NCBI RefSeq assembly: GCF_003201475.1
Contig: NZ_QJJK01000003.1
Location: forward strand, 248,001 to 312,000
DNA length: 64,000 nt
From: Chelatococcus asaccharovorans
Lineage (GTDB): Bacteria; Pseudomonadota; Alphaproteobacteria; Rhizobiales; Beijerinckiaceae
Reading direction: 5' to 3'
Part shown: positions 1-64,000 of the stretch, one piece after another
Layout of the letters: each line of letters starts with the position of its first letter
Numbering within the stretch: the first letter of the stretch is position 1
Position numbers and translations under genes: made by a program
The notes under the pieces: generated by a model
The model's input: only the letters and a program-made list of their open reading frames with translations
The model's database searches: none
What the model was told of the DNA's origin: nothing

Positions 1-584
1 ATACCGAGCGTGACGCCGCGCTTTTCCCAGAACGGCAGGAAACGCGGGTCATAGGCCCGCGACCGGATAAGGGGCAGCCAGTCCCGCAGGCGATCGGGCG
101 CGGCCTGCAGGGTTGCGACGGAGGCATGGGTCATCGTCATCGGGCAGACATGTCCGCTTTCGACCTGCGCGGCCACGAAGAGGCGGGCGGCGCGCTCCAC
201 CTGAGGCATGCGCTGCGCGGGCTCGCCGAGGCCGTTGTCGCGCGGTGCGGCGCTGAGCGTGTCCCAGGTCGAGGCCTGCAGGCCATTCTCGACGCTTGCC
301 TCCATCAGCCAGTGATAGGCCGGGTGGAATTCGACCGTGTCGGAGCGCCGTCCCGATGAATCATGGGTATGGAGGACGGGAGGATGGATATTGGCGAGAC
401 GCGCCATGTCGAAGCGCTCTGCCGTGCCCCAGGCCTCGCCGTAGGACAGGAAGCCTCCGCTGATGGCATCGGCGCCATTCTGCCCCAGGGCATCGAGCAG
501 GGGCTGATCCAGCGCGACCAGATTGACCCCGACGAAGGGTGGCGCCTGATTGAAGACCTCGTTGATTCTCGTCTTGACGGTCAA
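1..584 (-). CDS. AidB-like acyl-CoA dehydrogenase (5' part; runs off the window)
   Basis: The N-terminal 194 residues of an acyl-CoA dehydrogenase of the AidB/isovaleryl-CoA dehydrogenase-like family, FAD flavoproteins linked in E. coli to alkylation resistance. The visible part matches the AidB N-terminal helical region: an early FNQAPPFVGVNL stretch like FNQPIPLNNSNLY of AidB, then RLANIHPPVL, a VEFHPAYHWLM block matching RFHPAWHLLM, and VESGHVCPMTMTHAS matching VEAGSLCPITMTFAA. I place the start at a TTG (582-584) because a GAGGGAGG ribosome site lies just upstream and the similarity begins there; no in-frame ATG fits. The FAD and substrate domains lie beyond the window edge. It is divergent from fabD. 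Family assignment is firm; the DNA-repair role is inferred. Confidence 0.85.
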   Translation of the reverse strand, partial: MTVKTRINEVFNQAPPFVGVNLVALDQPLLDALGQNGADAISGGFLSYGEAWGTAERFDMARLANIHPPVLHTHDSSGRRSDTVEFHPAYHWLMEASVENGLQASTWDTLSAAPRDNGLGEPAQRMPQVERAARLFVAAQVESGHVCPMTMTHASVATLQAAPDRLRDWLPLIRSRAYDPRFLPFWEKRGVTLG

Positions 585-875
585 AGTGGCCTCCCTCGCA
601 GGGACATGGGATTCTCTGGCCTTGCAAGGCGGACCATGGCAGCTTGCGGAAATCAAGTTTTGCGGTCGAAGCCGGGCTGTTGGGTCCTGAAATTCAAGGT
701 AGAACAGGGGCGGTCGGGCGCATGGCGGACCGGTCCCGCTGCGCGGTCGGAAGGAAACGAGCAGCCCCCTGCATTTTTCTGTTAAATCGGCCGTGCCGGG
801 AACGTGCCGCTTGACAGGCCGATGAGGCGATGCGAGAGGGCCCGCCTGTTACGGACATGAGCCCACGGAGCCAGG

Positions 876-1847
876 ATGTCGCTCGCACTTACCTTCCCGG
901 GTCAGGGGAGCCAGGCTGTTGGCATGGGCAAAGCGCTCGCCGAAGCCTTCGCGCCTGCCCGCGCCATCTTCGCGGAAGTCGATGACGCGCTGTCGCAGAA
1001 CCTGTCGGAGCTCGTCTTCGAAGGACCGGCGGAAGAACTCACGCTCACGGCCAATGCCCAGCCTGCCCTGATGGCCGTCAGCATGGCGGTGCTCCGGGTG
1101 CTGGAAGCCGAGGCGGGCTTTGATCTCGCCAGGGACGCCGCTTTCGTGGCCGGGCATTCGCTGGGGGAATATACGGCCCTGGCGGCCGCTGGCAGTCTGT
1201 CGATTGCTGACACGGCGCGTCTCCTGCGCATTCGCGGCGACGCCATGCAGAAGGCCGTGCCGGTCGGCGTCGGGGCCATGGCGGCGCTCCTCGGGCTCGA
1301 TTACCCGGAAGCGGCGGCGATCGCCGCCGAGGCCGCCGAAGGCGAGGTTTGTGCCGCCGCCAATGACAACGGCCCCGGCCAGGTGGTTGTCTCCGGACAC
1401 AAGGCGGCCGTCGAGCGCGCGGTTTTGCTCGCCCAGGCCCGCGGCGCCAAGCGCGCCATCATCCTGCCCGTGTCCGCGCCCTTCCATTGCGCCCTCATGC
1501 AGCCGGCAGCCGATGCGATGCGCGAGGCGCTGGCCTCCGTGACCCTGCTGGCACCACAAGTGCCGCTTGTCGCCAATGTGCTGGCGTCGGCGGTCTCCGA
1601 TCCCGCGGTCATCCGCGGGAGCCTCGTCGAACAGGTCACGGGCACGGTCCGCTGGCGTGAAAGCGTGGCCTGGATGGCGGCCCAGGGCGTTGATTCGTTT
1701 TATGAGCTCGGTGCCGGTAAGGTCCTGACAGGCCTCGCGAAGCGGATCGCTTCCGGGGCAACCGCGACCGCCATCGGCACGCCGGCCGACATCGCGGCAA
1801 TCACGGCGGCAATCACGGCGGCCATCACGGCCGCCCGCGCCGGCTGA
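876..1847 (+). CDS. fabD: Malonyl-CoA:ACP transacylase FabD
   Basis: Transfers malonyl from CoA to acyl carrier protein, supplying the elongation unit for fatty acids in the cytoplasm. 323 residues, close to the usual 310. It opens with LTFPGQGSQAVGMG, carries the nucleophile motif GHSLGEY with Ser95, and has the catalytic His204 in SAPFHCALM. ATG at 876 follows a GGAGCCAGG ribosome site. It heads a fabD-fabG-acpP-fabF group, with 45 bases to fabG. The C-terminus is extended by a threefold Ala-Ile-Thr-Ala repeat encoded by a 12-bp tandem repeat, which is not part of the catalytic fold. Confidence 0.97.
   Translation: MSLALTFPGQGSQAVGMGKALAEAFAPARAIFAEVDDALSQNLSELVFEGPAEELTLTANAQPALMAVSMAVLRVLEAEAGFDLARDAAFVAGHSLGEYTALAAAGSLSIADTARLLRIRGDAMQKAVPVGVGAMAALLGLDYPEAAAIAAEAAEGEVCAAANDNGPGQVVVSGHKAAVERAVLLAQARGAKRAIILPVSAPFHCALMQPAADAMREALASVTLLAPQVPLVANVLASAVSDPAVIRGSLVEQVTGTVRWRESVAWMAAQGVDSFYELGAGKVLTGLAKRIASGATATAIGTPADIAAITAAITAAITAARAG
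1794..1829 (+). repeat. Three tandem 12-bp repeats in the fabD 3' end
   Basis: Three adjacent copies of GCGGCAATCACG (the third has one base change) encode the alanine/isoleucine/threonine tail of FabD. The unit is a multiple of three, so copy-number change would keep the frame. Confidence 0.85.
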
Positions 1848-1892
1848 TGGGACAAGGCCGGCTTCGCGGCAGAAGCGGAAGGAACAGGTCTG

Positions 1893-2630
1893 ATGTTCGA
1901 TCTCAGCGGCATGAAGATTGTTGTCACCGGCGCGACCGGCGGTATCGGCGGGGCGATGGCCAGGGCCTTGCACGCGCAGGGTGGCGAGGTGGTTCTGTCC
2001 GGCACGCGCCTCGACGCCCTTGAGGCCTTGGCGGGCGAGCTCGGCGCGCGCACGCATGTGCTGCCGGTCAATCTCGGCGACAAGGACGCGGTTGAGGCGC
2101 TGATTCCGGCGGCGGAAGAGAAGCTCGGCGGGCTCGACGTGCTCATCAACAACGCCGGCATCACCCGCGACAATCTCTTCATGCGCATGAAGGACGAGGA
2201 ATGGGACACGGTGCTGGCCGTGAACCTGACCGCGGCCTTCCGTCTCTCGCGTGCGGCCGTCAGGGGCATGATGCGCCGGCGGTTCGGGCGCATCGTCAAC
2301 ATCACCTCCATCGTCGGCGTCACCGGGAATGCCGGCCAGGGCAACTATGCCGCGTCGAAGGCAGGCCTCATCGGCATGTCGAAGGCGCTGGCGGCGGAGG
2401 TCGCGAGCCGCGGCATCACCGTCAATTGCATTGCCCCCGGATTCATCACGTCGCCGATGACCGATGCGCTGAACGAGAAGCAGAGAGAATCAATTCTTGC
2501 CAATGTTCCCGCAGGCCGTCTCGGCAGCGGAGACGACTGTGCAGCCGCTGCGGTCTATCTGGCGTCACGCGAGGCAGGCTACGTGACCGGACAAACCCTC
2601 CACGTCAACGGTGGAATGGCAATGATTTGA
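1893..2630 (+). CDS. fabG: 3-oxoacyl-ACP reductase FabG
   Basis: NADPH-dependent reduction of 3-oxoacyl-ACP to 3-hydroxyacyl-ACP, the first reduction of each elongation cycle. A 245-residue short-chain dehydrogenase with the cofactor motif TGATGGIG near residue 12, NNAGITRDN near residue 86, and a catalytic set that reads as Ser139, Tyr152 and Lys156 in the YAASK motif. The C-terminus TGQTLHVNGGMAMI is typical of FabG. It follows fabD closely, is followed by acpP, and is almost certainly co-transcribed with fabD. Confidence 0.97.
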   Translation: MFDLSGMKIVVTGATGGIGGAMARALHAQGGEVVLSGTRLDALEALAGELGARTHVLPVNLGDKDAVEALIPAAEEKLGGLDVLINNAGITRDNLFMRMKDEEWDTVLAVNLTAAFRLSRAAVRGMMRRRFGRIVNITSIVGVTGNAGQGNYAASKAGLIGMSKALAAEVASRGITVNCIAPGFITSPMTDALNEKQRESILANVPAGRLGSGDDCAAAAVYLASREAGYVTGQTLHVNGGMAMI

Positions 2631-2932
2631 ATGTGTTGCGGGAGTTGTGCGTAGCCGCCAGCGTGGCTGTTCCAAGCTCTCGCCATCCGAAAGCGAGTGT
2701 GTTAACAAGCCTTTGAGAAGTTCGGGGTTCGGTGGGGGCAGGGCACCTTTGCCATTCGGTTGGAAATCGGCCGGATACGAGGTCGTCCAGGCCAGGACCG
2801 ACTTTGATGGAACTCACCCGAGGGCTGCACGAGTTGGCGCAAGTCTGCCTGCTGCATGTCTTGAATAACAGGTCTTGGAAATCGCAGGCTTAACGATCAC
2901 AGGCCTTTTGCGAGTGGAACGAGGACGAAACG
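2631..2932 (+). other. fabG-acpP intergenic region
   Basis: 302 bases with no convincing reading frame. It probably holds the separate promoter that acpP usually has, since the product is needed in large amounts, but I could not pick an unambiguous -35/-10 pair. Confidence 0.5.
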
Positions 2933-3172
2933 ATGAGTGATATCGCCGAGCGCGTGAAGAAGATTGTCGTCGAGCATCTGGGCGTTGACGCGGAGAAAGT
3001 GGTCGAAGGCGCCCATTTCATCGACGACCTCGGCGCTGACAGCCTTGATACCGTCGAACTCGTGATGGCCTTCGAGGAAGAATTCAACGTCGAGATTCCG
3101 GACGATGCGGCCGAGACCATCGTGACTGTTGGCGATGCCATCAAGTTCCTCGAGAAGAATGCCTCGGCGTGA
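2933..3172 (+). CDS. acpP: Acyl carrier protein
   Basis: The small acidic carrier that holds growing acyl chains on a 4'-phosphopantetheine arm. 79 residues, the family's usual size. The attachment serine is Ser37 (counting Met) in the [19 protein letters not shown] motif. The ribosome site GGAACGAGG lies upstream of the ATG. It sits between fabG and fabF; its product also feeds LpxA, LpxD and FabZ encoded about 35 kb further on. Confidence 0.98.
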
Positions 3173-3250
3173 TGGCTTCGGCCGTTCGGCGCTTTTCGGC
3201 CCATCCGCGCGTGCTGGCGGGTCCGTCAGCGGCATCGCGGTGAATATTAC

Positions 3251-4516
3251 ATGAGACGTGTCGTCCTAACGGGTCTTGGCTTGGTGTCACCGCTTGGCTG
3301 TGGCGTCGAGACGACCTGGAAGCGGATCGTTGCAGGCGAGAGCGGTGCGGCGCGCATCGAGGCCTTCGACGTGTCCGACATCGCTTGTCGCATCGCTTGC
3401 TCCATCAAGCGCGGCGACGGTTCGGATGGGACTTTCGATCCCGATCAATGGATGGATCCGCGCGATCAGCGTAAGGTGGATCCATTCATCGTATTCGCCA
3501 TGGCGGCTGCCAGGCAGGCGCTGGATGATGCGGACTGGCATCCAGAAACTGCGGACGATCAGTATGCTTCAGGCGTACTGATCGGCTCGGGCATCGGCGG
3601 CATCGGGGGGATCTACGAGGCTTCCCTCACGCTCGCCGAGAAGGGGCCGCGACGCCTGTCCCCGTTCTTCATTCCCGGTCGGCTGATCAATCTCGCCTCC
3701 GGCTATGTTTCCATCGCGCATGGCCTCAAGGGGCCCAACCATGCGGTGGTGACCGCCTGCTCCACGGGCGCACATGCGATTGGCGACGCTGCCCGCCTCA
3801 TCGCGCTCGGCGATGCCGAGGTGATGGTTGCCGGCGGTACGGAATCGCCGCTCAATCGCCTGTCGCTCGCCGGCTTTGCGGCCTGTCGCGCGCTCTCGAC
3901 CAGCTTCAACGACGAGCCCACGCGGGCGTCGCGTCCCTATGACAAGGACCGCGACGGCTTTGTCATGGGCGAGGGCGCGGGCGTGGTTGTGCTGGAGGAG
4001 CTCGAGCATGCCAGGGCGCGCGGCGCCAAGATCTACGCGGAGGTCATCGGCTACGGGCTGTCGGGGGATGCCTATCACATCACCTCGCCGTCCGAGGACG
4101 GTGACGGCGCCTACCGCTGCATGCAAATGGCACTGAAGCGCGCCGGCATGACGCTGGCCGATGTCGACTATGTCAATGCCCATGGCACCTCGACGCCGCT
4201 CGGCGACGAAATCGAACTCAGGGCGGTGGAGCGCCTGGCCGGCAATGCGGCCGGCCGACTGACGATGTCATCGACGAAATCGGCGGTCGGTCATCTCCTC
4301 GGCGCGGCCGGGGCGATCGAGGCCATTTTCTCGGTGCTGGCGATCCGCGACGGTGTGGTCCCGCCGACGCTCAATCTCGACAATCCTTCCGTCGAGACGC
4401 CGATCGATCTCGTTCCGCACAAGGCGAAGACGATGACGGTCGATGTCGCCTTGTCGAACTCCTTCGGCTTCGGCGGCACCAACGCATCGCTGATTTTCCG
4501 GCGCGTCACCAATTGA
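3251..4516 (+). CDS. fabF: 3-oxoacyl-ACP synthase II FabF
   Basis: Condensing enzyme adding malonyl-ACP to acyl-ACP, important for unsaturated chain elongation and temperature adjustment. 421 residues with the thiolase fold. The active-site triad is visible: Cys170 in VVTACSTGAHAI, His311 in NAHGTSTPLGD, and His348 in KSAVGHLLGAAGAIEA. The glycine-rich C-terminus NSFGFGGTNASLIF is intact. It is the last gene of the fab group. In many Rhizobiales mltG follows fabF; here a repeat and a secretion cassette follow instead. Confidence 0.97.
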   Translation: MRRVVLTGLGLVSPLGCGVETTWKRIVAGESGAARIEAFDVSDIACRIACSIKRGDGSDGTFDPDQWMDPRDQRKVDPFIVFAMAAARQALDDADWHPETADDQYASGVLIGSGIGGIGGIYEASLTLAEKGPRRLSPFFIPGRLINLASGYVSIAHGLKGPNHAVVTACSTGAHAIGDAARLIALGDAEVMVAGGTESPLNRLSLAGFAACRALSTSFNDEPTRASRPYDKDRDGFVMGEGAGVVVLEELEHARARGAKIYAEVIGYGLSGDAYHITSPSEDGDGAYRCMQMALKRAGMTLADVDYVNAHGTSTPLGDEIELRAVERLAGNAAGRLTMSSTKSAVGHLLGAAGAIEAIFSVLAIRDGVVPPTLNLDNPSVETPIDLVPHKAKTMTVDVALSNSFGFGGTNASLIFRRVTN

Positions 4517-5018
4517 CAGTCAGATGAGCCGGTAGAGCAGATCCGGCTTGGATGGGCATCTCTGGCATCATCCAAGCTCTGACACGATCCAAGCCGATGG
4601 ATTTGGCGCGCATATTGTGCTTCTGAGCGGAGCCTATCCGCGACAGAAGGCCGTGCCGGAGAGCAAATCCCGCCCGGCATGGACGGCGCCGTCGATCCTC
4701 CGTGATCCCGCGGCGCCCCTTTCCCTCACAGCCGGTGTTCCGGATGCGGCGACCGCCACCGACGCCCGTGGCGGCGCGCTCCGCCGCTGCCGCATTGCCG
4801 TGCCGGCGTCTGGCCGCGATGCCTTCTAACGCCCAGGAGGGCTGTCTCGCGCGACTTGAACTGCGCGATCTGCGAAGAATTCGCCGTGTCCACCCCCTAC
4901 AATAAAACCTATTGCTTTCAATTCGTTCGATATTTTTGTGGTTGATCAGATCGTTTGTTGACCAGGCCGCTGCGTTCTGACCGGCACCGACTTACCGTGC
5001 GAAGCCTCGGCAGGATGT
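4517..5018 (+). other. fabF to secretion-cassette intergenic region
   Basis: About 500 bases without a supported gene. The left part holds a REP-like stem-loop (4534-4577). The right end (about 4905-4960) is clearly more AT-rich than its surroundings and is the likely promoter zone of the secretion cassette, although no single promoter stands out. Confidence 0.5.
4534..4577 (+). repeat. REP-like palindromic element, copy 1
   Basis: Begins AGAGCAGATCCGGCTTGGAT and forms a 9-bp stem, GCTTGGATG (4546-4554) with CATCCAAGC (4569-4577). The same opening sequence recurs at 12436 and 19893. It lies 17 bases after the fabF stop and could also help end the fab transcript. Confidence 0.7.
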
Positions 5019-7187
5019 GTGGGCGTGGCTGATCGTCTTTCCGATACAGAGCCGGCGGACGCGAATTCCCCGGACGGGAGCGGCCTTCTCTGTTTTGCGC
5101 TCGTCCTGCGCTTCCTCGGGATTTCGGTCGGCGTCGAGCAGCTTCGCCACAACCTCGGCCTGCCGAGCGGCCAACTGAAACCGGCCGATCTCCTGCGGCT
5201 CAGCCGCCGGATCGGGCTGAAGGCGCGCTGGGTCAGCGCCAGCCCGTCGCGGCTTGACCGTCTGCCGCTGCCGGCGGTCGCGCAGGCCAGGGATGGCGAC
5301 TACTTCATCATCGCCAAATATATCGACGATCGCGCGCTCGTCTATGAACCGCAGCAGAGAGGCAACAGTCTGATAGACGCCGAGACTTTCGGCAAACGGT
5401 GGAACGGCCGCATCCTCCTGCTTGCGCGCCGCGGCGGGGCCGGCGTGGCGGACCGTCACTTCGGGTTTGGCTGGTTTCTGCAGGCCGTCGGCAAATACAG
5501 GCGGGTGCTGGCAGAGGTTCTCGTCTGCTCCTTCTTTCTCCAGGTCTTCGGGCTGCTGACACCCCTGTTCTTCCAGGTGGTGATCGACAAGGTGCTTGTG
5601 CATGAGAGCCTGTCGACGCTCGATGTGCTGGTGATCGGGCTGGCTGGCATGGCCCTGTTCGAGATCCTGCTCGGTGGATTGCGCACCTATCTCTTCAGCC
5701 ATACGACGAGCCGTATCGACGTCGAGCTCGGGGCGCGGTTGTTCGAGCATCTCGCGGCTTTGCCCCTTGCCTATTTCGAGGCGCGGCATGTGGGGGATTC
5801 CGTGGCCCGCGTGCGCGAACTGGAGAATATCCGGGCCTTTCTGACAGGGTCGGCGCTGACGCTCGCGATGGATCTGGTGTTCACCAGCCTGTTCTTCGTG
5901 GTGATGTATGTCTACAGCCCCTTGCTGACGCTCATCGTCGCCGGCTCCGTCCCGCTCTACGCCATTCTGTCGCTCGTCGTCACGCCGCTCTTTCGCAGGC
6001 GGCTCGAGGAAAAATTCAACCGCAGCGCCGAGAACCAGTCCTTTCTGGTCGAGACCGTCAGCGGCATAGAGACAGTCAAGGCAACCGCGATCGAGAAGCT
6101 TATGCAGCGCCGCTGGGAGGACCAGATTGCCGGCTACGCGGCGGCGTCCTTCCGGGTCGCTCGCCTCGCCAACTGGTCGGGACAGATCGCGCGCGCCATC
6201 AACAAGCTGACGGTGATCCTGATCTTATACGGCGGCGCACGCATCGTGCTGGCGCACGAGATGACGGTCGGCGAACTCGTCGCCTTCAACATGTTGGCTG
6301 GACAGGTCCATGGGCCGGTCTTGCGTCTGGCGCAGATGTGGCAGGACTTCCAGCAGGTGCGCATTTCGGTGGCGCGCCTTGGCGACATCCTGAATGCGCG
6401 CGCCGAGCCAACCTATGCGGTCGGCCACACCACGCCCGCGATCGTCGGGCAGATCAGCTTCCAATATGCCTCGTTCCGTTATGATCCGACGGGACCGGAG
6501 ATCCTCTCCGACATCAGCGTCGACATTCCCGCCGGACAGATCGTTGGAATTGTCGGGGCTTCCGGATCGGGCAAGAGCACGCTCGCGAAGCTCATCCAGC
6601 GTCTCTATGTGCCGGAACGCGGGCGTGTGCTCATCGACGGCATGGACCTCAGCCTGATGGACCCTTCCTGGCTCAGGCGCCAGCTCGGCGTCGTGCTGCA
6701 GGAGAACATGCTTTTCACCGGTACGGTGCGCGAGAATATCGCCATCGCCGATCCGGGGCTGCCGATCGAAACGGTCGTCGAAGCGGCCCAGCTCGCTGGA
6801 GCGCATGATTTCATCGCCAAGCTTCCGCACGGTTACAACACGATCCTCGCCGAACGCGGCGCGTCCCTGTCCGGCGGCCAGCGGCAGCGCATCGCCATAG
6901 CGCGCGCCCTCATCATGAAGCCGGCGATCCTGATCTTCGACGAAGCCACCAGCGCGCTCGACTATGAATCCGAGCGTGTCATCCAGGACAATATGAAGGC
7001 GATGGCCAAGGGGCGTACCGCGATCATCATCGCCCATCGCCTGTCGGCCGTCCAGATGGCGGACCGGATCCTGACGATCGAGGACGGCAGGCTGGTTGAA
7101 GATGGCACACCCGCGGAGCTCGCCACCCGTGGCGGCCACTTCGCCAGTCTGTTGCAATACCAGCAAGGCCAGAGGACTATGCCGTGA
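5019..7187 (+). CDS. Type I secretion ABC exporter, HlyB-like
   Basis: Inner-membrane ATPase/permease that energises one-step export of an RTX-type protein. 722 residues, similar along its whole length to E. coli HlyB. An N-terminal C39-like domain (residues about 15-125) lacks the protease cysteine at the canonical place (GSGLL replaces the Asp-Cys-Gly core), as in exporters of leaderless RTX substrates. Then come a six-helix membrane domain (about 140-440) and a nucleotide domain with Walker A GASGSGKST (about 513-521), LSGGQRQR (about 617), Walker B ILIFDEATSALD and H-loop IIAHR. The start is GTG at 5019. It overlaps the adaptor gene, so the pair is translationally coupled. The likely cargo gene is 8863-12378. 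Confidence 0.93.
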   Translation: MGVADRLSDTEPADANSPDGSGLLCFALVLRFLGISVGVEQLRHNLGLPSGQLKPADLLRLSRRIGLKARWVSASPSRLDRLPLPAVAQARDGDYFIIAKYIDDRALVYEPQQRGNSLIDAETFGKRWNGRILLLARRGGAGVADRHFGFGWFLQAVGKYRRVLAEVLVCSFFLQVFGLLTPLFFQVVIDKVLVHESLSTLDVLVIGLAGMALFEILLGGLRTYLFSHTTSRIDVELGARLFEHLAALPLAYFEARHVGDSVARVRELENIRAFLTGSALTLAMDLVFTSLFFVVMYVYSPLLTLIVAGSVPLYAILSLVVTPLFRRRLEEKFNRSAENQSFLVETVSGIETVKATAIEKLMQRRWEDQIAGYAAASFRVARLANWSGQIARAINKLTVILILYGGARIVLAHEMTVGELVAFNMLAGQVHGPVLRLAQMWQDFQQVRISVARLGDILNARAEPTYAVGHTTPAIVGQISFQYASFRYDPTGPEILSDISVDIPAGQIVGIVGASGSGKSTLAKLIQRLYVPERGRVLIDGMDLSLMDPSWLRRQLGVVLQENMLFTGTVRENIAIADPGLPIETVVEAAQLAGAHDFIAKLPHGYNTILAERGASLSGGQRQRIAIARALIMKPAILIFDEATSALDYESERVIQDNMKAMAKGRTAIIIAHRLSAVQMADRILTIEDGRLVEDGTPAELATRGGHFASLLQYQQGQRTMP

Positions 7188-8539
7188 TGCGGGACGGGGA
7201 TTGGGAGCGCGAGCTCAACCGTCGCGACGAGGTGGAGTTTCTCCCGGCCGCTCTCGAGATCCTGGAGAGGCCTCCGTCTCCTTTGGCGCGCGTGATCGCC
7301 ATCGCGGTCTCGGCCTTCCTCGGCTCGGCGGTGCTCTGGGCTTGCCTGAGCGCGATCGACATGGTGGCGGTCGCCGAGGGCCGCATCGTTCCCTCGGACC
7401 GCTCCAAGACCATCCAACCCTTCGAAGCCGGGGTGATCCGCCGCATTCTCATTGCGGATGGGTCCGTTGTGCGTGCGGGCGATGTTCTCGTTGAGCTCGA
7501 CACGACGGCGAGCGGCGCCGAGCGCAGCCGGGTTGCGGGCAGACTGGCCACGGCACGGCTCGATGTTCTGCGCCTCGAAACACTGCTCGGCCGCCCCGGA
7601 GGCGGTCTCTCAACAGCCGATGCCAACGCGCTCGGAGCGACGGAGGAGGAGGTCGCTCGGGCACGGGAACTCGCGCGCAATGAGGCGCGTGAGCAGCAGG
7701 AACGCCTCGCGACGCTTAATCGCGAGCTTGATCGGGAACAGGCCGGGGCCAAGGCCCTGGAAGCTGGCATAGCCAAGCTCGACCAGAGCCTGCCCTTGCT
7801 GGAGGAACGCGTGAAGGCGCGTGAGGCTTTGCTGGAGAAGGGCCTGACGCCGCGCTATCAGGTGCTGGAGCTGCGCCAGCAGGTGGTCGCCATGAAGCGC
7901 GATCGCGACGGCCTGGCAGCGCAGCGCCTGGCCGCAGACGCGGCCGTCGCCGGCGTGACGCGCCGGCGCGCAATGGCGATGGCGGAGACCAGGCGCAAGT
8001 TTCTCACCGACCTGACCGCTGCCGAGGCGACGGTGGCCGAGCTGACGCAGGAGCTGACAAAGGCGGAACAGCGCAAGGATCTGCAGCATCTCACGGCGCC
8101 TGTCGACGGGGTGGTGCAGCAGCTCGCCGTGCATACCCGCGGTGGCGTCGTCCAGCCGGCACAGGCGTTGATGGTCATTGTGCCGCGTGACGACTACATC
8201 GAGATCGAAGCGCAGGTGTTGAACCGCGACATCGGCTTCGTGCGGGACGGGCAGACGGCGATGGTCAAGCTGGAGGCCTTTCCCTTCACGCGCTACGGCA
8301 CGCTTCCCGGCGAGGTCGTCTCGGTCTCGCGCGACGCGGTGAGCGATCAACGGCTGGGGTTCGTTTTCGCGGCGCGTGTGCGGTTGAAGAAGGAGACGAT
8401 CGTCGTGGATGGCCGCGAGGTCAAGCTGACGGCGGGCATGCGCGCAACCGTCGAGATCAAGACAGGCGAACGCCGCGTCATCGATTTCCTTTTGTCCCCC
8501 GTCATCAAGGCCGTCTCCGAGGCAGGCCGCGAGCGATAG
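7184..8539 (+). CDS. Type I secretion membrane-fusion protein, HlyD-like
   Basis: Periplasmic adaptor linking the ABC exporter to a TolC-type outer-membrane channel. 451 residues: a short cytoplasmic N-terminus, one membrane helix (about 33-53), the lipoyl-like block IQPFEAGVIRRILIADGSVV, a long charged coiled coil rich in Glu/Arg/Leu (about 120-300), the returning half-lipoyl block APVDGVVQQLAVHT, and a beta-barrel C-terminus. It starts at GTG 7184, overlapping the exporter stop by four bases; ATG 7187 is an equally possible start. No tolC-like gene is in the window, so the outer-membrane part must be encoded elsewhere. No HlyC-type acyltransferase is present. Confidence 0.93.
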   Translation: MMRDGDWERELNRRDEVEFLPAALEILERPPSPLARVIAIAVSAFLGSAVLWACLSAIDMVAVAEGRIVPSDRSKTIQPFEAGVIRRILIADGSVVRAGDVLVELDTTASGAERSRVAGRLATARLDVLRLETLLGRPGGGLSTADANALGATEEEVARARELARNEAREQQERLATLNRELDREQAGAKALEAGIAKLDQSLPLLEERVKAREALLEKGLTPRYQVLELRQQVVAMKRDRDGLAAQRLAADAAVAGVTRRRAMAMAETRRKFLTDLTAAEATVAELTQELTKAEQRKDLQHLTAPVDGVVQQLAVHTRGGVVQPAQALMVIVPRDDYIEIEAQVLNRDIGFVRDGQTAMVKLEAFPFTRYGTLPGEVVSVSRDAVSDQRLGFVFAARVRLKKETIVVDGREVKLTAGMRATVEIKTGERRVIDFLLSPVIKAVSEAGRER

Positions 8540-8862
8540 CTTATCGATCCTACCCGTGGACCGGCCGCGGCGGGAGCCGCGGTCATCGGGCGAAGCCTGC
8601 CCCCAATCAGCCGGTGGCGCGACGCGGCCGGAATCCACATTCCTAAAGCGTGGTTTGCCATGCACAGGACAGGTGATCAGGCTAAATGATCTCGTCCGCG
8701 ATTTGCGACGCGCCGGCATTTTGCGACCGGTCTACGTTCGGCGGACCTATTCATGGGTGATTGACGAAAACGAGATTATCTCGCGGGCGCCGGCACGGCT
8801 TGCTCCCTGCGCTCCGCCACTATTTGCGTGTTTCCGAATTGATTGCGGGAGACCCAAGCACC
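8540..8862 (+). other. Region between hlyD-like and RTX genes
   Basis: About 320 bases. An in-frame TTG at 8761 could extend the RTX protein by 34 residues, but that segment is Arg/Leu-rich and unlike the mature N-terminus, so I treat it as leader. No terminator is evident, so read-through from the exporter genes is possible. Confidence 0.45.
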
Positions 8863-11800
8863 ATGGCCGAGATGGAAACGTCCACATCCCCACTCACGAC
8901 AGCCGAGATCCTGCGTGCGCTTCGCGATCTCATAAGCGATCCGCAGGTCAAGCGCGAGTTCGAATGGATGGCACAGCAGGCCGGCGCTGTTGCAGGCACC
9001 GCCGCCTCCACGTTCCCCAACCCCAATTCCCTGACCACGGACGTTGGGGCGGAATCCGCGCGCGAGACCGCGGCGATCGCCGACATCCTGCGTTCATTGA
9101 GCTCGTCCGTAATCGATCTGCCGATCAAGGACGAACTCGAATGGACGGCGGCGCAGATCGGCGCGGTGGCAGGCACTGCCGCCTCCGCATTCCCCGGCCG
9201 CAATTCTCTGACCACGGGCGCTGCGACCGCGATCGTGGCGTCGGCCGGTCTGTCGGGATTGAGGCTCAACCTCGACAACACCATTGCCGATATCACAAAG
9301 GGTGTGGATTCGGCCACTCGCTCGAACCCCAATCTCCTGATCGCCGCACCGGGCGAGAATGTCCTGTCATTACCGGCGCAGCAGCGCCTTGGCATCCAAT
9401 CCGTGCGCCTGCAGCTCAACGGGGATCCAGTCCATGATTCGCTCCTGTATCGCGGCTATGTCCGTGAGATCGAGAAGACGCTGAGCAGCACGTTCAACGC
9501 CGATTTCGCAACCAGCGATGACGCCCAGGCGGTTGCCTGGCGTGGCCTGCGCCAGGAGCTCTGGCAGGAAACGAGCAAAGCGACCCTCACCAGCCGCTAC
9601 GCGTCGGGCACGTCTCCCGCCGCCCTGCGTGGCGAGCTGTCGCCGGAGGCCCTGAAAGGCCGGCTGACGAGCGCGCTTCTCGACAAGACCGGGCTGACGC
9701 AACGCCAGGCGTTGCTCGGCGATCTATCCACGGTCACGGCGACTACGTGGCGCATCTTGGCCGGCACAAGGGATGTGTTGGGCATCGTGGGCAATGCCGC
9801 CATCATCGATGATCCCAACGCCAGCGATGCGGCGAAGGCGCGCGCCATCGCGGATATATGTCGACAAGGCAGCACGCTTCTCCAGATCGCTGGCGGCGTC
9901 GCGATCGATGCGGCGACGGGTATGAGCCCGCGCGAGATTCTGAAGACCTTCGCCACCCGCTACGCGGCAGGTGTGGATCCCGGCGTTCTCCACGCCATGC
10001 CGTCGTCGACCGCCCGGACCGCCGCAAGCCCCGGGGCGTCGAGCGCAGCCTTGAAGGCAGCGGCCGGAATTTCCCTCTTCGCCGGGCTGGGCAGCGTCGC
10101 GAGCGACGCTACGCGCATTGCCACAAGCAGCGATCCGATCCTCATCGCGCAGAGCAGTACAAGTCTTGCCGCAACGGCGGCATATGTGTCGAGCGATCTG
10201 GTCAGGGCACTGGCTACGACCACGAAGGCTACGCAGGTCGCGACGAAGCTCGGCATTGCCGGATGCGCCCTGGGTGTCGTCACCGGGGCCGTGGGCCTCG
10301 CCGGTGCGATCCGCGATCTCCAGAACAACCCGACCTCCGGCGCCGCAAAATGGGCCGTCGCCAATTCCGCAATACAGATCGGCGCCGCCGTTTTCGCTGG
10401 TGTGGCAGCGGTCGTTTGTCCGCCTGCGGCCCTGCTGACAGTTCTCCTGCCCGATTTCGGGGCCATCGGCCGCGCCATTGATCTCCAGTCCCTCAAGGAT
10501 GATTTCTGGGCGCAGGGGCTCCACCACGAATGGGACGTGCTCAAAGCCCTGCACACGATCGCGGCCCTGGATGCCACCCCTATGGTCAACTGGTTCAGCG
10601 GGGTCTACACGCCGAAAATCCAGGGCGACATGCGGTCTTCGATGAATACCGAATGGTATTGGAGCGCCTTCGACGAGCGGGCCGCCTCCGTTATCCGCGA
10701 GGGCACAGACCATGCCGAGGCGCTGAAGGCGCTGCGGTCCAAGACCGGTGCCGCGGAACTGATCGACATCAGCTACAATCGCGCGGATTTCAACTGGCTC
10801 GGACAGGAGCGCAGCCTGTTTGGTACCGCGGTCGCCGTCTTTGACAAGAATGGTCACGATACGGCGAAGGATAGGACCGTCCGCGGGGCCGCCGTCGCAA
10901 TCGGGGGCGATGCAGCCGTGAAGGACGACGTCGTCGATCACATAGTTCTTATTCAAGCCAATTTCGACCCGTCTGCGGCGCGTCCAGCCGACCAGGCTGT
11001 CGGCGACGGGGACACGCCGCGCGCTGCGGTCGCGGCAGGACCGGCGGTCGAGCTCGATCGCGGCGGCGACAATCTTGTTGTGGTGCAGGCTGCGAACAGC
11101 CGGGTCACCTCGACTGGCGACAGTAACGACGTCTACCAGGTCGCCAATGGCACCGATTATGACATCGATGACCGGGTCGGGGGAAAAGATGAGGTTCGCT
11201 TCGCGGCGAGCGGCAATGGCCAGAAATTCACGCTGCAAGGAAAGGGCATCGAGTTCTACACCGGCTCGTCCTATGACGACATCGTCATGGGCACGGCAGG
11301 CGCAGACATCTACCGGAGTGGTGGCGGTAACGACCAGATCACCCTCGGTGCCGGTAATGATCAGGCTGTTGCCGGAGGGGCTAGCCAGCTCGATCTCGGC
11401 GATGGCGACGATCTGGCGTTTCTGACTGAGATCGGCTCGAGGGTGACTGGCGGTGCCGGCCAAGACGCCGTCTTTCTCACCGACGCCGTAAAGGAGGCGG
11501 TTTCCCTGACGGCATCCGCCGCCCCAGGCGAAGCGACGCTTGCCTTGAGCGCTGCCAAGCCGGGCGAAGCCCCCGTGTCGCATCTTTTAGGCGTCGAGGG
11601 CGTGTGGCTCACCGCCGCCGCGGACCGCGTCGCACTCGCGCTCGATGCCGCGGGCAGCGCCCCTGCAATCCTCGATATTCAGGCCGTCGACACGGCCGCG
11701 GGCGACGATGTGATTACGTCGCGGGCGAGCAATGTCACCATCTCGGCAGAGGCCGGTAACGACAGCATCACTATAGGTTCGGGGGATGCCGGCGGTCCGC

Positions 11801-12378
11801 GGGTGGAGGGTGTCGTCGTGGTGGCTGGCCCAGGCGACGACAGCGTGAGCGTCGCCGGCGACGCGTCCCTGCGCGTTGAACTGAATGACGGTGACGATCG
11901 GATCTCGGCGTCGCAACAGACCGCCGGGTTTATCGAGATCGCAGCGGTGACCGGAGGGGGTCACAAGAGCATCGATCTCGGCACGGCCAATGCTGTCTTT
12001 CGTCTCGGCAGCACCGACAGCGGCGAGCTCGACGTCGTTGATGGGCGTGATCGCGCCAGAGCCGGCCATTTGCTCGCCTTCGATTTCGCCAATGAATCCG
12101 CCGATAGACTCGTCCTCACGGTCTCGCGCGATTCATCGGAGACCTTGACCTGCGGCATCGCGACGGTCGGCGGCAAGCTGAATATCGCGCTGCACTCGGC
12201 GAACACAGGCAACAGCTTCATCTGCGTCGGGAACGAAGCCTATGGGATCGACGCGGCGGCAGGCCTTCTCTCACAGCAGATGGCGAGCCTTGGCCAACGC
12301 TCTGCGAGCGTGCAGTTGTCCGCGCTGCCGCCGGAGATGCATGCCCCGCTCAATCTCGCGGCCAACCCGATCGCCTGA
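8863..12378 (+). CDS. Large RTX-type secreted protein, probable type I secretion cargo
   Basis: An exported protein of unknown activity, 1171 residues from the chosen ATG (a GGGAGA lies upstream; a TTG at 8761 is the alternative). The N-terminus has a 44-residue duplication (residues 16-59 and 75-118, both ending in a GAVAGTAAS...NSLTT pattern). Residues about 395-535 hold three hydrophobic Gly/Ala-rich stretches (around AGISLFAGLGSVA, GCALGVVTGAVGLAGAI and IQIGAAVFAGVAAVV), reminiscent of membrane-inserting RTX toxins. Residues about 806-870 and 945-1016 carry degenerate calcium-binding nonapeptides such as GGGNDQITLGAGNDQ, GDGDDLAFL and AGNDSITIG. There is no N-terminal signal peptide, as expected for a C-terminally signalled T1SS substrate. 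Export by the two preceding genes is inferred from position; a pore-forming or adhesive role is speculation. Confidence 0.85.
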   Translation: MAEMETSTSPLTTAEILRALRDLISDPQVKREFEWMAQQAGAVAGTAASTFPNPNSLTTDVGAESARETAAIADILRSLSSSVIDLPIKDELEWTAAQIGAVAGTAASAFPGRNSLTTGAATAIVASAGLSGLRLNLDNTIADITKGVDSATRSNPNLLIAAPGENVLSLPAQQRLGIQSVRLQLNGDPVHDSLLYRGYVREIEKTLSSTFNADFATSDDAQAVAWRGLRQELWQETSKATLTSRYASGTSPAALRGELSPEALKGRLTSALLDKTGLTQRQALLGDLSTVTATTWRILAGTRDVLGIVGNAAIIDDPNASDAAKARAIADICRQGSTLLQIAGGVAIDAATGMSPREILKTFATRYAAGVDPGVLHAMPSSTARTAASPGASSAALKAAAGISLFAGLGSVASDATRIATSSDPILIAQSSTSLAATAAYVSSDLVRALATTTKATQVATKLGIAGCALGVVTGAVGLAGAIRDLQNNPTSGAAKWAVANSAIQIGAAVFAGVAAVVCPPAALLTVLLPDFGAIGRAIDLQSLKDDFWAQGLHHEWDVLKALHTIAALDATPMVNWFSGVYTPKIQGDMRSSMNTEWYWSAFDERAASVIREGTDHAEALKALRSKTGAAELIDISYNRADFNWLGQERSLFGTAVAVFDKNGHDTAKDRTVRGAAVAIGGDAAVKDDVVDHIVLIQANFDPSAARPADQAVGDGDTPRAAVAAGPAVELDRGGDNLVVVQAANSRVTSTGDSNDVYQVANGTDYDIDDRVGGKDEVRFAASGNGQKFTLQGKGIEFYTGSSYDDIVMGTAGADIYRSGGGNDQITLGAGNDQAVAGGASQLDLGDGDDLAFLTEIGSRVTGGAGQDAVFLTDAVKEAVSLTASAAPGEATLALSAAKPGEAPVSHLLGVEGVWLTAAADRVALALDAAGSAPAILDIQAVDTAAGDDVITSRASNVTISAEAGNDSITIGSGDAGGPRVEGVVVVAGPGDDSVSVAGDASLRVELNDGDDRISASQQTAGFIEIAAVTGGGHKSIDLGTANAVFRLGSTDSGELDVVDGRDRARAGHLLAFDFANESADRLVLTVSRDSSETLTCGIATVGGKLNIALHSANTGNSFICVGNEAYGIDAAAGLLSQQMASLGQRSASVQLSALPPEMHAPLNLAANPIA

Positions 12379-12436
12379 TGGCGGCGCGACCTGCGCGAGC
12401 GATGCGGCCAACGCGCCGGCGCCGGACGCCGCGCCA

Positions 12437-12493
12437 GAGCAAATCCGCCGTGGATGGTATCGGACGATTCCATCCACGGCGGTTAATTTGCTC
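12437..12493 (+). repeat. REP-like palindromic element, copy 2 (long inverted repeat)
   Basis: GAGCAAATCCGCCGTGGATG pairs with a downstream CATCCACGGCGG...ATTTGCTC arm (12471-12493), giving a 13-bp perfect core stem and an outer stem broken by a three-base insertion. It lies between the convergent RTX and DoxX genes, so it may also end both transcripts. It shares its opening with the copies at 4534 and 19893. Confidence 0.85.
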
Positions 12494-12495
12494 GT

Positions 12496-12924
12496 TTACT
12501 TTGGATCGGAGCACGTCCGCAACAGACGGACTTGCTCCAGGATGGACACCAGGATGAGGGCGCCGATCATACCGATATGCTCGGTGGCGGTATGGAAGGC
12601 GACGAGCGCGCGCTCCCCCTCGAGTGACCAGAAATGGTGAACGATGGGGATGGTCAGCGCCGTGAAGATCCCGAGGGCGCCGGCGCCGAGCCAGGTGTGC
12701 CGTCGCGTGATGATCAGCGCGGAGCCCCCGAGCTGCACGATGATCGTGGCCATGTTGAACAGCCAGCCGGGATAGAGGCCGAACATCTCCATCTCGGCGA
12801 CACCGCCGCGGAAATCGATCAGTTTGGCCAAGCCGCTTCCCCAGAAGGGAAATGTAAAGAGAATACGCGCGAGACCTTCTGTAACGCGGCTGGACAGGAT
12901 GGCGTTGATGGGAGAGGGAGCCAT
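12496..12924 (-). CDS. DoxX-family membrane protein
   Basis: A small inner-membrane protein of the DoxX family, 142 residues with about four membrane helices. Family members are tied loosely to respiratory or redox stress functions, and no reaction is established. The motif ARILFTFPFWGSGLAKLIDF in the first third and the helix VQLGGSALIITRRHTWLGAGAL are characteristic. I use the ATG at 12924 because an AGAGAG ribosome site precedes it; an upstream in-frame start would add a Pro/Arg-rich, non-hydrophobic stretch not seen in the family. Its stop codon almost touches the palindrome at 12437-12493. It is divergent from the small lipoprotein gene. Confidence 0.85.
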   Translation of the reverse strand: MAPSPINAILSSRVTEGLARILFTFPFWGSGLAKLIDFRGGVAEMEMFGLYPGWLFNMATIIVQLGGSALIITRRHTWLGAGALGIFTALTIPIVHHFWSLEGERALVAFHTATEHIGMIGALILVSILEQVRLLRTCSDPK

Positions 12925-13145
12925 GTGAAAACTCTCTGCTGGGAACGACAGTATGGACTGTATGGGTCTCGTGCGGTCACGCGGGTATGGGAAGGCAGGC
13001 TTCATCTCACACGGTCGCCACATGCGCGGCCGCATGCGGTCACTCTTAAGCACGATTGCAGATTGCGCAGGGCAATCGATGAATGGTGCTTGCATGGGAC
13101 GCCGCTCTCATATCGAATGCGCCAACAATTTTTATAGAGGCCTTT

Positions 13146-13352
13146 ATGCATCTGAACCGACTGGCCCTTATCGTAGCGATCAGTATCGCTGCCACAGCCT
13201 GCCAATCCACCAACCCGCGTGGGGGCGGTTTCAGCCGGTCCGGTCCTCCGGACTATGTTGAAGACCAGCTCGACAACGCCGTTTCCCCTTTCCCGGAAGA
13301 CGATCGCTACGGCGATGACAGCCTCGTTCCGGAAGTCGGCGGCCCCATGTGA
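13146..13352 (+). CDS. Small lipoprotein, function unknown
   Basis: 68 residues. The N-terminus MHLNRLALIVAISIAATACQ is a lipoprotein signal peptide with a lipobox-like AATAC, predicting lipid attachment at the cysteine. The remaining 50 residues are Gly/Pro/Asp-rich and probably disordered. ATG 13146 follows a GAGG ribosome site five bases upstream; an in-frame GTG/ATG further upstream would bury the signal peptide. The 3' end overlaps the converging acidic-protein gene by 46 bases, which is unusual. Confidence 0.65.
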   Translation: MHLNRLALIVAISIAATACQSTNPRGGGFSRSGPPDYVEDQLDNAVSPFPEDDRYGDDSLVPEVGGPM

Positions 13353-14152
13353 GCGGGGATGGAGCCGGGATGAACGGTGATGGGTATGGCCCCGTTTTTG
13401 TCTCTGGCTTTCGGCTTGTGCTCGGTTCGCAAGGCAAGGCCCTCGCTGACGGCGCGCGCAAGTGCCGCTGATGCGTCATCGCCTTCGAAGGGCGATATCA
13501 TCGGGAACGACAGGTCGTCATTATTGAAGTTGATCGCTTCCGTGAAGACGACGGCAGACACGCCGTCGTCCATCTCGGCCGCGGCTGCACCGGGCTGACC
13601 GGCGCCGGCCATCGCCGGAGCCGGTTCATCGTCGGCGGTACCGCCGGACAGCAATGCAACCATGACAATCTCGCCGTCGATGGTCACGACATCCGCCTCA
13701 CCCGCGGTCGGAGGCACGGCCTGACCGGCCGATGCCGTATCGGCCGTGCTTTCTGCTTGTGCCGTGAACTGGACGTCATCCGCGAGCAGGACCACGTCCG
13801 ACGAGGGCGCGCCGGGTGCCTCGGGGGAAATCGCTTCGCCTTGCGGAGAATCCTCTGGCGAAGAATCCGCTAGCGGAGAATCCTCTGGCGAAGAATCCTC
13901 TTGCAAAGGATCTTCTTGCGGAAGCGCGTCGGACCGGCGGATGTCCTGCACGGCACCGCGTGCCAGGGTAAGCCAGGACAGTGCCGCCATCGATGGGGTG
14001 AACGGCGCAAGGGGCGCCGGCTCGAATGCTTGCCAAGCAGTCAGCAGTTCATCGGTGCGATGCGCGATGGCCTCTTGTCGTTCGAGCGACATGGCCAGGA
14101 TCAACTCTTGCAGTCTTCCTTGCAGCCTTCCTTGCAGCCTCTCCTCATCCAT
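13307..14152 (-). CDS. Acidic, low-complexity hypothetical protein
   Basis: 281 residues; family not recognised. The N-terminal 60 residues look helical (RLQGRLQELILAMSLERQEA...) and include a threefold Arg-Leu-Gln-Gly repeat. A Ser/Glu/Asp/Pro-rich segment made of five 5-residue repeats (EDSPL, ADSSP and similar) follows, then an acidic Ala/Gly-rich region. A strong ribosome site, GGGGGTGG, sits just before ATG 14152, which supports it being real. The two repeat tracts (13841-13915 and 14107-14142) keep frame. The 3' end overlaps the lipoprotein gene, so the annotated stop region is less certain. Confidence 0.5.
   Translation of the reverse strand: MDEERLQGRLQGRLQELILAMSLERQEAIAHRTDELLTAWQAFEPAPLAPFTPSMAALSWLTLARGAVQDIRRSDALPQEDPLQEDSSPEDSPLADSSPEDSPQGEAISPEAPGAPSSDVVLLADDVQFTAQAESTADTASAGQAVPPTAGEADVVTIDGEIVMVALLSGGTADDEPAPAMAGAGQPGAAAAEMDDGVSAVVFTEAINFNNDDLSFPMISPFEGDDASAALARAVSEGLALRTEHKPKARDKNGAIPITVHPGSIPAHMGPPTSGTRLSSP
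13841..13915. repeat. Five tandem 15-bp repeats
   Basis: Five adjacent copies of a unit like TGGCGAAGAATCCTC on the plus strand, diverging toward one end. In the minus-strand gene they encode acidic EDSP-like pentapeptides. The 15-bp period preserves reading frame. Confidence 0.85.
14107..14142. repeat. Three tandem 12-bp repeats
   Basis: Copies of CTTGCAGCCTTC encode the threefold Gly-Arg-Leu-Gln repeat near the N-terminus of the acidic protein on the minus strand. Confidence 0.85.
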
Positions 14153-14344
14153 TGCCAGCCACCCCCAAGCGAATCAATGGGTTAATGGTAGTTTAGGCGC
14201 GCTGTATGGGTAGTGCTGCAGGGATAGTTGTCCACTGCCAGATAAGTTTTTCTGTTATCAGAGACGTGGGAGATCAGATTTCCTGTAGTGGGGATCCGGA
14301 GCCTGCTGAGTAAAAGCGGACTGCCCCCTCCGGAGCGCGCCCTT

Positions 14345-14995
14345 TCACGGCCTCTGCCGTGCCTTCCATGCATCGACGAAAGCTTGCGCGTTGGCCGCAA
14401 CCGCGTCCACATCCATGCCGGGCTTGTAGAGGGCCGAACCCAGGCCGAAGCCCGCAACGCCGGCCGCGAGGAAGGGGTCCATCGTGGCGGGCGTGATCCC
14501 GCCGACCGGCAACAGCCGCGTCCCTGCCGGCAGCACCGCGCGCATGGCCTTGATGACCGGCGGCCCGACCATCTCGGCCGGGAAGATCTTGAGGGCGGCC
14601 GCGCCTGCCGCGAGCGCGGCAAAGGCTTCCGTCGGCGTCGCAATACCAGGCATGCAGACGAGGCCGGCATCGGCCGCAGCGCGGATCACGGCCGTGTCGG
14701 CATGCGGCATGACCACGAGGTCGGCATCAAGCCCGACGAGCCGCTCCACCTCGGCCGGCCGCGTGACCGTGCCCGCGCCCACGAGCGTATCGGCCGGCAG
14801 CAAGTCTCGGATGAGGCGGATGCTGTCGAACGGGTCCGGCGAATTCAGTGGCACTTCAATAAAGCGGAAGCCCGCCTCATAGAGCACCGGGGCGACGCCG
14901 CCCACCTCCTCAGGCTTCAGCCCCCTGAGGATGGCGATCAGCGGTAACGCGGCGAAAGCCTCTTCCAGACGCGTCGCGCGGCTCGGCCGGTTCAT
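14345..14995 (-). CDS. dgoA: 2-dehydro-3-deoxy-6-phosphogalactonate aldolase
   Basis: Cleaves 2-dehydro-3-deoxy-6-phosphogalactonate to pyruvate and glyceraldehyde 3-phosphate, the last step of the De Ley-Doudoroff galactonate pathway. 216 residues of the KDPG/KDPGal class I aldolase barrel: LIAILRG near residue 20 holds the Arg of the substrate site, FRFIEVPLNSP the catalytic Glu, VGAGTV the next strand, and ALKIFPAE the Schiff-base lysine. It follows dgoK on the same strand with a 40-base gap. No galactonate dehydratase is in the window. Confidence 0.93.
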   Translation of the reverse strand: MNRPSRATRLEEAFAALPLIAILRGLKPEEVGGVAPVLYEAGFRFIEVPLNSPDPFDSIRLIRDLLPADTLVGAGTVTRPAEVERLVGLDADLVVMPHADTAVIRAAADAGLVCMPGIATPTEAFAALAAGAAALKIFPAEMVGPPVIKAMRAVLPAGTRLLPVGGITPATMDPFLAAGVAGFGLGSALYKPGMDVDAVAANAQAFVDAWKARQRP

Positions 14996-15035
14996 GGTCC
15001 CACTCCTTGTTTCAGATGGTCAGGCAACATTCCGG

Positions 15036-16037
15036 TCATGCCCTTTGAAGCATGCCTGTCGCAGCCGCAAAGCGGAAGAGGCCCGACGGAGCCGTATTGC
15101 CGAGAAGGGCGGCCGGCGTGATGTCGAACAGAGCCATCGCGCGGCGGTAGCTGCTGCACAGCCGGTCGTCGCCGATCAGCACGATGGGGGGCAGCGTGGC
15201 CGAGGATTGCTTCAGGCGCGCCAGGCCCGAGGTCAATTCCTGCCCGATCAGAAGGCCGGAGAGATAGTCCCTCAGCACCAGGCCGGAGAGGCGCTTGGTG
15301 AGACCGAGCGTCCGCACCGAAAAGAGCTGGTTGAGAAGGTCGCCGGCCCGGCTCTCGCGCGCCGCCAGGACGCCCTGGCAGAAGGCGGCGTCCGCCGCGG
15401 CAGGGTCGGCGGTCGTCCCCTCGGCCGGGGACGTCATCAGGCGGCCGAGAATCGAGTGGGTCGTCATCACCGCGAAGACCTCGCCGGTCATGTAGGTATC
15501 GAAATGGGTGATGCGGCTTGCCGCGATGGATACCCATTTCGAGTGAGTGCCCGGCATGATGATCGACGCCCGCTCGGCCAGGGATGGGTTGTCGGCGAGG
15601 GCCCCGGCAATCTGGATCTCCTCCCCGCGCATCACGTCCGGCGGGGCATCAGCCGGATCGTCGATGACCCCCGGCGCGATCAGGATGGTGCGGCCGTCGG
15701 CGGTCGTCACCCGGCCGGCATGGCGTGCAAGCTCCGCGACGTCGGCGGGGCAGGGGACATAGGGCGCCTCGACCCAGCCCTGGGCGCTGCCCACCATGCC
15801 GCCCGCCACCACCGGCAGGTCCGGCCACCGGGCGAGCCATGGGCCGCACAGCGCCGCGAATGCCTTCTCGAAGCCTGGAATGCCGGGCTCCGGTAAATTC
15901 TGGATGCCGTGGCTGCTGGCGCGCTGGTCGATAATCCCGGCGTCCTTGCCCATAAGGAAACCGCGCAGGCTCGAGGTTCCCCAGTCAAGCGCGATGAGGC
16001 GAGGACGACCGGCTTCTGACCCCTGATTGCCGCTCAT
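15036..16037 (-). CDS. dgoK: 2-dehydro-3-deoxygalactonokinase
   Basis: ATP-dependent phosphorylation of 2-dehydro-3-deoxygalactonate, feeding the aldolase encoded just downstream. 333 residues, a DgoK-family sugar kinase: N-terminal phosphate-binding ALDWGTSSLRGFL, central GGMVGS and PYVPCP blocks, MRGEEIQIAGAL, and the family motif IIMPGTHSKWV. The start is ATG 16037. It is first of a two-gene dgoK-dgoA operon. The SOS-like box at 16252 lies upstream on the divergent side and more probably serves the small gene to the right. Confidence 0.93.
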   Translation of the reverse strand: MSGNQGSEAGRPRLIALDWGTSSLRGFLMGKDAGIIDQRASSHGIQNLPEPGIPGFEKAFAALCGPWLARWPDLPVVAGGMVGSAQGWVEAPYVPCPADVAELARHAGRVTTADGRTILIAPGVIDDPADAPPDVMRGEEIQIAGALADNPSLAERASIIMPGTHSKWVSIAASRITHFDTYMTGEVFAVMTTHSILGRLMTSPAEGTTADPAAADAAFCQGVLAARESRAGDLLNQLFSVRTLGLTKRLSGLVLRDYLSGLLIGQELTSGLARLKQSSATLPPIVLIGDDRLCSSYRRAMALFDITPAALLGNTAPSGLFRFAAATGMLQRA

Positions 16038-16251
16038 TCGGTCGCTCCCCTGCCATCGGCTATTGATGCCTGCCTACTCGATCGTTCGTGCCGGGTCTAG
16101 AGGCCGCACGCGGGGGCCGCGACAGGGCCGGGCCGGAGCGCATGGGCTTCGCCGGCACGCGGCTGGCGAAGGGCTGGGGACGGCGTCGCGCGCCGTCTAA
16201 CGATCTGCAAACAAGGGTCAATCGGGTTTCCCACTGCGATATTGCCGGTTT

Positions 16252-16276
16252 GTTCTTTTTTGTTCTTTTTTCGTTC
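16252..16276 (+). promoter_or_regulatory. Candidate LexA operator
   Basis: Contains GTTC at 16252, 16262 and 16273; the last pair has exactly the GTTC-N7-GTTC spacing of the alphaproteobacterial SOS box, and another GTTC follows at 16279. The spacers are nearly all T, so chance is a real alternative. It lies 58 bases upstream of the small gene at 16334. Confidence 0.45.
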
Positions 16277-16333
16277 ATGTTCAGCTATCCTGACGCGATT
16301 GAAAACAACGATCAGATTTCGCAGGTCCCGGCA

Positions 16334-16579
16334 ATGAGCACGACAGTGGACGAAATCGTTGCAGCCTATCTGAAGGCTGAAGGGGATGCTCTTGCCGCCC
16401 TGAACGCAGCTATCAGGGATGCGCTTGCCGATCTCGCGGAAAAGGAGCGGCGGCTTGCCAAGGCGGAGAGGTTGATTTCGCGCGGCTATGTGCGCGGACG
16501 AATGCACGCCACGCTGTCGGCGGCAGCCGAAAGAGAGCAGGCCGAGATCGATGAGGTGGCACGCCGGCAGGCGATGTGA
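16334..16579 (+). CDS. Small helical protein, function unknown
   Basis: 81 residues, no family recognised. It is almost wholly helical and charged, with an Ala/Leu/Glu-rich core (AALNAAIRDALADLAEKERR) that could form a coiled coil, then SRGYVRGRMHATLSAAAEREQAEIDEVARRQ. There is no signal peptide or membrane segment. I chose ATG 16334; in-frame upstream starts (16277 or 16088) would add a hydrophobic Phe-rich stretch that overlaps the SOS-like box and looks non-coding. The ribosome site is weak. The box upstream suggests DNA-damage control, which is inference only. Confidence 0.55.
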   Translation: MSTTVDEIVAAYLKAEGDALAALNAAIRDALADLAEKERRLAKAERLISRGYVRGRMHATLSAAAEREQAEIDEVARRQAM

Positions 16580-16649
16580 CATCGCTCTTCGTCGAAAGCG
16601 AGCTTGGTTGCAGTCGGCTTGGTCGCAGTCAGCTTTGTTGACAGCCGGT

Positions 16650-16988
16650 TCAGGCGATCAGCATGCGCTTTTCCGGTTCTCTTTCGTCGGGATTCGGCTG
16701 CGGCCGGTCGTTGTCCGGATCGTCAGGCTCGGGCTCCTCGACAGGGGGAAGGACCGGTCTCAAAGGGTCCGAGGGATCGACCGTCGGTGGCCGTGGAAAG
16801 GGACCGGGCAGCGGTGACCCGGGCACCGGCGGCTCCGATGCGCGTAACGACAGCCACAGGAATGGCTGGCACAGGAATGGTTTGCACAGGAATGGTTTGC
16901 ACAGGAATGGCTGGCGCGCGGCTTCCGCTGACTCCCGATCAGAATCCGCATAAGTTGACCACCATGCTGAAACTTTACCCCTATCCAT
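16650..16988 (-). CDS. Possible proline-rich hypothetical protein
   Basis: 112 codons from ATG 16988. The middle is a Pro-Phe-Leu-Cys repeat produced by the 15-bp tandem repeat; the C-terminal 60 residues are Pro/Asp/Glu-rich (VEEPEPDDPDNDRPQP). Proline-rich acidic tails like this occur in hypothetical proteins of related bacteria, but no signal peptide, domain or strong ribosome site supports it. It may be non-coding. Confidence 0.2.
   Translation of the reverse strand: MDRGKVSAWWSTYADSDRESAEAARQPFLCKPFLCKPFLCQPFLWLSLRASEPPVPGSPLPGPFPRPPTVDPSDPLRPVLPPVEEPEPDDPDNDRPQPNPDEREPEKRMLIA
16855..16914. repeat. Four tandem 15-bp repeats
   Basis: Perfect tandem array of CACAGGAATGGCTGG and CACAGGAATGGTTTG units in the order A-B-B-A; the units differ only in the last bases. 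Confidence 0.9.
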
Positions 16989-17178
16989 GACGCTGGCCCT
17001 GTCTATTTGTATAGAGAGGAAATCACCGGTCTCCGATGCGGTTCCCTCATGGCCGACGCCAGGGCCTGACCGCCGCCCCGGATAACGGGTCAAGCGCCCG
17101 CCGGGAGGTCATGACGCGGCCCCATTCCTGTGACAGGGCCCCGCGAGGGTGTGAGACCATGCAACGGAGCAGCCGGAG

Positions 17179-17574
17179 ATGAGGACAGCCATGACCCCGA
17201 CGAAGGGCACGACAGCGCCCATGACGTTTGGGCCGCGTGCGGTGGGCAGGCGTCTCGCATTCGGCCTCGTCGGCGGTTCCGCTGCTGTCGCGCTGCTCCT
17301 CGGGGTAGCCGCGGTCACACCGGCGGCGGCGCAGAACGCACCGCTTGAACTGCCGCAGCAGGGCCAATCCCTCGCGAAGCCCGGTAAGGCGAAGCCGGCG
17401 CGGGCCGCCAGGACGGCGAAGCCGCAATCATCCGGTCGCGTGCAGCGTCCCGCCGTGCAGCAGTTCCGCCAGCCGAGCTACGAGGACCTGGCGCCCCAGG
17501 GCACGGAGGAGGGCGGCCCCGGCATTCGCCCGAGTTTCCGGGGCGGCAAGCCGGCGCTGAACCTGGGGTTCTGA
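17179..17574 (+). CDS. Secreted basic protein, function unknown
   Basis: 131 residues. A classic signal peptide (positively charged start, hydrophobic GLVGGSAAVALLLGVAAV, cleavage near AAAQN) predicts export to the periplasm. The mature 80 residues are Lys/Arg/Pro/Gln-rich and probably disordered, with no recognised domain. ATG 17179 or ATG 17191 are both plausible; the latter has a GAGGA ribosome site. It stands alone and is followed by a strong terminator. Confidence 0.65.
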   Translation: MRTAMTPTKGTTAPMTFGPRAVGRRLAFGLVGGSAAVALLLGVAAVTPAAAQNAPLELPQQGQSLAKPGKAKPARAARTAKPQSSGRVQRPAVQQFRQPSYEDLAPQGTEEGGPGIRPSFRGGKPALNLGF

Positions 17575-17606
17575 GAAGGCCCCTGTTATCGGCCTTCGAT
17601 GACGTG

Positions 17607-17642
17607 AAGCGGCCCCGATTCGGCGAGGGCCGCTTTTTTTAT
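17607..17642 (+). terminator. Rho-independent terminator
   Basis: AAGCGGCCC pairs with GGGCCGCTT, 11-base loop, followed by a run of T. It ends the secreted-protein gene and lies between convergent genes, so it may also act for the MFS gene. Confidence 0.85.
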
Positions 17643-17660
17643 GCGCTGATCAGCACAGGG

Positions 17661-18851
17661 TCAGTTGCCGCAGCCGACGGTCTCGGCCGCAGGCTCCGGA
17701 AACGCCTTTTTCTCGCTGCGCAGCGCAAGCAAGGCCGTTCCGATGGCCGCCAGGGGGAACAGTGCGGCCGCCAGCGGCACCATGCCGAGGCCCGGTCCAT
17801 GGTCGATCACCGCCGCGCCCGCCCAGGCGCCGATGGCATTCCCCAGATTGAAGGCCGCGATATTGAAGCTGGACGCAAGGCTCTGGCCGGCCCCTTCGGC
17901 CTTGCTCAGCACCCACATCTGCAGGGGCGCCACGGTGGCAAAACCGGCCGCCCCGAGCAGCCCGACCGCGATGATCGCCGCGAGCGGCTGATGGAGCGCC
18001 AGCGTCATGGCCATGAGCACCAGCGCAAGGGCCGCCATCGTGCCGAGGACGGTCGGCACCAGCCAGCGATCGGCCAGTCTGCCGCCGATGAGATTGCCAA
18101 CGACCAGGCCCCCGCCGAAGACGAGCAGGATCGGCGAGACGGCGCTGGCCGGAAGGCCGGTGATGTCCGTCAGGGCGGGGGCGATATAGGTGAAGACCGC
18201 GAAGACACCGGCATAACCGAAGACGGTGGTGGTGAGGCCGAGCAGGACGGGGCGGCGCAGGATGGCACGCAGGTCCGCCCTCCAGTCCGCAGCATCGACA
18301 GGAGCACCGTCCCGTGGGACCAGCGCGGCGATCACGCCGAGCGCTGCAAGGCCGACGAGGGCGACCGCCCAGAAGGTGGCGCGCCAGCCGAACTGCTGGC
18401 CGAGCCACGTGCCGAAGGGGACGCCGAGGATATTGGCGACGGTCAGCCCCGTGAACATGATGGCGATGGCGGAGGCCTGCCTGTCGCGGGCAACGAGCCC
18501 GGTCGCGACGACCGAGCCGACACCGAAGAAGGTGCCATGCGCGAGCGCCGTGACAACGCGGGCGACCATCAGGCTGGTGTAGTCGGGCGCAAGTGCACAG
18601 GCCGCATTGCCGATGGTGAAGATCGTCATCAGGCCGATCAGCACATGCTTGCGCGGCAGCCGCGCGGTCATGGCGGTGAGGAGCGGTGCACCAACGACGA
18701 CGCCGAGCGCGTAGCCGGAGATCAGGAGGCCGGCAGAGGCGATCGAAACGCCGAGTTCGGTACTGACCTCGATGAGGAGGCCCATGATCACGAATTCGGT
18801 AACGCCTATTCCGAAAGCGCCGGCGGTCAGCGCATAGAGAGCAAGGGGCAT
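17661..18851 (-). CDS. MFS transporter, AraJ/YdhP-like drug-H+ antiporter family
   Basis: 396-residue inner-membrane carrier with 12 predicted helices, of the DHA1-type major facilitator group that includes AraJ and YdhP. The N-terminus ALTAGAFGIGVTEFVIMGLL and the motif-A-like loop TARLPRKHVLIGL after helix 2 are typical; the central cytoplasmic loop lies near VPRDGAPVDAADW. The substrate is unknown; efflux of a small toxic compound or sugar is the usual role. It is divergent from the LysR gene at 18977, which probably controls it. Confidence 0.9.
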   Translation of the reverse strand: MPLALYALTAGAFGIGVTEFVIMGLLIEVSTELGVSIASAGLLISGYALGVVVGAPLLTAMTARLPRKHVLIGLMTIFTIGNAACALAPDYTSLMVARVVTALAHGTFFGVGSVVATGLVARDRQASAIAIMFTGLTVANILGVPFGTWLGQQFGWRATFWAVALVGLAALGVIAALVPRDGAPVDAADWRADLRAILRRPVLLGLTTTVFGYAGVFAVFTYIAPALTDITGLPASAVSPILLVFGGGLVVGNLIGGRLADRWLVPTVLGTMAALALVLMAMTLALHQPLAAIIAVGLLGAAGFATVAPLQMWVLSKAEGAGQSLASSFNIAAFNLGNAIGAWAGAAVIDHGPGLGMVPLAAALFPLAAIGTALLALRSEKKAFPEPAAETVGCGN

Positions 18852-18942
18852 GGCAATGATCCGTCATATCGGACAACGCGGGGTCTCACGCCATCTAGGG
18901 TTGGGCTCTCTTATGAGATAGACTGCCTGAAAGAAAATCATC

Positions 18943-18978
18943 TGTGAGTTGAATTCACATAATGAGTTGAGGTCACAT
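18943..18978 (+). promoter_or_regulatory. Tandem LysR-type operator
   Basis: Two direct copies of GAGTTGAATTCACAT / GAGTTGAGGTCACAT (18946 and 18964, 18-bp spacing). The first lies in a TGTGA-N7-TCACA dyad; the second overlaps the ribosome site and start codon of the LysR gene. It is likely bound by the LysR protein itself. Confidence 0.6.
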
Positions 18979-19894
18979 GGCGCGTGTCGAGGTCAATCGC
19001 TCCGGCGAGATGGAAGTCTTCGCTGATGTGGTGGAACAGGGAGGCTTCTCCGCCGCCGCCCGCGCCCGCCGCATGACACCGTCCGCCGTGAGCAAGCTGA
19101 TCGCGCGGCTTGAAAGCCGTCTTGGGGCGCGGCTCGTCAACCGGTCGACGCGCCGCTTCCAGCTCACACCCGAGGGCTCCGCCTTCTACGACAGCGTCAA
19201 GCGCATCCTTGCCGATATCGACGAGGCGGAGCGCAGCGCTTTCTCCGGCGAGCGTCCGGTCGGGCGCATCAGGCTGAATACCAGCGCCTCCTACGGCAAT
19301 CATGTGCTGGCGCCGCTCGTCGGGGCTTTCCTGGCACGCTATCCCGACGTCCAGCTCGACATCGCGCAGACGGACGTGGTGATCGACCTCTTGGCCGAAC
19401 GCACGGATGTGGCCGTGCGCGCGGGCCCCTTGAAAAGCTCGAGCCTGGTGGCCCGCAAGCTTGGTGAGACGCCGATGCTCATCGTTGCCGCACCTGCCTA
19501 TCTCGCGCGCTTCGGCACGCCGAAGACAGCTCCGGATCTCGCCCGGCACAACCGGCTCGGCTTCAGCTATACCCGGCTTGTGGACGGCTGGCCCCTGAGC
19601 GACGGGATGGCGCCGCCCGACGCGCCTCAGATCGTCCCGGCCATCGGCCGGGTGCAAGCCAGTGACGGCGAGGCGCTCCGTCATCTGGCGATAGGTGGAG
19701 CGGGCCTTGCACGACTTGCCGCCTTTACGATACGCGATGATATTGCCGCCGGGCGGCTGCAGACGGTAATGGAAGACTGCAATCCGGGGGACCGGGAGGC
19801 CTTCCATGCCATCTATGTCGGGCAGGGCGGACCTGTGCCGACGCGGGTGAGGGCGCTGCTTGACTTCCTGGCCGAGCATGGGCGGGTGAGTTAG
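18977..19894 (+). CDS. LysR-family transcriptional regulator
   Basis: 305 residues. The N-terminal winged helix reads FADVVEQGGFSAAARARRMTPSAVSKLIARLESRLGARL with the usual recognition helix, followed by the linker and a periplasmic-binding-like effector domain from about residue 90. ATG 18977 sits right after TTGAGGTCAC. Divergence from the MFS gene and the tandem operator between them argue for control of that transporter and self-repression. Confidence 0.92.
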   Translation: MARVEVNRSGEMEVFADVVEQGGFSAAARARRMTPSAVSKLIARLESRLGARLVNRSTRRFQLTPEGSAFYDSVKRILADIDEAERSAFSGERPVGRIRLNTSASYGNHVLAPLVGAFLARYPDVQLDIAQTDVVIDLLAERTDVAVRAGPLKSSSLVARKLGETPMLIVAAPAYLARFGTPKTAPDLARHNRLGFSYTRLVDGWPLSDGMAPPDAPQIVPAIGRVQASDGEALRHLAIGGAGLARLAAFTIRDDIAAGRLQTVMEDCNPGDREAFHAIYVGQGGPVPTRVRALLDFLAEHGRVS

Positions 19895-19914
19895 AGCAGA
19901 TCCGACTTGAATGG
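19893..19914 (+). repeat. REP-like element, half copy
   Basis: AGAGCAGATCCGACTTGAAT matches the start of the repeats at 4534 and 12436 but has no pairing arm. It begins within the LysR stop codon. Confidence 0.6.
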
Positions 19915-19956
19915 CGCACAGAGGCGCACGTCGCGCGGGGAGTCCGCGGGGAGTCC

Positions 19957-20739
19957 ATGTCGATGCACGCGATCGTTCGAAACGAGGAGCTCTTTCAGAC
20001 GGCTCTCCCGGGGGGACGTCTCCTGCGGAAGCGGCTGATTCCTGCCCTCATCGGTGTGGTGCTGGCCTTCATCCCCGCTGGATCCGTGGGGGGTGCGCTG
20101 GCTGCCGGCGCCGACGCTCTTGTCGGCGAGTGGCTGGTCGAAGACATTGGCGGCGGCGGTGTCGTCGACCGGGTCCGGATGACCGTCACCTTCACCGGCG
20201 ACGGCAAGGTGAACGGCTCGGGCGGCTGCAATCGTTTCACGGGCAAGGTGAAGATGACCGGCGATACCCTGCGGTTCGGTCTTCTCGCGACCATGCGCAT
20301 GGCCTGCCCGCCGGCGGTCATGGGCCAGGAGCAGAAATTCCTTCGCACGCTGCAGGGCGTGCGAAGCTGGGCGGTCGACAGCGACGGCAAGCTCGTTCTG
20401 CGCGACGATGGCGGCAAGCCGTTGTTGCTGTTGGCGCGGGTTCGTCAGAGCGCGGCGATCACCATCGAGGTCCCGTCGACCGCCGCGGTCCGGACCGTCA
20501 AGGTGGACTATGCCTGCGGTGACCGGATCGTTGATGCCACCTATTTCAACGCCGGCGAAGTCTCCCTCGTTTCCCTGTCATGGACCGGCGAATTCGTGGT
20601 CGCCGCCAATGTGCTGGCCGCCTCGGGCGCCAAATATGCCGGCGGCCGTTACATCTGGTGGACCAAGGGCAAGACGGCTGATCTCTATGACCTGACGAAG
20701 GGCGAGAATGCGGAGCCGCTTGCCTGCACGCAGACATGA
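19957..20739 (+). CDS. Exported META-domain plus MliC-like lysozyme-inhibitor protein
   Basis: 260 residues with an N-terminal signal/anchor (LIPALIGVVLAFIPAGSVGGALA, about 27-49). Residues about 52-150 form a META/HslJ-type domain (GEWLVEDI, VNGSGGCNRFTGKV, LATMRMACPPAVMGQEQKFL). Residues about 170-258 form an MliC-like C-type lysozyme inhibitor domain (VDYACGDRIVDATYFN, YAGGRYIWWTKGKTADLYD) with the pair of cysteines expected near each end. Likely periplasmic or envelope-attached, protecting peptidoglycan from lysozyme; that role is inferred from the domain. It stands alone on the plus strand ahead of dnaE. Confidence 0.82.
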   Translation: MSMHAIVRNEELFQTALPGGRLLRKRLIPALIGVVLAFIPAGSVGGALAAGADALVGEWLVEDIGGGGVVDRVRMTVTFTGDGKVNGSGGCNRFTGKVKMTGDTLRFGLLATMRMACPPAVMGQEQKFLRTLQGVRSWAVDSDGKLVLRDDGGKPLLLLARVRQSAAITIEVPSTAAVRTVKVDYACGDRIVDATYFNAGEVSLVSLSWTGEFVVAANVLAASGAKYAGGRYIWWTKGKTADLYDLTKGENAEPLACTQT

Positions 20740-20857
20740 CAAGAGCGATCCACCGGTAATCCGGGGAATGGGGTTCGGCCCCGGCGACGGGCGCCTTATG
20801 CTCGGGGCAGGACGGGCGTTGAGTCCGCTCCGGACAGGTTTGGTATCGGGTGGTTGA

Positions 20858-23800
20858 ATGAGCGTTTCGGCGACAGAGATCTACAAGGACATCGGCTTCG
20901 TGCATCTGCACGTCCATTCCTCGTTTTCGCTGCTGGAGGGCGCGCTGACCATCGCGGCGCTGACGAAAATGGCGATCGCCGACGCCATGCCGGCCCTGGC
21001 GCTGACCGATACCAACAATCTCTTCGGTGCCCTGGAGTTTTCCGAGAAGCTTGCCGGCTCAGGCATCCAGCCGATCGCCGGCCTGCAGCTCACGGTTGAG
21101 TTCGAGCCGCCGGATCCCACCGTGCGCCAGACGGTGATGCGGAGTTTGCCGCATGTCGTGCTGCTTGCGACCAGCGAGGCTGGCTATGGCAATCTGATGC
21201 AGCTCACGAGCCGCGCGTTCCTCGATTCGACGGCCGGGGAGGTGACGCATGTGCCCTTCGCGCGACTGGCAGCCCACAGCGAGGGCCTGATCGCGCTGAC
21301 CGGCGGGCCGGGCGGGCCGCTCGACAGGGCCTTGCGGGACGGACAGGCTGATCTGGCATCGGATCGCTTCAAGCGTCTGCAAAAGGTGTTCGGAGACCGG
21401 CTCTATGTGGAGCTGCAGCGCCACGGCACGGATGAGGAGCGCGCCGTGGAGGCGGAACTCCTGCGTCTCGCCTACCGTGACGGCGTGCCGCTCGTCGCCG
21501 CCAACGAGCCCTATTTCGCCAAGGCCGGCGACTATGAGGCGCATGATGCGCTGCTCGCCATTGCCGAAGGACGTCTCGTCACGGACGACAATCGCCGCCG
21601 GTTGACGAGCGAGCATGACTTCAAGTCGCGCGCGGCGATGGTCAAGCTGTTCGAGGATCTGCCCGAAGCGTTGCAGTCGACGGTCGAGATCGCGATGCGC
21701 TCAGCCTACCGGCCGCGCACGCGCAAGCCGATGTTGCCGCGCTTCAGCGGTGACGAGGCCGATGAGGCGGCCGAGCTCAGGAGGCAGGCGGAAGCGGGAC
21801 TGGCTGCCCGCCTCGCCACGCATCCACCGGCGCCGGGTTTGACGGAAGCCGACTATCGCCAGCGCCTCGCGTTCGAGCTGTCGATCATCGAGCGCATGCG
21901 GTTTCCCGGCTACTTCCTGATCGTCGCGGACTTTATCAAATGGGCGAAGGCGCACGACATTCCGGTCGGTCCGGGCCGTGGTTCGGGGGCGGGCTCGCTC
22001 GTTGCCTATTCGCTCACCATCACCGACCTCGATCCGTTGCGGTTCGGTCTCCTGTTCGAGCGCTTCCTCAACCCGGATCGCGTGTCGATGCCGGATTTCG
22101 ACATCGACTTCTGCCAGGACCGGCGCGAAGAGGTCATCGCCTATGTGCAGCAGCGCTATGGCGAGGACAGGGTGGCGCAGATCATCACCTTCGGCACGCT
22201 GCAGGCCCGCGGGGTGATGCGCGACGTCGGCCGCGTGCTGGAAATGCCCTATGGGCAGGTCGACAAGCTGACGAAGCTCGTGCCGCAGAACCCGGCCAAT
22301 CCCGTCACGCTCAAGAAGGCGATCGAGGACGAGCCGAAGCTCCAGAGTGCGGCGAAGGAGGAGCCGGTCGTCGGGCGCATGCTCGGCATCGCCCAGAAGC
22401 TCGAGGGGTTGCACCGCCACGCCTCGACCCACGCCGCCGGCATCGTCATCGGCGACCGGCCGCTCGAAGAGCTCGTGCCGCTCTATCGCGATCCGCGTTC
22501 GGGCATGCGCGTCAGCCAGCTCAATATGAAATGGGTGGAGCAGGCGGGCCTCGTCAAATTCGACTTCCTCGGCTTGAAGACGCTGACCGTGCTGCGCACG
22601 GCAGTCGATCTCATCAAGAAGAAGGGCGAGGATATCGATCTCTCGACCATCCCCCTCGATGACAGGAAAACTTACGAATATCTCGGCCGCGGCGAAACGG
22701 TCGGCGTGTTCCAGGTGGAAAGCGCGGGCATGCGCAAGGCGCTCGTCGAGATGCGCGCCGACCGTCTGGAGGACCTGATCGCCCTCGTGGCGCTCTATCG
22801 CCCGGGCCCGATGGCCAATATTCCCGTCTATTGCGCGCGCAAGCACGGGGACGGCGAGCCGGAGGAGGAGTGGTACCTCCACGAGAAGCTCAGGCCGATC
22901 CTCAACGAGACCTTCGGCATCATCATCTATCAGGAACAGGTGATGCAGGTGGCGCAGTCGCTGTCGGGCTATTCGCTCGGCGAAGCCGATCTGCTGCGCC
23001 GCGCCATGGGCAAGAAGATCAAAGCCGAGATGGACGCGCAGCGCGAGCGCTTCGTCAGTGGCGCGATCGAGCGCGGCCTGACCAAGGCGCTGGCCGACGA
23101 AATCTTCGACCTGCTCGCCAAATTCGCCGACTACGGCTTCAACAAGAGCCATGCGGCCGCCTATGCGCTCGTGTCCTACCACACGGGCTATCTCAAGGCG
23201 AACCACCCGGTCGAGTTCATGGCGGCGTCGATGACGCTCGAACTCGACAATACCGACAAGCTGTCGGAATTCCGGCGCGAGGCGGAGCGGCTCGGCATCA
23301 AGGTCGAGCCGCCGTCGATCAACCGCTCCGGGGTGGTCTTCGAGGTGCATTATGACGTCGAGGCGCGCGGCTCGATCCGCTACGCGCTCGCCGCGCTGAA
23401 GGGGGTGGGCCGGCAGGCGGTGGAGGCGCTGGTGGCCGCCCGCGGTGACACGCCCTTCCGCGACCTCAGCGATTTCGCCCGGCGCTTCAATCCGAAGCTC
23501 GTCAACAAGCGCACGCTCGAAGCGCTGATCTCGGCCGGTGCCTTCGATGAGCTCGAGCCGGACCGGGCGCGCAGTTTTGCAGCCATCGACGCCATCACGG
23601 CGATCGCCGCGCGCACGGTTGCCGCGGCGGCCGACGGCCAGAACGACTTTTTCGGTGGACCGGCGGCCGCGCCGGAGCAGCTGCGCATACCGCAGTATGT
23701 GCCGTGGCTGCCGGCGGAGCGCCTGCAACGCGAGTATGACGCGGCCGGGTTCTTCCTTACGGGCCACCCGCTCGACGAATATGGCGCGCTGCTCGAGAAG

Positions 23801-24328
23801 CTGCGTGTGCAGCGCTGGGCGGATTTTGCCAAGGCGGTGCGCGGCGGCGTGAATATGGGGCGGCTCGCGGCCACCGTCCTTGACCGCACGGAACGGCGCA
23901 CGAAAAGCGGCTCGAAGATGGGCATCGTCAATCTGTCCGACCAGAGCGGGCATTTCGAGGCCATCATCTTCGCCGAGGGACTGTCGCATTTCCGCGACCT
24001 GCTGGAGCCCGGCAAGGCCGTTATCCTGCTGGTCCAGGCCTCCGCCGAGGGCGAGGAGGTGAGGGCGCGTATCCAGTCCGTCGAGCCGCTCGATTCGGCC
24101 GTCTCGAAGCATCACAAGAGCCTGCGCATTTTCCTGCGCGACGAGGCGCCGCTGCCCATCGTCGCCGAGCGTCTCAGGGATCGCGGTGACGGCGACGTCT
24201 CGCTCGTGCTGATGCTGGAAGAGAAGCAGGAGGTCGAGGTGAAGCTGAAGGGCCGCTTCCCGACGACGCCACAGATGGCGAGCGCCATCCGTGCCATTCC
24301 CGGCGTCGTCCATGTGGAGATGCTGTAG
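20858..24328 (+). CDS. dnaE: DNA polymerase III alpha subunit
   Basis: The replicative polymerase subunit, 1156 residues, close to DnaE1 of other bacteria. It has an N-terminal PHP domain (VHLHVHSSFSLLEGALT), finger and palm regions with the catalytic aspartates in MPDFDIDFCQDRR (about 410-422), GPGRGSGAGSLVAY, the QVESAGMRKAL block, a helix-hairpin-helix zone (ALAALKGVGRQAVEAL, about 845-860), and an OB-fold near residues 1000-1090. The intact PHP motif, the length and the lack of imuA/imuB neighbours argue for DnaE1 rather than the mutagenic DnaE2. ATG 20858 follows a GGGTGG ribosome site. Confidence 0.96.
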   Translation: MSVSATEIYKDIGFVHLHVHSSFSLLEGALTIAALTKMAIADAMPALALTDTNNLFGALEFSEKLAGSGIQPIAGLQLTVEFEPPDPTVRQTVMRSLPHVVLLATSEAGYGNLMQLTSRAFLDSTAGEVTHVPFARLAAHSEGLIALTGGPGGPLDRALRDGQADLASDRFKRLQKVFGDRLYVELQRHGTDEERAVEAELLRLAYRDGVPLVAANEPYFAKAGDYEAHDALLAIAEGRLVTDDNRRRLTSEHDFKSRAAMVKLFEDLPEALQSTVEIAMRSAYRPRTRKPMLPRFSGDEADEAAELRRQAEAGLAARLATHPPAPGLTEADYRQRLAFELSIIERMRFPGYFLIVADFIKWAKAHDIPVGPGRGSGAGSLVAYSLTITDLDPLRFGLLFERFLNPDRVSMPDFDIDFCQDRREEVIAYVQQRYGEDRVAQIITFGTLQARGVMRDVGRVLEMPYGQVDKLTKLVPQNPANPVTLKKAIEDEPKLQSAAKEEPVVGRMLGIAQKLEGLHRHASTHAAGIVIGDRPLEELVPLYRDPRSGMRVSQLNMKWVEQAGLVKFDFLGLKTLTVLRTAVDLIKKKGEDIDLSTIPLDDRKTYEYLGRGETVGVFQVESAGMRKALVEMRADRLEDLIALVALYRPGPMANIPVYCARKHGDGEPEEEWYLHEKLRPILNETFGIIIYQEQVMQVAQSLSGYSLGEADLLRRAMGKKIKAEMDAQRERFVSGAIERGLTKALADEIFDLLAKFADYGFNKSHAAAYALVSYHTGYLKANHPVEFMAASMTLELDNTDKLSEFRREAERLGIKVEPPSINRSGVVFEVHYDVEARGSIRYALAALKGVGRQAVEALVAARGDTPFRDLSDFARRFNPKLVNKRTLEALISAGAFDELEPDRARSFAAIDAITAIAARTVAAAADGQNDFFGGPAAAPEQLRIPQYVPWLPAERLQREYDAAGFFLTGHPLDEYGALLEKLRVQRWADFAKAVRGGVNMGRLAATVLDRTERRTKSGSKMGIVNLSDQSGHFEAIIFAEGLSHFRDLLEPGKAVILLVQASAEGEEVRARIQSVEPLDSAVSKHHKSLRIFLRDEAPLPIVAERLRDRGDGDVSLVLMLEEKQEVEVKLKGRFPTTPQMASAIRAIPGVVHVEML

Positions 24329-24669
24329 CGGTGAGGAGTTGGCACCCTTGGCCTTGGCGGAGCACCGATTTCACGTCAGGCCCCGCGCCTGCAGTCCGCC
24401 GTGGCATGACGACGGAGGTTCTGCTGGCTTCGCTGAGGCAAGGCCCACATGCCTCCGCGGCCCATAGCGGAGGTCTGTCACGGGGCAAAACGGACGCAGT
24501 CACGCGCTCCATTGCGGAATGTCCGCGGATTTTCACCGGCGGAGCTTGTGAAGGGCGAGCCTTAGCCCTACCTTAAAAGGGCATCCAGCAGGAATTTGGA
24601 GTCGCTTCGACATGGATTTGTCTCTCGCCGCCGTCGTTCAGTCGATCATGCCGCGAGAAATCCTGTCCC
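24329..24669 (+). other. dnaE to ABC-F intergenic region
   Basis: About 340 bases. A degenerate copy of the dispersed repeat also seen near 62893 occurs around 24400-24450 (shared ATGACGACGGAGGTT and TGGCTTC). No gene is supported. The promoter for the next gene probably lies near 24575-24650. Confidence 0.5.
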
Positions 24670-26265
24670 ATGCCTGCTTCCTTGCCTCCTTCCATCACCC
24701 TGTTCGATCTATCGTGGCATACTCCTGAGGGAACGCCGCTCTTCTCCGATCTCAATCTGAGCTTCGGTCCCGAGCGTACTGGCATCGTCGGGCGAAACGG
24801 CACCGGCAAGACCACGCTGTTGCGGCTGATCGCCGGCGAGCTACGCCCGACGTCTGGTTCCATCCAAGCCTCCGGCGCCCTTGGCATCATGCGGCAGGAT
24901 GGACACGCGAATGCCGGCACGCTCGCGGACCTTTTTGACGCGGGATCGGCCTTGGCAGTGCTCGACCGCGCTGAAAGGGGCCTTGCCGAGCCTGATGAAC
25001 TGGCCGGAGCTGACTGGACCCTACCGGCCAGGATCGACGCTGCCCTTGCGCGGTGCGGTCTGTCCCTGGAGCCTGATGTGCCTCTGGCTGCGCTCTCCGG
25101 CGGGCAGCGCAGCCGCGCAGCCCTCGCGGCGTTAATTTTCGCTGAGCCCGACGTCCTCCTGCTTGATGAACCGACCAACAATATGGACCGTGAAGGACGT
25201 CGGGCAGTGCTGGACTTCATCGGCGGATGGCGCGGTAGCTCCATCATCGTCAGTCATGATCGGGAGCTGCTTGATACGATGGATGCCATCGTGGAACTGA
25301 CAGCGCTTGGCGCTACACGCTACGGCGGGAGCTATGGTGCCTTTCGTGCGCGAAAATCCACGGAACTCGAGGCTGCTCGCCACGATCTCGCAACCGCCGA
25401 AAGGAACCGCGCGGAGACCAGGCGTCGCGCACAGCAGGCGCTCGAACGCAAAGCGAGAAGCGATAGCAATGGACGGAAGCGACGCGCCAAAGGCGATCAG
25501 CCGAAAATCCTGATGGATGCGGCGCGAGGCCGCGCCGAGACATCCGGCGGCGCAAATGCCCGCCTTCGCGACGCGCGGATCGAGATGGCGGAGGACGCCC
25601 TCTCCAGCGCGCGCGAGAGAATCGAAGTGCTGCAGCCCTTGCGCATGGAGATGCTCACCACGGACATGCCGCCTGGCAAGACCGCCCTTCGTCTTACAGA
25701 CGTGACGGGGGGATATGCGAGCGAGCGGCCCGTCATTCGCGATCTGTCTCTGACCCTGACCGGTCCCGAGCGGGTCGCTATCACCGGCCCAAACGGCAGC
25801 GGCAAGTCCACGTTGCTGGCGCTCATCGCCGGCAAGCTCGAGCCGCAGAGCGGAACTATTGATCGGTTGGTGCCCCTGGCTTTTCTTGACCAGGATTTGA
25901 GCTTGCTCGTTCCTGATCTCTCGTTGCGCGAGAACTTCCTGCATTTGAACCCGCATACGGATGAGAACCACTGTCGCGCGGCCCTGGCGCGTTTTCGTTT
26001 CCGTGCTGAGGATGCGCATCAGCGTGTGGGCGCTCTCAGTGGTGGTGAACGATTGCGCGCCGGGCTTGCCTGCACCCTGGGGCGGCCCGTCCCGCCCGCG
26101 CTTCTCATTCTGGATGAGCCGACCAATCATCTTGATCTCGATGGAATGGAGGCGCTGGAATTGGCGCTGTGCGCCTTTGACGGCGCGCTCCTCGTCGTAA
26201 GCCACGACAAGAGGTTTCTTGACCGCCTTGCCGTGCAGCGAAGCGTGGAGCTGGGATGCCTTTGA
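24670..26265 (+). CDS. ABC-F family ATPase
   Basis: 531 residues with two nucleotide-binding domains and no membrane segment, the plan of ABC-F ribosome-acting proteins (EttA, Uup, Msr-type). Domain 1: Walker A GRNGTGKTT, LSGGQRSR, LLLDEPTNNMD. The linker (about 235-330) is Arg/Ala/Glu-rich and helical, as for the P-site tRNA interaction motif. Domain 2: GPNGSGKST, LSGGERLRAGLA, LLILDEPTNHLDLDG. It lies just before rpsB. Its subgroup and whether it confers antibiotic protection cannot be told from sequence alone. The start at ATG 24670 has only a weak ribosome site. Confidence 0.9.
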   Translation: MPASLPPSITLFDLSWHTPEGTPLFSDLNLSFGPERTGIVGRNGTGKTTLLRLIAGELRPTSGSIQASGALGIMRQDGHANAGTLADLFDAGSALAVLDRAERGLAEPDELAGADWTLPARIDAALARCGLSLEPDVPLAALSGGQRSRAALAALIFAEPDVLLLDEPTNNMDREGRRAVLDFIGGWRGSSIIVSHDRELLDTMDAIVELTALGATRYGGSYGAFRARKSTELEAARHDLATAERNRAETRRRAQQALERKARSDSNGRKRRAKGDQPKILMDAARGRAETSGGANARLRDARIEMAEDALSSARERIEVLQPLRMEMLTTDMPPGKTALRLTDVTGGYASERPVIRDLSLTLTGPERVAITGPNGSGKSTLLALIAGKLEPQSGTIDRLVPLAFLDQDLSLLVPDLSLRENFLHLNPHTDENHCRAALARFRFRAEDAHQRVGALSGGERLRAGLACTLGRPVPPALLILDEPTNHLDLDGMEALELALCAFDGALLVVSHDKRFLDRLAVQRSVELGCL

Positions 26266-26329
26266 TCGAGCGATCGCCCGCTAAACGGGATCCTGACGGA
26301 CGGAATGCCTTCTTTCCGCACGCCATCTC

Positions 26330-26358
26330 TTGCATCTCAACGCTGGCGCCCTTATAAG
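26330..26358 (+). promoter_or_regulatory. Probable rpsB-tsf promoter
   Basis: TTGCAT (26330-26335), 17-base spacer, TATAAG (26353-26358), a good sigma-70-type match. It leaves a leader of about 130 bases before the rpsB start, room for ribosomal-protein feedback control. Confidence 0.65.
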
Positions 26359-26497
26359 CGCGCGCATTCCACACGCGGGGTTTCGCTCGCGAAGGTCCTA
26401 TCACAAGGGCCTTCATGAGGTTTCTCACGAGCCATCCGGTGGCCGGATCGTCCGGCCCAAGGCCCCGCGGCGGCATCATAACCGGAGTTAATTGACT

Positions 26498-27505
26498 ATG
26501 GCGCTTCCTGATTTCTCCATGCGGCAGCTGCTCGAAGCCGGCGCCCATTTCGGCCACCAGTCTCATCGCTGGAACCCGAAGATGGACCAGTACATCTTCG
26601 GCACCCGCAACAACATTCACATCATCGATCTCGCCCAGACCGTGCCCGCGTTCTATCGCGCGCTGCAGGCGATTTCCGACACGGTGGCGGCGGGCGGCCG
26701 CGTGCTCTTCGTCGGCACGAAGCGTCAGGCGTCCGATGCGGTCGCTGATGCAGCCAGGCGTTCGGCGCAGTACTATGTGAATTCCCGCTGGCTCGGCGGC
26801 ATGCTGACCAACTGGAAGACCATTTCCGGTTCGATCCAGCGCCTGCGCAAGGTCGACGAGACGCTGAACGGTGGCGCTACCGGCCTCACCAAGAAGGAGC
26901 GCCTGATGCTGTCGCGCGAGCGCGAGAAGCTTGAGCGCGCCCTCGGCGGCATCAAGGACATGGGCGGCCTTCCCGATCTCCTGTTCGTCATCGACACGAA
27001 CAAGGAACAGCTGGCGATCAAGGAAGCGCAACGCCTCGGTATTCCGGTCGCGGCGATCATCGACACCAACTGCGATCCCGACGGAATCACGTACCCGGTG
27101 CCGGCCAATGACGATGCCGGCCGCGCCATTGCGCTCTATTGCGACCTCGTCGCCCGCGCGGCGATCGACGGCATCTCTCGCGGCCACGGCGACATCGGCA
27201 TCGATATGGGCGAGCAGGAAGCCCCGATCATCGAGGATCTGCCGGCAGCCGAAGTCGCTGCGGACGAGGTGTTCGAGCGTCTCGGCGCGCCGCGCGGCGC
27301 GCCCGACGACCTCACCAACCTGAACGGCGTCGGCCCCGAGCTCGAGAAGAACCTCAACGAGGCTGGCATCTTCCACTACTGGCAGATTGCAGCCCTTGCT
27401 CCGGCCGACATCGCAGCCCTTGACGCCGAGCTCAAGCTCCATGGCCGTATCGACCGTGATGGCTGGGTCGCCCAGGCGCGCACCCTGACCGACGCCGCGA
27501 GCTGA
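26498..27505 (+). CDS. rpsB: 30S ribosomal protein S2 with C-terminal extension
   Basis: Structural protein of the small ribosomal subunit. The S2 core ([21 protein letters not shown] through SVAIDTNCDP-like and DDAGRAI motifs) covers about residues 1-230. A further 100 residues follow, ending in a helix-hairpin-helix-like unit, [16 protein letters not shown], then [18 protein letters not shown]. 335 residues against about 240 in E. coli. ATG 26498 is used because S2 begins MALPDF; the TTG two codons upstream is in frame but not conserved. It is followed by tsf as usual. Confidence 0.96.
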
Positions 27506-27513
27506 TCGAAGGG

Positions 27514-27536
27514 ACGCCGGTCGCTGGGACCGGCGT
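27514..27536 (+). other. rpsB-tsf intercistronic hairpin
   Basis: ACGCCGGTC pairs with GACCGGCGT around a 5-base loop, with no T-run after it. It could attenuate tsf relative to rpsB or protect the upstream message. Confidence 0.55.
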
Positions 27537-27724
27537 TATCATCGGCCCCGGGATGTTTATATGGAAGCGTCATGGACGTGCCATATGAAGATCCCGTTTC
27601 GGTAGCAGGATCGCCGCCGGCCGGACCTGGCGGCTCGTCCGATGTGTTGATTGACGATTGACGTCTGGCCGCGCCTCGCAATGACTTTGTGAGGTCGCGG
27701 CTCTTTACGATCGAGAGGAAGACG

Positions 27725-28648
27725 ATGGCCAGCATTAGCGCGGCGATGGTGAAAGAGCTCCGCGACAAGACCGGCGCGGGCATGATGGATTGCAAGACGG
27801 CGCTCACCGAGACGGGCGGCGACGTCGAGGCGGCCGTGGATTGGCTGCGCAAGAAGGGGCTTTCGAAGGCCGCCAAGAAGTCCGGCCGCGTGGCGGCGGA
27901 AGGTCTCGTCGCGGTGGCGCTCGCCGGCAACAAGGGCGTCGTCGTCGAGATCAATTCCGAGACCGATTTCGTGGCGCGCAACGAGCAGTTCCAGCAGCTG
28001 GCACGCACCATCGCGAAGACGGCTCTCGACACCGGCACCGATATCGAGGCCCTGAAGGCCGCGGCTTATCCCGGCGGCGGCACGATTCAGGATGCCCTGT
28101 CGAGCGCCATCGCCACCATCGGCGAAAACATGACCCCTCGCCGTGCGGCGAGCCTTGAAGTGGCTGATGGCGTGGTCTCGGCCTATCTGCACAATACCTC
28201 GGGCGAAGGCCTCGGCCGCATCGGCGTGCTCGTCGCACTCGCCTCGACCGGCAACAAGGATGAGCTCGCGACCCTCGGCCGCCAGATCGCCATGCATGTC
28301 GCGGCGACCAATCCGGTGGCGCTGGACGCCAGCGGCGTGCCGGCCGAGACGGTCGCGCGCGAGAAGGCGATCCTTGCCGACAAGCATGCGGGCAAGCCCG
28401 CCAATGTCATCGAGAAGATCGTCGACAGCGGCATGAAGACCTATTTCAAGGAAGTCACGCTCCTTGATCAGCCCTTCATCCACGACCAGTCCAAGACGAT
28501 CGCGCAGGTCCTCAAGGAAGCCGAGGGGCGTCTCGGCGCTCCCGTGAAGCTCGAGGGCTTCGTCCGCTACGGTCTGGGCGAGGGGATCGAGAAGGATGAA
28601 GCCGATTTCGCCGCCGAAGTGGCGGCGGCGGCGGGAAGCCAAGGCTGA
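27725..28648 (+). CDS. tsf: Elongation factor Ts
   Basis: Nucleotide-exchange factor that recycles EF-Tu. 307 residues. The N-terminal UBA-like domain reads [22 protein letters not shown], and the central EF-Tu-contacting motif [13 protein letters not shown] is intact. ATG 27725 follows GAGGAAGACG; the protein begins MASISAAMV as in relatives. It is second in the rpsB-tsf unit and is closed by a hairpin terminator. Confidence 0.97.
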
Positions 28649-28660
28649 CAGCTAACGACA

Positions 28661-28683
28661 ACGGCGCCGAAAGGCGCCGTTTT
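28661..28683 (+). terminator. Terminator after tsf
   Basis: ACGGCGCC, GAAA loop, GGCGCCGT, then TTT. A stable stem with a short T-run. Confidence 0.75.
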
Positions 28684-28795
28684 CATGTGAAGACCTGTGC
28701 GAAGATCTGTGCAAGGCATGCGCCCGCACGGTGACAGCGATCCCCACGCCCCGCTATGGGGATGGATTGGCAGAAACAGCGGCGGAGGCACCAGC

Positions 28796-29503
28796 ATGCG
28801 GATCAAACGGGCGCTCATCAAACTGTCGGGCGAGGTTTTGGCCGGGACTGCCGGTGCCGGACTGAACGGCGAGACATTGACCCAGATCGCCGCCGATATC
28901 GCGACAGCGGCCAAGAAGGGCCATGAGATCGCGATCGTGGTTGGCGGCGGCAATTTCTTCCGCGGCGTCCAGGGGTTGAACAAGGGGCTGGACCGGCCGA
29001 CGGCGGATTCCATCGGCATGCTCGGCACGGTGATGAACGCGCTGGCGCTGGAACATGCGATCGAGGCAGCCGGTGTTCCCGCCCGCGCCATGTCGGCCGT
29101 GCCGATGCCGTCGCTGTGCGAGAGCTATGCGCGCCGTCGCGCGCTCGATCATCTCGCCCATGGCAAGGTCGTCGTGCTGGGCGGCGGATTGGGCAATCCC
29201 TATTTCACCACGGACACGCCGGCCGTGTTGCGGGCAGCGGAACTCGATTGCGAGGCGCTCCTCAAGGCGACCAATGTGGACGGCGTCTATACGGCGGACC
29301 CGAAGAAGGATCCGGCCGCGACGCGCTTCGACAGCCTGACCCATGACGAGGCGATCGCCCGCAACCTCAAGGTCATGGACACGGCTGCTTTCGCCTTGGC
29401 GCGCGAGGCCGGCCTGCCGATCGTCGTGTTTTCCATTCTCGACGCCGGCGCCATCGGCCAGGTGCTCGAAGGCAATGGCCGTGCGACGATCGTCGCGCCC
29501 TGA
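28796..29503 (+). CDS. pyrH: UMP kinase
   Basis: Phosphorylates UMP to UDP. The bacterial hexameric enzyme belongs to the amino-acid-kinase fold. 235 residues: IKRALIKLSGEVLAG, the VVGGGNFFRGVQG glycine loop, the DSIGMLGTVMNALAL helix, and KATNVDGVYTADPKKDP. I use ATG 28796 because it follows GGCGGAGGCA and matches the family start; an in-frame GTG 33 codons upstream lies in the tsf terminator region. It is followed by frr, the usual partner. Confidence 0.97.
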   Translation: MRIKRALIKLSGEVLAGTAGAGLNGETLTQIAADIATAAKKGHEIAIVVGGGNFFRGVQGLNKGLDRPTADSIGMLGTVMNALALEHAIEAAGVPARAMSAVPMPSLCESYARRRALDHLAHGKVVVLGGGLGNPYFTTDTPAVLRAAELDCEALLKATNVDGVYTADPKKDPAATRFDSLTHDEAIARNLKVMDTAAFALAREAGLPIVVFSILDAGAIGQVLEGNGRATIVAP

Positions 29504-29881
29504 TGAGGCGTTAGCGGCAGCACGCGACGCCTTTGAATACGGCGCTTTGATTCGTGCTGTCGCGGAGATTTTTCGCAAGCCAGGCGTGATGCCCCGGAGC
29601 CTCACGCGGCGGCGACCGGCGCGGCGGGTCGTGTCGAGGGGCCGCCAGGCGCTTCATTCCCGTTGAATCGATGCGTTCCGCCGCAAAACGGTCTTCCACT
29701 CCCGGCCGTCATGCTCTAAGCCCCCAAGCTTGTTTCCCCGGCAGGACATCCTCAGGACAATCCTCTGGGGCCTATCGGTCGGCTATCCGCCGCTGTTCGG
29801 CGGGAGCCTGTGTTGCGCTTGACCTTGAGGGCCACAGGCGCTCAAGGTCGCGCAAACATTGAACAAGAGGGCAAATCCGAG
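29504..29881 (+). other. pyrH-frr intergenic region
   Basis: About 380 bases, longer than usual for this pair. There is no gene; the right end carries a hairpin in the frr leader (29821-29849). Confidence 0.5.
29821..29849 (+). promoter_or_regulatory. Hairpin in the frr leader
   Basis: GACCTTGAG (29821-29829) pairs perfectly with CTCAAGGTC (29841-29849) across an 11-base loop, ending 32 bases before the frr start. Confidence 0.5.
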
Positions 29882-30445
29882 ATGACTGCCACGTCTTTCG
29901 ACATTTCAGACGTCAAGCGGCGCATGCAGGGTGCCGTACAAGCCTTTCGCCACGATCTGGGCAGCCTCAGGACCGGACGCGCATCAGCGACGCTGCTCGA
30001 CCCGTTGCAGATCGACGCTTATGGCGCGCTCATGCCGATCAACCAGGTCGCCACGGTCAGCATACCGGAACCGCGCCTCATCAGCGTGCAGGTCTGGGAT
30101 CGCGGCATGGTGTCCGCGGTCGAGAAGGCCATTCGCGACTCCGATCTCGGCCTCAACCCGCAGACCGAGGGTCAGGTGATCCGGCTGCGCATCCCTGAGA
30201 TGAATGAGCAGCGTCGCAAGGAAATGGTCAAGGTCGCGCATAAATATGCGGAGGAGGCACGCGTCGCGGCGCGTCATGTGCGGCGTGACGGTCTTGATGT
30301 GCTGAAGAAGCTCGTCAAGGACGGCAACCTGAGTGAGGATGAACAGACCCGCCAGGCCGATCAGGTGCAGAAGGCGACCGACCAGACGATCACCGAGATC
30401 GACCAGCTTCTCGTCGCCAAGGAAAAGGAAATCATGCAGGTCTGA
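29882..30445 (+). CDS. frr: Ribosome recycling factor
   Basis: Splits post-termination ribosomes together with EF-G. 187 residues, the standard length. It has the conserved [21 protein letters not shown] segment, [15 protein letters not shown], and the long C-terminal helices with [27 protein letters not shown] 29882 follows an AGAGGGCAAATCCG ribosome region. An upstream in-frame start would add 24 unrelated residues. Confidence 0.97.
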
Positions 30446-30809
30446 CGTGGAACCCGCTGAGGCGCACCTTGGAGGGGCGCCCTGATGGTGCGTTTCGAAG
30501 CTGCGCTTGGGGGAGGCCGCTTCTATGCTGTCGACTGCGGATCGGGCCGTGCCGCCGGCTGGCGCGGGGCCTCTGAAGTTTCTATCATCGGCTCCATGCT
30601 CGCGCCGCATGCGGGAAAGCTATAGGCCTGCGCTCGGCGGGCATGGCAAAATGGGTTTGGAAGCGCGCCCCGGAATGATACGAATTTCGCAGGCACGCGC
30701 GTGGCGTGCTGCGGCGATAGCAGGAGTGCCAGCCTGTGGGCGTTAGCAGGGATGAGCGATTTCAGGCGAGCCCATCCGGCATCGTGTCCGTGCCGCGGCG
30801 GAGGATGGC
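30446..30809 (+). other. frr-uppS intergenic region
   Basis: About 360 bases where some proteobacteria carry dxr. I see no supported gene and no remnant of one. Confidence 0.45.
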
Positions 30810-31571
30810 ATGAGCGCATCGCCAGAGAAGCCGGCCCATAATCCGGCAGAGGCGGCGCCTCCCGTGCCGCGGCATGTGGCCATCATCATGGATGGCAATG
30901 GCCGTTGGGCGGCGCGCCGGGGCCTGCCGCGCTTCGAGGGGCATCGCCGCGGCATGGAAGCGCTGCGCAATGTCGTGCGGATCGCCGGCGACCTCGGCAT
31001 TGACTATCTCACGGTCTATGGCTTTTCGTCCGAGAACTGGAGCCGGCCGGCCGCGGAAATCGCCGACCTGATGGGGTTGCTGCGCCATTTCGTGCGCCGC
31101 GACCTCGCCGATCTTCACCGCAACAACGTGCGCGTCCGCATTATCGGGACGGATGAGGGGCTGGCGCCCGATCTCGTCGGGCTTCTGGCCGAGGCGGAGA
31201 ATCTGACGCGCGACAATACCGCCTTGACGCTGGTGGTGGCTTTCAATTACGGGGCACGCCAGGAGATGGCGCGGGCGGCGCGCCGCCTGGCGGCGGATGT
31301 GGCGGCAGGGCGTTTGGCGGTGGACGACATTTCCGTCGAGCGTTTCGCCAAGGCGCTGGATACGGCTGATATTCCCGACCCCGATCTCGTCATTCGCACG
31401 TCCGGCGAGCAACGGATGTCGAATTTCCTGCTGTGGCAGGCCGCCTATGCGGAGCTCGTCTTTACGCCAGTGCTCTGGCCGGACTTCGACCGAGGCGCCT
31501 TTGAGGAGGCGCTGTCGGAGTATCAACGCCGCGAGCGCCGCTTCGGCGGACTGAGCAGCGCGATCGGATGA
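30810..31571 (+). CDS. uppS: Isoprenyl transferase (undecaprenyl diphosphate synthase)
   Basis: Makes the C55 lipid carrier for peptidoglycan and other envelope polymers from farnesyl and isopentenyl diphosphate. 253 residues with the cis-prenyltransferase hallmarks: [20 protein letters not shown] with the catalytic Asp, [23 protein letters not shown], and the C-terminal [15 protein letters not shown]. The N-terminal 20 residues are extra. Its stop overlaps cdsA by four bases (ATGA), so the two are translationally coupled. Confidence 0.97.
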
Positions 31572-32425
31572 GCAGAAACAACGGAACTGCCCCCTTCGAG
31601 CGCGGGCACCCGGCACGGGCGACATCCGAACTGACGCTCAGGATCGCGTCCGGATTCGTCCTGGCTTCGGTGGTGCTCGCGGCCACGCTCTGGGGCGGGC
31701 TGCCCTTCACCGTGATCTGGGCTATTGCCGGCGGCGGGGTGGCTTACGAATGGCTCGCGCTTACCGAGGAAGATCCGGCGGAACGGCGGACGCGACGCGT
31801 CATCCTCAGCGCGCTGATCGCCGCCTCGGCCTTCGCGCTGCATTGGGGAGGTGTCGGGCTTGCCGTCCTCCTTGTGGTCACCGCGCTCGTCGTTCTCGTG
31901 CTTGTGGATCGCAGGGGAGCGCGGCTCAGCCTGCGGGCAGGGGGACTCGTCTACGCGGCGGTGATCGCCGTGGTGCCGGTCGCCGCCCGCGAAACGCCGT
32001 TCGGGCTCATGACCGTGCTGTGGATGTTCGGGGTGGTCTGGGGCACGGACGTCCTCGCCTATGCCTGCGGCCGGCTCCTGGGTGGCCCAAAGCTATGGCC
32101 CAGGGTAAGCCCCAAGAAGACATGGTCGGGATTCATAGGCGGTGTCATCGCCGGCACGATCATCGGCTGGATCGTGCTCGCCGCAACGCTGACCGGAGGG
32201 CCTGCGCCCCTCCCTGTCGCGGGAATGATCGCCCTGTCATGCGTCGCTGCCATGATCTCCCAGGCGGGCGATCTCGGAGAATCGATTTTGAAGCGCTATC
32301 TTGGCGTCAAGGATTCCGGACATATCATTCCAGGCCACGGCGGCTTGATGGATCGCCTTGATTCCTTCTGGGCCGTTTCAGTTTTCGTGGGGTGTGCGCT
32401 GGTGTTTCGCGCTCTGTGGAGCTAA
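31568..32425 (+). CDS. cdsA: Phosphatidate cytidylyltransferase
   Basis: Forms CDP-diacylglycerol from CTP and phosphatidate in the inner membrane, the branch point of phospholipid synthesis. 285 residues with several membrane helices. The C-terminal signature is complete: [16 protein letters not shown], then [36 protein letters not shown]. It overlaps uppS and is followed by a 400-base gap rather than by dxr. Confidence 0.95.
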
Positions 32426-32826
32426 CGTGATGCGCGCGCTGAGCGCGTGTTTCGACGGTCTGCAATCATGGCGTGCATGAACTTGATTGTTTTGGCCGCT
32501 TTGAGTGTCTCAACCGCCGTTCGTCGGCCGCAATGATGGCGGCTGGCAGCAGGTTTGGGCGGTACGGTGGCAGCTGTCGTTGAGATGTGGTCTCTATCTT
32601 GCCATGATTGCCCCTGTATGTCCTTCAGTGGATGTGTGAGCCATCCGGGGACGCAGGAAGGCCCAATATTCAATGCGGCGCATGAGAGATATCAGAGAAC
32701 ATTTTGATATTGCTGCATTTTGCGGATTCGTGAAGCATAGACAACGCTTGACGGTCCGTCTAACGTGACTATGGATGGCGACCATGCCGCAGCGGCGGAT
32801 ATCCCGATGACCCGAGACTCAGCTTC
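32426..32826 (+). other. cdsA-rseP intergenic region
   Basis: About 400 bases, more AT-rich than its flanks, with no reading frame of merit. In many alphaproteobacteria dxr sits here. A possible promoter is TTGACG (32758) with TATGGA (32780). Confidence 0.5.
32758..32785 (+). promoter_or_regulatory. Possible rseP promoter
   Basis: TTGACG, 16-base spacer, TATGGA, about 40 bases before the rseP start codon. Confidence 0.4.
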
Positions 32827-33993
32827 ATGGAATTCATAAACGCCATGGGCGCGACGGCGACCTCCTTGGTCGGCTACATCGTGCCGTTCCTCTTCGTGCT
32901 CACCATTGTGGTGTTCATCCACGAGCTCGGGCATTTCCTCGTCGGACGCTGGTGCGGTGTCGGGGTAAAGGCTTTCTCGATCGGCTTTGGCAAGGAGCTC
33001 ATCGGCTGGACCGACCGGCATGGGACGCGCTGGAGGCTGTCTGCCATTCCTCTCGGCGGCTATGTGAAATTCGCCGGTGATGCGAACGCCGCCAGCATGC
33101 CGGATCGGGAAGCGCTCGACAGCCTGACGCCCGAGGAACGTCGATTCAGCTTTTTCCACAAGTCTGTCGGACGGCGGGCGGCGATCGTCGCTGCTGGGCC
33201 GATCGCCAATTTCCTCCTCGCCATCGCCATTTTTGGCGGCGCCGCCTATTTCAACGGCCGCCAGGTCCTCGTGCCGAAGGTGGCCGCGGTTCAGGAGAAC
33301 AGCGCGGCCGCGCGCGCAGGCTTCCAGGCTGGCGACGTGGTGCTCGCCATCGACGGCCAGCCGATCACGTCGTTCGGCGACATGCAGCGTATCGTCAGCG
33401 GCCGCGCCGAGGAGCAACTGACCTTCCGCGTTGATCGGGCCGGCCGCGAGACCAGCTTGACGGCGACGCCCGAGCTGAGGGACATCACCACGCCTTTCGG
33501 CAAGCAGCGCCTCGGCGTGCTCGGCCTCCAGGCGGCGTCGAACGATCCGGCCAATTGGCATGTCCAGCGTTTCGGCGTGATCGAAGCCGTAGGGGTTGGG
33601 CTGAGCGAAACATGGTTCATCGTCACCCGCACCTATGACTATGTCGGCAAGCTTGTCACCGGGCGGGAGTCCACGGACCAGTTGTCGGGACCCATCCGCA
33701 TCGCGGAGGTCTCGGGCAAGGTCGCGTCGATGGGGGGCATCTTCTCGCTCATCAATCTGGCGGCGATTCTCTCGGTTTCGATCGGTCTCATCAATCTTGT
33801 GCCGATCCCATTGCTGGATGGTGGGCATTTACTTTTCTACGCCATTGAAGCCCTGCGCGGCCGGCCATTGAGCGAGGCTGCCCAGGAGATCGGCTTCAGG
33901 ATCGGCCTTGCCATCGTGGTGATGCTGATGTTGTTCGTGACATGGAATGACCTGACCCATCTCGGCCTGGCGCTGAGCCAGCGGGGCACGTGA
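32827..33993 (+). CDS. rseP: Site-2 intramembrane metalloprotease RseP
   Basis: Intramembrane zinc protease that cuts anti-sigma factors and clears signal-peptide remnants. 388 residues. The zinc motif HELGH is at residues 32-36 inside the first membrane helix. A single PDZ domain (about 130-210: AARAGFQAGDVVLAIDGQPI) follows, and the second active-site motif NLVPIPLLDGGHLLFY near residue 325 supplies the third ligand. E. coli RseP has two PDZ domains; one is usual in alphaproteobacteria. It lies directly ahead of bamA. Confidence 0.95.
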   Translation: MEFINAMGATATSLVGYIVPFLFVLTIVVFIHELGHFLVGRWCGVGVKAFSIGFGKELIGWTDRHGTRWRLSAIPLGGYVKFAGDANAASMPDREALDSLTPEERRFSFFHKSVGRRAAIVAAGPIANFLLAIAIFGGAAYFNGRQVLVPKVAAVQENSAAARAGFQAGDVVLAIDGQPITSFGDMQRIVSGRAEEQLTFRVDRAGRETSLTATPELRDITTPFGKQRLGVLGLQAASNDPANWHVQRFGVIEAVGVGLSETWFIVTRTYDYVGKLVTGRESTDQLSGPIRIAEVSGKVASMGGIFSLINLAAILSVSIGLINLVPIPLLDGGHLLFYAIEALRGRPLSEAAQEIGFRIGLAIVVMLMLFVTWNDLTHLGLALSQRGT

Positions 33994-34124
33994 CCCGGAG
34001 GTCACGGTCCCCGGGGAAAAATTTGTTAACGGTGTTTGTACGTTTGCATGGACGAGTAAACTCTGTAGAAGCGTTATTCGCCTATGGGATTGATATGGCC
34101 GGTTTTCCGGCAGAGAAAAGAACA

Positions 34125-36578
34125 ATGAGGCGGCATCTGATGACGCTGACGACCAAAAGAGGCCGGCACTTGGTAAAAGGGCTTCGTTCTGGACTGGTGG
34201 CGCTCCCGCTGACGGTGGTGGTCGCCGGAGGCGCCTTGGCTCAATCGATTGTCGTTCAGGGCAATCGGCGGGTCGAGGCCGACACGGTCCGGTCTTACAT
34301 CACGAGCCCATCCAACTCGCCGGCTGAAATCCGTCGCGAGTTGATGGCGACCGGCATGTTCACCAACGTAAGCGTTGCGCGGCGCGGAAGTGACCTCGTC
34401 GTGACCGTCTCCGAAAACGACCTCATCAATCGGGTCGCCTTCGAGGGCAACAAGAAGCTCAACAAGGACATCCTCGGTTCCGAGGTGCAGACGAAGGCGC
34501 GCCAGCCTTACAGTCAGGCGACCGTTGACGCCGACATTGCCCGTATTCGTGAAATCTATCGCCAGTCCGGGCGAGGCCTTGCCTCGGTGACGGCGCGCAC
34601 GGTCGATCTGCCCAATGGTCGCATCGACGTGGTTTTCACCATCGATGAGGGTGACAAGACGGGCGTCAAGGAAATCAATTTCGTCGGCAACAAGGCCTAT
34701 TCGGGCTCGAAGCTGCGTAACTTGATGACGACGACGGAGATGAATTTCCTGTCGTTTCTCAAGACGTCGGACGTCTATGACCCCGACCGGATCGCCTCCG
34801 ACGAGGAGCTTATCCGCCGCTACTATCTGAAGAACGGCTACGCCGACTTCCGCATCGTCTCGACGGACGTCCAGTTCGACGAGGCCAGGGGCGGCTATAT
34901 CGTCACCATCACGGTGGACGAGGGGCAGCCCTACAAGGTCAGCGGCGTTCGCGTTGAATCCCAGATACCGGACGTGTCGTCCGAGCAGTTGCAGGGCATC
35001 GTGACCACCTCGGCCGGTGATACCTACAACGCCGAAGCGGTGGAGAAGTCCCTCGACAGGCTGACGACCGAGCTCGGCCGCCGCGGCTATGCCTTCACGC
35101 AGGTGCGCCCCGCCGGCGTGCGTGATGCCGATACGCATACGATCGGCATCGACTACGTCGTCGAGGAAGGCCCGCGCGTCTATATCGAGCGCATCAACAT
35201 CCGCGGTAACACGCGCACGCGCGACTATGTGGTGCGCCGCGAGTTCGACATCGGCGAGGGTGACGCGTTCAACAAGGTGTTGATCGACCGCGCGCTCCGT
35301 CGCCTCAACAATCTCGGCTACTTCAAGTCGGTTCGTATCACCAACGAGCCGGGCTCCAGCCCCGATCGTGTCATCGTGAACGTCGATGTCGAGGATCAGG
35401 CCACCGGTCAGTTCTCCGTGTCGGGCGGTTACTCGACATCGGACGGCCTCATCGGTGAGGTCGCGGTGTCGGAGTCGAACTTCCTCGGCCGGGGCCAGTA
35501 CGTCCGCCTCGCGGGGTCGTGGGGGCAGCGTTCGCAGGGCGTCGACTTCTCCTTCACCGAGCCCTATTTCCTCGGCCAGCGCATGGCGGCCGGCTTCGAT
35601 CTGTTCTCGAAATACACGGACAACACCAACTACTCGCGCTACACCAACCGCGTGACGGGCGGTCAGCTCCGCTTGGGCCTGCCCATCACCGAGGACACGA
35701 CTGTTACGCTGCGCTATTCGCTCTATCAGTCGAACCTCAAGGTGCCGAACACCTACGACGATCCGTTCAACGACTGCTGGTATCCAATCTACGGTTTCAC
35801 CGGCCCCTATCCGGATTGTATCTACAACGGTGAGGCGTCGGTCGCGATCAAGGAAGCTGCCGGCAAGACCATCACCTCGCTGGTGGGTGCGACCTTCACC
35901 TACAACACGCTCGACAACATCCGGAACCCGCATTCGGGTCTTTATGTCGAGGTCAAGCCGGACGTCGCGGGCCTTGGCGGCGACTCCCGGTTCATCCGCG
36001 CAACGGCGGAGGCCCGCTACTATCGCGAACTGTACGACGACGTCGTGGGCATGATCCGCGTGCAGGGTGGTCGCGTCCAAGCATTCGGCGACAAGGACCT
36101 GCGTATCGTCGACAACTTCTTCCTCGGCCCGTCGCTGGTGCGTGGCTTCGCGCCCTCCGGTATCGGCCCGCGTGACCTGAATGGTGACTCTTCCGCCAAC
36201 GCGCTCGGTGGCAACACCTATTTCGGCGGTTCGCTCGAAGTGCAGTTCCCGATCTGGGGTTTGCCGCGTGACCTCGGCCTGCGTGGCGCTGTCTTCGCGG
36301 ATGCAGGTACGCTGTTCGGCTATGACGGCGCGACCAACTTCGCCCCCTATGGCGTGCCGGAATACTGCCCGCCGGTTGGCACGCCCGTCACAGCTTATAC
36401 CGCTCAGCCGACCTGCGTGAACGTGCTCGACAAGAAGACGATCCGTTCGTCGGTCGGCGCCAGCTTGCTGTGGCAATCGCCACTCGGCCCGCTGCGGTTC
36501 GACTACGCTTTTGTGCTGACGAAGGCCACCGGGGACCAGACGCAGGCCTTCCGCTTCTCCGGCGGCACGAGCTTCTAA
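34125..36578 (+). CDS. bamA: Outer-membrane assembly factor BamA
   Basis: Essential barrel of the BAM complex that inserts outer-membrane proteins. 817 residues: signal peptide (GLRSGLVALPLTVVVAGGALAQS), five POTRA domains (about residues 33-375, with QGNRRVEADTVRSYI and IRGNTRTRDYVVRREF), then a 16-strand barrel starting near GQFSVSGGYST. The L6-like VRGF motif (LVRGFAPSGIG) and the C-terminal Phe (GGTSF) are present. I chose ATG 34125 after an AGAGAAAAGAA ribosome site; ATG 34140 is possible. Starts further upstream would displace the signal peptide. No skp gene separates it from lpxD. Confidence 0.95.
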   Translation: MRRHLMTLTTKRGRHLVKGLRSGLVALPLTVVVAGGALAQSIVVQGNRRVEADTVRSYITSPSNSPAEIRRELMATGMFTNVSVARRGSDLVVTVSENDLINRVAFEGNKKLNKDILGSEVQTKARQPYSQATVDADIARIREIYRQSGRGLASVTARTVDLPNGRIDVVFTIDEGDKTGVKEINFVGNKAYSGSKLRNLMTTTEMNFLSFLKTSDVYDPDRIASDEELIRRYYLKNGYADFRIVSTDVQFDEARGGYIVTITVDEGQPYKVSGVRVESQIPDVSSEQLQGIVTTSAGDTYNAEAVEKSLDRLTTELGRRGYAFTQVRPAGVRDADTHTIGIDYVVEEGPRVYIERINIRGNTRTRDYVVRREFDIGEGDAFNKVLIDRALRRLNNLGYFKSVRITNEPGSSPDRVIVNVDVEDQATGQFSVSGGYSTSDGLIGEVAVSESNFLGRGQYVRLAGSWGQRSQGVDFSFTEPYFLGQRMAAGFDLFSKYTDNTNYSRYTNRVTGGQLRLGLPITEDTTVTLRYSLYQSNLKVPNTYDDPFNDCWYPIYGFTGPYPDCIYNGEASVAIKEAAGKTITSLVGATFTYNTLDNIRNPHSGLYVEVKPDVAGLGGDSRFIRATAEARYYRELYDDVVGMIRVQGGRVQAFGDKDLRIVDNFFLGPSLVRGFAPSGIGPRDLNGDSSANALGGNTYFGGSLEVQFPIWGLPRDLGLRGAVFADAGTLFGYDGATNFAPYGVPEYCPPVGTPVTAYTAQPTCVNVLDKKTIRSSVGASLLWQSPLGPLRFDYAFVLTKATGDQTQAFRFSGGTSF

Positions 36579-36597
36579 GCCCAGTGGACAGAGCGAC

Positions 36598-36626
36598 AGG
36601 CGGCTTCAGGAATGAGGCCGCCTTCG
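36598..36626 (+). terminator. Weak hairpin after bamA
   Basis: AGGCGGC pairs with GCCGCCT around a 12-base loop, followed only by TT. Partial termination or message protection between bamA and lpxD. Confidence 0.45.
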
Positions 36627-36648
36627 CGATTCGAGATATCGCGATCTC

Positions 36649-37719
36649 ATGACAGACCCGGTGTTCTTTCCGCGTATGGCAGAGCCGACCCTGGCGGAGC
36701 TCGCCGTATCGGCCGGCATCTCACTGCCGGAAGGCGTGCAGGCGGATTTGACGATTACGGGCGCCGCGTCCCTTGAATGGGCCGGACCGACTGAAGTCGC
36801 CTATATGGATAATCCGCGCTATGTCGACGCGCTGGCGGCCACGCATGCCGGCGCGTGCTTTGTATCGAAACGTTTTGCTGCCAAGGTTCCGGCCACGACG
36901 GTCGCCCTTGTGACCGCGGATCCCTATCGTGTCTTCGCTCAAGTCATGGCGAGCCTGTACCCGTCGGCGGTCCGTCCCCAGTCCACATTTGCGGCGGTTG
37001 GCATCTCTCCCGGCGCCTTCGTGCATCCTGGTGCGCATCTCGAACCGGGCGTGATCGTCGACCCCGGCGCGGTCATCGGCCCTGACGTCGAGATCGGCAG
37101 CGGCAGTGTCATCGGCGCCAACGCGGTCATCGGGCCCCAATGCCGGATTGGACGCGACGTGAGCATCGGCGCCAATGCGTCTGTGCTGAATGCGCTCATC
37201 GGCAACCGCGTGACCCTTCACGGCGGCGTGCGCATCGGGCAGGACGGTTTCGGCTTTGCAATGGGCCCCAAGGGGCACCTCAAGGTACCGCAGATCGGGC
37301 GGGTTATCATCCAGGACGACGTCGAGATCGGCGCCAACACCACCATCGATCGGGGCGCCAGCCGCGATACGGTGATCGGCGAAGGCACCAAGATCGATAA
37401 TCTCGTCCAGATCGGCCATAACGTGGTGATCGGCCGGCATTGCGTTATTGTCGCGCAAGTCGGTATCTCCGGCAGCACGACGATCGAGGATTTTGTGGCA
37501 CTCGGCGGGCAGGTCGGGGTGATCGGTCATGTCACGGTCGGCGCGGGTGCCCAGATCGCCGCGACGAGCAATGTCGCGAGTGATGTGCCGCGTGGCGGGC
37601 GCTGGGGCGGTACGCCGGCCAAGCCACTGCGGGATTGGTTCCGCGAGATCAAGACGATCGAAAAGCTTGCGTCCCATCGCGATACGGGCGACAGGGGCGA
37701 TGACGGCGCCGGACGTTGA
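36649..37719 (+). CDS. lpxD: UDP-3-O-acylglucosamine N-acyltransferase
   Basis: Adds the N-linked 3-hydroxyacyl chain in lipid A synthesis, using acyl-ACP. 356 residues: an N-terminal uridine-binding domain ([10 protein letters not shown]..., DNPRYVDAL) and a left-handed beta helix of hexapeptide repeats ([26 protein letters not shown] and onward). The likely catalytic His is in [12 protein letters not shown]. The C-terminal helices are present. It is first of the lpxD-fabZ-lpxA-lpxI-lpxB run. Confidence 0.96.
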
Positions 37720-37745
37720 ACTGGGCCAATAAGGAGAAAAGTTTC

Positions 37746-38210
37746 ATGAACGATGTGCCGGACAAGCTCGAAACCGCGGACATCCTGCAGATTCTGAGCT
37801 ATCTGCCGCATCGCTATCCCTTTCTTCTCGTCGACAGGATTATCGAGATGAAGGGCGATGAGTCATGTATCGGCATCAAGAACGTCACTTATAACGAGCC
37901 GCAGTTCGCCGGTCATTTCCCGACGCGGCCGATGTTTCCGGGCGTCTTCATGATCGAGGGTATGGCCCAGACGGCGGGGGCTCTGTGCGTCGCGTCCAAG
38001 CTGGCGCAGAAGGCGCGGCCGAAAGAGGTCTATTTCATGACCATCGACAAGGCCAAGTTTCGCAGGCCCGTCGGCCCCGGCGACACGGTCTATTACCACA
38101 TGAAGAAGATCAACAACCGCCGCAACATGTGGTGGTTCCGCGGCGAGGCGAAGGTTGACGGCGTGCTCGTCTGTGAGGCGGAAGTCAGCGCAATGCTGGT
38201 TGTAGAGTGA
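37746..38210 (+). CDS. fabZ: 3-hydroxyacyl-ACP dehydratase FabZ
   Basis: Dehydrates 3-hydroxyacyl-ACP in fatty-acid elongation, competing with LpxA/LpxD for the same pool, which explains the shared operon. 154 residues of the hot-dog fold with [13 protein letters not shown] (catalytic His) and [17 protein letters not shown] (catalytic Glu). ATG 37746 follows a textbook AAGGAG site; an earlier in-frame ATG has none. Confidence 0.97.
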
Positions 38211-38214
38211 GACG

Positions 38215-39015
38215 ATGAGTGACATTCATGCGACCGCCGTCGTAGAAGCCGGCGCGCGCCTTGGCGAAGGCGTGCGGATCGGTCCGTTCTCAATGGTGGG
38301 GTCGGAGGTCGTCCTCGGTGACGGCTGCGAGCTCGTCAGTCATGCGGTCGTCGCCGGGCGCACGACGATTGGCCCCCGGACGCGCATTTTTCCCTTTGCA
38401 TCCATCGGCCACCAGCCGCAGGATCTGAAATATCGTGGTGAGGCATCAACGCTGACCATCGGCAGCGACTGCCTGATCCGCGAGGGCGTGACGATCAATC
38501 CGGGCACCGAGGGCGGCGGGCTCGAGACGGTTGTAGGCAGCCATTGCGCGCTGCTTGCCAATTCCCATATCGGCCATGACTGCCGGGTCGGCGATCATGT
38601 CATCCTCTCCAACAACGTCATGCTGGCGGGGCATGTGACGCTCGGCGACTATGTCATCGTTGGCGGTGGTGCGGCGATCATCCAATTCGCCCGTGTCGGC
38701 TCCCACGCTTTTGTCGGCGGCCTGTCCGGCGTCGAGAACGATGTCATCCCCTATGGGATGGCGCTCGGCAATCGCGCCCATCTCGCCGGCCTCAATATTG
38801 TCGGTCTGCAGCGTCGCGGCTTTTCGCGGGAGGATATCCATAGCCTCCGGCGCGCCTATCGACTTCTCTTCGCGGCCGAAGGCACCCTGATGGAGCGCGT
38901 CGACGACGTGGCCGCGGAGTTCGACAAGCTTGCCGTCGTTCAGGAAATGCTCGATTTCATCCGGATCGGCGGAAAACGCGCCATATGCACGCCGCGTGAG
39001 GCGCGAGAGGCGTGA
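38215..39015 (+). CDS. lpxA: UDP-N-acetylglucosamine acyltransferase
   Basis: First committed step of lipid A: transfers 3-hydroxyacyl from ACP to UDP-GlcNAc. 266 residues, all left-handed beta helix then a C-terminal helical domain. Motifs: IHATAVVEAGARLGEGVRIG, QDLKYRGE, NSHIGHDCRVGDHV with the catalytic His, and GLQRRGFSREDIHSLRRAYR. It starts four bases after fabZ ends and overlaps lpxI. Confidence 0.97.
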   Translation: MSDIHATAVVEAGARLGEGVRIGPFSMVGSEVVLGDGCELVSHAVVAGRTTIGPRTRIFPFASIGHQPQDLKYRGEASTLTIGSDCLIREGVTINPGTEGGGLETVVGSHCALLANSHIGHDCRVGDHVILSNNVMLAGHVTLGDYVIVGGGAAIIQFARVGSHAFVGGLSGVENDVIPYGMALGNRAHLAGLNIVGLQRRGFSREDIHSLRRAYRLLFAAEGTLMERVDDVAAEFDKLAVVQEMLDFIRIGGKRAICTPREAREA

Positions 39016-39905
39016 GCGCCGCTGCGGCGCCGACCGATGACAAGGCGGCCGCAGAGGCCCCTGTAGTGCTCCTGGCTGGGGGCAGCGCACTCCCGGAGTT
39101 GCTCATCGCGGCCCTCGAACGCCGAGGCAGGGCCGTCAAGATCCTGGCTTTCCGTGGTTTTGCGGCGCGTGCGCTTGCCCGTCGCGCCGATCTGGTCATC
39201 GACCTCATCGACTACAAGCGGGCCTTGGCGGCGCTCAAGGCGTGGCAACCGTCAGAGATCGTGCTCGTGGGGACTGTCACGCGTCCGAAGCCGATCGCCT
39301 TCATGGGCGCGCTGTCCGCTTATCGCAATCGTGAGGAGATCGCCGCAATCCTCGGTTCCGGTGATGACGGACTGCTCGGCGGTGTCGTACGCGTCCTCGA
39401 GGAGGAGGGGTTCACCGTCGGCGGCATCGACCGGCTTGCGCCCGAGCTGCTCGCGCCGCAGGGCCAGCTTGGCGCGGTCGCCCCGGATTCCGAGAGCTGG
39501 TCGAGCATCGCCCGCGGTCTTGCCGTGCTGGATGCCCTGTCGCCCTTCGATGTCGGGCAGGCGGCCGTCATCTGCGCCCATTGGGTCGCAGCCATCGAGG
39601 GGCCGGAAGGCACGGACGCCATGTTGCGGCGTGTGCAGAGGCTGCGCCGGGGGCCGCGCCTCAGGGCAACCCATGGCGGGGTGCTGGTGAAGACCGCCAA
39701 GCGCGAGCAGGACCTCAGGGTCGACATGCCGACGATTGGCCCGAAGACGGTGATACGCGCGGCAGCGGCCGGCCTCCAGGGGATTGCTGTCGGCGCGGGA
39801 ACGACGTTGATCGTCGAGATCGAGCGCACAATCCATGAGGCCGATCGGCGCGGATTGTTCCTGTTCGGCGTCGATTTGGCGGGAAGCCCGCCACAAAGCC
39901 GTTGA
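39012..39905 (+). CDS. lpxI: UDP-2,3-diacylglucosamine pyrophosphatase LpxI
   Basis: Hydrolyses UDP-2,3-diacylglucosamine to lipid X, the alphaproteobacterial replacement for LpxH. 297 residues: N-terminal Rossmann-like domain (VLLAGGSALPELLIAALE) and the catalytic C-terminal domain with GVVRVLEEEGFTVGG, DVGQAAVICAHWVAAIEGPEGTD and VDMPTIGPKT. The start is GTG 39012, overlapping lpxA by four bases. Confidence 0.95.
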   Translation: MSAAAAPTDDKAAAEAPVVLLAGGSALPELLIAALERRGRAVKILAFRGFAARALARRADLVIDLIDYKRALAALKAWQPSEIVLVGTVTRPKPIAFMGALSAYRNREEIAAILGSGDDGLLGGVVRVLEEEGFTVGGIDRLAPELLAPQGQLGAVAPDSESWSSIARGLAVLDALSPFDVGQAAVICAHWVAAIEGPEGTDAMLRRVQRLRRGPRLRATHGGVLVKTAKREQDLRVDMPTIGPKTVIRAAAAGLQGIAVGAGTTLIVEIERTIHEADRRGLFLFGVDLAGSPPQSR

Positions 39906-39955
39906 CGATGGCGCGCGGACCTCTGCCACCCATCTCCTGCGATCGAGGAGAGGCC

Positions 39956-41131
39956 ATGCCCGCGCGGATAGTCGTGGTCGCCGGCGAGGAATCGGGCGAT
40001 CAGCTTGGCGCCAAGCTCATGCAGGCCCTCAAACGGCGCCTTTCGCCCGGCGGCGTCGTCTTCACGGGGGTTGGCGGCCGCGCCATGCAGGCCGAGGGGC
40101 TCGATAGCCTCTTTCCCATGGCCGATATCGCGGTGATGGGCTTCGCTGCGGTCATCGCCCGCCTGCCGACGCTGATCAACCGCATCAATATGACCGCCGC
40201 CGCCGTCATCGCGGAGCGGCCGGATATGCTGGTGATCATCGACAGTCCGGATTTCACGCACCGTGTCGCAAAGCGCGTCAGGGCGGCCAAGCCGGATCTC
40301 CCCATCGTCGATTATGTCAGTCCGACCGTCTGGGCCTGGCGGCCGGGCAGGGCGCGCAAGATGCGCGCCTATGTCGACCATGTGCTGGCCCTGCTGCCCT
40401 TCGAGCCGGCCGCGCATGAACGTCTCGGCGGCCCGCCCTGCACCTATGTCGGCCATCCCCTGGTCGAGCGTCTCGAAGACCTGCGCCCGGGACCGGGGGA
40501 GCGGCTCGAGCCACCCTATGAGGTCGAGTCGCCGACCGTTCTCGTTCTGCCGGGCAGCCGGCGCTCTGAGGTGACGCGCCTCATGCCTGTCCTGGGCGAG
40601 ACGGTCGCCGCCGTTTCCGCGACGCTCGATGGGCCTGTGAACTGGGTGCTGCCCGCGGTTCCCCATGTCGCACCGCTGATCGCGCAGGGGTTGGCATCCT
40701 GGCCCGTCAAACCGAGGATTGTCATGGGCGAGGAGGCGAAATATGCGGCCTTCCGCTCCGCGACGGCCGCGCTTGCCGCGTCCGGAACCGTCACGCTCGA
40801 ACTCGCGCTGGCGCGCGTGCCGATGGTCGTCGGCTACAAGGTCTCGCGGCTCGAGGAAGAGGTGCGCCATTTCATCATCGCGAAACATGCAAGCCTGCCC
40901 AACATCATTCTCGACGCGCGCGTGGTGCCGGAATTCCTCCAGCGGGACTGCACGGCGAGCAATCTCGCGGGGTCATTGCTGCCGCTGATCGCCGCGACGC
41001 CGGCGCGCGCCGCACAGCTTGCTGCCTTCGATCGCGTGGCGGCGGCGATGAGCATCGGCGCGGACAAGCCAAGCGACAGGGCGGCTGCCGTCGTGGCCGA
41101 TCTGCTTCACGCGCGCAAACCCATCGGTTGA
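39956..41131 (+). CDS. lpxB: Lipid-A-disaccharide synthase
   Basis: Family GT19 glycosyltransferase joining UDP-diacylglucosamine and lipid X at the inner membrane. 391 residues: VVAGEESGDQLGAKLM at the N-terminus, GVGGRAMQAEG, DSPDFTHRVAKRVR, YVSPTVWAWRPGRARKM, VGHPLVERL, LPGSRRSEV, and a C-terminal ASGTVTLELAL nucleotide-site block. ATG 39956 has the strong GAGGAGAGG site; TTG 39902 or ATG 39908 would add an unconserved leader overlapping lpxI. Last of its operon; convergent with gltA. Confidence 0.96.
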   Translation: MPARIVVVAGEESGDQLGAKLMQALKRRLSPGGVVFTGVGGRAMQAEGLDSLFPMADIAVMGFAAVIARLPTLINRINMTAAAVIAERPDMLVIIDSPDFTHRVAKRVRAAKPDLPIVDYVSPTVWAWRPGRARKMRAYVDHVLALLPFEPAAHERLGGPPCTYVGHPLVERLEDLRPGPGERLEPPYEVESPTVLVLPGSRRSEVTRLMPVLGETVAAVSATLDGPVNWVLPAVPHVAPLIAQGLASWPVKPRIVMGEEAKYAAFRSATAALAASGTVTLELALARVPMVVGYKVSRLEEEVRHFIIAKHASLPNIILDARVVPEFLQRDCTASNLAGSLLPLIAATPARAAQLAAFDRVAAAMSIGADKPSDRAAAVVADLLHARKPIG

Positions 41132-41221
41132 GCAACTGAGGCGCTCATTCTGGGGCCTCGCCTCAGCGAGGAGGCCGGAACGACCCCGCGATTGCGCGGG
41201 AAATCACGACGTTCCAAGACA

Positions 41222-41250
41222 CAAAAAAAGGGGCCCCAGGGCCCCTTTTT
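41222..41250. terminator. Bidirectional terminator between lpxB and gltA
   Basis: A-run, GGGGCCC, CAG loop, GGGCCCC, T-run. It is symmetric, so it can stop transcripts from both convergent genes. Confidence 0.9.
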
Positions 41251-41270
41251 CGTGCGACCTAAAATGTCCG

Positions 41271-42563
41271 TCAGGACCGCTGCGCCATGGGCAGATAATC
41301 GCGCTCCGGCGCGCCGATATAGAGCTGACGCGGGCGGCCGATCTTCTGGGACGGATCCTCGATCATTTCCTTCCACTGGGCGATCCAGCCGACGGTGCGG
41401 GCGAGGGCGAAGAGCACGGTGAACATCGACACCGGGAAGCCGAGCGCCTTCAGCGTGATACCGGAGTAGAAGTCGATATTCGGATAGAGCTTCTTCTCGA
41501 TGAAATATTCATCGTGCAGCGCGATACGCTCCAGCTCGAGGGCGACGTCGAGCAGCGGATCGTCCTTGATGCCGAGCTCGTTGAGAACCTCGTGCGTCGT
41601 CCGCTGCATGATCTTGGCACGCGGATCGTAGTTCTTGTAGACGCGGTGGCCGAAGCCCATGAGACGGAACGGGTCGTTCTTGTCCTTGGCCTTGGCGATA
41701 TATTGCGGAATGCGATCCGGCGTGCCGATCTCGGCGAGCATCTTGAGGGCGGCTTCGTTGGCGCCACCATGGGCCGGGCCCCACAGGCAGGCGATGCCGG
41801 CCGCGATACAGGCAAAGGGATTGGCGCCCGACGAACCGGCGAGGCGCACGGTCGATGTCGATGCGTTCTGCTCGTGGTCGGCGTGCAGGATGAAGATGCG
41901 ATCGAGCGCGCGGGCAAGCACCGGATTGACCACATATTCCTCGCAGGGGACGCCGAAGCACATGCGCAGGAAATTGGAGGTGTAGTCGAGATCGTTCTTC
42001 GGATACACGAACGGCTGGCCAACCGAGTATTTATAGGCCATGGCCGCCAGCGTCGGCATCTTGGCGATCATCCGCATGGACGCGATCATGCGCTGCTGCG
42101 GATCCGAGATGTCCGTCGAGTCATGGTAGAAGGCAGAGAGTGCGCCGACCGAGGCGACCATCACCGCCATCGGATGCGCGTCGCGGCGAAAGCCCTGGAA
42201 AAAGCGGTTCATCTGATCGTGAACCATGGTGTGGCGGGTCACGACATAGTCGAATTCCGCCTTCTGGCTTGCCGTCGGCAGTTCCCCGTAGAGCAGGAGA
42301 TAGCAGGTCTCCAGGAAGTCGCCATGCTCGGCGAGCTGCTCGATCGGGTAGCCACGGTAAAGGAGGATGCCTTCATCGCCATCGATATAGGTAATGGCGG
42401 ATTCGCAGCTCGCCGTAGAGGAGAAGCCCGGATCGTAGGTGAACATCCCGCTATGCTTGTACAAGGCACCGATATCGGCGACGCTCGGGCCTATCGTGCC
42501 TTCCTTGACCGGAAGATCGATGCCCTTGCCGTCCACAGTCAAGGTGATTGCCTTGTCGCTCAT
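41271..42563 (-). CDS. gltA: Citrate synthase (type II)
   Basis: Condenses acetyl-CoA and oxaloacetate at the entry of the TCA cycle. 429 residues, hexameric NADH-sensitive type. Landmarks: an N-terminal small domain ([15 protein letters not shown]), [31 protein letters not shown], a catalytic His in [18 protein letters not shown]-like [14 protein letters not shown], and [14 protein letters not shown]. The start MSDKAITL at 42563 has an AAGGAT site. A tandem operator-like repeat lies about 60-100 bases upstream. Confidence 0.97.
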
Positions 42564-42958
42564 GGATATATCCTTCTGCTCAGACGCAGCGAAGCCGTCA
42601 CCGCCAGACCGCATTCATGGGCTTGGAGAGACTTGTCCAAACTTTGGAGAGACGTGTCCAAACGCAGAAATGTGATCGATCCCATCAAGCGAGGGCAGGA
42701 GATGTCGTGACATGTGACGATCACGTTCAATGTCATGCCCTTGCTGATGAAAATCATAGAAGCTCAACGGCAATGAATGGCGAACCGGTGAGGACCCACC
42801 TCGGTGGGCTGCCGGCCCGTCGCGGATCTGCCATTGACCCTGTGAGACAACAAGTCACGCAAAATCAATGGCTTGATGCCAGTATCCATCGAGATCCCAG
42901 CCCGCCCCGACCATGCATCTAGCCCATCCACGAGCATCGTTCAAGCTACTGAAATGCC
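42564..42958. other. gltX-gltA intergenic region
   Basis: About 395 bases upstream of gltA and downstream of gltX. It holds the 21-bp tandem repeat (42623-42663) and a dyad, TGACAT (42708) with ATGTCA (42730). No gene is supported; this is probably the regulated gltA promoter region. Confidence 0.55.
42623..42663. promoter_or_regulatory. Tandem operator-like repeat upstream of gltA
   Basis: TTGGAGAGACTTGTCCAAAC and TTGGAGAGACGTGTCCAAAC, offset by 21 bases (two helical turns). Each unit has the dyad TTGGA-N8-TCCAA. Confidence 0.6.
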
Positions 42959-44380
42959 TCATGGGAGCTGATCGCGGATACGGCCTAAACTTTCATCACG
43001 TCCGAGGACCGTCATGACGTCGAAGAGGCCCGGCGAGGTCCCGCGGCCGGTCAGGGCCGCGCGCAGGGGCTGCGCCAATTGGCCGAGCTTGAGCCCTGCT
43101 TCGGTCGCGGTCGCCCGCACCGCGGCCTCGGTCGCCGTGTTGCTCCAGTCATTGATCCCTTCAAGGGCGGGGAGCACCAGTGCAAGCCGTTCACGGCCCT
43201 CCGCATTGAGAAGGGCTGTCGCCTTGTCATCGCAGGCCAGAGGCCGCGATGCATAGAGAAATGACGCGCTATCAAGGAGTTCGACGAGAGTCTTGGCACG
43301 CTCCTTGAGGCCGGGCATGGCCGCCAGGAGCTTTTCACGCAGGTGCGGCGGCAGTGTTGGCCCGAGGCCGCGCGCCGGCCCGAGCTCCGGCAGGATATCT
43401 TCCAGGGCGCGCACCAGCGCCTCGTCATCGGCGTTCCGCATATAGTGGCCGTTGAGGTTCTCGAGCTTCGCAAAGTCGAAGCGGGCGGGAGAGCGCCCGA
43501 TGGAGCCGAGATCGAAGGCTGCGATCATCTCGTCGGTCGAAAAGAACTCCTGATCGCCGTGGCTCCAGCCGAGGCGCACCAGATAGTTGCGGAGCGCCGC
43601 CGGGAGATAGCCCATGGAACGATAGGCATCGATGCCCAGCGCGCCGTGGCGCTTCGAGAGCTTCGCACCATCCGGCCCGTGGATCAGCGGAATATGCGCC
43701 ATGACGGGCACATCCCAGCCCAGAGCATCGTAGATCTGCTTCTGCCGGGCGGCATTCGTCAGATGGTCGTCGCCACGGATGATATGGGTGACGCCCATGT
43801 CGTGATCATCGACGATGACGGCAAGCATATAGGTCGGCGTGCCATCCGAACGCAGCAGGACGAGATCATCGAGGTCCTTGTTCTGCCACGTGACCCGGCC
43901 CTGCACCTGGTCGTCGATCACGGTCTCGCCCTCGGTCGGCGCGCGCAGGCGGATCACCGGCTTCACGCCGGCCGGCGCATCCGCGGCCGGCCGGTCGCGC
44001 CAGCGCCCGTCATAGCGCAGCGGCCGGCCCTCGCGCCGCGCCTCCTCGCGCATCGCCTCCAGCTCCTGGGGGGTGGCATAGCAATAATAGGCGCGCCCGC
44101 GTGCAAGCAGATCCTCGGCCACCTCGCGATGCCGGTCGGCGCGGGCGAACTGGTGGATGGCGTCGCCATCCCAATCAAGCCCCAGCCAGCTCAAACCGTC
44201 GAGGATGGCGGCGATAGCCGCATCCGTCGAGCGTTCGCGATCGGTATCCTCGATTCTCAGCAGCATCTTGCCGCCGTAACGGCGGGCGTAGAGCCAGTTG
44301 AACAAGGCCGTGCGGGCGCCGCCAATATGCAGGAAGCCTGTCGGCGAAGGCGCGAAACGCGTAACGACGGTTCCGGTCAT
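42959..44380 (-). CDS. gltX: Glutamyl-tRNA synthetase
   Basis: Charges tRNA-Glu (and possibly tRNA-Gln, since many alphaproteobacteria use the amidotransferase route). 473 residues, class [21 protein letters not shown] carries the HIGH-type motif, [10 protein letters not shown] follows, and [12 protein letters not shown] is the KMSKS motif. The C-terminal anticodon-binding helices are full length. The start MTGTVVTRF at 44380 is the conserved one; a GTG/ATG further up would add 16 residues. Confidence 0.95.
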
Positions 44381-44759
44381 CTCAGATATGTGCTCTCTTG
44401 TGCCAAAGCGATGATCGTGGCTGACCAAGGCGGCTTCCGCTCACGGTCGGGCGTCGTTTAGCATGATGCTCGGCTGGGGGTAAGAAGCTCTTTCCAGGCA
44501 ACCGACGCTGCGGCCATCGTCTGGTGTTCGTCGGGTCGCTGCCGGCACAAGCTGTGATCAAGACGGCGTCCCTGGCTATATGTTTCGCGTTCCGGCGCTT
44601 TCAAGGCCGCGACAAGTCTCGTCCGGCCTGGCCAAAATCATTGTTCGTCCCACGCATTCAGCCATTTCCGCATTCCCCCATTTCAGCGTTCCTGCGTTTT
44701 CATCCCTTTCCATTGAACCCAGGCCTTTTCCTGGCCCTCTGTGAATTGCCGTTGCCCGC
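44381..44759. other. gltX-comEC divergent intergenic region
   Basis: About 380 bases between divergent genes. The section 44650-44715 is a pyrimidine-rich tract on the plus strand (repeated CATTTCC/CGTTCC-like units). No gene and no clear promoter. Confidence 0.4.
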
Positions 44760-47099
44760 ATGGCCCGTCAGAAACCTCGCGCCATCGTCGTCGCCGATCA
44801 CGGCAGGCCGCAGCGCCCTGCCATCGGCGGAGCCATCGCGGGATGGGGGGGCCTGGTCCTTGGCGACGCAGGTCGCGGCCTGCGGCATCTCATCGCCGTC
44901 GAGGCCGAGCGTCGCCGGACCTTCCTCTGGCTGCCCGTTGCCTTCGGTAGCGGCATCGTCCTGTACTTCTTGGCCGACGCGGAGCCGTCCCTGTGGCCGC
45001 CGCTGGCCGGAGCGCTCCTGGCGGCCCTGGCGGCGATCATCGCCCGCCGGCATCGCCACGCTCTCGGCGTGGCGGTCGCCATCGCGGCCGTTATGGCCGG
45101 CTTTGCCGCCGCGACATGGCGAACCCGCACAGTCACAACGCCGGTGCTCGCCCGACCGATGATCGCCAAACTGAGCGGGCTTGTGCTCGGCGTCGACGAG
45201 CGGCCGGCCGGGCCGCGGATCGTGGTGCGTGTGGCAAGCTTCGGCGGGCTCGATGCAAGCTTGCGTCCCGCCCATGTCCGGGTCTCCCTGCGGCCGGGCG
45301 CAAGTGTCAAGCCGGGAGACTTCATCGAGGCGACCGCCCGCCTCCTGCCGCCGCCGACGGCGGCGCGCCCGGGCGGCTATGATTTCGCGCGGGATGCCTT
45401 CTTTGCCGAGCTCGGCGCCGTGGGTTCGCTCGTCGGCAAGATCACGATCCGGGCGCCACCGGAAGAGCCGGATGCCTGGACTGCGCTCACCATCGCCAAT
45501 GACAGGGCGCGCAATGCCCTGACGCAGCGCATCGCGAATGCCTATGGCGGGCAGGAGGGCGCGCTGGCGGCCGCACTCGTGACGGGCAAGCGCGGCCTCA
45601 TCACCGAAGAGGCCAACGACGCCATGCGCGCCGCGGGCATTTATCACATCGTGTCTATTTCCGGCCTCCATATGGCCCTCGCGGCGGGCAGCCTCTTCTG
45701 GGCGGCCCGGGCTCTGCTCGCGCTGTGGCCCGCGATCGCACTCGCCTGGCCGGTCAAGAAGATCGCCGCCGGTGTCGGCATGGCGGGCGCCACCGGCTAT
45801 TGCCTGTTCTCGGGCGCGGAGGTCGCCACGCAGCGCTCGCTCGTCATGACCCTTATCATGATGGGCGCGATCCTGATCGACCGGCCGGCGCTCTCCATGC
45901 GCAACCTCGCGCTGTCCGCGCTGGTCTGCCTGATCCTGCGCCCCGAGGCGCTGCTCGGCCCGAGCTTCCAGATGTCCTTCGCGGCCGTCGCCGGCATGAT
46001 CGCCTTTTCGGTGAAGCCCTCGGGGCGCCTCGTGGGGGCGGGCGCGCCGTCCTCAGGCGCTTTGGGGTGGCTGCGCGCCGGGGCGCGCTGGGCTTACCTG
46101 CTCATCACCACCACGACGGTCGCAACCGTCGCCACGGCCCCCTTCAGCGCCTATCATTTTCAGACATTCAACCCGTTCGGTCTGTTCGGCAACGCCATGG
46201 CCCTGCCGTTGATCGAGCTCGCGGTGATGCCGCTCTCCGTGCTCGGTGTCTTCGCGTCCTTCTTCGAGCTCGACCGCCCGATCTGGTGGCTGATCGGCCA
46301 GGCCACCGTGCCGGTGCTGGCCTCGGCGCGCGCCGTCGCCGAACTCGAACGCTCGCGGGTTATCGTACCGGCCTTTGGCGTCGGTGCCCTCAGCCTGATG
46401 GTCGTCGCCATCCTGTGGGCGACGCTCTGGAGCACGGTCCTGCGCTGGCTTGCGCTCCTGCCGGCCGCAGTCGGTATCGCCATGGCCTATGACCTAACGC
46501 CACCCGACATCTATATCGACCGTGGCGCGAGCGGCCTTGCCATGCGCGCTGCCGACGGCCGGCTCGTCATCCTCGGCAAACCATCGGGCTTCGTGCTCGA
46601 GCAGTGGCTGCGCGCCGATGGGGACGGCCGTGCGCCCGCGGATCCATCCCTGCGCAGCGGGGCGCGCTGCGACCGGCTTGGCTGTACGGGCCGCCTCCAA
46701 GGCGGACAAACGATTGCCCTTGTCCGCGACAAACGTGCATTTCCCGAGGATTGCGCCCGCGCCGACGTCATCGTCAGTCCGCTGCCGGCACCGCCAAACT
46801 GCAAGGCGCCAACGGTCATCGACCGAAGGACACTCGACCGCAGCGGCGCGATAACCCTCGCACGCAGCCCGCACGACATGGGCCTTCACCCGGTCCATGC
46901 GCTCCCCGCCGCATCGCGGCCCTGGATCGTCGGCGGCAGACCGCAACAGCCGCACGCGTCGGTCGGTCCGCCCCGAACCGCGACACCACCCGTCACCACG
47001 GCGCCATCGAGCAGCCAGACGACCGATCCGCTCGACGCGGTCCAGGATGCGATGGATGAAGACGGGGGGAGGGAACTCAATAACGACGCAGAAGACTGA
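44760..47099 (+). CDS. comEC: ComEC/Rec2-type DNA-uptake channel protein
   Basis: Polytopic inner-membrane protein expected to form the channel that takes up single-stranded DNA in natural transformation. 779 residues: N-terminal membrane segment (about 55-125), a DUF4131/OB-like region (about 130-250), then the competence domain with about eight helices (from [29 protein letters not shown], the hallmark ISGLHM). The C-terminal 220 residues lack an HxHxDH metallo-beta-lactamase motif and end in a Pro/Thr/Asp-rich tail. It overlaps the lexA 3' end by 23 bases, tail to tail. Confidence 0.92.
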
Positions 47100-47778
47100 C
47101 GAGCTTGCCCTGGATGCGGACCCGGTCAGGGCCGAGAACCCGCGTCTCATAGGCCGGATTGGCGGCTTCGAGCGCGATCGAGGAGCCGCGACGGCGCAGC
47201 CGCTTCAAAGTCGCTTCCTCGTCATCGATGAGCGCAACGATAATATCGCCGGTCTCCGCCATCTCCTGGCGACGGATGACGACCGTATCGCCGTCGAGAA
47301 TGCCGGCCTCGATCATGGAATCGCCGCGCACCTCCAGCGCGAAATGCTCACCCGCGCTGAGCATTTCGACCGGAATGGCGAGAGTATTGCTGCGTGACTG
47401 AATGGCCGAGATCGGGGTGCCTGCCGCGATGCGCCCCATCACCGGCACGGAGATCGTCTTCGGCAGCTCGGCCTCGGACGCAGGAGGAAGATTGCGGACG
47501 CGGCCGAGGCCACCTTCCACCACGCTCGGGTTGAACTTTCCGCGCGGGGAAGCCCCCATGATCGTGTCTGGGAGCTTGATCACCTCGAGCGCGCGCGCCC
47601 GGTTGGGAAGGCGGCGAATGAAACCCCGCTCCTCAAGCGCGATGATGAGGCGGTGAATGCCGGATTTCGATTTGAGATCAAGGGCCTCCTTCATCTCATC
47701 GAATGACGGTGGCACGCTCGTTTCCCTCAGCCGCTCGTGGATGAAGCGGAGGAGCTCATTCTGCTTACGCGTCAGCAT
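47077..47778 (-). CDS. lexA: LexA repressor
   Basis: SOS repressor and autoprotease. 233 residues. The N-terminal winged helix ([42 protein letters not shown]) binds the operator. The cleavage site is Ala119-Gly120 in GRIAAGTP, and the catalytic dyad is Ser154 (GDSM) and Lys192 (ATLKRL). The linker is longer than in E. coli (202 residues), as is common in alphaproteobacteria. A GTTC-N7-GTTC box upstream at 47915 supports self-regulation. Confidence 0.98.
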
Positions 47779-47914
47779 GTCGTCATCACTCCGCCTTTTC
47801 GTTTGCCCGCTTTCAACACGACCAAGCGCCGGGATCGATCAGTTTCGAGAAGCAAATGCCCCATTGATGCAGAGTGCAGCTGAATCAGGAAACAAATCAT
47901 GAACGACGATAGCC

Positions 47915-47929
47915 GTTCTTGATGTGTTC
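47915..47929 (-). promoter_or_regulatory. LexA operator (SOS box) of lexA
   Basis: GTTCTTGATGTGTTC, an exact GTTC-N7-GTTC, reading GAAC-N7-GAAC in the lexA direction. It lies about 137 bases before the lexA start, implying a long leader. Confidence 0.8.
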
Positions 47930-48227
47930 CGCAAGCCGAAAGCGGAGTCTGCGCCGGCGCCATGCAGAAATCGCGCGGTGCCGGCGGCTGCGATTGATGA
48001 TGGGGCGCGCGCCGCGCTCCAACCCGCCGCGCGATCCTGGCTGTCCGGCGCGAACCGGCCCGCGGATTTGGCTTCACGCGCCTTCGGTCTGGAGTGCGAT
48101 AGTCAACGGAGATCGCTGGATGACAAAATTATATTAAGAAATGGAAGAATTCCGCGCCATTGCAATCAAGAATAGAATTGGCGTTTCATTATATAATGAG
48201 CGCTATGGCCGTTTTTAGCGGGTGTCC

Positions 48228-48322
48228 TGTCAGGCCTCGTGTTCTTCGCTTCCGGGCTCCTCGCTGACGCGAGGCCTCGGAATGACGGCGGGATTTCCGC
48301 CATACGCAGCATACGCCGGGAG
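48228..48322 (+). repeat. Dispersed repeat, family 2, copy at 48.2 kb
   Basis: Shares CCTCGTGTTC, TTCCGGGCTCCTCGCTGACG, CGAGGCC and AATGACGGCGGGATT in the same order with the copy at 63666. The core GGGCTCCTCG...CGAGG is a stem-loop. It ends close to the flavin reductase 3' end. Confidence 0.8.
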
Positions 48323-48407
48323 TTCAGTACTCCCGACGCCTGCGGATGACGTTCGGACGATCGTGCCGTTGACCGCTTCAGCCGCGGTTCCGCTTGGTTC
48401 CGCCGGA

Positions 48408-49010
48408 TCAGGCGGCGCTCTTCGCACGGGCCTCGCGACCCGCCTTGGTGATCTCCGCCCACCAGATCAACTGGTCGAGCAGCTCCTGCGCGCTCTGGCC
48501 GATAGTGCCCTCGATCGCGCTCATCGGCTGATCACCCGCGCCGTGCCAGACGGTGAAGAACTCGGTGCCGCTGATATGCACGGTCGAACGGACGGGGACC
48601 ATGTAGAGCTCGACCGTGATCGACCGCAGATGCTCGACGGCGCGCGCGCCGCCGACCGCACCATAGCCCAGGATGGCGGCCGGCTTGTAGTTCCACTCGA
48701 CATAGGCCTGATCGAGCGCATTCTTCAACGAGGCCGGAATGGAGCGGTTATACTCCGACGTCACGAAGATGTAGCCGTCCATCTCGCCGACCTTCTTCTG
48801 CCAGGCGAGAACCTTCGGATCCTGCGAAGCCTGCCAGGCATTCGACGAGACCTCGTTGAAGAACGGCAGGTCATAGTCGCGCAGATCGATCAGCTCGGCG
48901 TCGATCTCCTCGCGCCGGGAGGCGAGGTCCAGCATCCACCGCGCCGGCTTCTCGCCGAAGCGCGTGTCCCGGGTGGATCCGATGATGATGCCGATACGAG
49001 GCTTGCTCAT
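48408..49010 (-). CDS. NADPH-dependent FMN reductase family protein
   Basis: A flavodoxin-like oxidoreductase, 200 residues, that typically reduces FMN or quinones with NAD(P)H. The FMN-binding loop is GIIIGSTRDTRFGEKPARW; the second site, VTSEYNRSIPASLKNALDQAY, contains the family's EYN.S.P..LKNA signature; and GYGAVGGARAVEHLR follows. It is last in the minus-strand group that includes the importer and the monooxygenase (83-base gap), so it may supply reduced flavin or detoxify quinone products of that pathway. Confidence 0.9.
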   Translation of the reverse strand: MSKPRIGIIIGSTRDTRFGEKPARWMLDLASRREEIDAELIDLRDYDLPFFNEVSSNAWQASQDPKVLAWQKKVGEMDGYIFVTSEYNRSIPASLKNALDQAYVEWNYKPAAILGYGAVGGARAVEHLRSITVELYMVPVRSTVHISGTEFFTVWHGAGDQPMSAIEGTIGQSAQELLDQLIWWAEITKAGREARAKSAA

Positions 49011-49093
49011 GATGAAATCCTTGTCCTGTCGTAGTTCTGTCGGCGGGCGCGACTGAGCCTGTGCTGACTGTCCGCCAAGATGAGGGATCGACG

Positions 49094-50329
49094 TCAGGCC
49101 GCCGTGTTGCCGGACTTGAGGGCCACATGGTCTCGGAACGCCTTTGAGACGTCATAATTCAAGATCCAGTGGTCGACCGAATTGCCGAAGTAGCCGGTGA
49201 TCGCCTTGGAAGCCTCGCGCCATTGCAGGTTGCGCTGGTTGATGGCGAAGGGATCGCGCAGCATCATGTAATTCGACCGCGCGCGCGATTCGAGCTGAAC
49301 GCGAGAAGCCCGCGGGAGCCGGAATTCCTCGTACAGTTTCAAGGCGCCGACCGGATCGCTGGGCGTCAGGGCGAGGGCATCCGCGAGCGCGCTTGCATCC
49401 TCTGCCCCCTGACCGGCGCCTTGTCCGATGAAGGGGAGGGTGGCATGGGCCGCGTCACCAAGAAGCGCGACACGCCCCTCCGTCCAGGTCTTCAGGGGTT
49501 CGATGTCGAACAGGGGCCAGCGCAGGAATTCCCGGGATTTGGATAGCCATGCGACGGCGGACGGTTCCCAATCCTTGACGAAGGCCACGACCTCCTCGGT
49601 GGAGACCACCGCGGTCCGATGGCCGGTATCGAGGTCTTCCAGCCGCTGTCCCGAGCGATAGAGGCTCAGGTTGATGCAGGCACGCCCGGCAAAATTCTGC
49701 AGGAGGAACTGGCCGGGTGCCGGCCAGGCGTTGGCGGTCCATTTGTAGCTGTCGAAGTCCGGCAATTCGTCCTGCGGGATGAGGCCGCGATAGGCGACCT
49801 TGCCGGAGAAGACCGGCTCGACCTCGCCGAAGACGAGACGCCGCACGGTGGAACGGATACCGTCGGCGCCAATCAGCACATCGCCTTGGGCGACATGGCC
49901 ATTCTCGAAGACCGCGCGCACGCCGTCCTGATCCTGCTCGACATTCACGCATCGCATGCCGTAGCGGGCAACGCCCGCCGGAAGCAGTTCGCCGAGACGA
50001 TCGAGGAGCTCCGACCGCTGAAACACGAGATAGGGCGAGCCCAGTTCCCTCTCGGCGATGGTATCGCCGAGACGGTTCGTGCTGATGATAGTGCCCGTGT
50101 TCCACTCGCGCATATGGCGAACTTCAACCGGCGAACCACAGGCCTTGACGACATCGAGCGAGCCGATCCGCTGGAAGATGTTCGTCACATTGGCGGTGAA
50201 CTGCACGGCCGAGCCGATCTCGGGGTTGCCGTCGGCGCGCTCGTAGAGTTCGACATCAATGCCTTGATGGGTCAGGGTCAGCGCGCTGATGATGCCGCCA
50301 ATTCCGCCACCGATGATAATCGCCTTCAT
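49094..50329 (-). CDS. FAD-dependent monooxygenase (salicylate hydroxylase-like)
   Basis: 411 residues of the aromatic-hydroxylase flavoprotein class. The FAD Rossmann motif is IIIGGGIGGIISALTL at the N-terminus with ELYERADG; the DG motif GDVLIGADGIRSTVRRLVFG lies near residue 160; and the second FAD motif GRVALLGDAAHATLPFIGQGAGQGAEDASAL lies near residue 290. Relatives hydroxylate salicylate, 3-hydroxybenzoate or heteroaromatic acids. ATG 50329 is chosen as the start of the Rossmann strand. It follows the ABC ATPase gene by 39 bases, pointing to one catabolic operon; the true substrate is unknown. Confidence 0.9.
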   Translation of the reverse strand: MKAIIIGGGIGGIISALTLTHQGIDVELYERADGNPEIGSAVQFTANVTNIFQRIGSLDVVKACGSPVEVRHMREWNTGTIISTNRLGDTIAERELGSPYLVFQRSELLDRLGELLPAGVARYGMRCVNVEQDQDGVRAVFENGHVAQGDVLIGADGIRSTVRRLVFGEVEPVFSGKVAYRGLIPQDELPDFDSYKWTANAWPAPGQFLLQNFAGRACINLSLYRSGQRLEDLDTGHRTAVVSTEEVVAFVKDWEPSAVAWLSKSREFLRWPLFDIEPLKTWTEGRVALLGDAAHATLPFIGQGAGQGAEDASALADALALTPSDPVGALKLYEEFRLPRASRVQLESRARSNYMMLRDPFAINQRNLQWREASKAITGYFGNSVDHWILNYDVSKAFRDHVALKSGNTAA

Positions 50330-50368
50330 AGCCTTGTCTCTCGTCAATGGATGTCGCACGGGGCGGCG

Positions 50369-52066
50369 TCACGGGTTTGCGCCCGCGTCCTCCCGCTGTG
50401 CTCTGCGGGCACGTTGGGCGACCGGATCGGGCAGAGGAATGGAGTTCAGAAGCGCGCGCGTATAGGGATCCGAGGGATGGCGCAGCACGTCGGCCGTTGG
50501 CCCCTGCTCGACGATCCGTCCCTTGTTCATCACCACCACCCGGTTCGAATTTGTCGCCGCGAGCGACAGGTCGTGGGTGATGAAGATGCACGCGAAGCCA
50601 TGCTGTTGCTGCAGCTTGCGGAAGAGTTCCAGCACCGTCTTCTGGACGGAGACGTCGAGCGCCGAGGTCGGCTCGTCGGCGACGATCAGCGAAGGCTTGA
50701 CGGACAAGGCCCGGGCGATGCCGACACGCTGCTTCTGCCCGCCCGACAGCTCGTGGGGAAAGCGCTCGAACAACTCCGGACCGAGCCCCACCTCGGCCAT
50801 GATGCTGCGGATATAGCTGTCGCTCGCATCCAGATCCGGCCGGTAGCGGCGGCCCCACTTCAACGCCGCACGCAGGGTCGCCCCGATGCGCATCCGCGGA
50901 TTGAGCGAGGCATTGGCGTCCTGGAACACCATGCTCACGCCAGGGGAATGTAGACTTGGTGAATGCAGGCCTGATGAAGCGCCGGCCCCCTGCCGTGGCG
51001 TGCCATCGACGATCACCTCGCCCTGGTCGATCCGGATGAGGCCCGCCGCGACATTGCCGAGCGTGCTCTTGCCGCTGCCGGACTCGCCGACCAGCGCCAC
51101 CACTTCGTTGCGCGCGATGGCGAGATCGATACCGTCCAGGGCCTTGAGGACGTGTCCGCGCCGGCCTCGGAAGCTGACGCCGACGTTGCGCAGTTGCAGC
51201 ACCGGCGACCGCACATCCGTGGCGGCATTCCCGCGATAGCCGGCCTTCGCAAGGGAGGGAACCGCCGACAGCAGCATGCGCGTATAGTCTTCGCGCGGCG
51301 CGGCAAACAGCGTATCGACCGCTCCCGTCTCCACCTGCTGGCCGTGACGCATCACCAGGACACGGTCGGCGATATCGGCGACGACGCCGAAATCATGGGT
51401 GATGAAGAGGACCGACATCCCCATTTCCGCCTGCAGCTCGCGCAGCAGATCGAGAATGCCGGCCTGAACGGTCACATCGAGCGCGGTCGTCGGTTCGTCC
51501 GCAATCAAGAGCTTTGGACGACAGGCGATCGCCATGGCGATCATGACGCGCTGCAGTTGTCCGCCCGACAGCTCGAACGGATACTGATCGTACTTGGCCT
51601 CCGGTGTCGGCAGCTTGACCTTGTTGAGCAGTTCGAGCACGCGGATGCGCGCTTCCACGGCGGTCAGGTTCATATGGTTCCGGAGCACATCACTGAGCTG
51701 CCGGCCGATCTTGTAGACCGGGTTCAGCGCCGCCATGGGCTCCTGAAAAATGATCGAGACCGCGTTGCCGCGCAGATGCGCCAGGCGCTTGAAATCATAG
51801 GGCAGAAGATTCTGGCCTCGGAATTCGATCGCGCCCGCGACCTTCGCGCGCGGGCCGAGCAGGCCGAGCAGGCTGAGTGCGGTCACCGATTTTCCGGAGC
51901 CGGATTCGCCGACAATGGCGAGCGTCTCGCCTGGCTCGATGGCGAAGGACAGGTTCTTGACGATGCTTTTGTCGCCGAAATCGATGGTGAGGTCGCGGAC
52001 CGCCAGAAGCGGCTCGGCCTTCTCCAGATTGGTCACGGTCCCGGCCACAGGTATCACGGCGCTCAT
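50369..52066 (-). CDS. Dipeptide-type ABC importer, fused double ATPase
   Basis: 565 residues holding both ATPase domains (DppD plus DppF type, as in GsiA/YejF) that power the importer encoded just upstream. Domain 1: GESGSGKSVTALSLLGLL, LSGGQLQRVMIAMAI, LLIADEPTTALDVTVQ. Domain 2: GESGSGKSTLGNVAAGL, LSGGQKQRVGIARALS, LIVADEPTSALDVSVQ. The second domain ends with an oligopeptide-type C-terminal motif (DVLRHPSDPYTRALLNSIP). Its start overlaps the permease stop by one base. Confidence 0.93.
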   Translation of the reverse strand: MSAVIPVAGTVTNLEKAEPLLAVRDLTIDFGDKSIVKNLSFAIEPGETLAIVGESGSGKSVTALSLLGLLGPRAKVAGAIEFRGQNLLPYDFKRLAHLRGNAVSIIFQEPMAALNPVYKIGRQLSDVLRNHMNLTAVEARIRVLELLNKVKLPTPEAKYDQYPFELSGGQLQRVMIAMAIACRPKLLIADEPTTALDVTVQAGILDLLRELQAEMGMSVLFITHDFGVVADIADRVLVMRHGQQVETGAVDTLFAAPREDYTRMLLSAVPSLAKAGYRGNAATDVRSPVLQLRNVGVSFRGRRGHVLKALDGIDLAIARNEVVALVGESGSGKSTLGNVAAGLIRIDQGEVIVDGTPRQGAGASSGLHSPSLHSPGVSMVFQDANASLNPRMRIGATLRAALKWGRRYRPDLDASDSYIRSIMAEVGLGPELFERFPHELSGGQKQRVGIARALSVKPSLIVADEPTSALDVSVQKTVLELFRKLQQQHGFACIFITHDLSLAATNSNRVVVMNKGRIVEQGPTADVLRHPSDPYTRALLNSIPLPDPVAQRARRAQREDAGANP

Positions 52067-52872
52067 CAGCGGCCTCCGCGCTCACGCGGATCCCACAGGG
52101 TCCGCAGAACATCGCCCAGCACGCTGAACACGAGAATGGTCGATACGACAAACACGCCCGGCACGATCATCAGCATCGGATGGCTGCCGAGATAGCGCTG
52201 CCCGTCCGCCACCATGCCGCCCCAGGAGGGCATGGGCGGGCGGATGCCGAGCCCGAGATAACCGAGGCCCGATCCGACCAGAATCGCGGAAGCGATGGTC
52301 AATGAGGCCTGCGCCAACAAGGGCGCGGCGATGTTCGGCAGGATCTGGCCGAACACAATGGCGCGGCGCGGCGCCCCGTAAATGACCGCGGCCTGGATGA
52401 AGGGCCGGCTGCGCACCGAGAGCGTCTGGCCATAGGCCACCCGCGCAAAGCCGGGCGTGAACAAGAGCGCCAGCACGCCGATCAGCGTCAGCACGCTGGG
52501 GCCGAGCGAGGCGACGACCAGAAGCGCCAGGATCAGGGGAGGGATCGACAGCATGACGTCGACCAAGCGCATGAGCACCCCTTCGGTCAGCCCTTGCGAA
52601 TAGGCCGCGGTCACGCCGATCACCACACCGGCCGTCAGCGCGATCAGCGTCGAGAGCAGCGCGGTGAACAGTTCGACGCGCGCGCCGGCGGCGATCCGCG
52701 CCAGCACGTCGCGGCCGAAATTGTCGGTTCCCAAGAGATGTCCGGGGGTTCCGATCGGCGCAAAACGCGCGACGATGTTCTGCTTGATCGGGTCGGCGGA
52801 CACCAGAACCGGGCCGGCGACGGCGAAAACGATCAGCGTTATGGCGAGCAGCGGCAGGATATAGCGTTTCAT
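52066..52872 (-). CDS. Dipeptide-type ABC importer permease, DppC-like
   Basis: 268 residues, inner-membrane permease with about six helices. The N-terminal FAPIGTPGHLLGTDNFGRDVLARI is the DppC-family signature; the EAA loop region that contacts the ATPase reads QAAVIYGAPRRAIVFGQILPNI. It overlaps the partner permease by four bases (ATGA) and the ATPase by one. Confidence 0.93.
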   Translation of the reverse strand: MKRYILPLLAITLIVFAVAGPVLVSADPIKQNIVARFAPIGTPGHLLGTDNFGRDVLARIAAGARVELFTALLSTLIALTAGVVIGVTAAYSQGLTEGVLMRLVDVMLSIPPLILALLVVASLGPSVLTLIGVLALLFTPGFARVAYGQTLSVRSRPFIQAAVIYGAPRRAIVFGQILPNIAAPLLAQASLTIASAILVGSGLGYLGLGIRPPMPSWGGMVADGQRYLGSHPMLMIVPGVFVVSTILVFSVLGDVLRTLWDPRERGGR

Positions 52873-53816
52873 CGCTTGCTCACGCGGGGATCGAGGAAGC
52901 CATACATGATGTCGGCCGCAATATTGATGATGATGTAGAAGGTGGAAATCACGAAGACTGCACCTTGTATGAGCGCATAGTCGCGGATTCCGACAGCAGA
53001 GACCAGCAACGAGCCGAGCCCGGGAAGGTTGAAGACTTTTTCGACGAGGACCGTGGCGCCGATGAGCCCGCCCAGTTCCAGCGCCGATATGGTCAGCACG
53101 GGCGTCAACGCGTTACGCAGGATATCGCGCCTGAAGGTCACCTTGGTCGGGAAGCCATAAGCGCGGGACGTCCTCACCCAGTCCTGCGTGCGGACCTCGA
53201 GAATTTCGAACCGGGTCACCTTTGCGATGGTTGCCGCAATCGGCAACGCCAGCGTGATCACCGGAAGCACCAGCCGTTGCATGTGAGCCAGCGGGTCGGA
53301 GAAAGGCGCCATGCCGCCGGCGGGGAGCCATCCGAGCGTCAGCGACAGCGCCAAAATCAACACCGAGCCGAGAACATAGCCCGGCACCGACAGAATGAAC
53401 GGGCCGCAGACCGAAATCAGCCGGTCGCCCCACCGCGTCCGGACACTGAGGCTGCCGAAGAAGATCCCGCCGACAATCCCGAAAAAGGCGGCAAGGACGA
53501 CGAGTTCGATGCTCACCGCCAAGCGGCTTGTGATGATTGCGAAAGCAGACTGATTGTATTGGAGAGATGTTCCCAAATCGAGACGGAACAACCCGACGAT
53601 GTGATCAAGAAGCCGTACGGGAATTGGCTTGTCGAGACCGAACTGCTGGCGCAGCGCCTCGATAACCTCGGGGCCGACACCTGCGGTCTCGCTCATCATC
53701 GCCTCGACCGGGTCACCGGGAACGACCTGGATCGCCAGGAAAATGATGACCTGCACACAGACGACCATCGCCAGGCCGACCAGCAACCGCTTTGCGCAAT
53801 AGGCAGCCAATCCCAT
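52869..53816 (-). CDS. Dipeptide-type ABC importer permease, DppB-like
   Basis: 315 residues. The N-terminus AAYCAKRLLVGLAMVVCVQVIIF... then VVPGDPVEAMM is typical of DppB; the EAA loop is SRAYGFPTKVTFRRDILRNAL; the C-terminus IIINIAADIMYGFLDPRVSKR is the family end. ATG 53816 follows AGAG; the long upstream in-frame extension is Pro/Arg-rich and not part of the family. Confidence 0.93.
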   Translation of the reverse strand: MGLAAYCAKRLLVGLAMVVCVQVIIFLAIQVVPGDPVEAMMSETAGVGPEVIEALRQQFGLDKPIPVRLLDHIVGLFRLDLGTSLQYNQSAFAIITSRLAVSIELVVLAAFFGIVGGIFFGSLSVRTRWGDRLISVCGPFILSVPGYVLGSVLILALSLTLGWLPAGGMAPFSDPLAHMQRLVLPVITLALPIAATIAKVTRFEILEVRTQDWVRTSRAYGFPTKVTFRRDILRNALTPVLTISALELGGLIGATVLVEKVFNLPGLGSLLVSAVGIRDYALIQGAVFVISTFYIIINIAADIMYGFLDPRVSKR

Positions 53817-53931
53817 GGCGATGAACTCTTTCGGATTGCCGGGACGGCGCGCTGGCCATGCCACGGCGCACGCACCTGTCGGTGATCGTCCCCGCCAGCC
53901 CGGCGGCCGGGCCAGCGGGAGCGCTGGATGC

Positions 53932-55494
53932 TTAGCGGATAGACGTCTTCTCGAGCATGTAACCGGTTCCCGTGATGCTGAGGAAGCCGGGCAGGTTCTT
54001 GAAGCCTTCAACCGTGTTGCTGCGAGCGAAAGCCTGGCTCCGCTGCGCCACGGGCAGGAAGGGCACGGCATCGCGGATGATGTCGACGGCCTTCATATAT
54101 TCAGCCCGCGCGGCCGCGTCGTTGCTCAAGGCCTCGCCGGCCTGGATATGGGCAACAATGTCGGAGGCGTTGTACCCGTAGCTGCCGAAGGAGGACGCCG
54201 GCGCACCCACCACATAGGCCTGGAGATAGACCGGCCCCGTCACCGAAGGCGCGCCGCCGGCCACCGCCAGTCCATATTTGCCGCTGTTCTTGGAAGCCGT
54301 GTAGGTCGGCCAGTCGGGCGCGTCGAGTTCCGCCTCGATGCCGACTGCCTGCAGATCGGCCTGCACCGACAATGCCATGTCGCGGAAGAACGAATAGGTC
54401 GACGACGTCAGGAGGGAGACCTTCAATCCCTCGGCGACGCCGGCGCTGGCGAGAAGCGCGCGCGCCTTGTCGGGATCGTATGTCCAGAGCTCGCCCATCT
54501 TCGGGTCGAAACGGTCGTTGCCCGGCGACACCGGAATGCCGTTCAGGGGCGTGCCGTGACCATAGAAGGCGGCGGCGACGACATTCTCCCGGTTGATCGC
54601 GTGGGCAACCGCCTGCCTGACCTTGGGATTGTCGAAGGGCGCGCGCTCGGTGTTGAACAGCATGTAGACGAAGGGGCCGGGAACCGCATCGAGCACGAGT
54701 TTCTTGTCGGCCTCAACGCGGTCGAAATCCTCCCATCCGACGAAATCGATCATCTGCACGTCGCCGGCGATGAGCGCGTTCGTCCGCGCGGTCGAATCCG
54801 GATAGTAGATGAATTTGATGCCGGCCAGCGCCACATTGTCCTTGTCGTAATAGGTATCCGCCTTCGCGAGCGTGAGGCTGACACCGCTGTCGTTGGCCTG
54901 AAGCTTGAAGGGGCCCGCGCCGATCCAGTTCGCCGCGCCCGAAGCCAGGGCCGACGCCGGCGAAATTCCGGCATTCGGATCGGCCAGATAATCGAGGAAC
55001 GAGGCATTCGGTTTGGACAGTTTGATGACAACCGTTCGTGCGTCGGGCGTCTCGATCGAGGCTAGCGTGGAGAGCGCCGCATAAATGGCCGCGCCGACCG
55101 AGCGATTGGCGAGATAGTCCAGGCTCGCCTTGACGGTCGCGGACGTGATGGGGCTTCCGTCATGGAATGTGAGGCCGTCCCGCAAGGTGAACCGATAGGT
55201 CGAAGGGTCGACGGCCTCGAAGCTCTCGGCGAGCGCCGGAACGATGCGGCCGTTCTCGTCGAATTTCACCAGGCCGCGGTGGAGCTGTTGATTGACGATG
55301 AACTGGGCAGCGCCCCGCGACGGGCCGTAGACGAGATTGCCGACATTGGCCGAGAGGCCGAACGTCAGTGTTTTTCCGCTATCCCGCGCCAGCGCCAGCT
55401 CAGAATTGGATCCGGTGAGAGCGGCCACGCCCATCGCCGTCGCAAGGCCCAGAAACGTTCTCCGGCGTAAACCCATGGAAACTCCAGCGCTCAT
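53932..55494 (-). CDS. Dipeptide-type ABC importer substrate-binding protein
   Basis: 520-residue family-5 periplasmic binding protein. The N-terminus MGLRRRTFLGLATAMGVAAL is a twin-arginine-like export signal. Mature landmarks: LVKFDENGRIVPALAESFE, TFHDGSPITSATVKAS, FNTERAPFDNPKVRQAVAHAINRENV, and the C-terminal SGKYGLAVAGGAPSVTG. It captures an amide, peptide or similar small substrate for the two permeases that follow. The start at 55494 has a GGGGAA site. It is first gene of the importer unit, preceded by a candidate operator. Confidence 0.92.
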   Translation of the reverse strand: MSAGVSMGLRRRTFLGLATAMGVAALTGSNSELALARDSGKTLTFGLSANVGNLVYGPSRGAAQFIVNQQLHRGLVKFDENGRIVPALAESFEAVDPSTYRFTLRDGLTFHDGSPITSATVKASLDYLANRSVGAAIYAALSTLASIETPDARTVVIKLSKPNASFLDYLADPNAGISPASALASGAANWIGAGPFKLQANDSGVSLTLAKADTYYDKDNVALAGIKFIYYPDSTARTNALIAGDVQMIDFVGWEDFDRVEADKKLVLDAVPGPFVYMLFNTERAPFDNPKVRQAVAHAINRENVVAAAFYGHGTPLNGIPVSPGNDRFDPKMGELWTYDPDKARALLASAGVAEGLKVSLLTSSTYSFFRDMALSVQADLQAVGIEAELDAPDWPTYTASKNSGKYGLAVAGGAPSVTGPVYLQAYVVGAPASSFGSYGYNASDIVAHIQAGEALSNDAAARAEYMKAVDIIRDAVPFLPVAQRSQAFARSNTVEGFKNLPGFLSITGTGYMLEKTSIR

Positions 55495-55688
55495 GTTGTT
55501 CCCCGTTCTTATTGTGTCCATTGCGTGAAAAGAGCTTGGTCTGTCTTCCGGTCGCGCATTCATGATGGCTGCCATCCGGGTTGGCATGCCGCGACACGTC
55601 GCTCGCCAGATCGATGGTTCTCGTCTGCTCCGCGCAGGCGTTCCAGCAGGCCTTCCCTGACAGATTTGCTCACATGCATAACAATCTC

Positions 55689-55727
55689 TGTCAATGTAAA
55701 TCGACGTTTCGTTGATAAAATGTCGAT
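55689..55727 (-). promoter_or_regulatory. Candidate operator upstream of the importer
   Basis: TGTCAATGTAAATCGACGTT and the following CGTTGA (55689-55715) closely match 59469-59496 upstream of the oxoprolinase. The overlapping dyad ATCGAC (55700) / GTCGAT (55722) could be a second half-site. Confidence 0.6.
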
Positions 55728-55789
55728 GTATCGTATGTAACGGGAACGAGGCGGGCTTTTCCAACTGTCAGTCATCGGCTATCCGGCCG

Positions 55790-58700
55790 TTATGCGGGCG
55801 TGCTCTCATTGGGTTGCGCCACGTCGACGGCGCGGCCAAAGCCGCCACCGGTCGGTGTTTCGATGATGATCGTATCGCCGGGATGGACGACCAGCTGCAC
55901 CGAGGAATCCAGTTCCTCCACAAGCCCGCTGGCCCGACGCACGCCGTTGCGGCCCAGGCTGCCTTCGCATCCGCCATCCACACCGAAAGGCGCCACCTTG
56001 CGGTTCCCGCTCAGGATCGCGCAATCCAGTTGTTCCAGGAAGCGGATGGCCCGACGGACGCCATCGCCGGCTGACCAGCGGCCGCGACCGCCCGAGCCGC
56101 GGCGGATCGAGAACTCCTCCACGACCACCGGAAAGCGCGCTTCCAGGATCTCCGGATCGGTCAGCCGGGTGTTGGTCATATTGGTATGGACTGCCGCCGC
56201 GCCATCGAAACCCGGCCCGGCCGGCGCACCGGAGCAGATGGTCTCGTAATATTGCGAGACCGCATTGCCGAAGGTGAGATTGTTCATCGTCGCCTGCGAA
56301 GACCCAAGCTGCCCCACCGCGCCCAAAAGGCAATTGGTGACGGCCTGACTGACCTCCACATTGCCCGCCACGACGGCCGCCGGGTGGCGTGGCGACAGCA
56401 TGGTGCCGGGTGGGATGACGATGTCGATAGGGCGAAGGCAGCCGGCGTTCATCGGCATGCTACGTCCGACGAGCATGCGGAAGACGAACAGCACGGCTGC
56501 GCGCGTGATCGGTTCGGGCGCGTTGAAATTGTCCGGTCGCTGCGGGCTCGTTCCGGTAAAGTCGATGCGGGCGCGGCGCGCCGTCCGATCGATCGTCAAG
56601 CTGACGGCAATCGTGCAGCCCTGGTCCATCGGCAGCGCGAAATGGCCGTCCTTCAGCCCGTCGATCACCTGCCGGACCGCCGCCTCGGCGTTGTCCTGCA
56701 CGTGCCCCATATAGGCCGTGACGACATCCTCGCCAAACTGCCGGATCATCTTGCGCACCTCGGCGCTGCCACGTTCGTTGGCGGCGACCTGCGCCTTCAG
56801 ATCGGCGATGTTCTCATCGATGTTGCGGGCGGGATATGAGGCTCCGGCCAGGATCGCCCGCATCTCGCCTTCGAGAAAGCGGCCCTGATCGACCAGCTTC
56901 ATCGCGTCGATATAGACGCCTTCCTCGTCGATTGTACGGCCGCGCGGGCTCATCGAGCCGGGCGCGACGCCGCCGATATCGGCATGATGTCCACGGCTGG
57001 CGACAATGAAACGGATCGTTTCGCCCGACGCATCGAAGACCGGCGTGACGACGGTGATGTCGGGAAGATGCGTGCCGCCTTGATAGGGCGCATTCAGGAC
57101 AAAGACGTCGCCCGGCTTCATCCTGCCGCGGTTGAGCGCCAGCACGGCCTGCACCGAACTGTCCATCGAGCCGAGATGCACGGGCACATGCGGCGCATTG
57201 GCGACCAGATTGCCCTCGCCGTCGAACAACGCGCAGGAGAAATCGAGCCGCTCCTTCATGTTCACCGAGCGGGAGGTATTCTGGAGCACCACCCCCATCT
57301 GCTCTGCAATCGACATGAAGAGATTGTTGAAGACTTCGAGTTTCACGGGGTCGACGGCCGTATCCCCGCCGGACGCCGTGATGCCGACGGCTTCGCGCGT
57401 CAGGACGAGATCGTTCCGCTCCGTGATCCGTCCGCTCCAGCCCGGCTCTATGACGACCGTCTGGTTCGCTTCGATGACCAGCGCCGGCCCGGCGAGCGCC
57501 TCACCGATGGCAAGCTGCTCACGCCTGACGATACGGCTCTCGCGCCAGGCGCCTTGGCTGTAGATGCGTGCGAAACGCTCCGGCAGGCGCGCCGACGCGG
57601 CCGGGGCGGGGCAGGGCGCGTCGGGTACGACGGCGCCGCCGCCGATCGACTCCACGTCAAGGGCAGCGACCACCAGGTCATGGCCGGCCTGGATGAATCC
57701 GAAGCGCTGGCGATGCTCGTCTTCGAAGGCACGCCGCATCTCCTCCCGGGAGGCAAGCTTCACCGCGATCGCTGAATCGGTGCCCTTGTACCGCAGATGA
57801 ACGGACACCTCGTCGCGGATCTCTCCATCCGCCACGCCCTGCGCGGCAAGCGAGGCGCGCGTCTCGGCGAGCAATGCGACCGACATGCTGGCGATCGTTG
57901 CCATGGCCGGCAGAGCCAGTGGCTCCTCGATGCTCTTCTGGCGGCTCGCGCGGAGATCGCCCAAACCAATGCCAAAGGCCGACAGGACGCCCGAAAACGG
58001 ATGGATGACGACCGTCGCCATGCCGAGCGTCTCGGCCACCCGGCAGGCATGCTGACCACCCGCCCCGCCGAAACAGGCCAGGGCGTAACGGGTGATATCG
58101 TAGCCGCGCGCGACAGAAATCGTCTTGATCGCGCTTGCCATGTTCTGCACGGCGATCGTGATGAAGCCGTCGGCAGCCTCTTCTTCCGTCATGCCGCCGC
58201 CGGCATCTGCCACAAGCGCGGCGAAACGCTCGCGCACGATGCCTTCGTCCAGTGGCTGGTCCTGGCGCGCGCCGAAGATGCTCGGGAAATTCTCTTTGCG
58301 CAGTTTGCCGAGCATGACATTCGCATCGGTGATTGTCAGCGGGCCTCCCCGGCGATAGCAGGCCGGTCCCGGATTGGCTCCGGCGGACTCCGGCCCAACC
58401 TGAAAGCGTCCGCTCTCGAATGAGAGGATCGACCCGCCGCCTGCCGCAACCGTATGGATCAGCATCATCGGCGCGCGCATCCGGACGCCGGCCACCTCGG
58501 ACTCGAACGTGCGCTCGTATCGGCCCTCGTAGTGGGTCACATCGGTCGAGGTGCCCCCCATGTCGAAGCCGATGATCCGGTCGAAGCCAGCCTGTTCGCA
58601 GGTGCGCGCCGCACCGACGACACCCCCGGCGGGGCCTGACAGGATGGCGTCCCGGCCTTGAAACCTGTCGGCCGAGGTCAGTCCGCCGCCAGAGGTCATG

Positions 58701-59416
58701 CAGAGCAGCCGGGCATCGCCGGCGTTCAAGTCCAGATCGGCGATCAGCTCATTGAGATAGCGCTGCAGCACCGGCGAGAGATAGGCGTCCACCACAGTCG
58801 TATCGCCGCGCCCGACGATCTTGATCAGCGGCGAAATTTCGTGGCTGACCGAAACCTGGGCGAATCCCATCTCGCGTGCCATTTGCCCGAGCTGGCGCTC
58901 ATGTTCGGGATAGCGGTAGGCATGCATGAGCACGATGGCGACCGAGCGGATGCCCAGCGCCTTCACATCTTCGAGCTGAAGGCGGGCGGCAGCCAGATCC
59001 AGCGGAACCTCGACCGTCCCGTCGGCCAGCACCCGCTCGGCCACCTCGAAGACGCGATCATAAAGCGTCTCGGGCTTCTCGATCCGCATGGCGAAAATAT
59101 CCCGCCGCGCCTGGTAGCCGATCTCCAGTTGGTCGCGAAACCCACGGGTGATCATGAGCGCGACCGGCTCGCCCTTGCGCTCCAGCAAGGCGTTGGTCGC
59201 GACGGTGGTGCCCATCTTGATCGTGCCGATCATCCCCGGCGGTACCTTTTCGTCGGGACCTAAACCGAGGAAGGCGCGAATGCCGGCCGCTGTTGAATCG
59301 CGATAAGCCTCCGGATTGTCCGACAGAAACTTCCTGGCCTCGAGCGATCCATCGGGCTTGCGTGCGACGATGTCGGTAAAGGTGCCGCCCCGGTCAACCC
59401 AAAAATCCCAGCTCAT
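55790..59416 (-). CDS. Fused HyuA-HyuB hydantoinase / 5-oxoprolinase family protein
   Basis: ATP-dependent opening of a cyclic amide: 5-oxoproline, N-methylhydantoin or a related lactam. 1208 residues, the fused form. The HyuA half (about 1-690) starts [19 protein letters not shown], with [31 protein letters not shown] and [16 protein letters not shown]. The HyuB half (about 700-1205) has [51 protein letters not shown], a MNNLTFGN-type motif, and the C-terminal PGGGGFGxxxx-like [12 protein letters not shown] 59416 is chosen; a GTG five codons upstream is possible. Precedes the importer on the same strand by 295 bases and is divergent from the MarR-like gene. The exact substrate is open. Confidence 0.93.
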
Positions 59417-59468
59417 GGCCAATCCCTGCACCTGACGTTGGCAAAACGTTTATATATTATCGATGTTT

Positions 59469-59496
59469 TGTCAATGTTATATCGAAATCTCATTGA
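59469..59496 (-). promoter_or_regulatory. Candidate operator of the divergent regulator/oxoprolinase region
   Basis: TGTCAATGTTATATCGAAAT followed by CTCATTGA matches 55689-55715. The surrounding sequence is strikingly AT-rich (TATATATTATCGATG from 59451), giving TCGAT...ATCGA dyads. It lies about 50 bases before the oxoprolinase start. Confidence 0.65.
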
Positions 59497-59666
59497 AACG
59501 GCAGTTGAGATCGCCGGTTGTGAGCGCCAAGCAGCTGTTGGGGCGCAATGAATGCCGCGGTTCAGACGGATATTTTTTTGATAAATTGCCGGGAATTCGC
59601 TACGCCAAGCGACAGCGATTTTCTGTATGGGTTTACGGTGACCTGCGCCGGTTGAGAGGTGGAACG

Positions 59667-60248
59667 ATGCAAGACCGACCCCCGCAAGACCAACCCCCGC
59701 AAGATCCCCCCCCGCATGACGTCTACGCCGCGCCATCCTTCCAAGCGGGTCCCATCGTCTCGTCGGCGCATCTCGCGGCCAATAGTCAGCTGCCCCAGCT
59801 TTCTGAGTTCGAGTTCGGCCTCATTCTGGCGGGCCACGCCTTCGATCGCTGGATGAGCCGGTGCATGGCGGCCGCTGGGCTTCCTGGCCTCTCGCCGTTG
59901 GAGGTACTTGTGCTGCATTCAGTGACGCATCGTCAGCGTCCGAAGCGCCTCGCCGACATCTGCCTGGTTCTGGGGATCGAGGATTCCCACACCGTGGTCT
60001 ATGCGCTGAAGAAGCTGGAATCGCAGGGCATGATCTATCGGATCCGGCAGGGCAAGGAGAAGCTCGTCCTGATCACCGAGGCGGGGGAAAAGGTCTGCCA
60101 GCGATACGGCGAAATTCGCGAGCGGCTTCTGGTCAGTGCCGTGTCCGCTTTGGGGATGGATCCGAAAGCCATCAGCGCGGTCGCTTCCACGATGCGCGCC
60201 CTGTCCGGACATTACGAGCAAGCCGCCCGGACGGCCGCCACCTTCTAA
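59667..60248 (+). CDS. MarR-like winged-helix transcriptional regulator
   Basis: 193 residues. The N-terminal 45 residues are disordered and carry a Gln-Asp-(Arg/Gln)-Pro-Pro repeat. The core from about residue 50 is winged-helix: GLSPLEVLVLHSVTHRQRPKRLADICLVLGIEDSHTVVYALKKLESQGMIYRIRQGKEKLVLIT. The recognition helix and wing (RIRQGKEKL) are clear. ATG 59667 follows GAGAGGTGGAACG; an in-frame start upstream would read through the operator. Divergence from the oxoprolinase and the paired operators suggest it controls that regulon. Confidence 0.85.
   Translation: MQDRPPQDQPPQDPPPHDVYAAPSFQAGPIVSSAHLAANSQLPQLSEFEFGLILAGHAFDRWMSRCMAAAGLPGLSPLEVLVLHSVTHRQRPKRLADICLVLGIEDSHTVVYALKKLESQGMIYRIRQGKEKLVLITEAGEKVCQRYGEIRERLLVSAVSALGMDPKAISAVASTMRALSGHYEQAARTAATF
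59670..59714 (+). repeat. Three tandem 15-bp repeats at the regulator's N-terminus
   Basis: CAAGACCGACCCCCG, CAAGACCAACCCCCG and CAAGATCCCCCCCCG directly follow the start codon and encode the QDxPP repeat. Confidence 0.9.
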
Positions 60249-60746
60249 TATGCCTTGCATGTCGGTACGGCCGGCGCGGGCGCGTCCTCGGCAGGGCCGG
60301 TCGCGGTTCGCGTTCCTTGAACCGACGCCGCGCAGGTCTCCCGACCCTTCAACGCCCGGCTATAGCGCCCTGCGTAACGCGACAGCATCTCAACATGTGT
60401 CGCGACGGTCGCCGCAATGCGCGCGGGCGGACGCGGTGATATGCCCGCGCCGTTCGGGTTGTGACCCTGCGCGACGACACCCGCGAATGACCCAGCCGGA
60501 ACGCCTTTGCTCTGTCCTACCGACTAGGCGGCAGCTACCATTCAGGCCGGTATCAGATCATTTCCCTGCTCTTGCCGGCAGGTCTGTATTTGTGAATTTT
60601 TCTGCAGAAAAATCGCTAATAATGAAAATGTGGCTTGTAGATTTCGAAGTCACCGATAAGATCTAGTCAACTTCACATCACAGCGGTCGCGAAATTGCGA
60701 TCCGTCGCGCTCCCTTGGGCCGCGGCGGTGGCAGGGGAACCCTTGT
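60249..60746 (+). other. Regulator to second-permease intergenic region
   Basis: About 500 bases with no supported gene. The right half becomes AT-rich and holds an 18-bp perfect palindrome (60596-60613), so the promoter of the permease-tautomerase operon is probably near 60590-60680. Confidence 0.5.
60596..60613. promoter_or_regulatory. 18-bp perfect palindrome, candidate operator
   Basis: ATTTTTCTGCAGAAAAAT, about 135 bases before the DppB-like gene. Symmetry without a stable loop suggests a protein-binding site rather than a terminator. Confidence 0.55.
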
Positions 60747-61664
60747 ATGGGCCGTTACATCGTGCAGCGTCTCGTCCTCACGATTCCGGTGCTCATCGGC
60801 ATCATGCTGGTGTGTTTCTTTCTGACGCGTCTCAGCGGCGATCCGACCGATCTCATGTTGCCGACCAATGCGACAGAGGAGGCTCGTGCCGCCTTCCGGT
60901 CCGTCCATGGCCTGGACAGGCCGTTGTGGGAGCAGTTCGTCACCTTTTTCGGCAAGGGGCTCCTGGGCGATTTCGGCGCCTCGCTGCGCTTCAACCAGCC
61001 GGCCATGAGCCTCGTCTGGGAGCGCCTGGGGGCGACCAGCGAGCTTGCCGCGGCGACGATGGCCATGGCGCTCCTGATCGGTGTGCCGGCCGGCGTTGCG
61101 GCCGCCTATCGCCGCAATACGCCGGCGGACATCACGATTCGTGGCGTCACGCTGATGGGGCAGGCGCTGCCGGGCTTCTATCTCGGCATCATTTCCATCA
61201 TGGTCTTTGCCGTCTGGCTGCGCTGGCTGCCCTCCGGCGGACGCGGCTCCTGGCTCAACCTCATTCTGCCGGCAGCGACGCTCGCCTTCAATCTCGTCGC
61301 GCTGATCGCCCGCGTCACACGATCCTGCATGCTCGACGTGCTGCGGCAGGACTATATCCGCACGGCCCGCGCCAAGGGGGCGCGTGAGCGTACCGTGCTG
61401 TGGATCCACGCCCTCAGAAACGGCTTCATTCCCGTGCTGACGGTGATCGGCCTGCAGATCGGCCTCCTGATGGGCGGCGTCGTGGTGACCGAGACGGTGT
61501 TCTCCTGGCCGGGTGTCGGGAGGCTCGCCATCCAGGCGATCTATGCGCGCGATTTCCCCGTGGTGCAGGCGGTCGTTTTCACCTTCGCCATCATCTTCGT
61601 CTTCGTGAATCTCGTCGTCGATCTCCTCTACGCGGTGCTTGATCCGCGCATCAGCTACAACTGA
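60747..61664 (+). CDS. Second dipeptide-type ABC permease, DppB-like
   Basis: 305 residues with about six helices. N-terminal YIVQRLVLTIPVLIGIMLVCFFLTRLSGDPTDLM, EAA loop RTARAKGARERTVLWIHALRNGFIPVLTV, and the end FVNLVVDLLYAVLDPRISYN are all DppB-type. ATG 60747 follows AGGGGAACC. It is divergent in sequence from the permease at 52869, so it belongs to a different transporter. No ATPase gene for it lies in the window. Confidence 0.92.
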   Translation: MGRYIVQRLVLTIPVLIGIMLVCFFLTRLSGDPTDLMLPTNATEEARAAFRSVHGLDRPLWEQFVTFFGKGLLGDFGASLRFNQPAMSLVWERLGATSELAAATMAMALLIGVPAGVAAAYRRNTPADITIRGVTLMGQALPGFYLGIISIMVFAVWLRWLPSGGRGSWLNLILPAATLAFNLVALIARVTRSCMLDVLRQDYIRTARAKGARERTVLWIHALRNGFIPVLTVIGLQIGLLMGGVVVTETVFSWPGVGRLAIQAIYARDFPVVQAVVFTFAIIFVFVNLVVDLLYAVLDPRISYN

Positions 61665-61673
61665 GGCGGCGCC

Positions 61674-62579
61674 ATGTCCCTGTCACCGACCGCCGACGCC
61701 GCTGAACCTTCCCCCGCGCAGAACCGCTGGCGCACCGTCACGCGGCGGCTCTTCACCAAGAAGGCGGCCCAGCTGAGCCTTGCCATCATCCTGGTCGGGT
61801 TCCTGTTCGCGCTGGTGCCGTCGCTTTTGGCGCCGCATGATCCCTACGCTCAGGAACTCACCCTGCGGCTGCGTCCGCCGGCGTTCATGGAGCGCGGCGT
61901 ACCGGGATATTGGCTCGGTACCGACCAGCTCGGCCGCGATATCCTCTCGCGCATCATCTATGGCGCGCGCATCACCCTCTTCGTCAGTATCTTTGCGGTC
62001 CTCGTATCCGGCGTGGCGGGCGTCGCGATGGGGCTCATCGGCGGCTATTACGGCGGCAAGGCCGATGCGGTGATCCTGCGGTTGATCGACATCCAGCTCG
62101 CCTTTCCGCTGGTGCTGCTCGTCATCGCGGTCGTCGCCGTCGTCGGCCCGTCGCTGACCAATCTCATCATCATCATGGGGCTGTCGGGATGGCCGCGCTT
62201 TGCGCGGGTGGTGCGCGGCTCGGTACTCTCCGTCCGCAACAAGGAATTCGTCGAGGCCGCGCGGGCGATCGGTGTGAAGACGCCGCGTATCATGCTGCAG
62301 CATATCCTCCCCAATGTCCTCTCGGCGGTGATCGTCTACGCGAGCTTCGATCTCGCCCGCATGATCCTCTTGGAAGCAACGCTTAGCTTCCTCGGGCTCG
62401 GCGTGCAGCCGCCATCCCCCACCTGGGGCGGGATGATCAGCGACGGGGCCAAATACATGAGCCTGTCCTGGTCGGTCTCGCTCAGCCCCGGCATCGCCAT
62501 CGCGCTTCTGATCCTGGCCTTCAACATTCTCGGCGACGAGCTCCGCGACGCGCTCGACCCGCAGATTTCCGACAACTGA
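61674..62579 (+). CDS. Second dipeptide-type ABC permease, DppC-like
   Basis: 301 residues. FLFALVPSLLAPHDPYAQEL, VPGYWLGTDQLGRDILSRIIYGARITLFVS, the EAA loop EAARAIGVKTPRIMLQHILPNVLSAVIV, and the C-terminus FNILGDELRDALDPQISDN mark it as DppC-type. It starts 9 bases after the DppB-like gene and is followed 34 bases later by the first tautomerase gene, so transport and tautomerase genes form one operon. Confidence 0.92.
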   Translation: MSLSPTADAAEPSPAQNRWRTVTRRLFTKKAAQLSLAIILVGFLFALVPSLLAPHDPYAQELTLRLRPPAFMERGVPGYWLGTDQLGRDILSRIIYGARITLFVSIFAVLVSGVAGVAMGLIGGYYGGKADAVILRLIDIQLAFPLVLLVIAVVAVVGPSLTNLIIIMGLSGWPRFARVVRGSVLSVRNKEFVEAARAIGVKTPRIMLQHILPNVLSAVIVYASFDLARMILLEATLSFLGLGVQPPSPTWGGMISDGAKYMSLSWSVSLSPGIAIALLILAFNILGDELRDALDPQISDN

Positions 62580-62613
62580 CGTCGCGAACGATCCGGCCCG
62601 GGAGGGCTCGACC

Positions 62614-62835
62614 ATGATCATTTCCATTCAATTCGAGAACAGCCGCACCGACGATACCAAGCGCGCCGGTGCCAAGGCGATGACGGAGGCCGCGGTTGCG
62701 ACCCTCGGCGTCAAGCCCGAATGGGTCACCGTGCTCTACGAGAATTACGACAAGGAGAACTGGGCGATCGGCGGGGAACTGCTGCTCGATCGCCATGCCG
62801 CGCGCGAAAAGGCAGCAAAGGCCGGGAAGCCCTAA
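62614..62835 (+). CDS. 4-oxalocrotonate-tautomerase paralogue 1, lacking Pro-1
   Basis: 73 residues, 4-OT family. It begins MIISIQFENSRTDDTKR, aligned to its neighbour's MPIITIQFDKGRS with the proline codon simply absent, so no N-terminal catalytic proline can form. The Arg of the 4-OT Arg-11 position (in NSRT) and the NWAIGGELLLDRH block (Trp at the Phe-50 position) are kept. A strong GGAGGG ribosome site fixes the start. It follows the DppC-like gene directly. Likely a non-catalytic partner or an altered enzyme. Confidence 0.85.
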   Translation: MIISIQFENSRTDDTKRAGAKAMTEAAVATLGVKPEWVTVLYENYDKENWAIGGELLLDRHAAREKAAKAGKP

Positions 62836-62892
62836 TCCACCGCCGTGTCAGGTGGCGTGGACAGTTGTTCGCGTCGGCCTTGCCGAAGGTCG

Positions 62893-62967
62893 CGGTCATT
62901 CCGGGCTCGGGCCTCTCGGCCCGCCCCGGAATGACGACGGAGGTTCCCATGGCTTCACCGCGGCAAC
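62893..62967 (+). repeat. Dispersed repeat, family 2, between tautomerases 1 and 2
   Basis: GTCATTCCGGGCTCGGGCCT, CTCGGCCCG, CCGGAATGACGACGGAGG, then GGCTTCACCGCGGCA. About 70 bases match, in reverse complement, the copy at 63528, so the pair brackets tautomerases 2 and 3 as an inverted repeat. Its core is a stem-loop. Confidence 0.85.
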
Positions 62968-63029
62968 TGTCGTCCTAGGCCGCACATCTGCAATCACCCA
63001 ACCAACGACCATTGAGACAGGGACATGTC

Positions 63030-63245
63030 ATGCCCATCATCACCATTCAGTTCGACAAGGGCCGCTCCGTCGAGAAGAAGCGGGAAGTCGCCAAGGCCGT
63101 CACCGATGCCATCGTCGCGACGCTGGGCGGCGAGCGCGACTGGGTCACCATCCTGTTCCGCGACTACGAGCGGACGGACTGGGCGATCGGCGGCAACCTG
63201 CAACTCGACCGCCACGGCCCGCTGAAACCCGGCCACCACGGCTGA
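63030..63245 (+). CDS. 4-oxalocrotonate-tautomerase paralogue 2, with Pro-1
   Basis: 71 residues. After Met removal the chain starts Pro-1 (PIITIQFDKGRS), with Arg-11 conserved and Trp at the Phe-50 position (TDWAIGGNLQLDRHG). The Arg-39 position is Thr, so substrate binding differs from classical 4-oxalocrotonate tautomerase. The ribosome site ACAGGGACATGTC sets ATG 63030. It is the only one of the three paralogues with the catalytic proline. The reaction may be tautomerisation, hydrolytic dehalogenation or decarboxylation; the sequence does not decide. Confidence 0.88.
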   Translation: MPIITIQFDKGRSVEKKREVAKAVTDAIVATLGGERDWVTILFRDYERTDWAIGGNLQLDRHGPLKPGHHG

Positions 63246-63291
63246 AGGCCACGCAACATCCGTTCTCGTCACGAACAAGGACATCACGACA

Positions 63292-63510
63292 GTGATCATC
63301 ACCATCCAGATGGAAAGAGGCCGCAACGTCGATACCAAGCGGCGCGCGGCCAAGGCCTTTACCGACGCGGCCATCGCGACCCTCGGCGCCAAGGCCGAAT
63401 GGGTGACTGTGCTGTTCGAGGACTACGAGCGCACGGACTGGGCGATCGGCGGCAATCTGCAGCTCGATCGCCATGGCCCGGGGCTCGTCACGCTCGGCAA
63501 CAAGGACTAG
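63292..63510 (+). CDS. 4-oxalocrotonate-tautomerase paralogue 3, lacking Pro-1
   Basis: 72 residues, start GTG 63292 after AAGGACATCACGACA. It begins M-IITIQMERGRNVDTKRR, again with the proline codon missing relative to paralogue 2, but keeps the Arg of GRN, DYERTDWAIGGNLQLDRHGPG and the overall 4-OT length. It is closer to paralogue 2 than paralogue 1 is. 46 bases separate it from paralogue 2. No in-frame ATG-CCN start is available upstream. Confidence 0.83.
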   Translation: MIITIQMERGRNVDTKRRAAKAFTDAAIATLGAKAEWVTVLFEDYERTDWAIGGNLQLDRHGPGLVTLGNKD

Positions 63511-63527
63511 CCTAGCGCGTGTGGACC

Positions 63528-63598
63528 GTTGCCGCGGTGAAGCCACCGGAACCACCGTGTCATTCCGGGGCGGGCCGAAAGGCCCGAGCCAGGAACCC
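63528..63598 (-). repeat. Dispersed repeat, family 2, inverted copy after the tautomerases
   Basis: CGTTGCCGCGGTGAAGCCAC, then GTGTCATTCCGGGGCGGGCC and AAAGGCCCGAGCC: the reverse complement of 62893-62967 with few changes. Confidence 0.85.
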
Positions 63599-63665
63599 AA
63601 GAATACCAGGTTCAACAACACCACGCTTAACCGGGGAGGCACAGTCCGATGCGCCTTCTTCTCAG

Positions 63666-63745
63666 ACCTCGTGTTCATGGATTCCGGGCTCCTCGCTGAC
63701 GCGAGGCCCGGGAATGACGGCGGGATTCCATCCAAATACAGCATG
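63666..63745 (+). repeat. Dispersed repeat, family 2, copy at 63.7 kb
   Basis: CCTCGTGTTCATGG, ATTCCGGGCTCCTCGCTGAC, GCGAGGCCCGGGAATGACGG and GGGATTCCATCC match 48228-48322 in order. The stem-loop lies between the convergent tautomerase and binding-protein genes and may serve as a terminator. Confidence 0.8.
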
Positions 63746-63820
63746 CTCTCAACAAGAATGGGCCGGGAGAGTTCATCTTCCCGGCCCCCGATTATGTCCG
63801 AAGACAAGGATCGGCGCTTA

Positions 63821-64000
63821 CTACTTGAGCGATGTATTGTAAAAATAGAAGCGCTGGTCGCCGCTTGGCTTGAAGTTCTCCAGCTTGTTGGTCGTGCCGT
63901 AGAATTCAACGCCGGCGAAGAGGAAGATGATCGGCGCTTCGTCATGCATGATGCGCATCGCCTTTTTGTAGATGGCGTCCCGCTTGGCGCGGTCGGTCTC
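63821..64000 (-). CDS. Substrate-binding protein of a dipeptide-type ABC transporter (3' end)
   Basis: The C-terminal 59 residues of a family-5 periplasmic binding protein, reading RDAIYKKAMRIMHDEAPIIF, then LFAGVEFYGTTNKLENFKPS and ending FYFYNTSLK. The pattern of YxxxxxIxxxxAPxIxLF near the C-terminus is characteristic of DppA/OppA relatives. It is convergent with the permease-tautomerase operon and probably supplies the binding protein for those permeases; the rest, and any ATPase genes, lie outside the window. Confidence 0.82.
   Translation of the reverse strand, partial: ETDRAKRDAIYKKAMRIMHDEAPIIFLFAGVEFYGTTNKLENFKPSGDQRFYFYNTSLK

Follow-up and report, generated by a model that had tools for sequence, protein, structure and literature searches.

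Pro-1 was long held to be a mechanistic imperative in the 4-OT superfamily, and members without it had no known function when Davidson et al. surveyed the superfamily in 2017 (PMC5818174). As far as the text of that survey was available, it finds that 346 of the 11,395 sequences counted in the superfamily have no Pro-1 and that 13 of these 346 belong to the 4-OT subgroup; it deals with single sequences, describes no gene triplet with a Pro-1 partner, and its main text does not contain the word "tandem" (PMC5818174). The original prediction for the locus described here held that mixed-chain 4-OTs are known, and PDB searches bear this out, since entries 8t9o and 8t9p (whose assembly is known to us from chain names and numbers alone) each pair a "Tautomerase alpha subunit" that starts with Pro with a "Tautomerase beta subunit" that starts Ser-Ile-Ile; entry 8t9q contains a single 149-residue chain with both halves. 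CaaD (trans-3-chloroacrylic acid dehalogenase) carries Pro-1 on both of its chains, and its alpha chain has Arg-8 and Glu-52. It is a heterohexamer, composed of two 4-OT-type chains with 19% identity (PMC5818174). Our literature searches, with most subscription papers outside their coverage, returned among the matches listed none on tandem 4-OT triplets and none joining tautomerase, membrane dipeptidase and dipeptide ABC transporter.

The window (the whole 64,000-nucleotide stretch analysed, G000:C3:248001-312000, where G000 is the window's own genome) carries three 4-OT-like genes on the plus strand: T1 at 62614..62835 (73 residues, ATG start, Met-Ile-Ile, without Pro-1), T2 at 63030..63245 (71 residues, ATG start, Met-Pro-Ile-Ile; the proposed catalytic chain) and T3 at 63292..63510 (72 residues, GTG start, without Pro-1). 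As in 8t9o and 8t9p, short 4-OT chains of the Pro-1 and non-Pro-1 types occur together, and the beta chains of those entries have Ile-Ile after residue 1, as do T1 and T3. Unlike the two chain types of 8t9o and 8t9p, the triplet has three; where their beta chains have Ser-1, T1 and T3 have a Met-1 that is expected to be retained; and position 39, Arg in the 8t9o/8t9p chains shown, is never Arg in the triplet chains. A mixed-chain 4-OT is thus an already known kind, and what is new here is the presence of two non-Pro-1 partner types with an expected Met-1. The commonest residues after Met in non-Pro-1 superfamily members are Ser, Ile and Ala, in the available part of the survey, and Ile is the residue found in T1 and T3 (PMC5818174).

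Residue comparisons below are numbered from Pro-1 or Met-1 and cover 17 triplet chains, which come from three lineages only, and their counts are not independent. The 4-OT subgroup resembles the triplet in PF01361, the beta-alpha-beta fold and Arg-11, as well as in the Pro-1 of T2; it differs in that T1 and T3 are without Pro-1, none of the 17 chains has Arg-39, and the NCBIfam cut-offs are missed. The chains of CaaD are 19% identical, whereas identity to T2 is 49% for T1 and 67% for T3. CaaD itself was considered as an identity for the locus and rejected: T2 does have Pro-1, but every one of the 17 triplet chains has Glu or Asp as residue 8, as against Arg-8 in the CaaD alpha chain, and residue 52 is Ile, that of the WAI motif in the aligned chains.

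Three 4-OT-like genes and their occurrence

The proteins begin MIISIQFENSR (T1), MPIITIQFDKGR (T2; the ATG at 63030 is adopted as start, and the program-made list of open reading frames begins the gene at TTG 63012) and MIITIQMERGR (T3), and in alignment all three have I-x-I-Q-x4-R and W-A-I-G-G-x-L-x-L-D-R-H. Each exceeds the Pfam PF01361 cut-off of 22 bits (T1 33.9, T2 49.4, T3 33.3). All three fall below the NCBIfam 4-OT cut-offs, the best score against the 2-hydroxymuconate tautomerase equivalogs being that of T2 (59.6 of 80 for NF001966 and 44.7 of 56.9 for TIGR00013). What T1 and T3 are missing is the CCN codon alone, with ATG or GTG followed by ATC ATY as against ATG CCC ATC ATC in T2. 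Coordinates, motifs and domain scores therefore confirm the predicted set of three same-strand paralogues of 71-73 residues with common motifs, and the codons confirm that the middle gene alone begins Met-Pro. Single-chain AlphaFold2 models of T1 (mean pLDDT 86.6) and T3 (mean pLDDT 81.8, with residues 62-72 below 50) both predict a beta-alpha-beta arrangement (E2-8, H13-31, E39-45) in which residue 1 directly precedes strand 1. The assigned starts of T1 and T3 are supported by purine-rich stretches just upstream, by start codons that are fixed in four of four genomes of the genus (ATG for T1, GTG for T3), and by like N-termini in the assemblies of Devosia enhydra (T1 and T3) and Nitratireductor soli (T3).

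The triplet is present in all four genomes examined from the genus, the window's own counted (G000-G003), with identical codons at the N-termini: ATG ATC ATT in T1, ATG CCC in T2 and GTG ATC ATC in T3. We scanned the genome_contigs collection (84,980 species) for two peptide patterns; this approach, which misses genes having neither pattern and may omit records close to the window's own genome, gave 33 stretches and two confirmed loci. One, in D. enhydra, a member of another family, is a full ordered triplet with gaps of 3 and 20 nt and the N-termini MIIQVYM (T1), MPIITIQ (T2) and MMIIVKM (T3). The other, in N. soli, is a split system at L057 9145-13149, in which T2 (MPFITIT) and T3 (MIITIQM) lie on opposite strands with ~3.6 kb between them; no T1 was found, with two matches only at E <= 0.001 in a contig-level assembly where a gap is possible. 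Pro-1 is present in six of six T2 chains and absent from five of five T1 and six of six T3 chains, and a Pro-1 gene stands beside a non-Pro-1 gene in five genomes, N. soli being the exception. A genome search for triplets with the same Pro/no-Pro pattern, proposed as a check in the original prediction, thus found them in all four genomes of the genus and in a Devosia of a second family, and the arrangement of an intact copy between two that have lost Pro-1 proves to be real, under selection and kept beyond the family in ordered-triplet form.

Outside the triplet, all 26 related genes whose start was read begin Met-Pro (15 from 20 loci, no match being printed for L003, L004, L007, L008 and L037, and 11 in L089-L098); the fused gene of L004 and L008 and that of L007 also begin Met-Pro, L003 lying outside these readings. 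Another genome of the phylum has an adjacent pair of short 4-OT genes (L093, 1276 and 1501, plus strand), both Met-Pro, the second being the weaker match. The window's genome also contains a solitary Met-Pro paralogue, MPVITIRIGKGRP...WATGGELHVDKFG (L022 1501-1752, match G000:C7:384371-384577), which is flanked by a ketoacyl synthase on one side and a thioesterase-type gene on the other, and has relatives in L026 and L029-L031.

Pairwise dN/dS within the genus is 0.029-0.056 for T1, 0-0.041 for T2 and 0-0.043 for T3; for comparison, dppC of G000 gives 0.066-0.076 against the three other genomes, and the solute-binding protein 0.032 and 0.036. Between G001 and G002, T3 differs by 26 synonymous changes and no replacement change. 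On these low ratios, and on the 26 silent changes in T3, the sequences indicate that T1 and T3 are maintained by purifying selection in the genus in spite of having no Pro-1. Against Devosia, pN of the G000 genes is 0.281 for T1, 0.253 for T3 and 0.103 for T2, in an ungapped comparison whose 3' part is possibly misaligned.

Matches are sparse in the wider samples, which overlap and include the window's genome in each group to which it belongs: 6 of 199 genomes in the window's family (E <= 1e-12), four of them the genus itself, 11 of 397 in the order and 3 of 385 in the class (both E <= 1e-15), and 11 of 398 in the phylum (E <= 1e-12). More than one match at threshold was seen in the order, class and phylum samples in the window's genome alone. 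A 16S comparison meant to assign families matched in 4 of 55 genomes and did not place them. In the Devosia family (f6, picked through a PurU comparison at 80% identity in which 22 of 54 genomes matched), 1 of 136 genomes matched at E <= 1e-16 and is D. enhydra by its coordinates, and the presumed-Rhizobiaceae sample (f5; 4 genomes) gave a single weak match in one. A plasmid tblastn returned 9 records with T2 and 59 with T1, all below 60% identity, the one start that was read being Met-Pro, and no records with T3. The system is accessory and patchy, and so has likely been transferred horizontally.

Genes around the triplet

Upstream of T1, on the plus strand, are genes for a DppB/NikB-type ABC permease (60747..61664, PF00528) and a DppC/NikC-type ABC permease (61674..62579, PF00528 and PF12911). 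The order is the same in four of four genomes of the genus: dppB, dppC, 34 nt between the dppC stop and T1, T1, 194-334 nt, T2, 42-46 nt and T3. Beyond T3 follow, again in all four, an opposite-strand solute-binding protein (SBP_bac_5; its 3' end at 63821..64000 on the minus strand exits the window, the whole gene being L009 5822-7333), a cupin-domain gene, two M19-family genes and a second solute-binding protein. In N. soli, a run of genes on one strand comprises a solute-binding protein, DppB, DppC, M19, two ABC ATPases and, after 59 nt, T2, and T3 has next to it an HTH-cupin gene and a further solute-binding protein. Genes for Dpp import and M19 proteins lie near T2 in two lineages.

Among the genes scanned in Devosia, those closest to the triplet are of the Omp85, PfkB and Indigoidine_A types. 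The surrounding 19.5 kb has 20 predicted genes, not one of which clusters with the DppB, DppC, SBP (SBP_bac_5) or M19 of the other loci; an SBP_bac_8-type ABC transporter begins 2.8 kb downstream on the same strand, with PfkB and Indigoidine_A between on the other strand. The predicted link to Dpp-type permeases therefore holds for all four genomes of the genus and for T2 in N. soli, but not for Devosia, where the three genes stay together in the absence of the Dpp transporter. A conserved link to a hydantoinase/oxoprolinase and a MarR-like regulator was considered and rejected, because the fused hydantoinase A/B (oxoprolinase-type) gene and the MarR-like regulator (region 55790-59431, minus strand) are upstream of dppB in G000 only; the genes there in G001 (by Pfam, LexA, a Competence-domain protein and a class I (E and Q) tRNA synthetase) are, by blastp clusters, likewise upstream in G002 and G003.

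A possible mixed oligomer

Arg-11, Lys-16, Arg-17, Thr-24, Trp-50, Gly-54, Leu-56 and Asp-59 are invariant in 17 of 17 triplet chains. Every one of the 11 Met-1 chains has Glu as residue 8, which we take to line the active site (as do Leu-8 of 4-OT and Arg-8 of CaaD), and each of the six Pro-1 T2 chains has Asp there. The 12 outside homologues tabulated with them never have an acid at this position, but Gly, Ala, Leu, Phe or Trp; judged by these sequences, the triplet is marked by an acidic residue 8 that pairs with residue 1. At position 39, 14 of the 17 chains have Thr, with Ser, His and Asn once each, Trp-37 and Thr-39 being changed in Devosia T3, and the outside homologues are likewise without Arg-39. 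In the 4-OT subgroup Arg-39 serves dicarboxylate binding (PMC5818174), and the retention of Arg-11, which acts across subunits, together with the absence of Arg-39 points to a monocarboxylate substrate.

From these residues, from the recurrence of the ordered triplet and the purifying selection on its genes, and by analogy with the solved entries, we think it somewhat probable that T1, T2 and T3 make up a hetero-oligomeric 4-OT-type enzyme, probably hexameric, in which T2 bears the catalytic Pro-1 and T1 and T3 complete the sites. T2 would lose its initiator Met, exposing Pro-1, and would be the sole chain with the canonical catalytic group. Methionine aminopeptidase is not known to cleave before Ile, and T1 and T3 would for this reason keep Met-1. 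They would take the place of sister subunits, with their Arg-11 and acidic residue 8 completing T2 sites across the interface; in 8t9o and 8t9p, the beta chain with Ser-1 presumably plays this part for the alpha chain with Pro-1. The minimal core may be T2 and T3, as in N. soli, T1 being an added third chain; the lack of a detectable T1 beside T2 and T3 there suggests that T1 can sometimes be dispensed with. A monocarboxylate enol, enamine or unsaturated acid is the likely substrate, rather than 2-hydroxymuconate, and in some hosts a Dpp-type importer may bring it in. Several observations weigh against this reading. In N. soli, T2 and T3 lie apart on opposite strands and no T1 was found; in the genus, a spacer of 194-334 nt separates T1 from T2, with a strong hairpin in the window's genome; from G000 to Devosia, T1 and T3 have diverged more than T2; and Devosia T3 is changed at Trp-37 and Thr-39. 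The tree, which is weak (66 columns, and 3 starred among 22 inner branches), groups neither T2 nor T3 into one clade and rejects no grouping (p-AU 0.448 for T1+T3, 0.166 for T2+T3 and 0.168 for T1+T2+T3); it is compatible with one loss of Pro-1 or with two. The one-catalytic-chain idea of the original prediction would, by the same analogy, match the type already solved, extended here to two partner types, and that interpretation is supported in part. Only tentatively can one go further, to a three-chain tautomerase such as a (T1-T2-T3)2 hexamer, which would have two Pro-1 sites and four Met-1-amine sites facing Glu-8/Asp-8.

Such an assembly, should it exist, would be a hexamer desymmetrised by nature; its non-Pro-1 chains would be structural or perform a second, primary-amine chemistry on an imported substrate, and gene duplication would have led naturally from a homohexamer to a desymmetrised enzyme. 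At this locus, non-Pro-1 chains under selection are accompanied by a constant Pro-1 partner across several genomes, so that the role of such chains becomes testable by co-expression of three small proteins.

Alternatively, one could envision T1 and T3 as neofunctionalised proteins that form their own homo-oligomers, with the primary amine of Met-1 acting as base or in a Schiff base, or else with a non-catalytic role (ligand binding or regulation), and that stay beside T2 solely through a shared pathway. We regard this as rather unlikely, although it would suit N. soli, where T2 is not linked to T3 and no T1 was found, and the T1 chains, which form a well-supported clade (97/96); Davidson et al. 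propose, in the available part of their text, that a non-Pro N-terminal amine may serve as acid/base or that such members are regulatory proteins (PMC5818174). It is disfavoured by the solved entries, which already pair Pro-1 with non-Pro-1 chains, and by the compact Devosia triplet, which lies apart from Dpp, SBP_bac_5 and M19 genes and so speaks for a tie between the three proteins as such, an argument weakened somewhat by the unrelated ABC transporter 2.8 kb downstream.

An alpha3-beta3 heterohexamer like that assumed for 8t9p, made of T2 and T3 as its two chains and with T1 as a separate and later protein tied to the permease operon, is likewise doubtful as a whole, and overlaps the three-protein enzyme preferred above in its T2-T3 part. 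N. soli, which has T2 and T3 only, would be explained, as would the position of T1 in the genus, 34 nt after dppC and 194-334 nt from T2-T3; in Devosia, however, T1 stands 3 nt before T2 with no Dpp-type permease nearby, which indicates that the association of T1 does not depend on a permease operon. An artefact or decay, in which a sequencing or start-codon error hides the CCN codon or T1 and T3 are dying duplicates, has in its favour solely the near universality of Pro-1 elsewhere (the 26 Met-Pro homologues) and is ruled out, as very improbable, by the conservation and selection results, since five assemblies agree on T1 and six on T3, dN/dS is <= 0.06, and the genomes of the genus share the start codons and the purine-rich stretches upstream of them.

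M19 proteins and the T1-T2 spacer

Homologues of the M19 "membrane dipeptidase" lie just beyond the window (L009 8326-9324, plus strand, and 9487-10491, minus strand) and in N. soli (L057 15274-16302, minus strand). Canonical M19 members have a metal-binding His-x-Asp near the start, and all three homologues have DGLNCA at that site. The two proteins of the window's genome have GTQN and GAQN, the Gln of the first aligning with a Glu of 3fdg, and the PDB entry closest to this first protein, 2i5g, shows a similar pattern (DGLIIA, GFQNA). M19 enzymes include dehydropeptidases, whose products are enamines. It is an attractive but speculative idea that the tautomerase would act on such an enamine, and one weakened by the absence of the canonical metal-binding residues from the M19 proteins found here.

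The adjacency of the three genes, as originally pictured, stands in that they are neighbours on one strand, but the 194-nt gap between T1 and T2 holds a strong hairpin. A perfect palindrome at 62895..62935 has inverted 11-nt arms (GTCATTCCGGG), and the RNA fold of 62884-62945 in the window's genome has -37.2 kcal/mol and z -3.83; the T1-T2 spacers of G001 and G003 differ from it in sequence. The palindrome may uncouple T1 from T2-T3, and equal expression is doubtful given a spacer of 194-334 nt in the genus and a strong hairpin in the window's genome. Imperfect copies of the arm, in opposite orientation, occur after T3 at 63558-63569 and 63708-63719.
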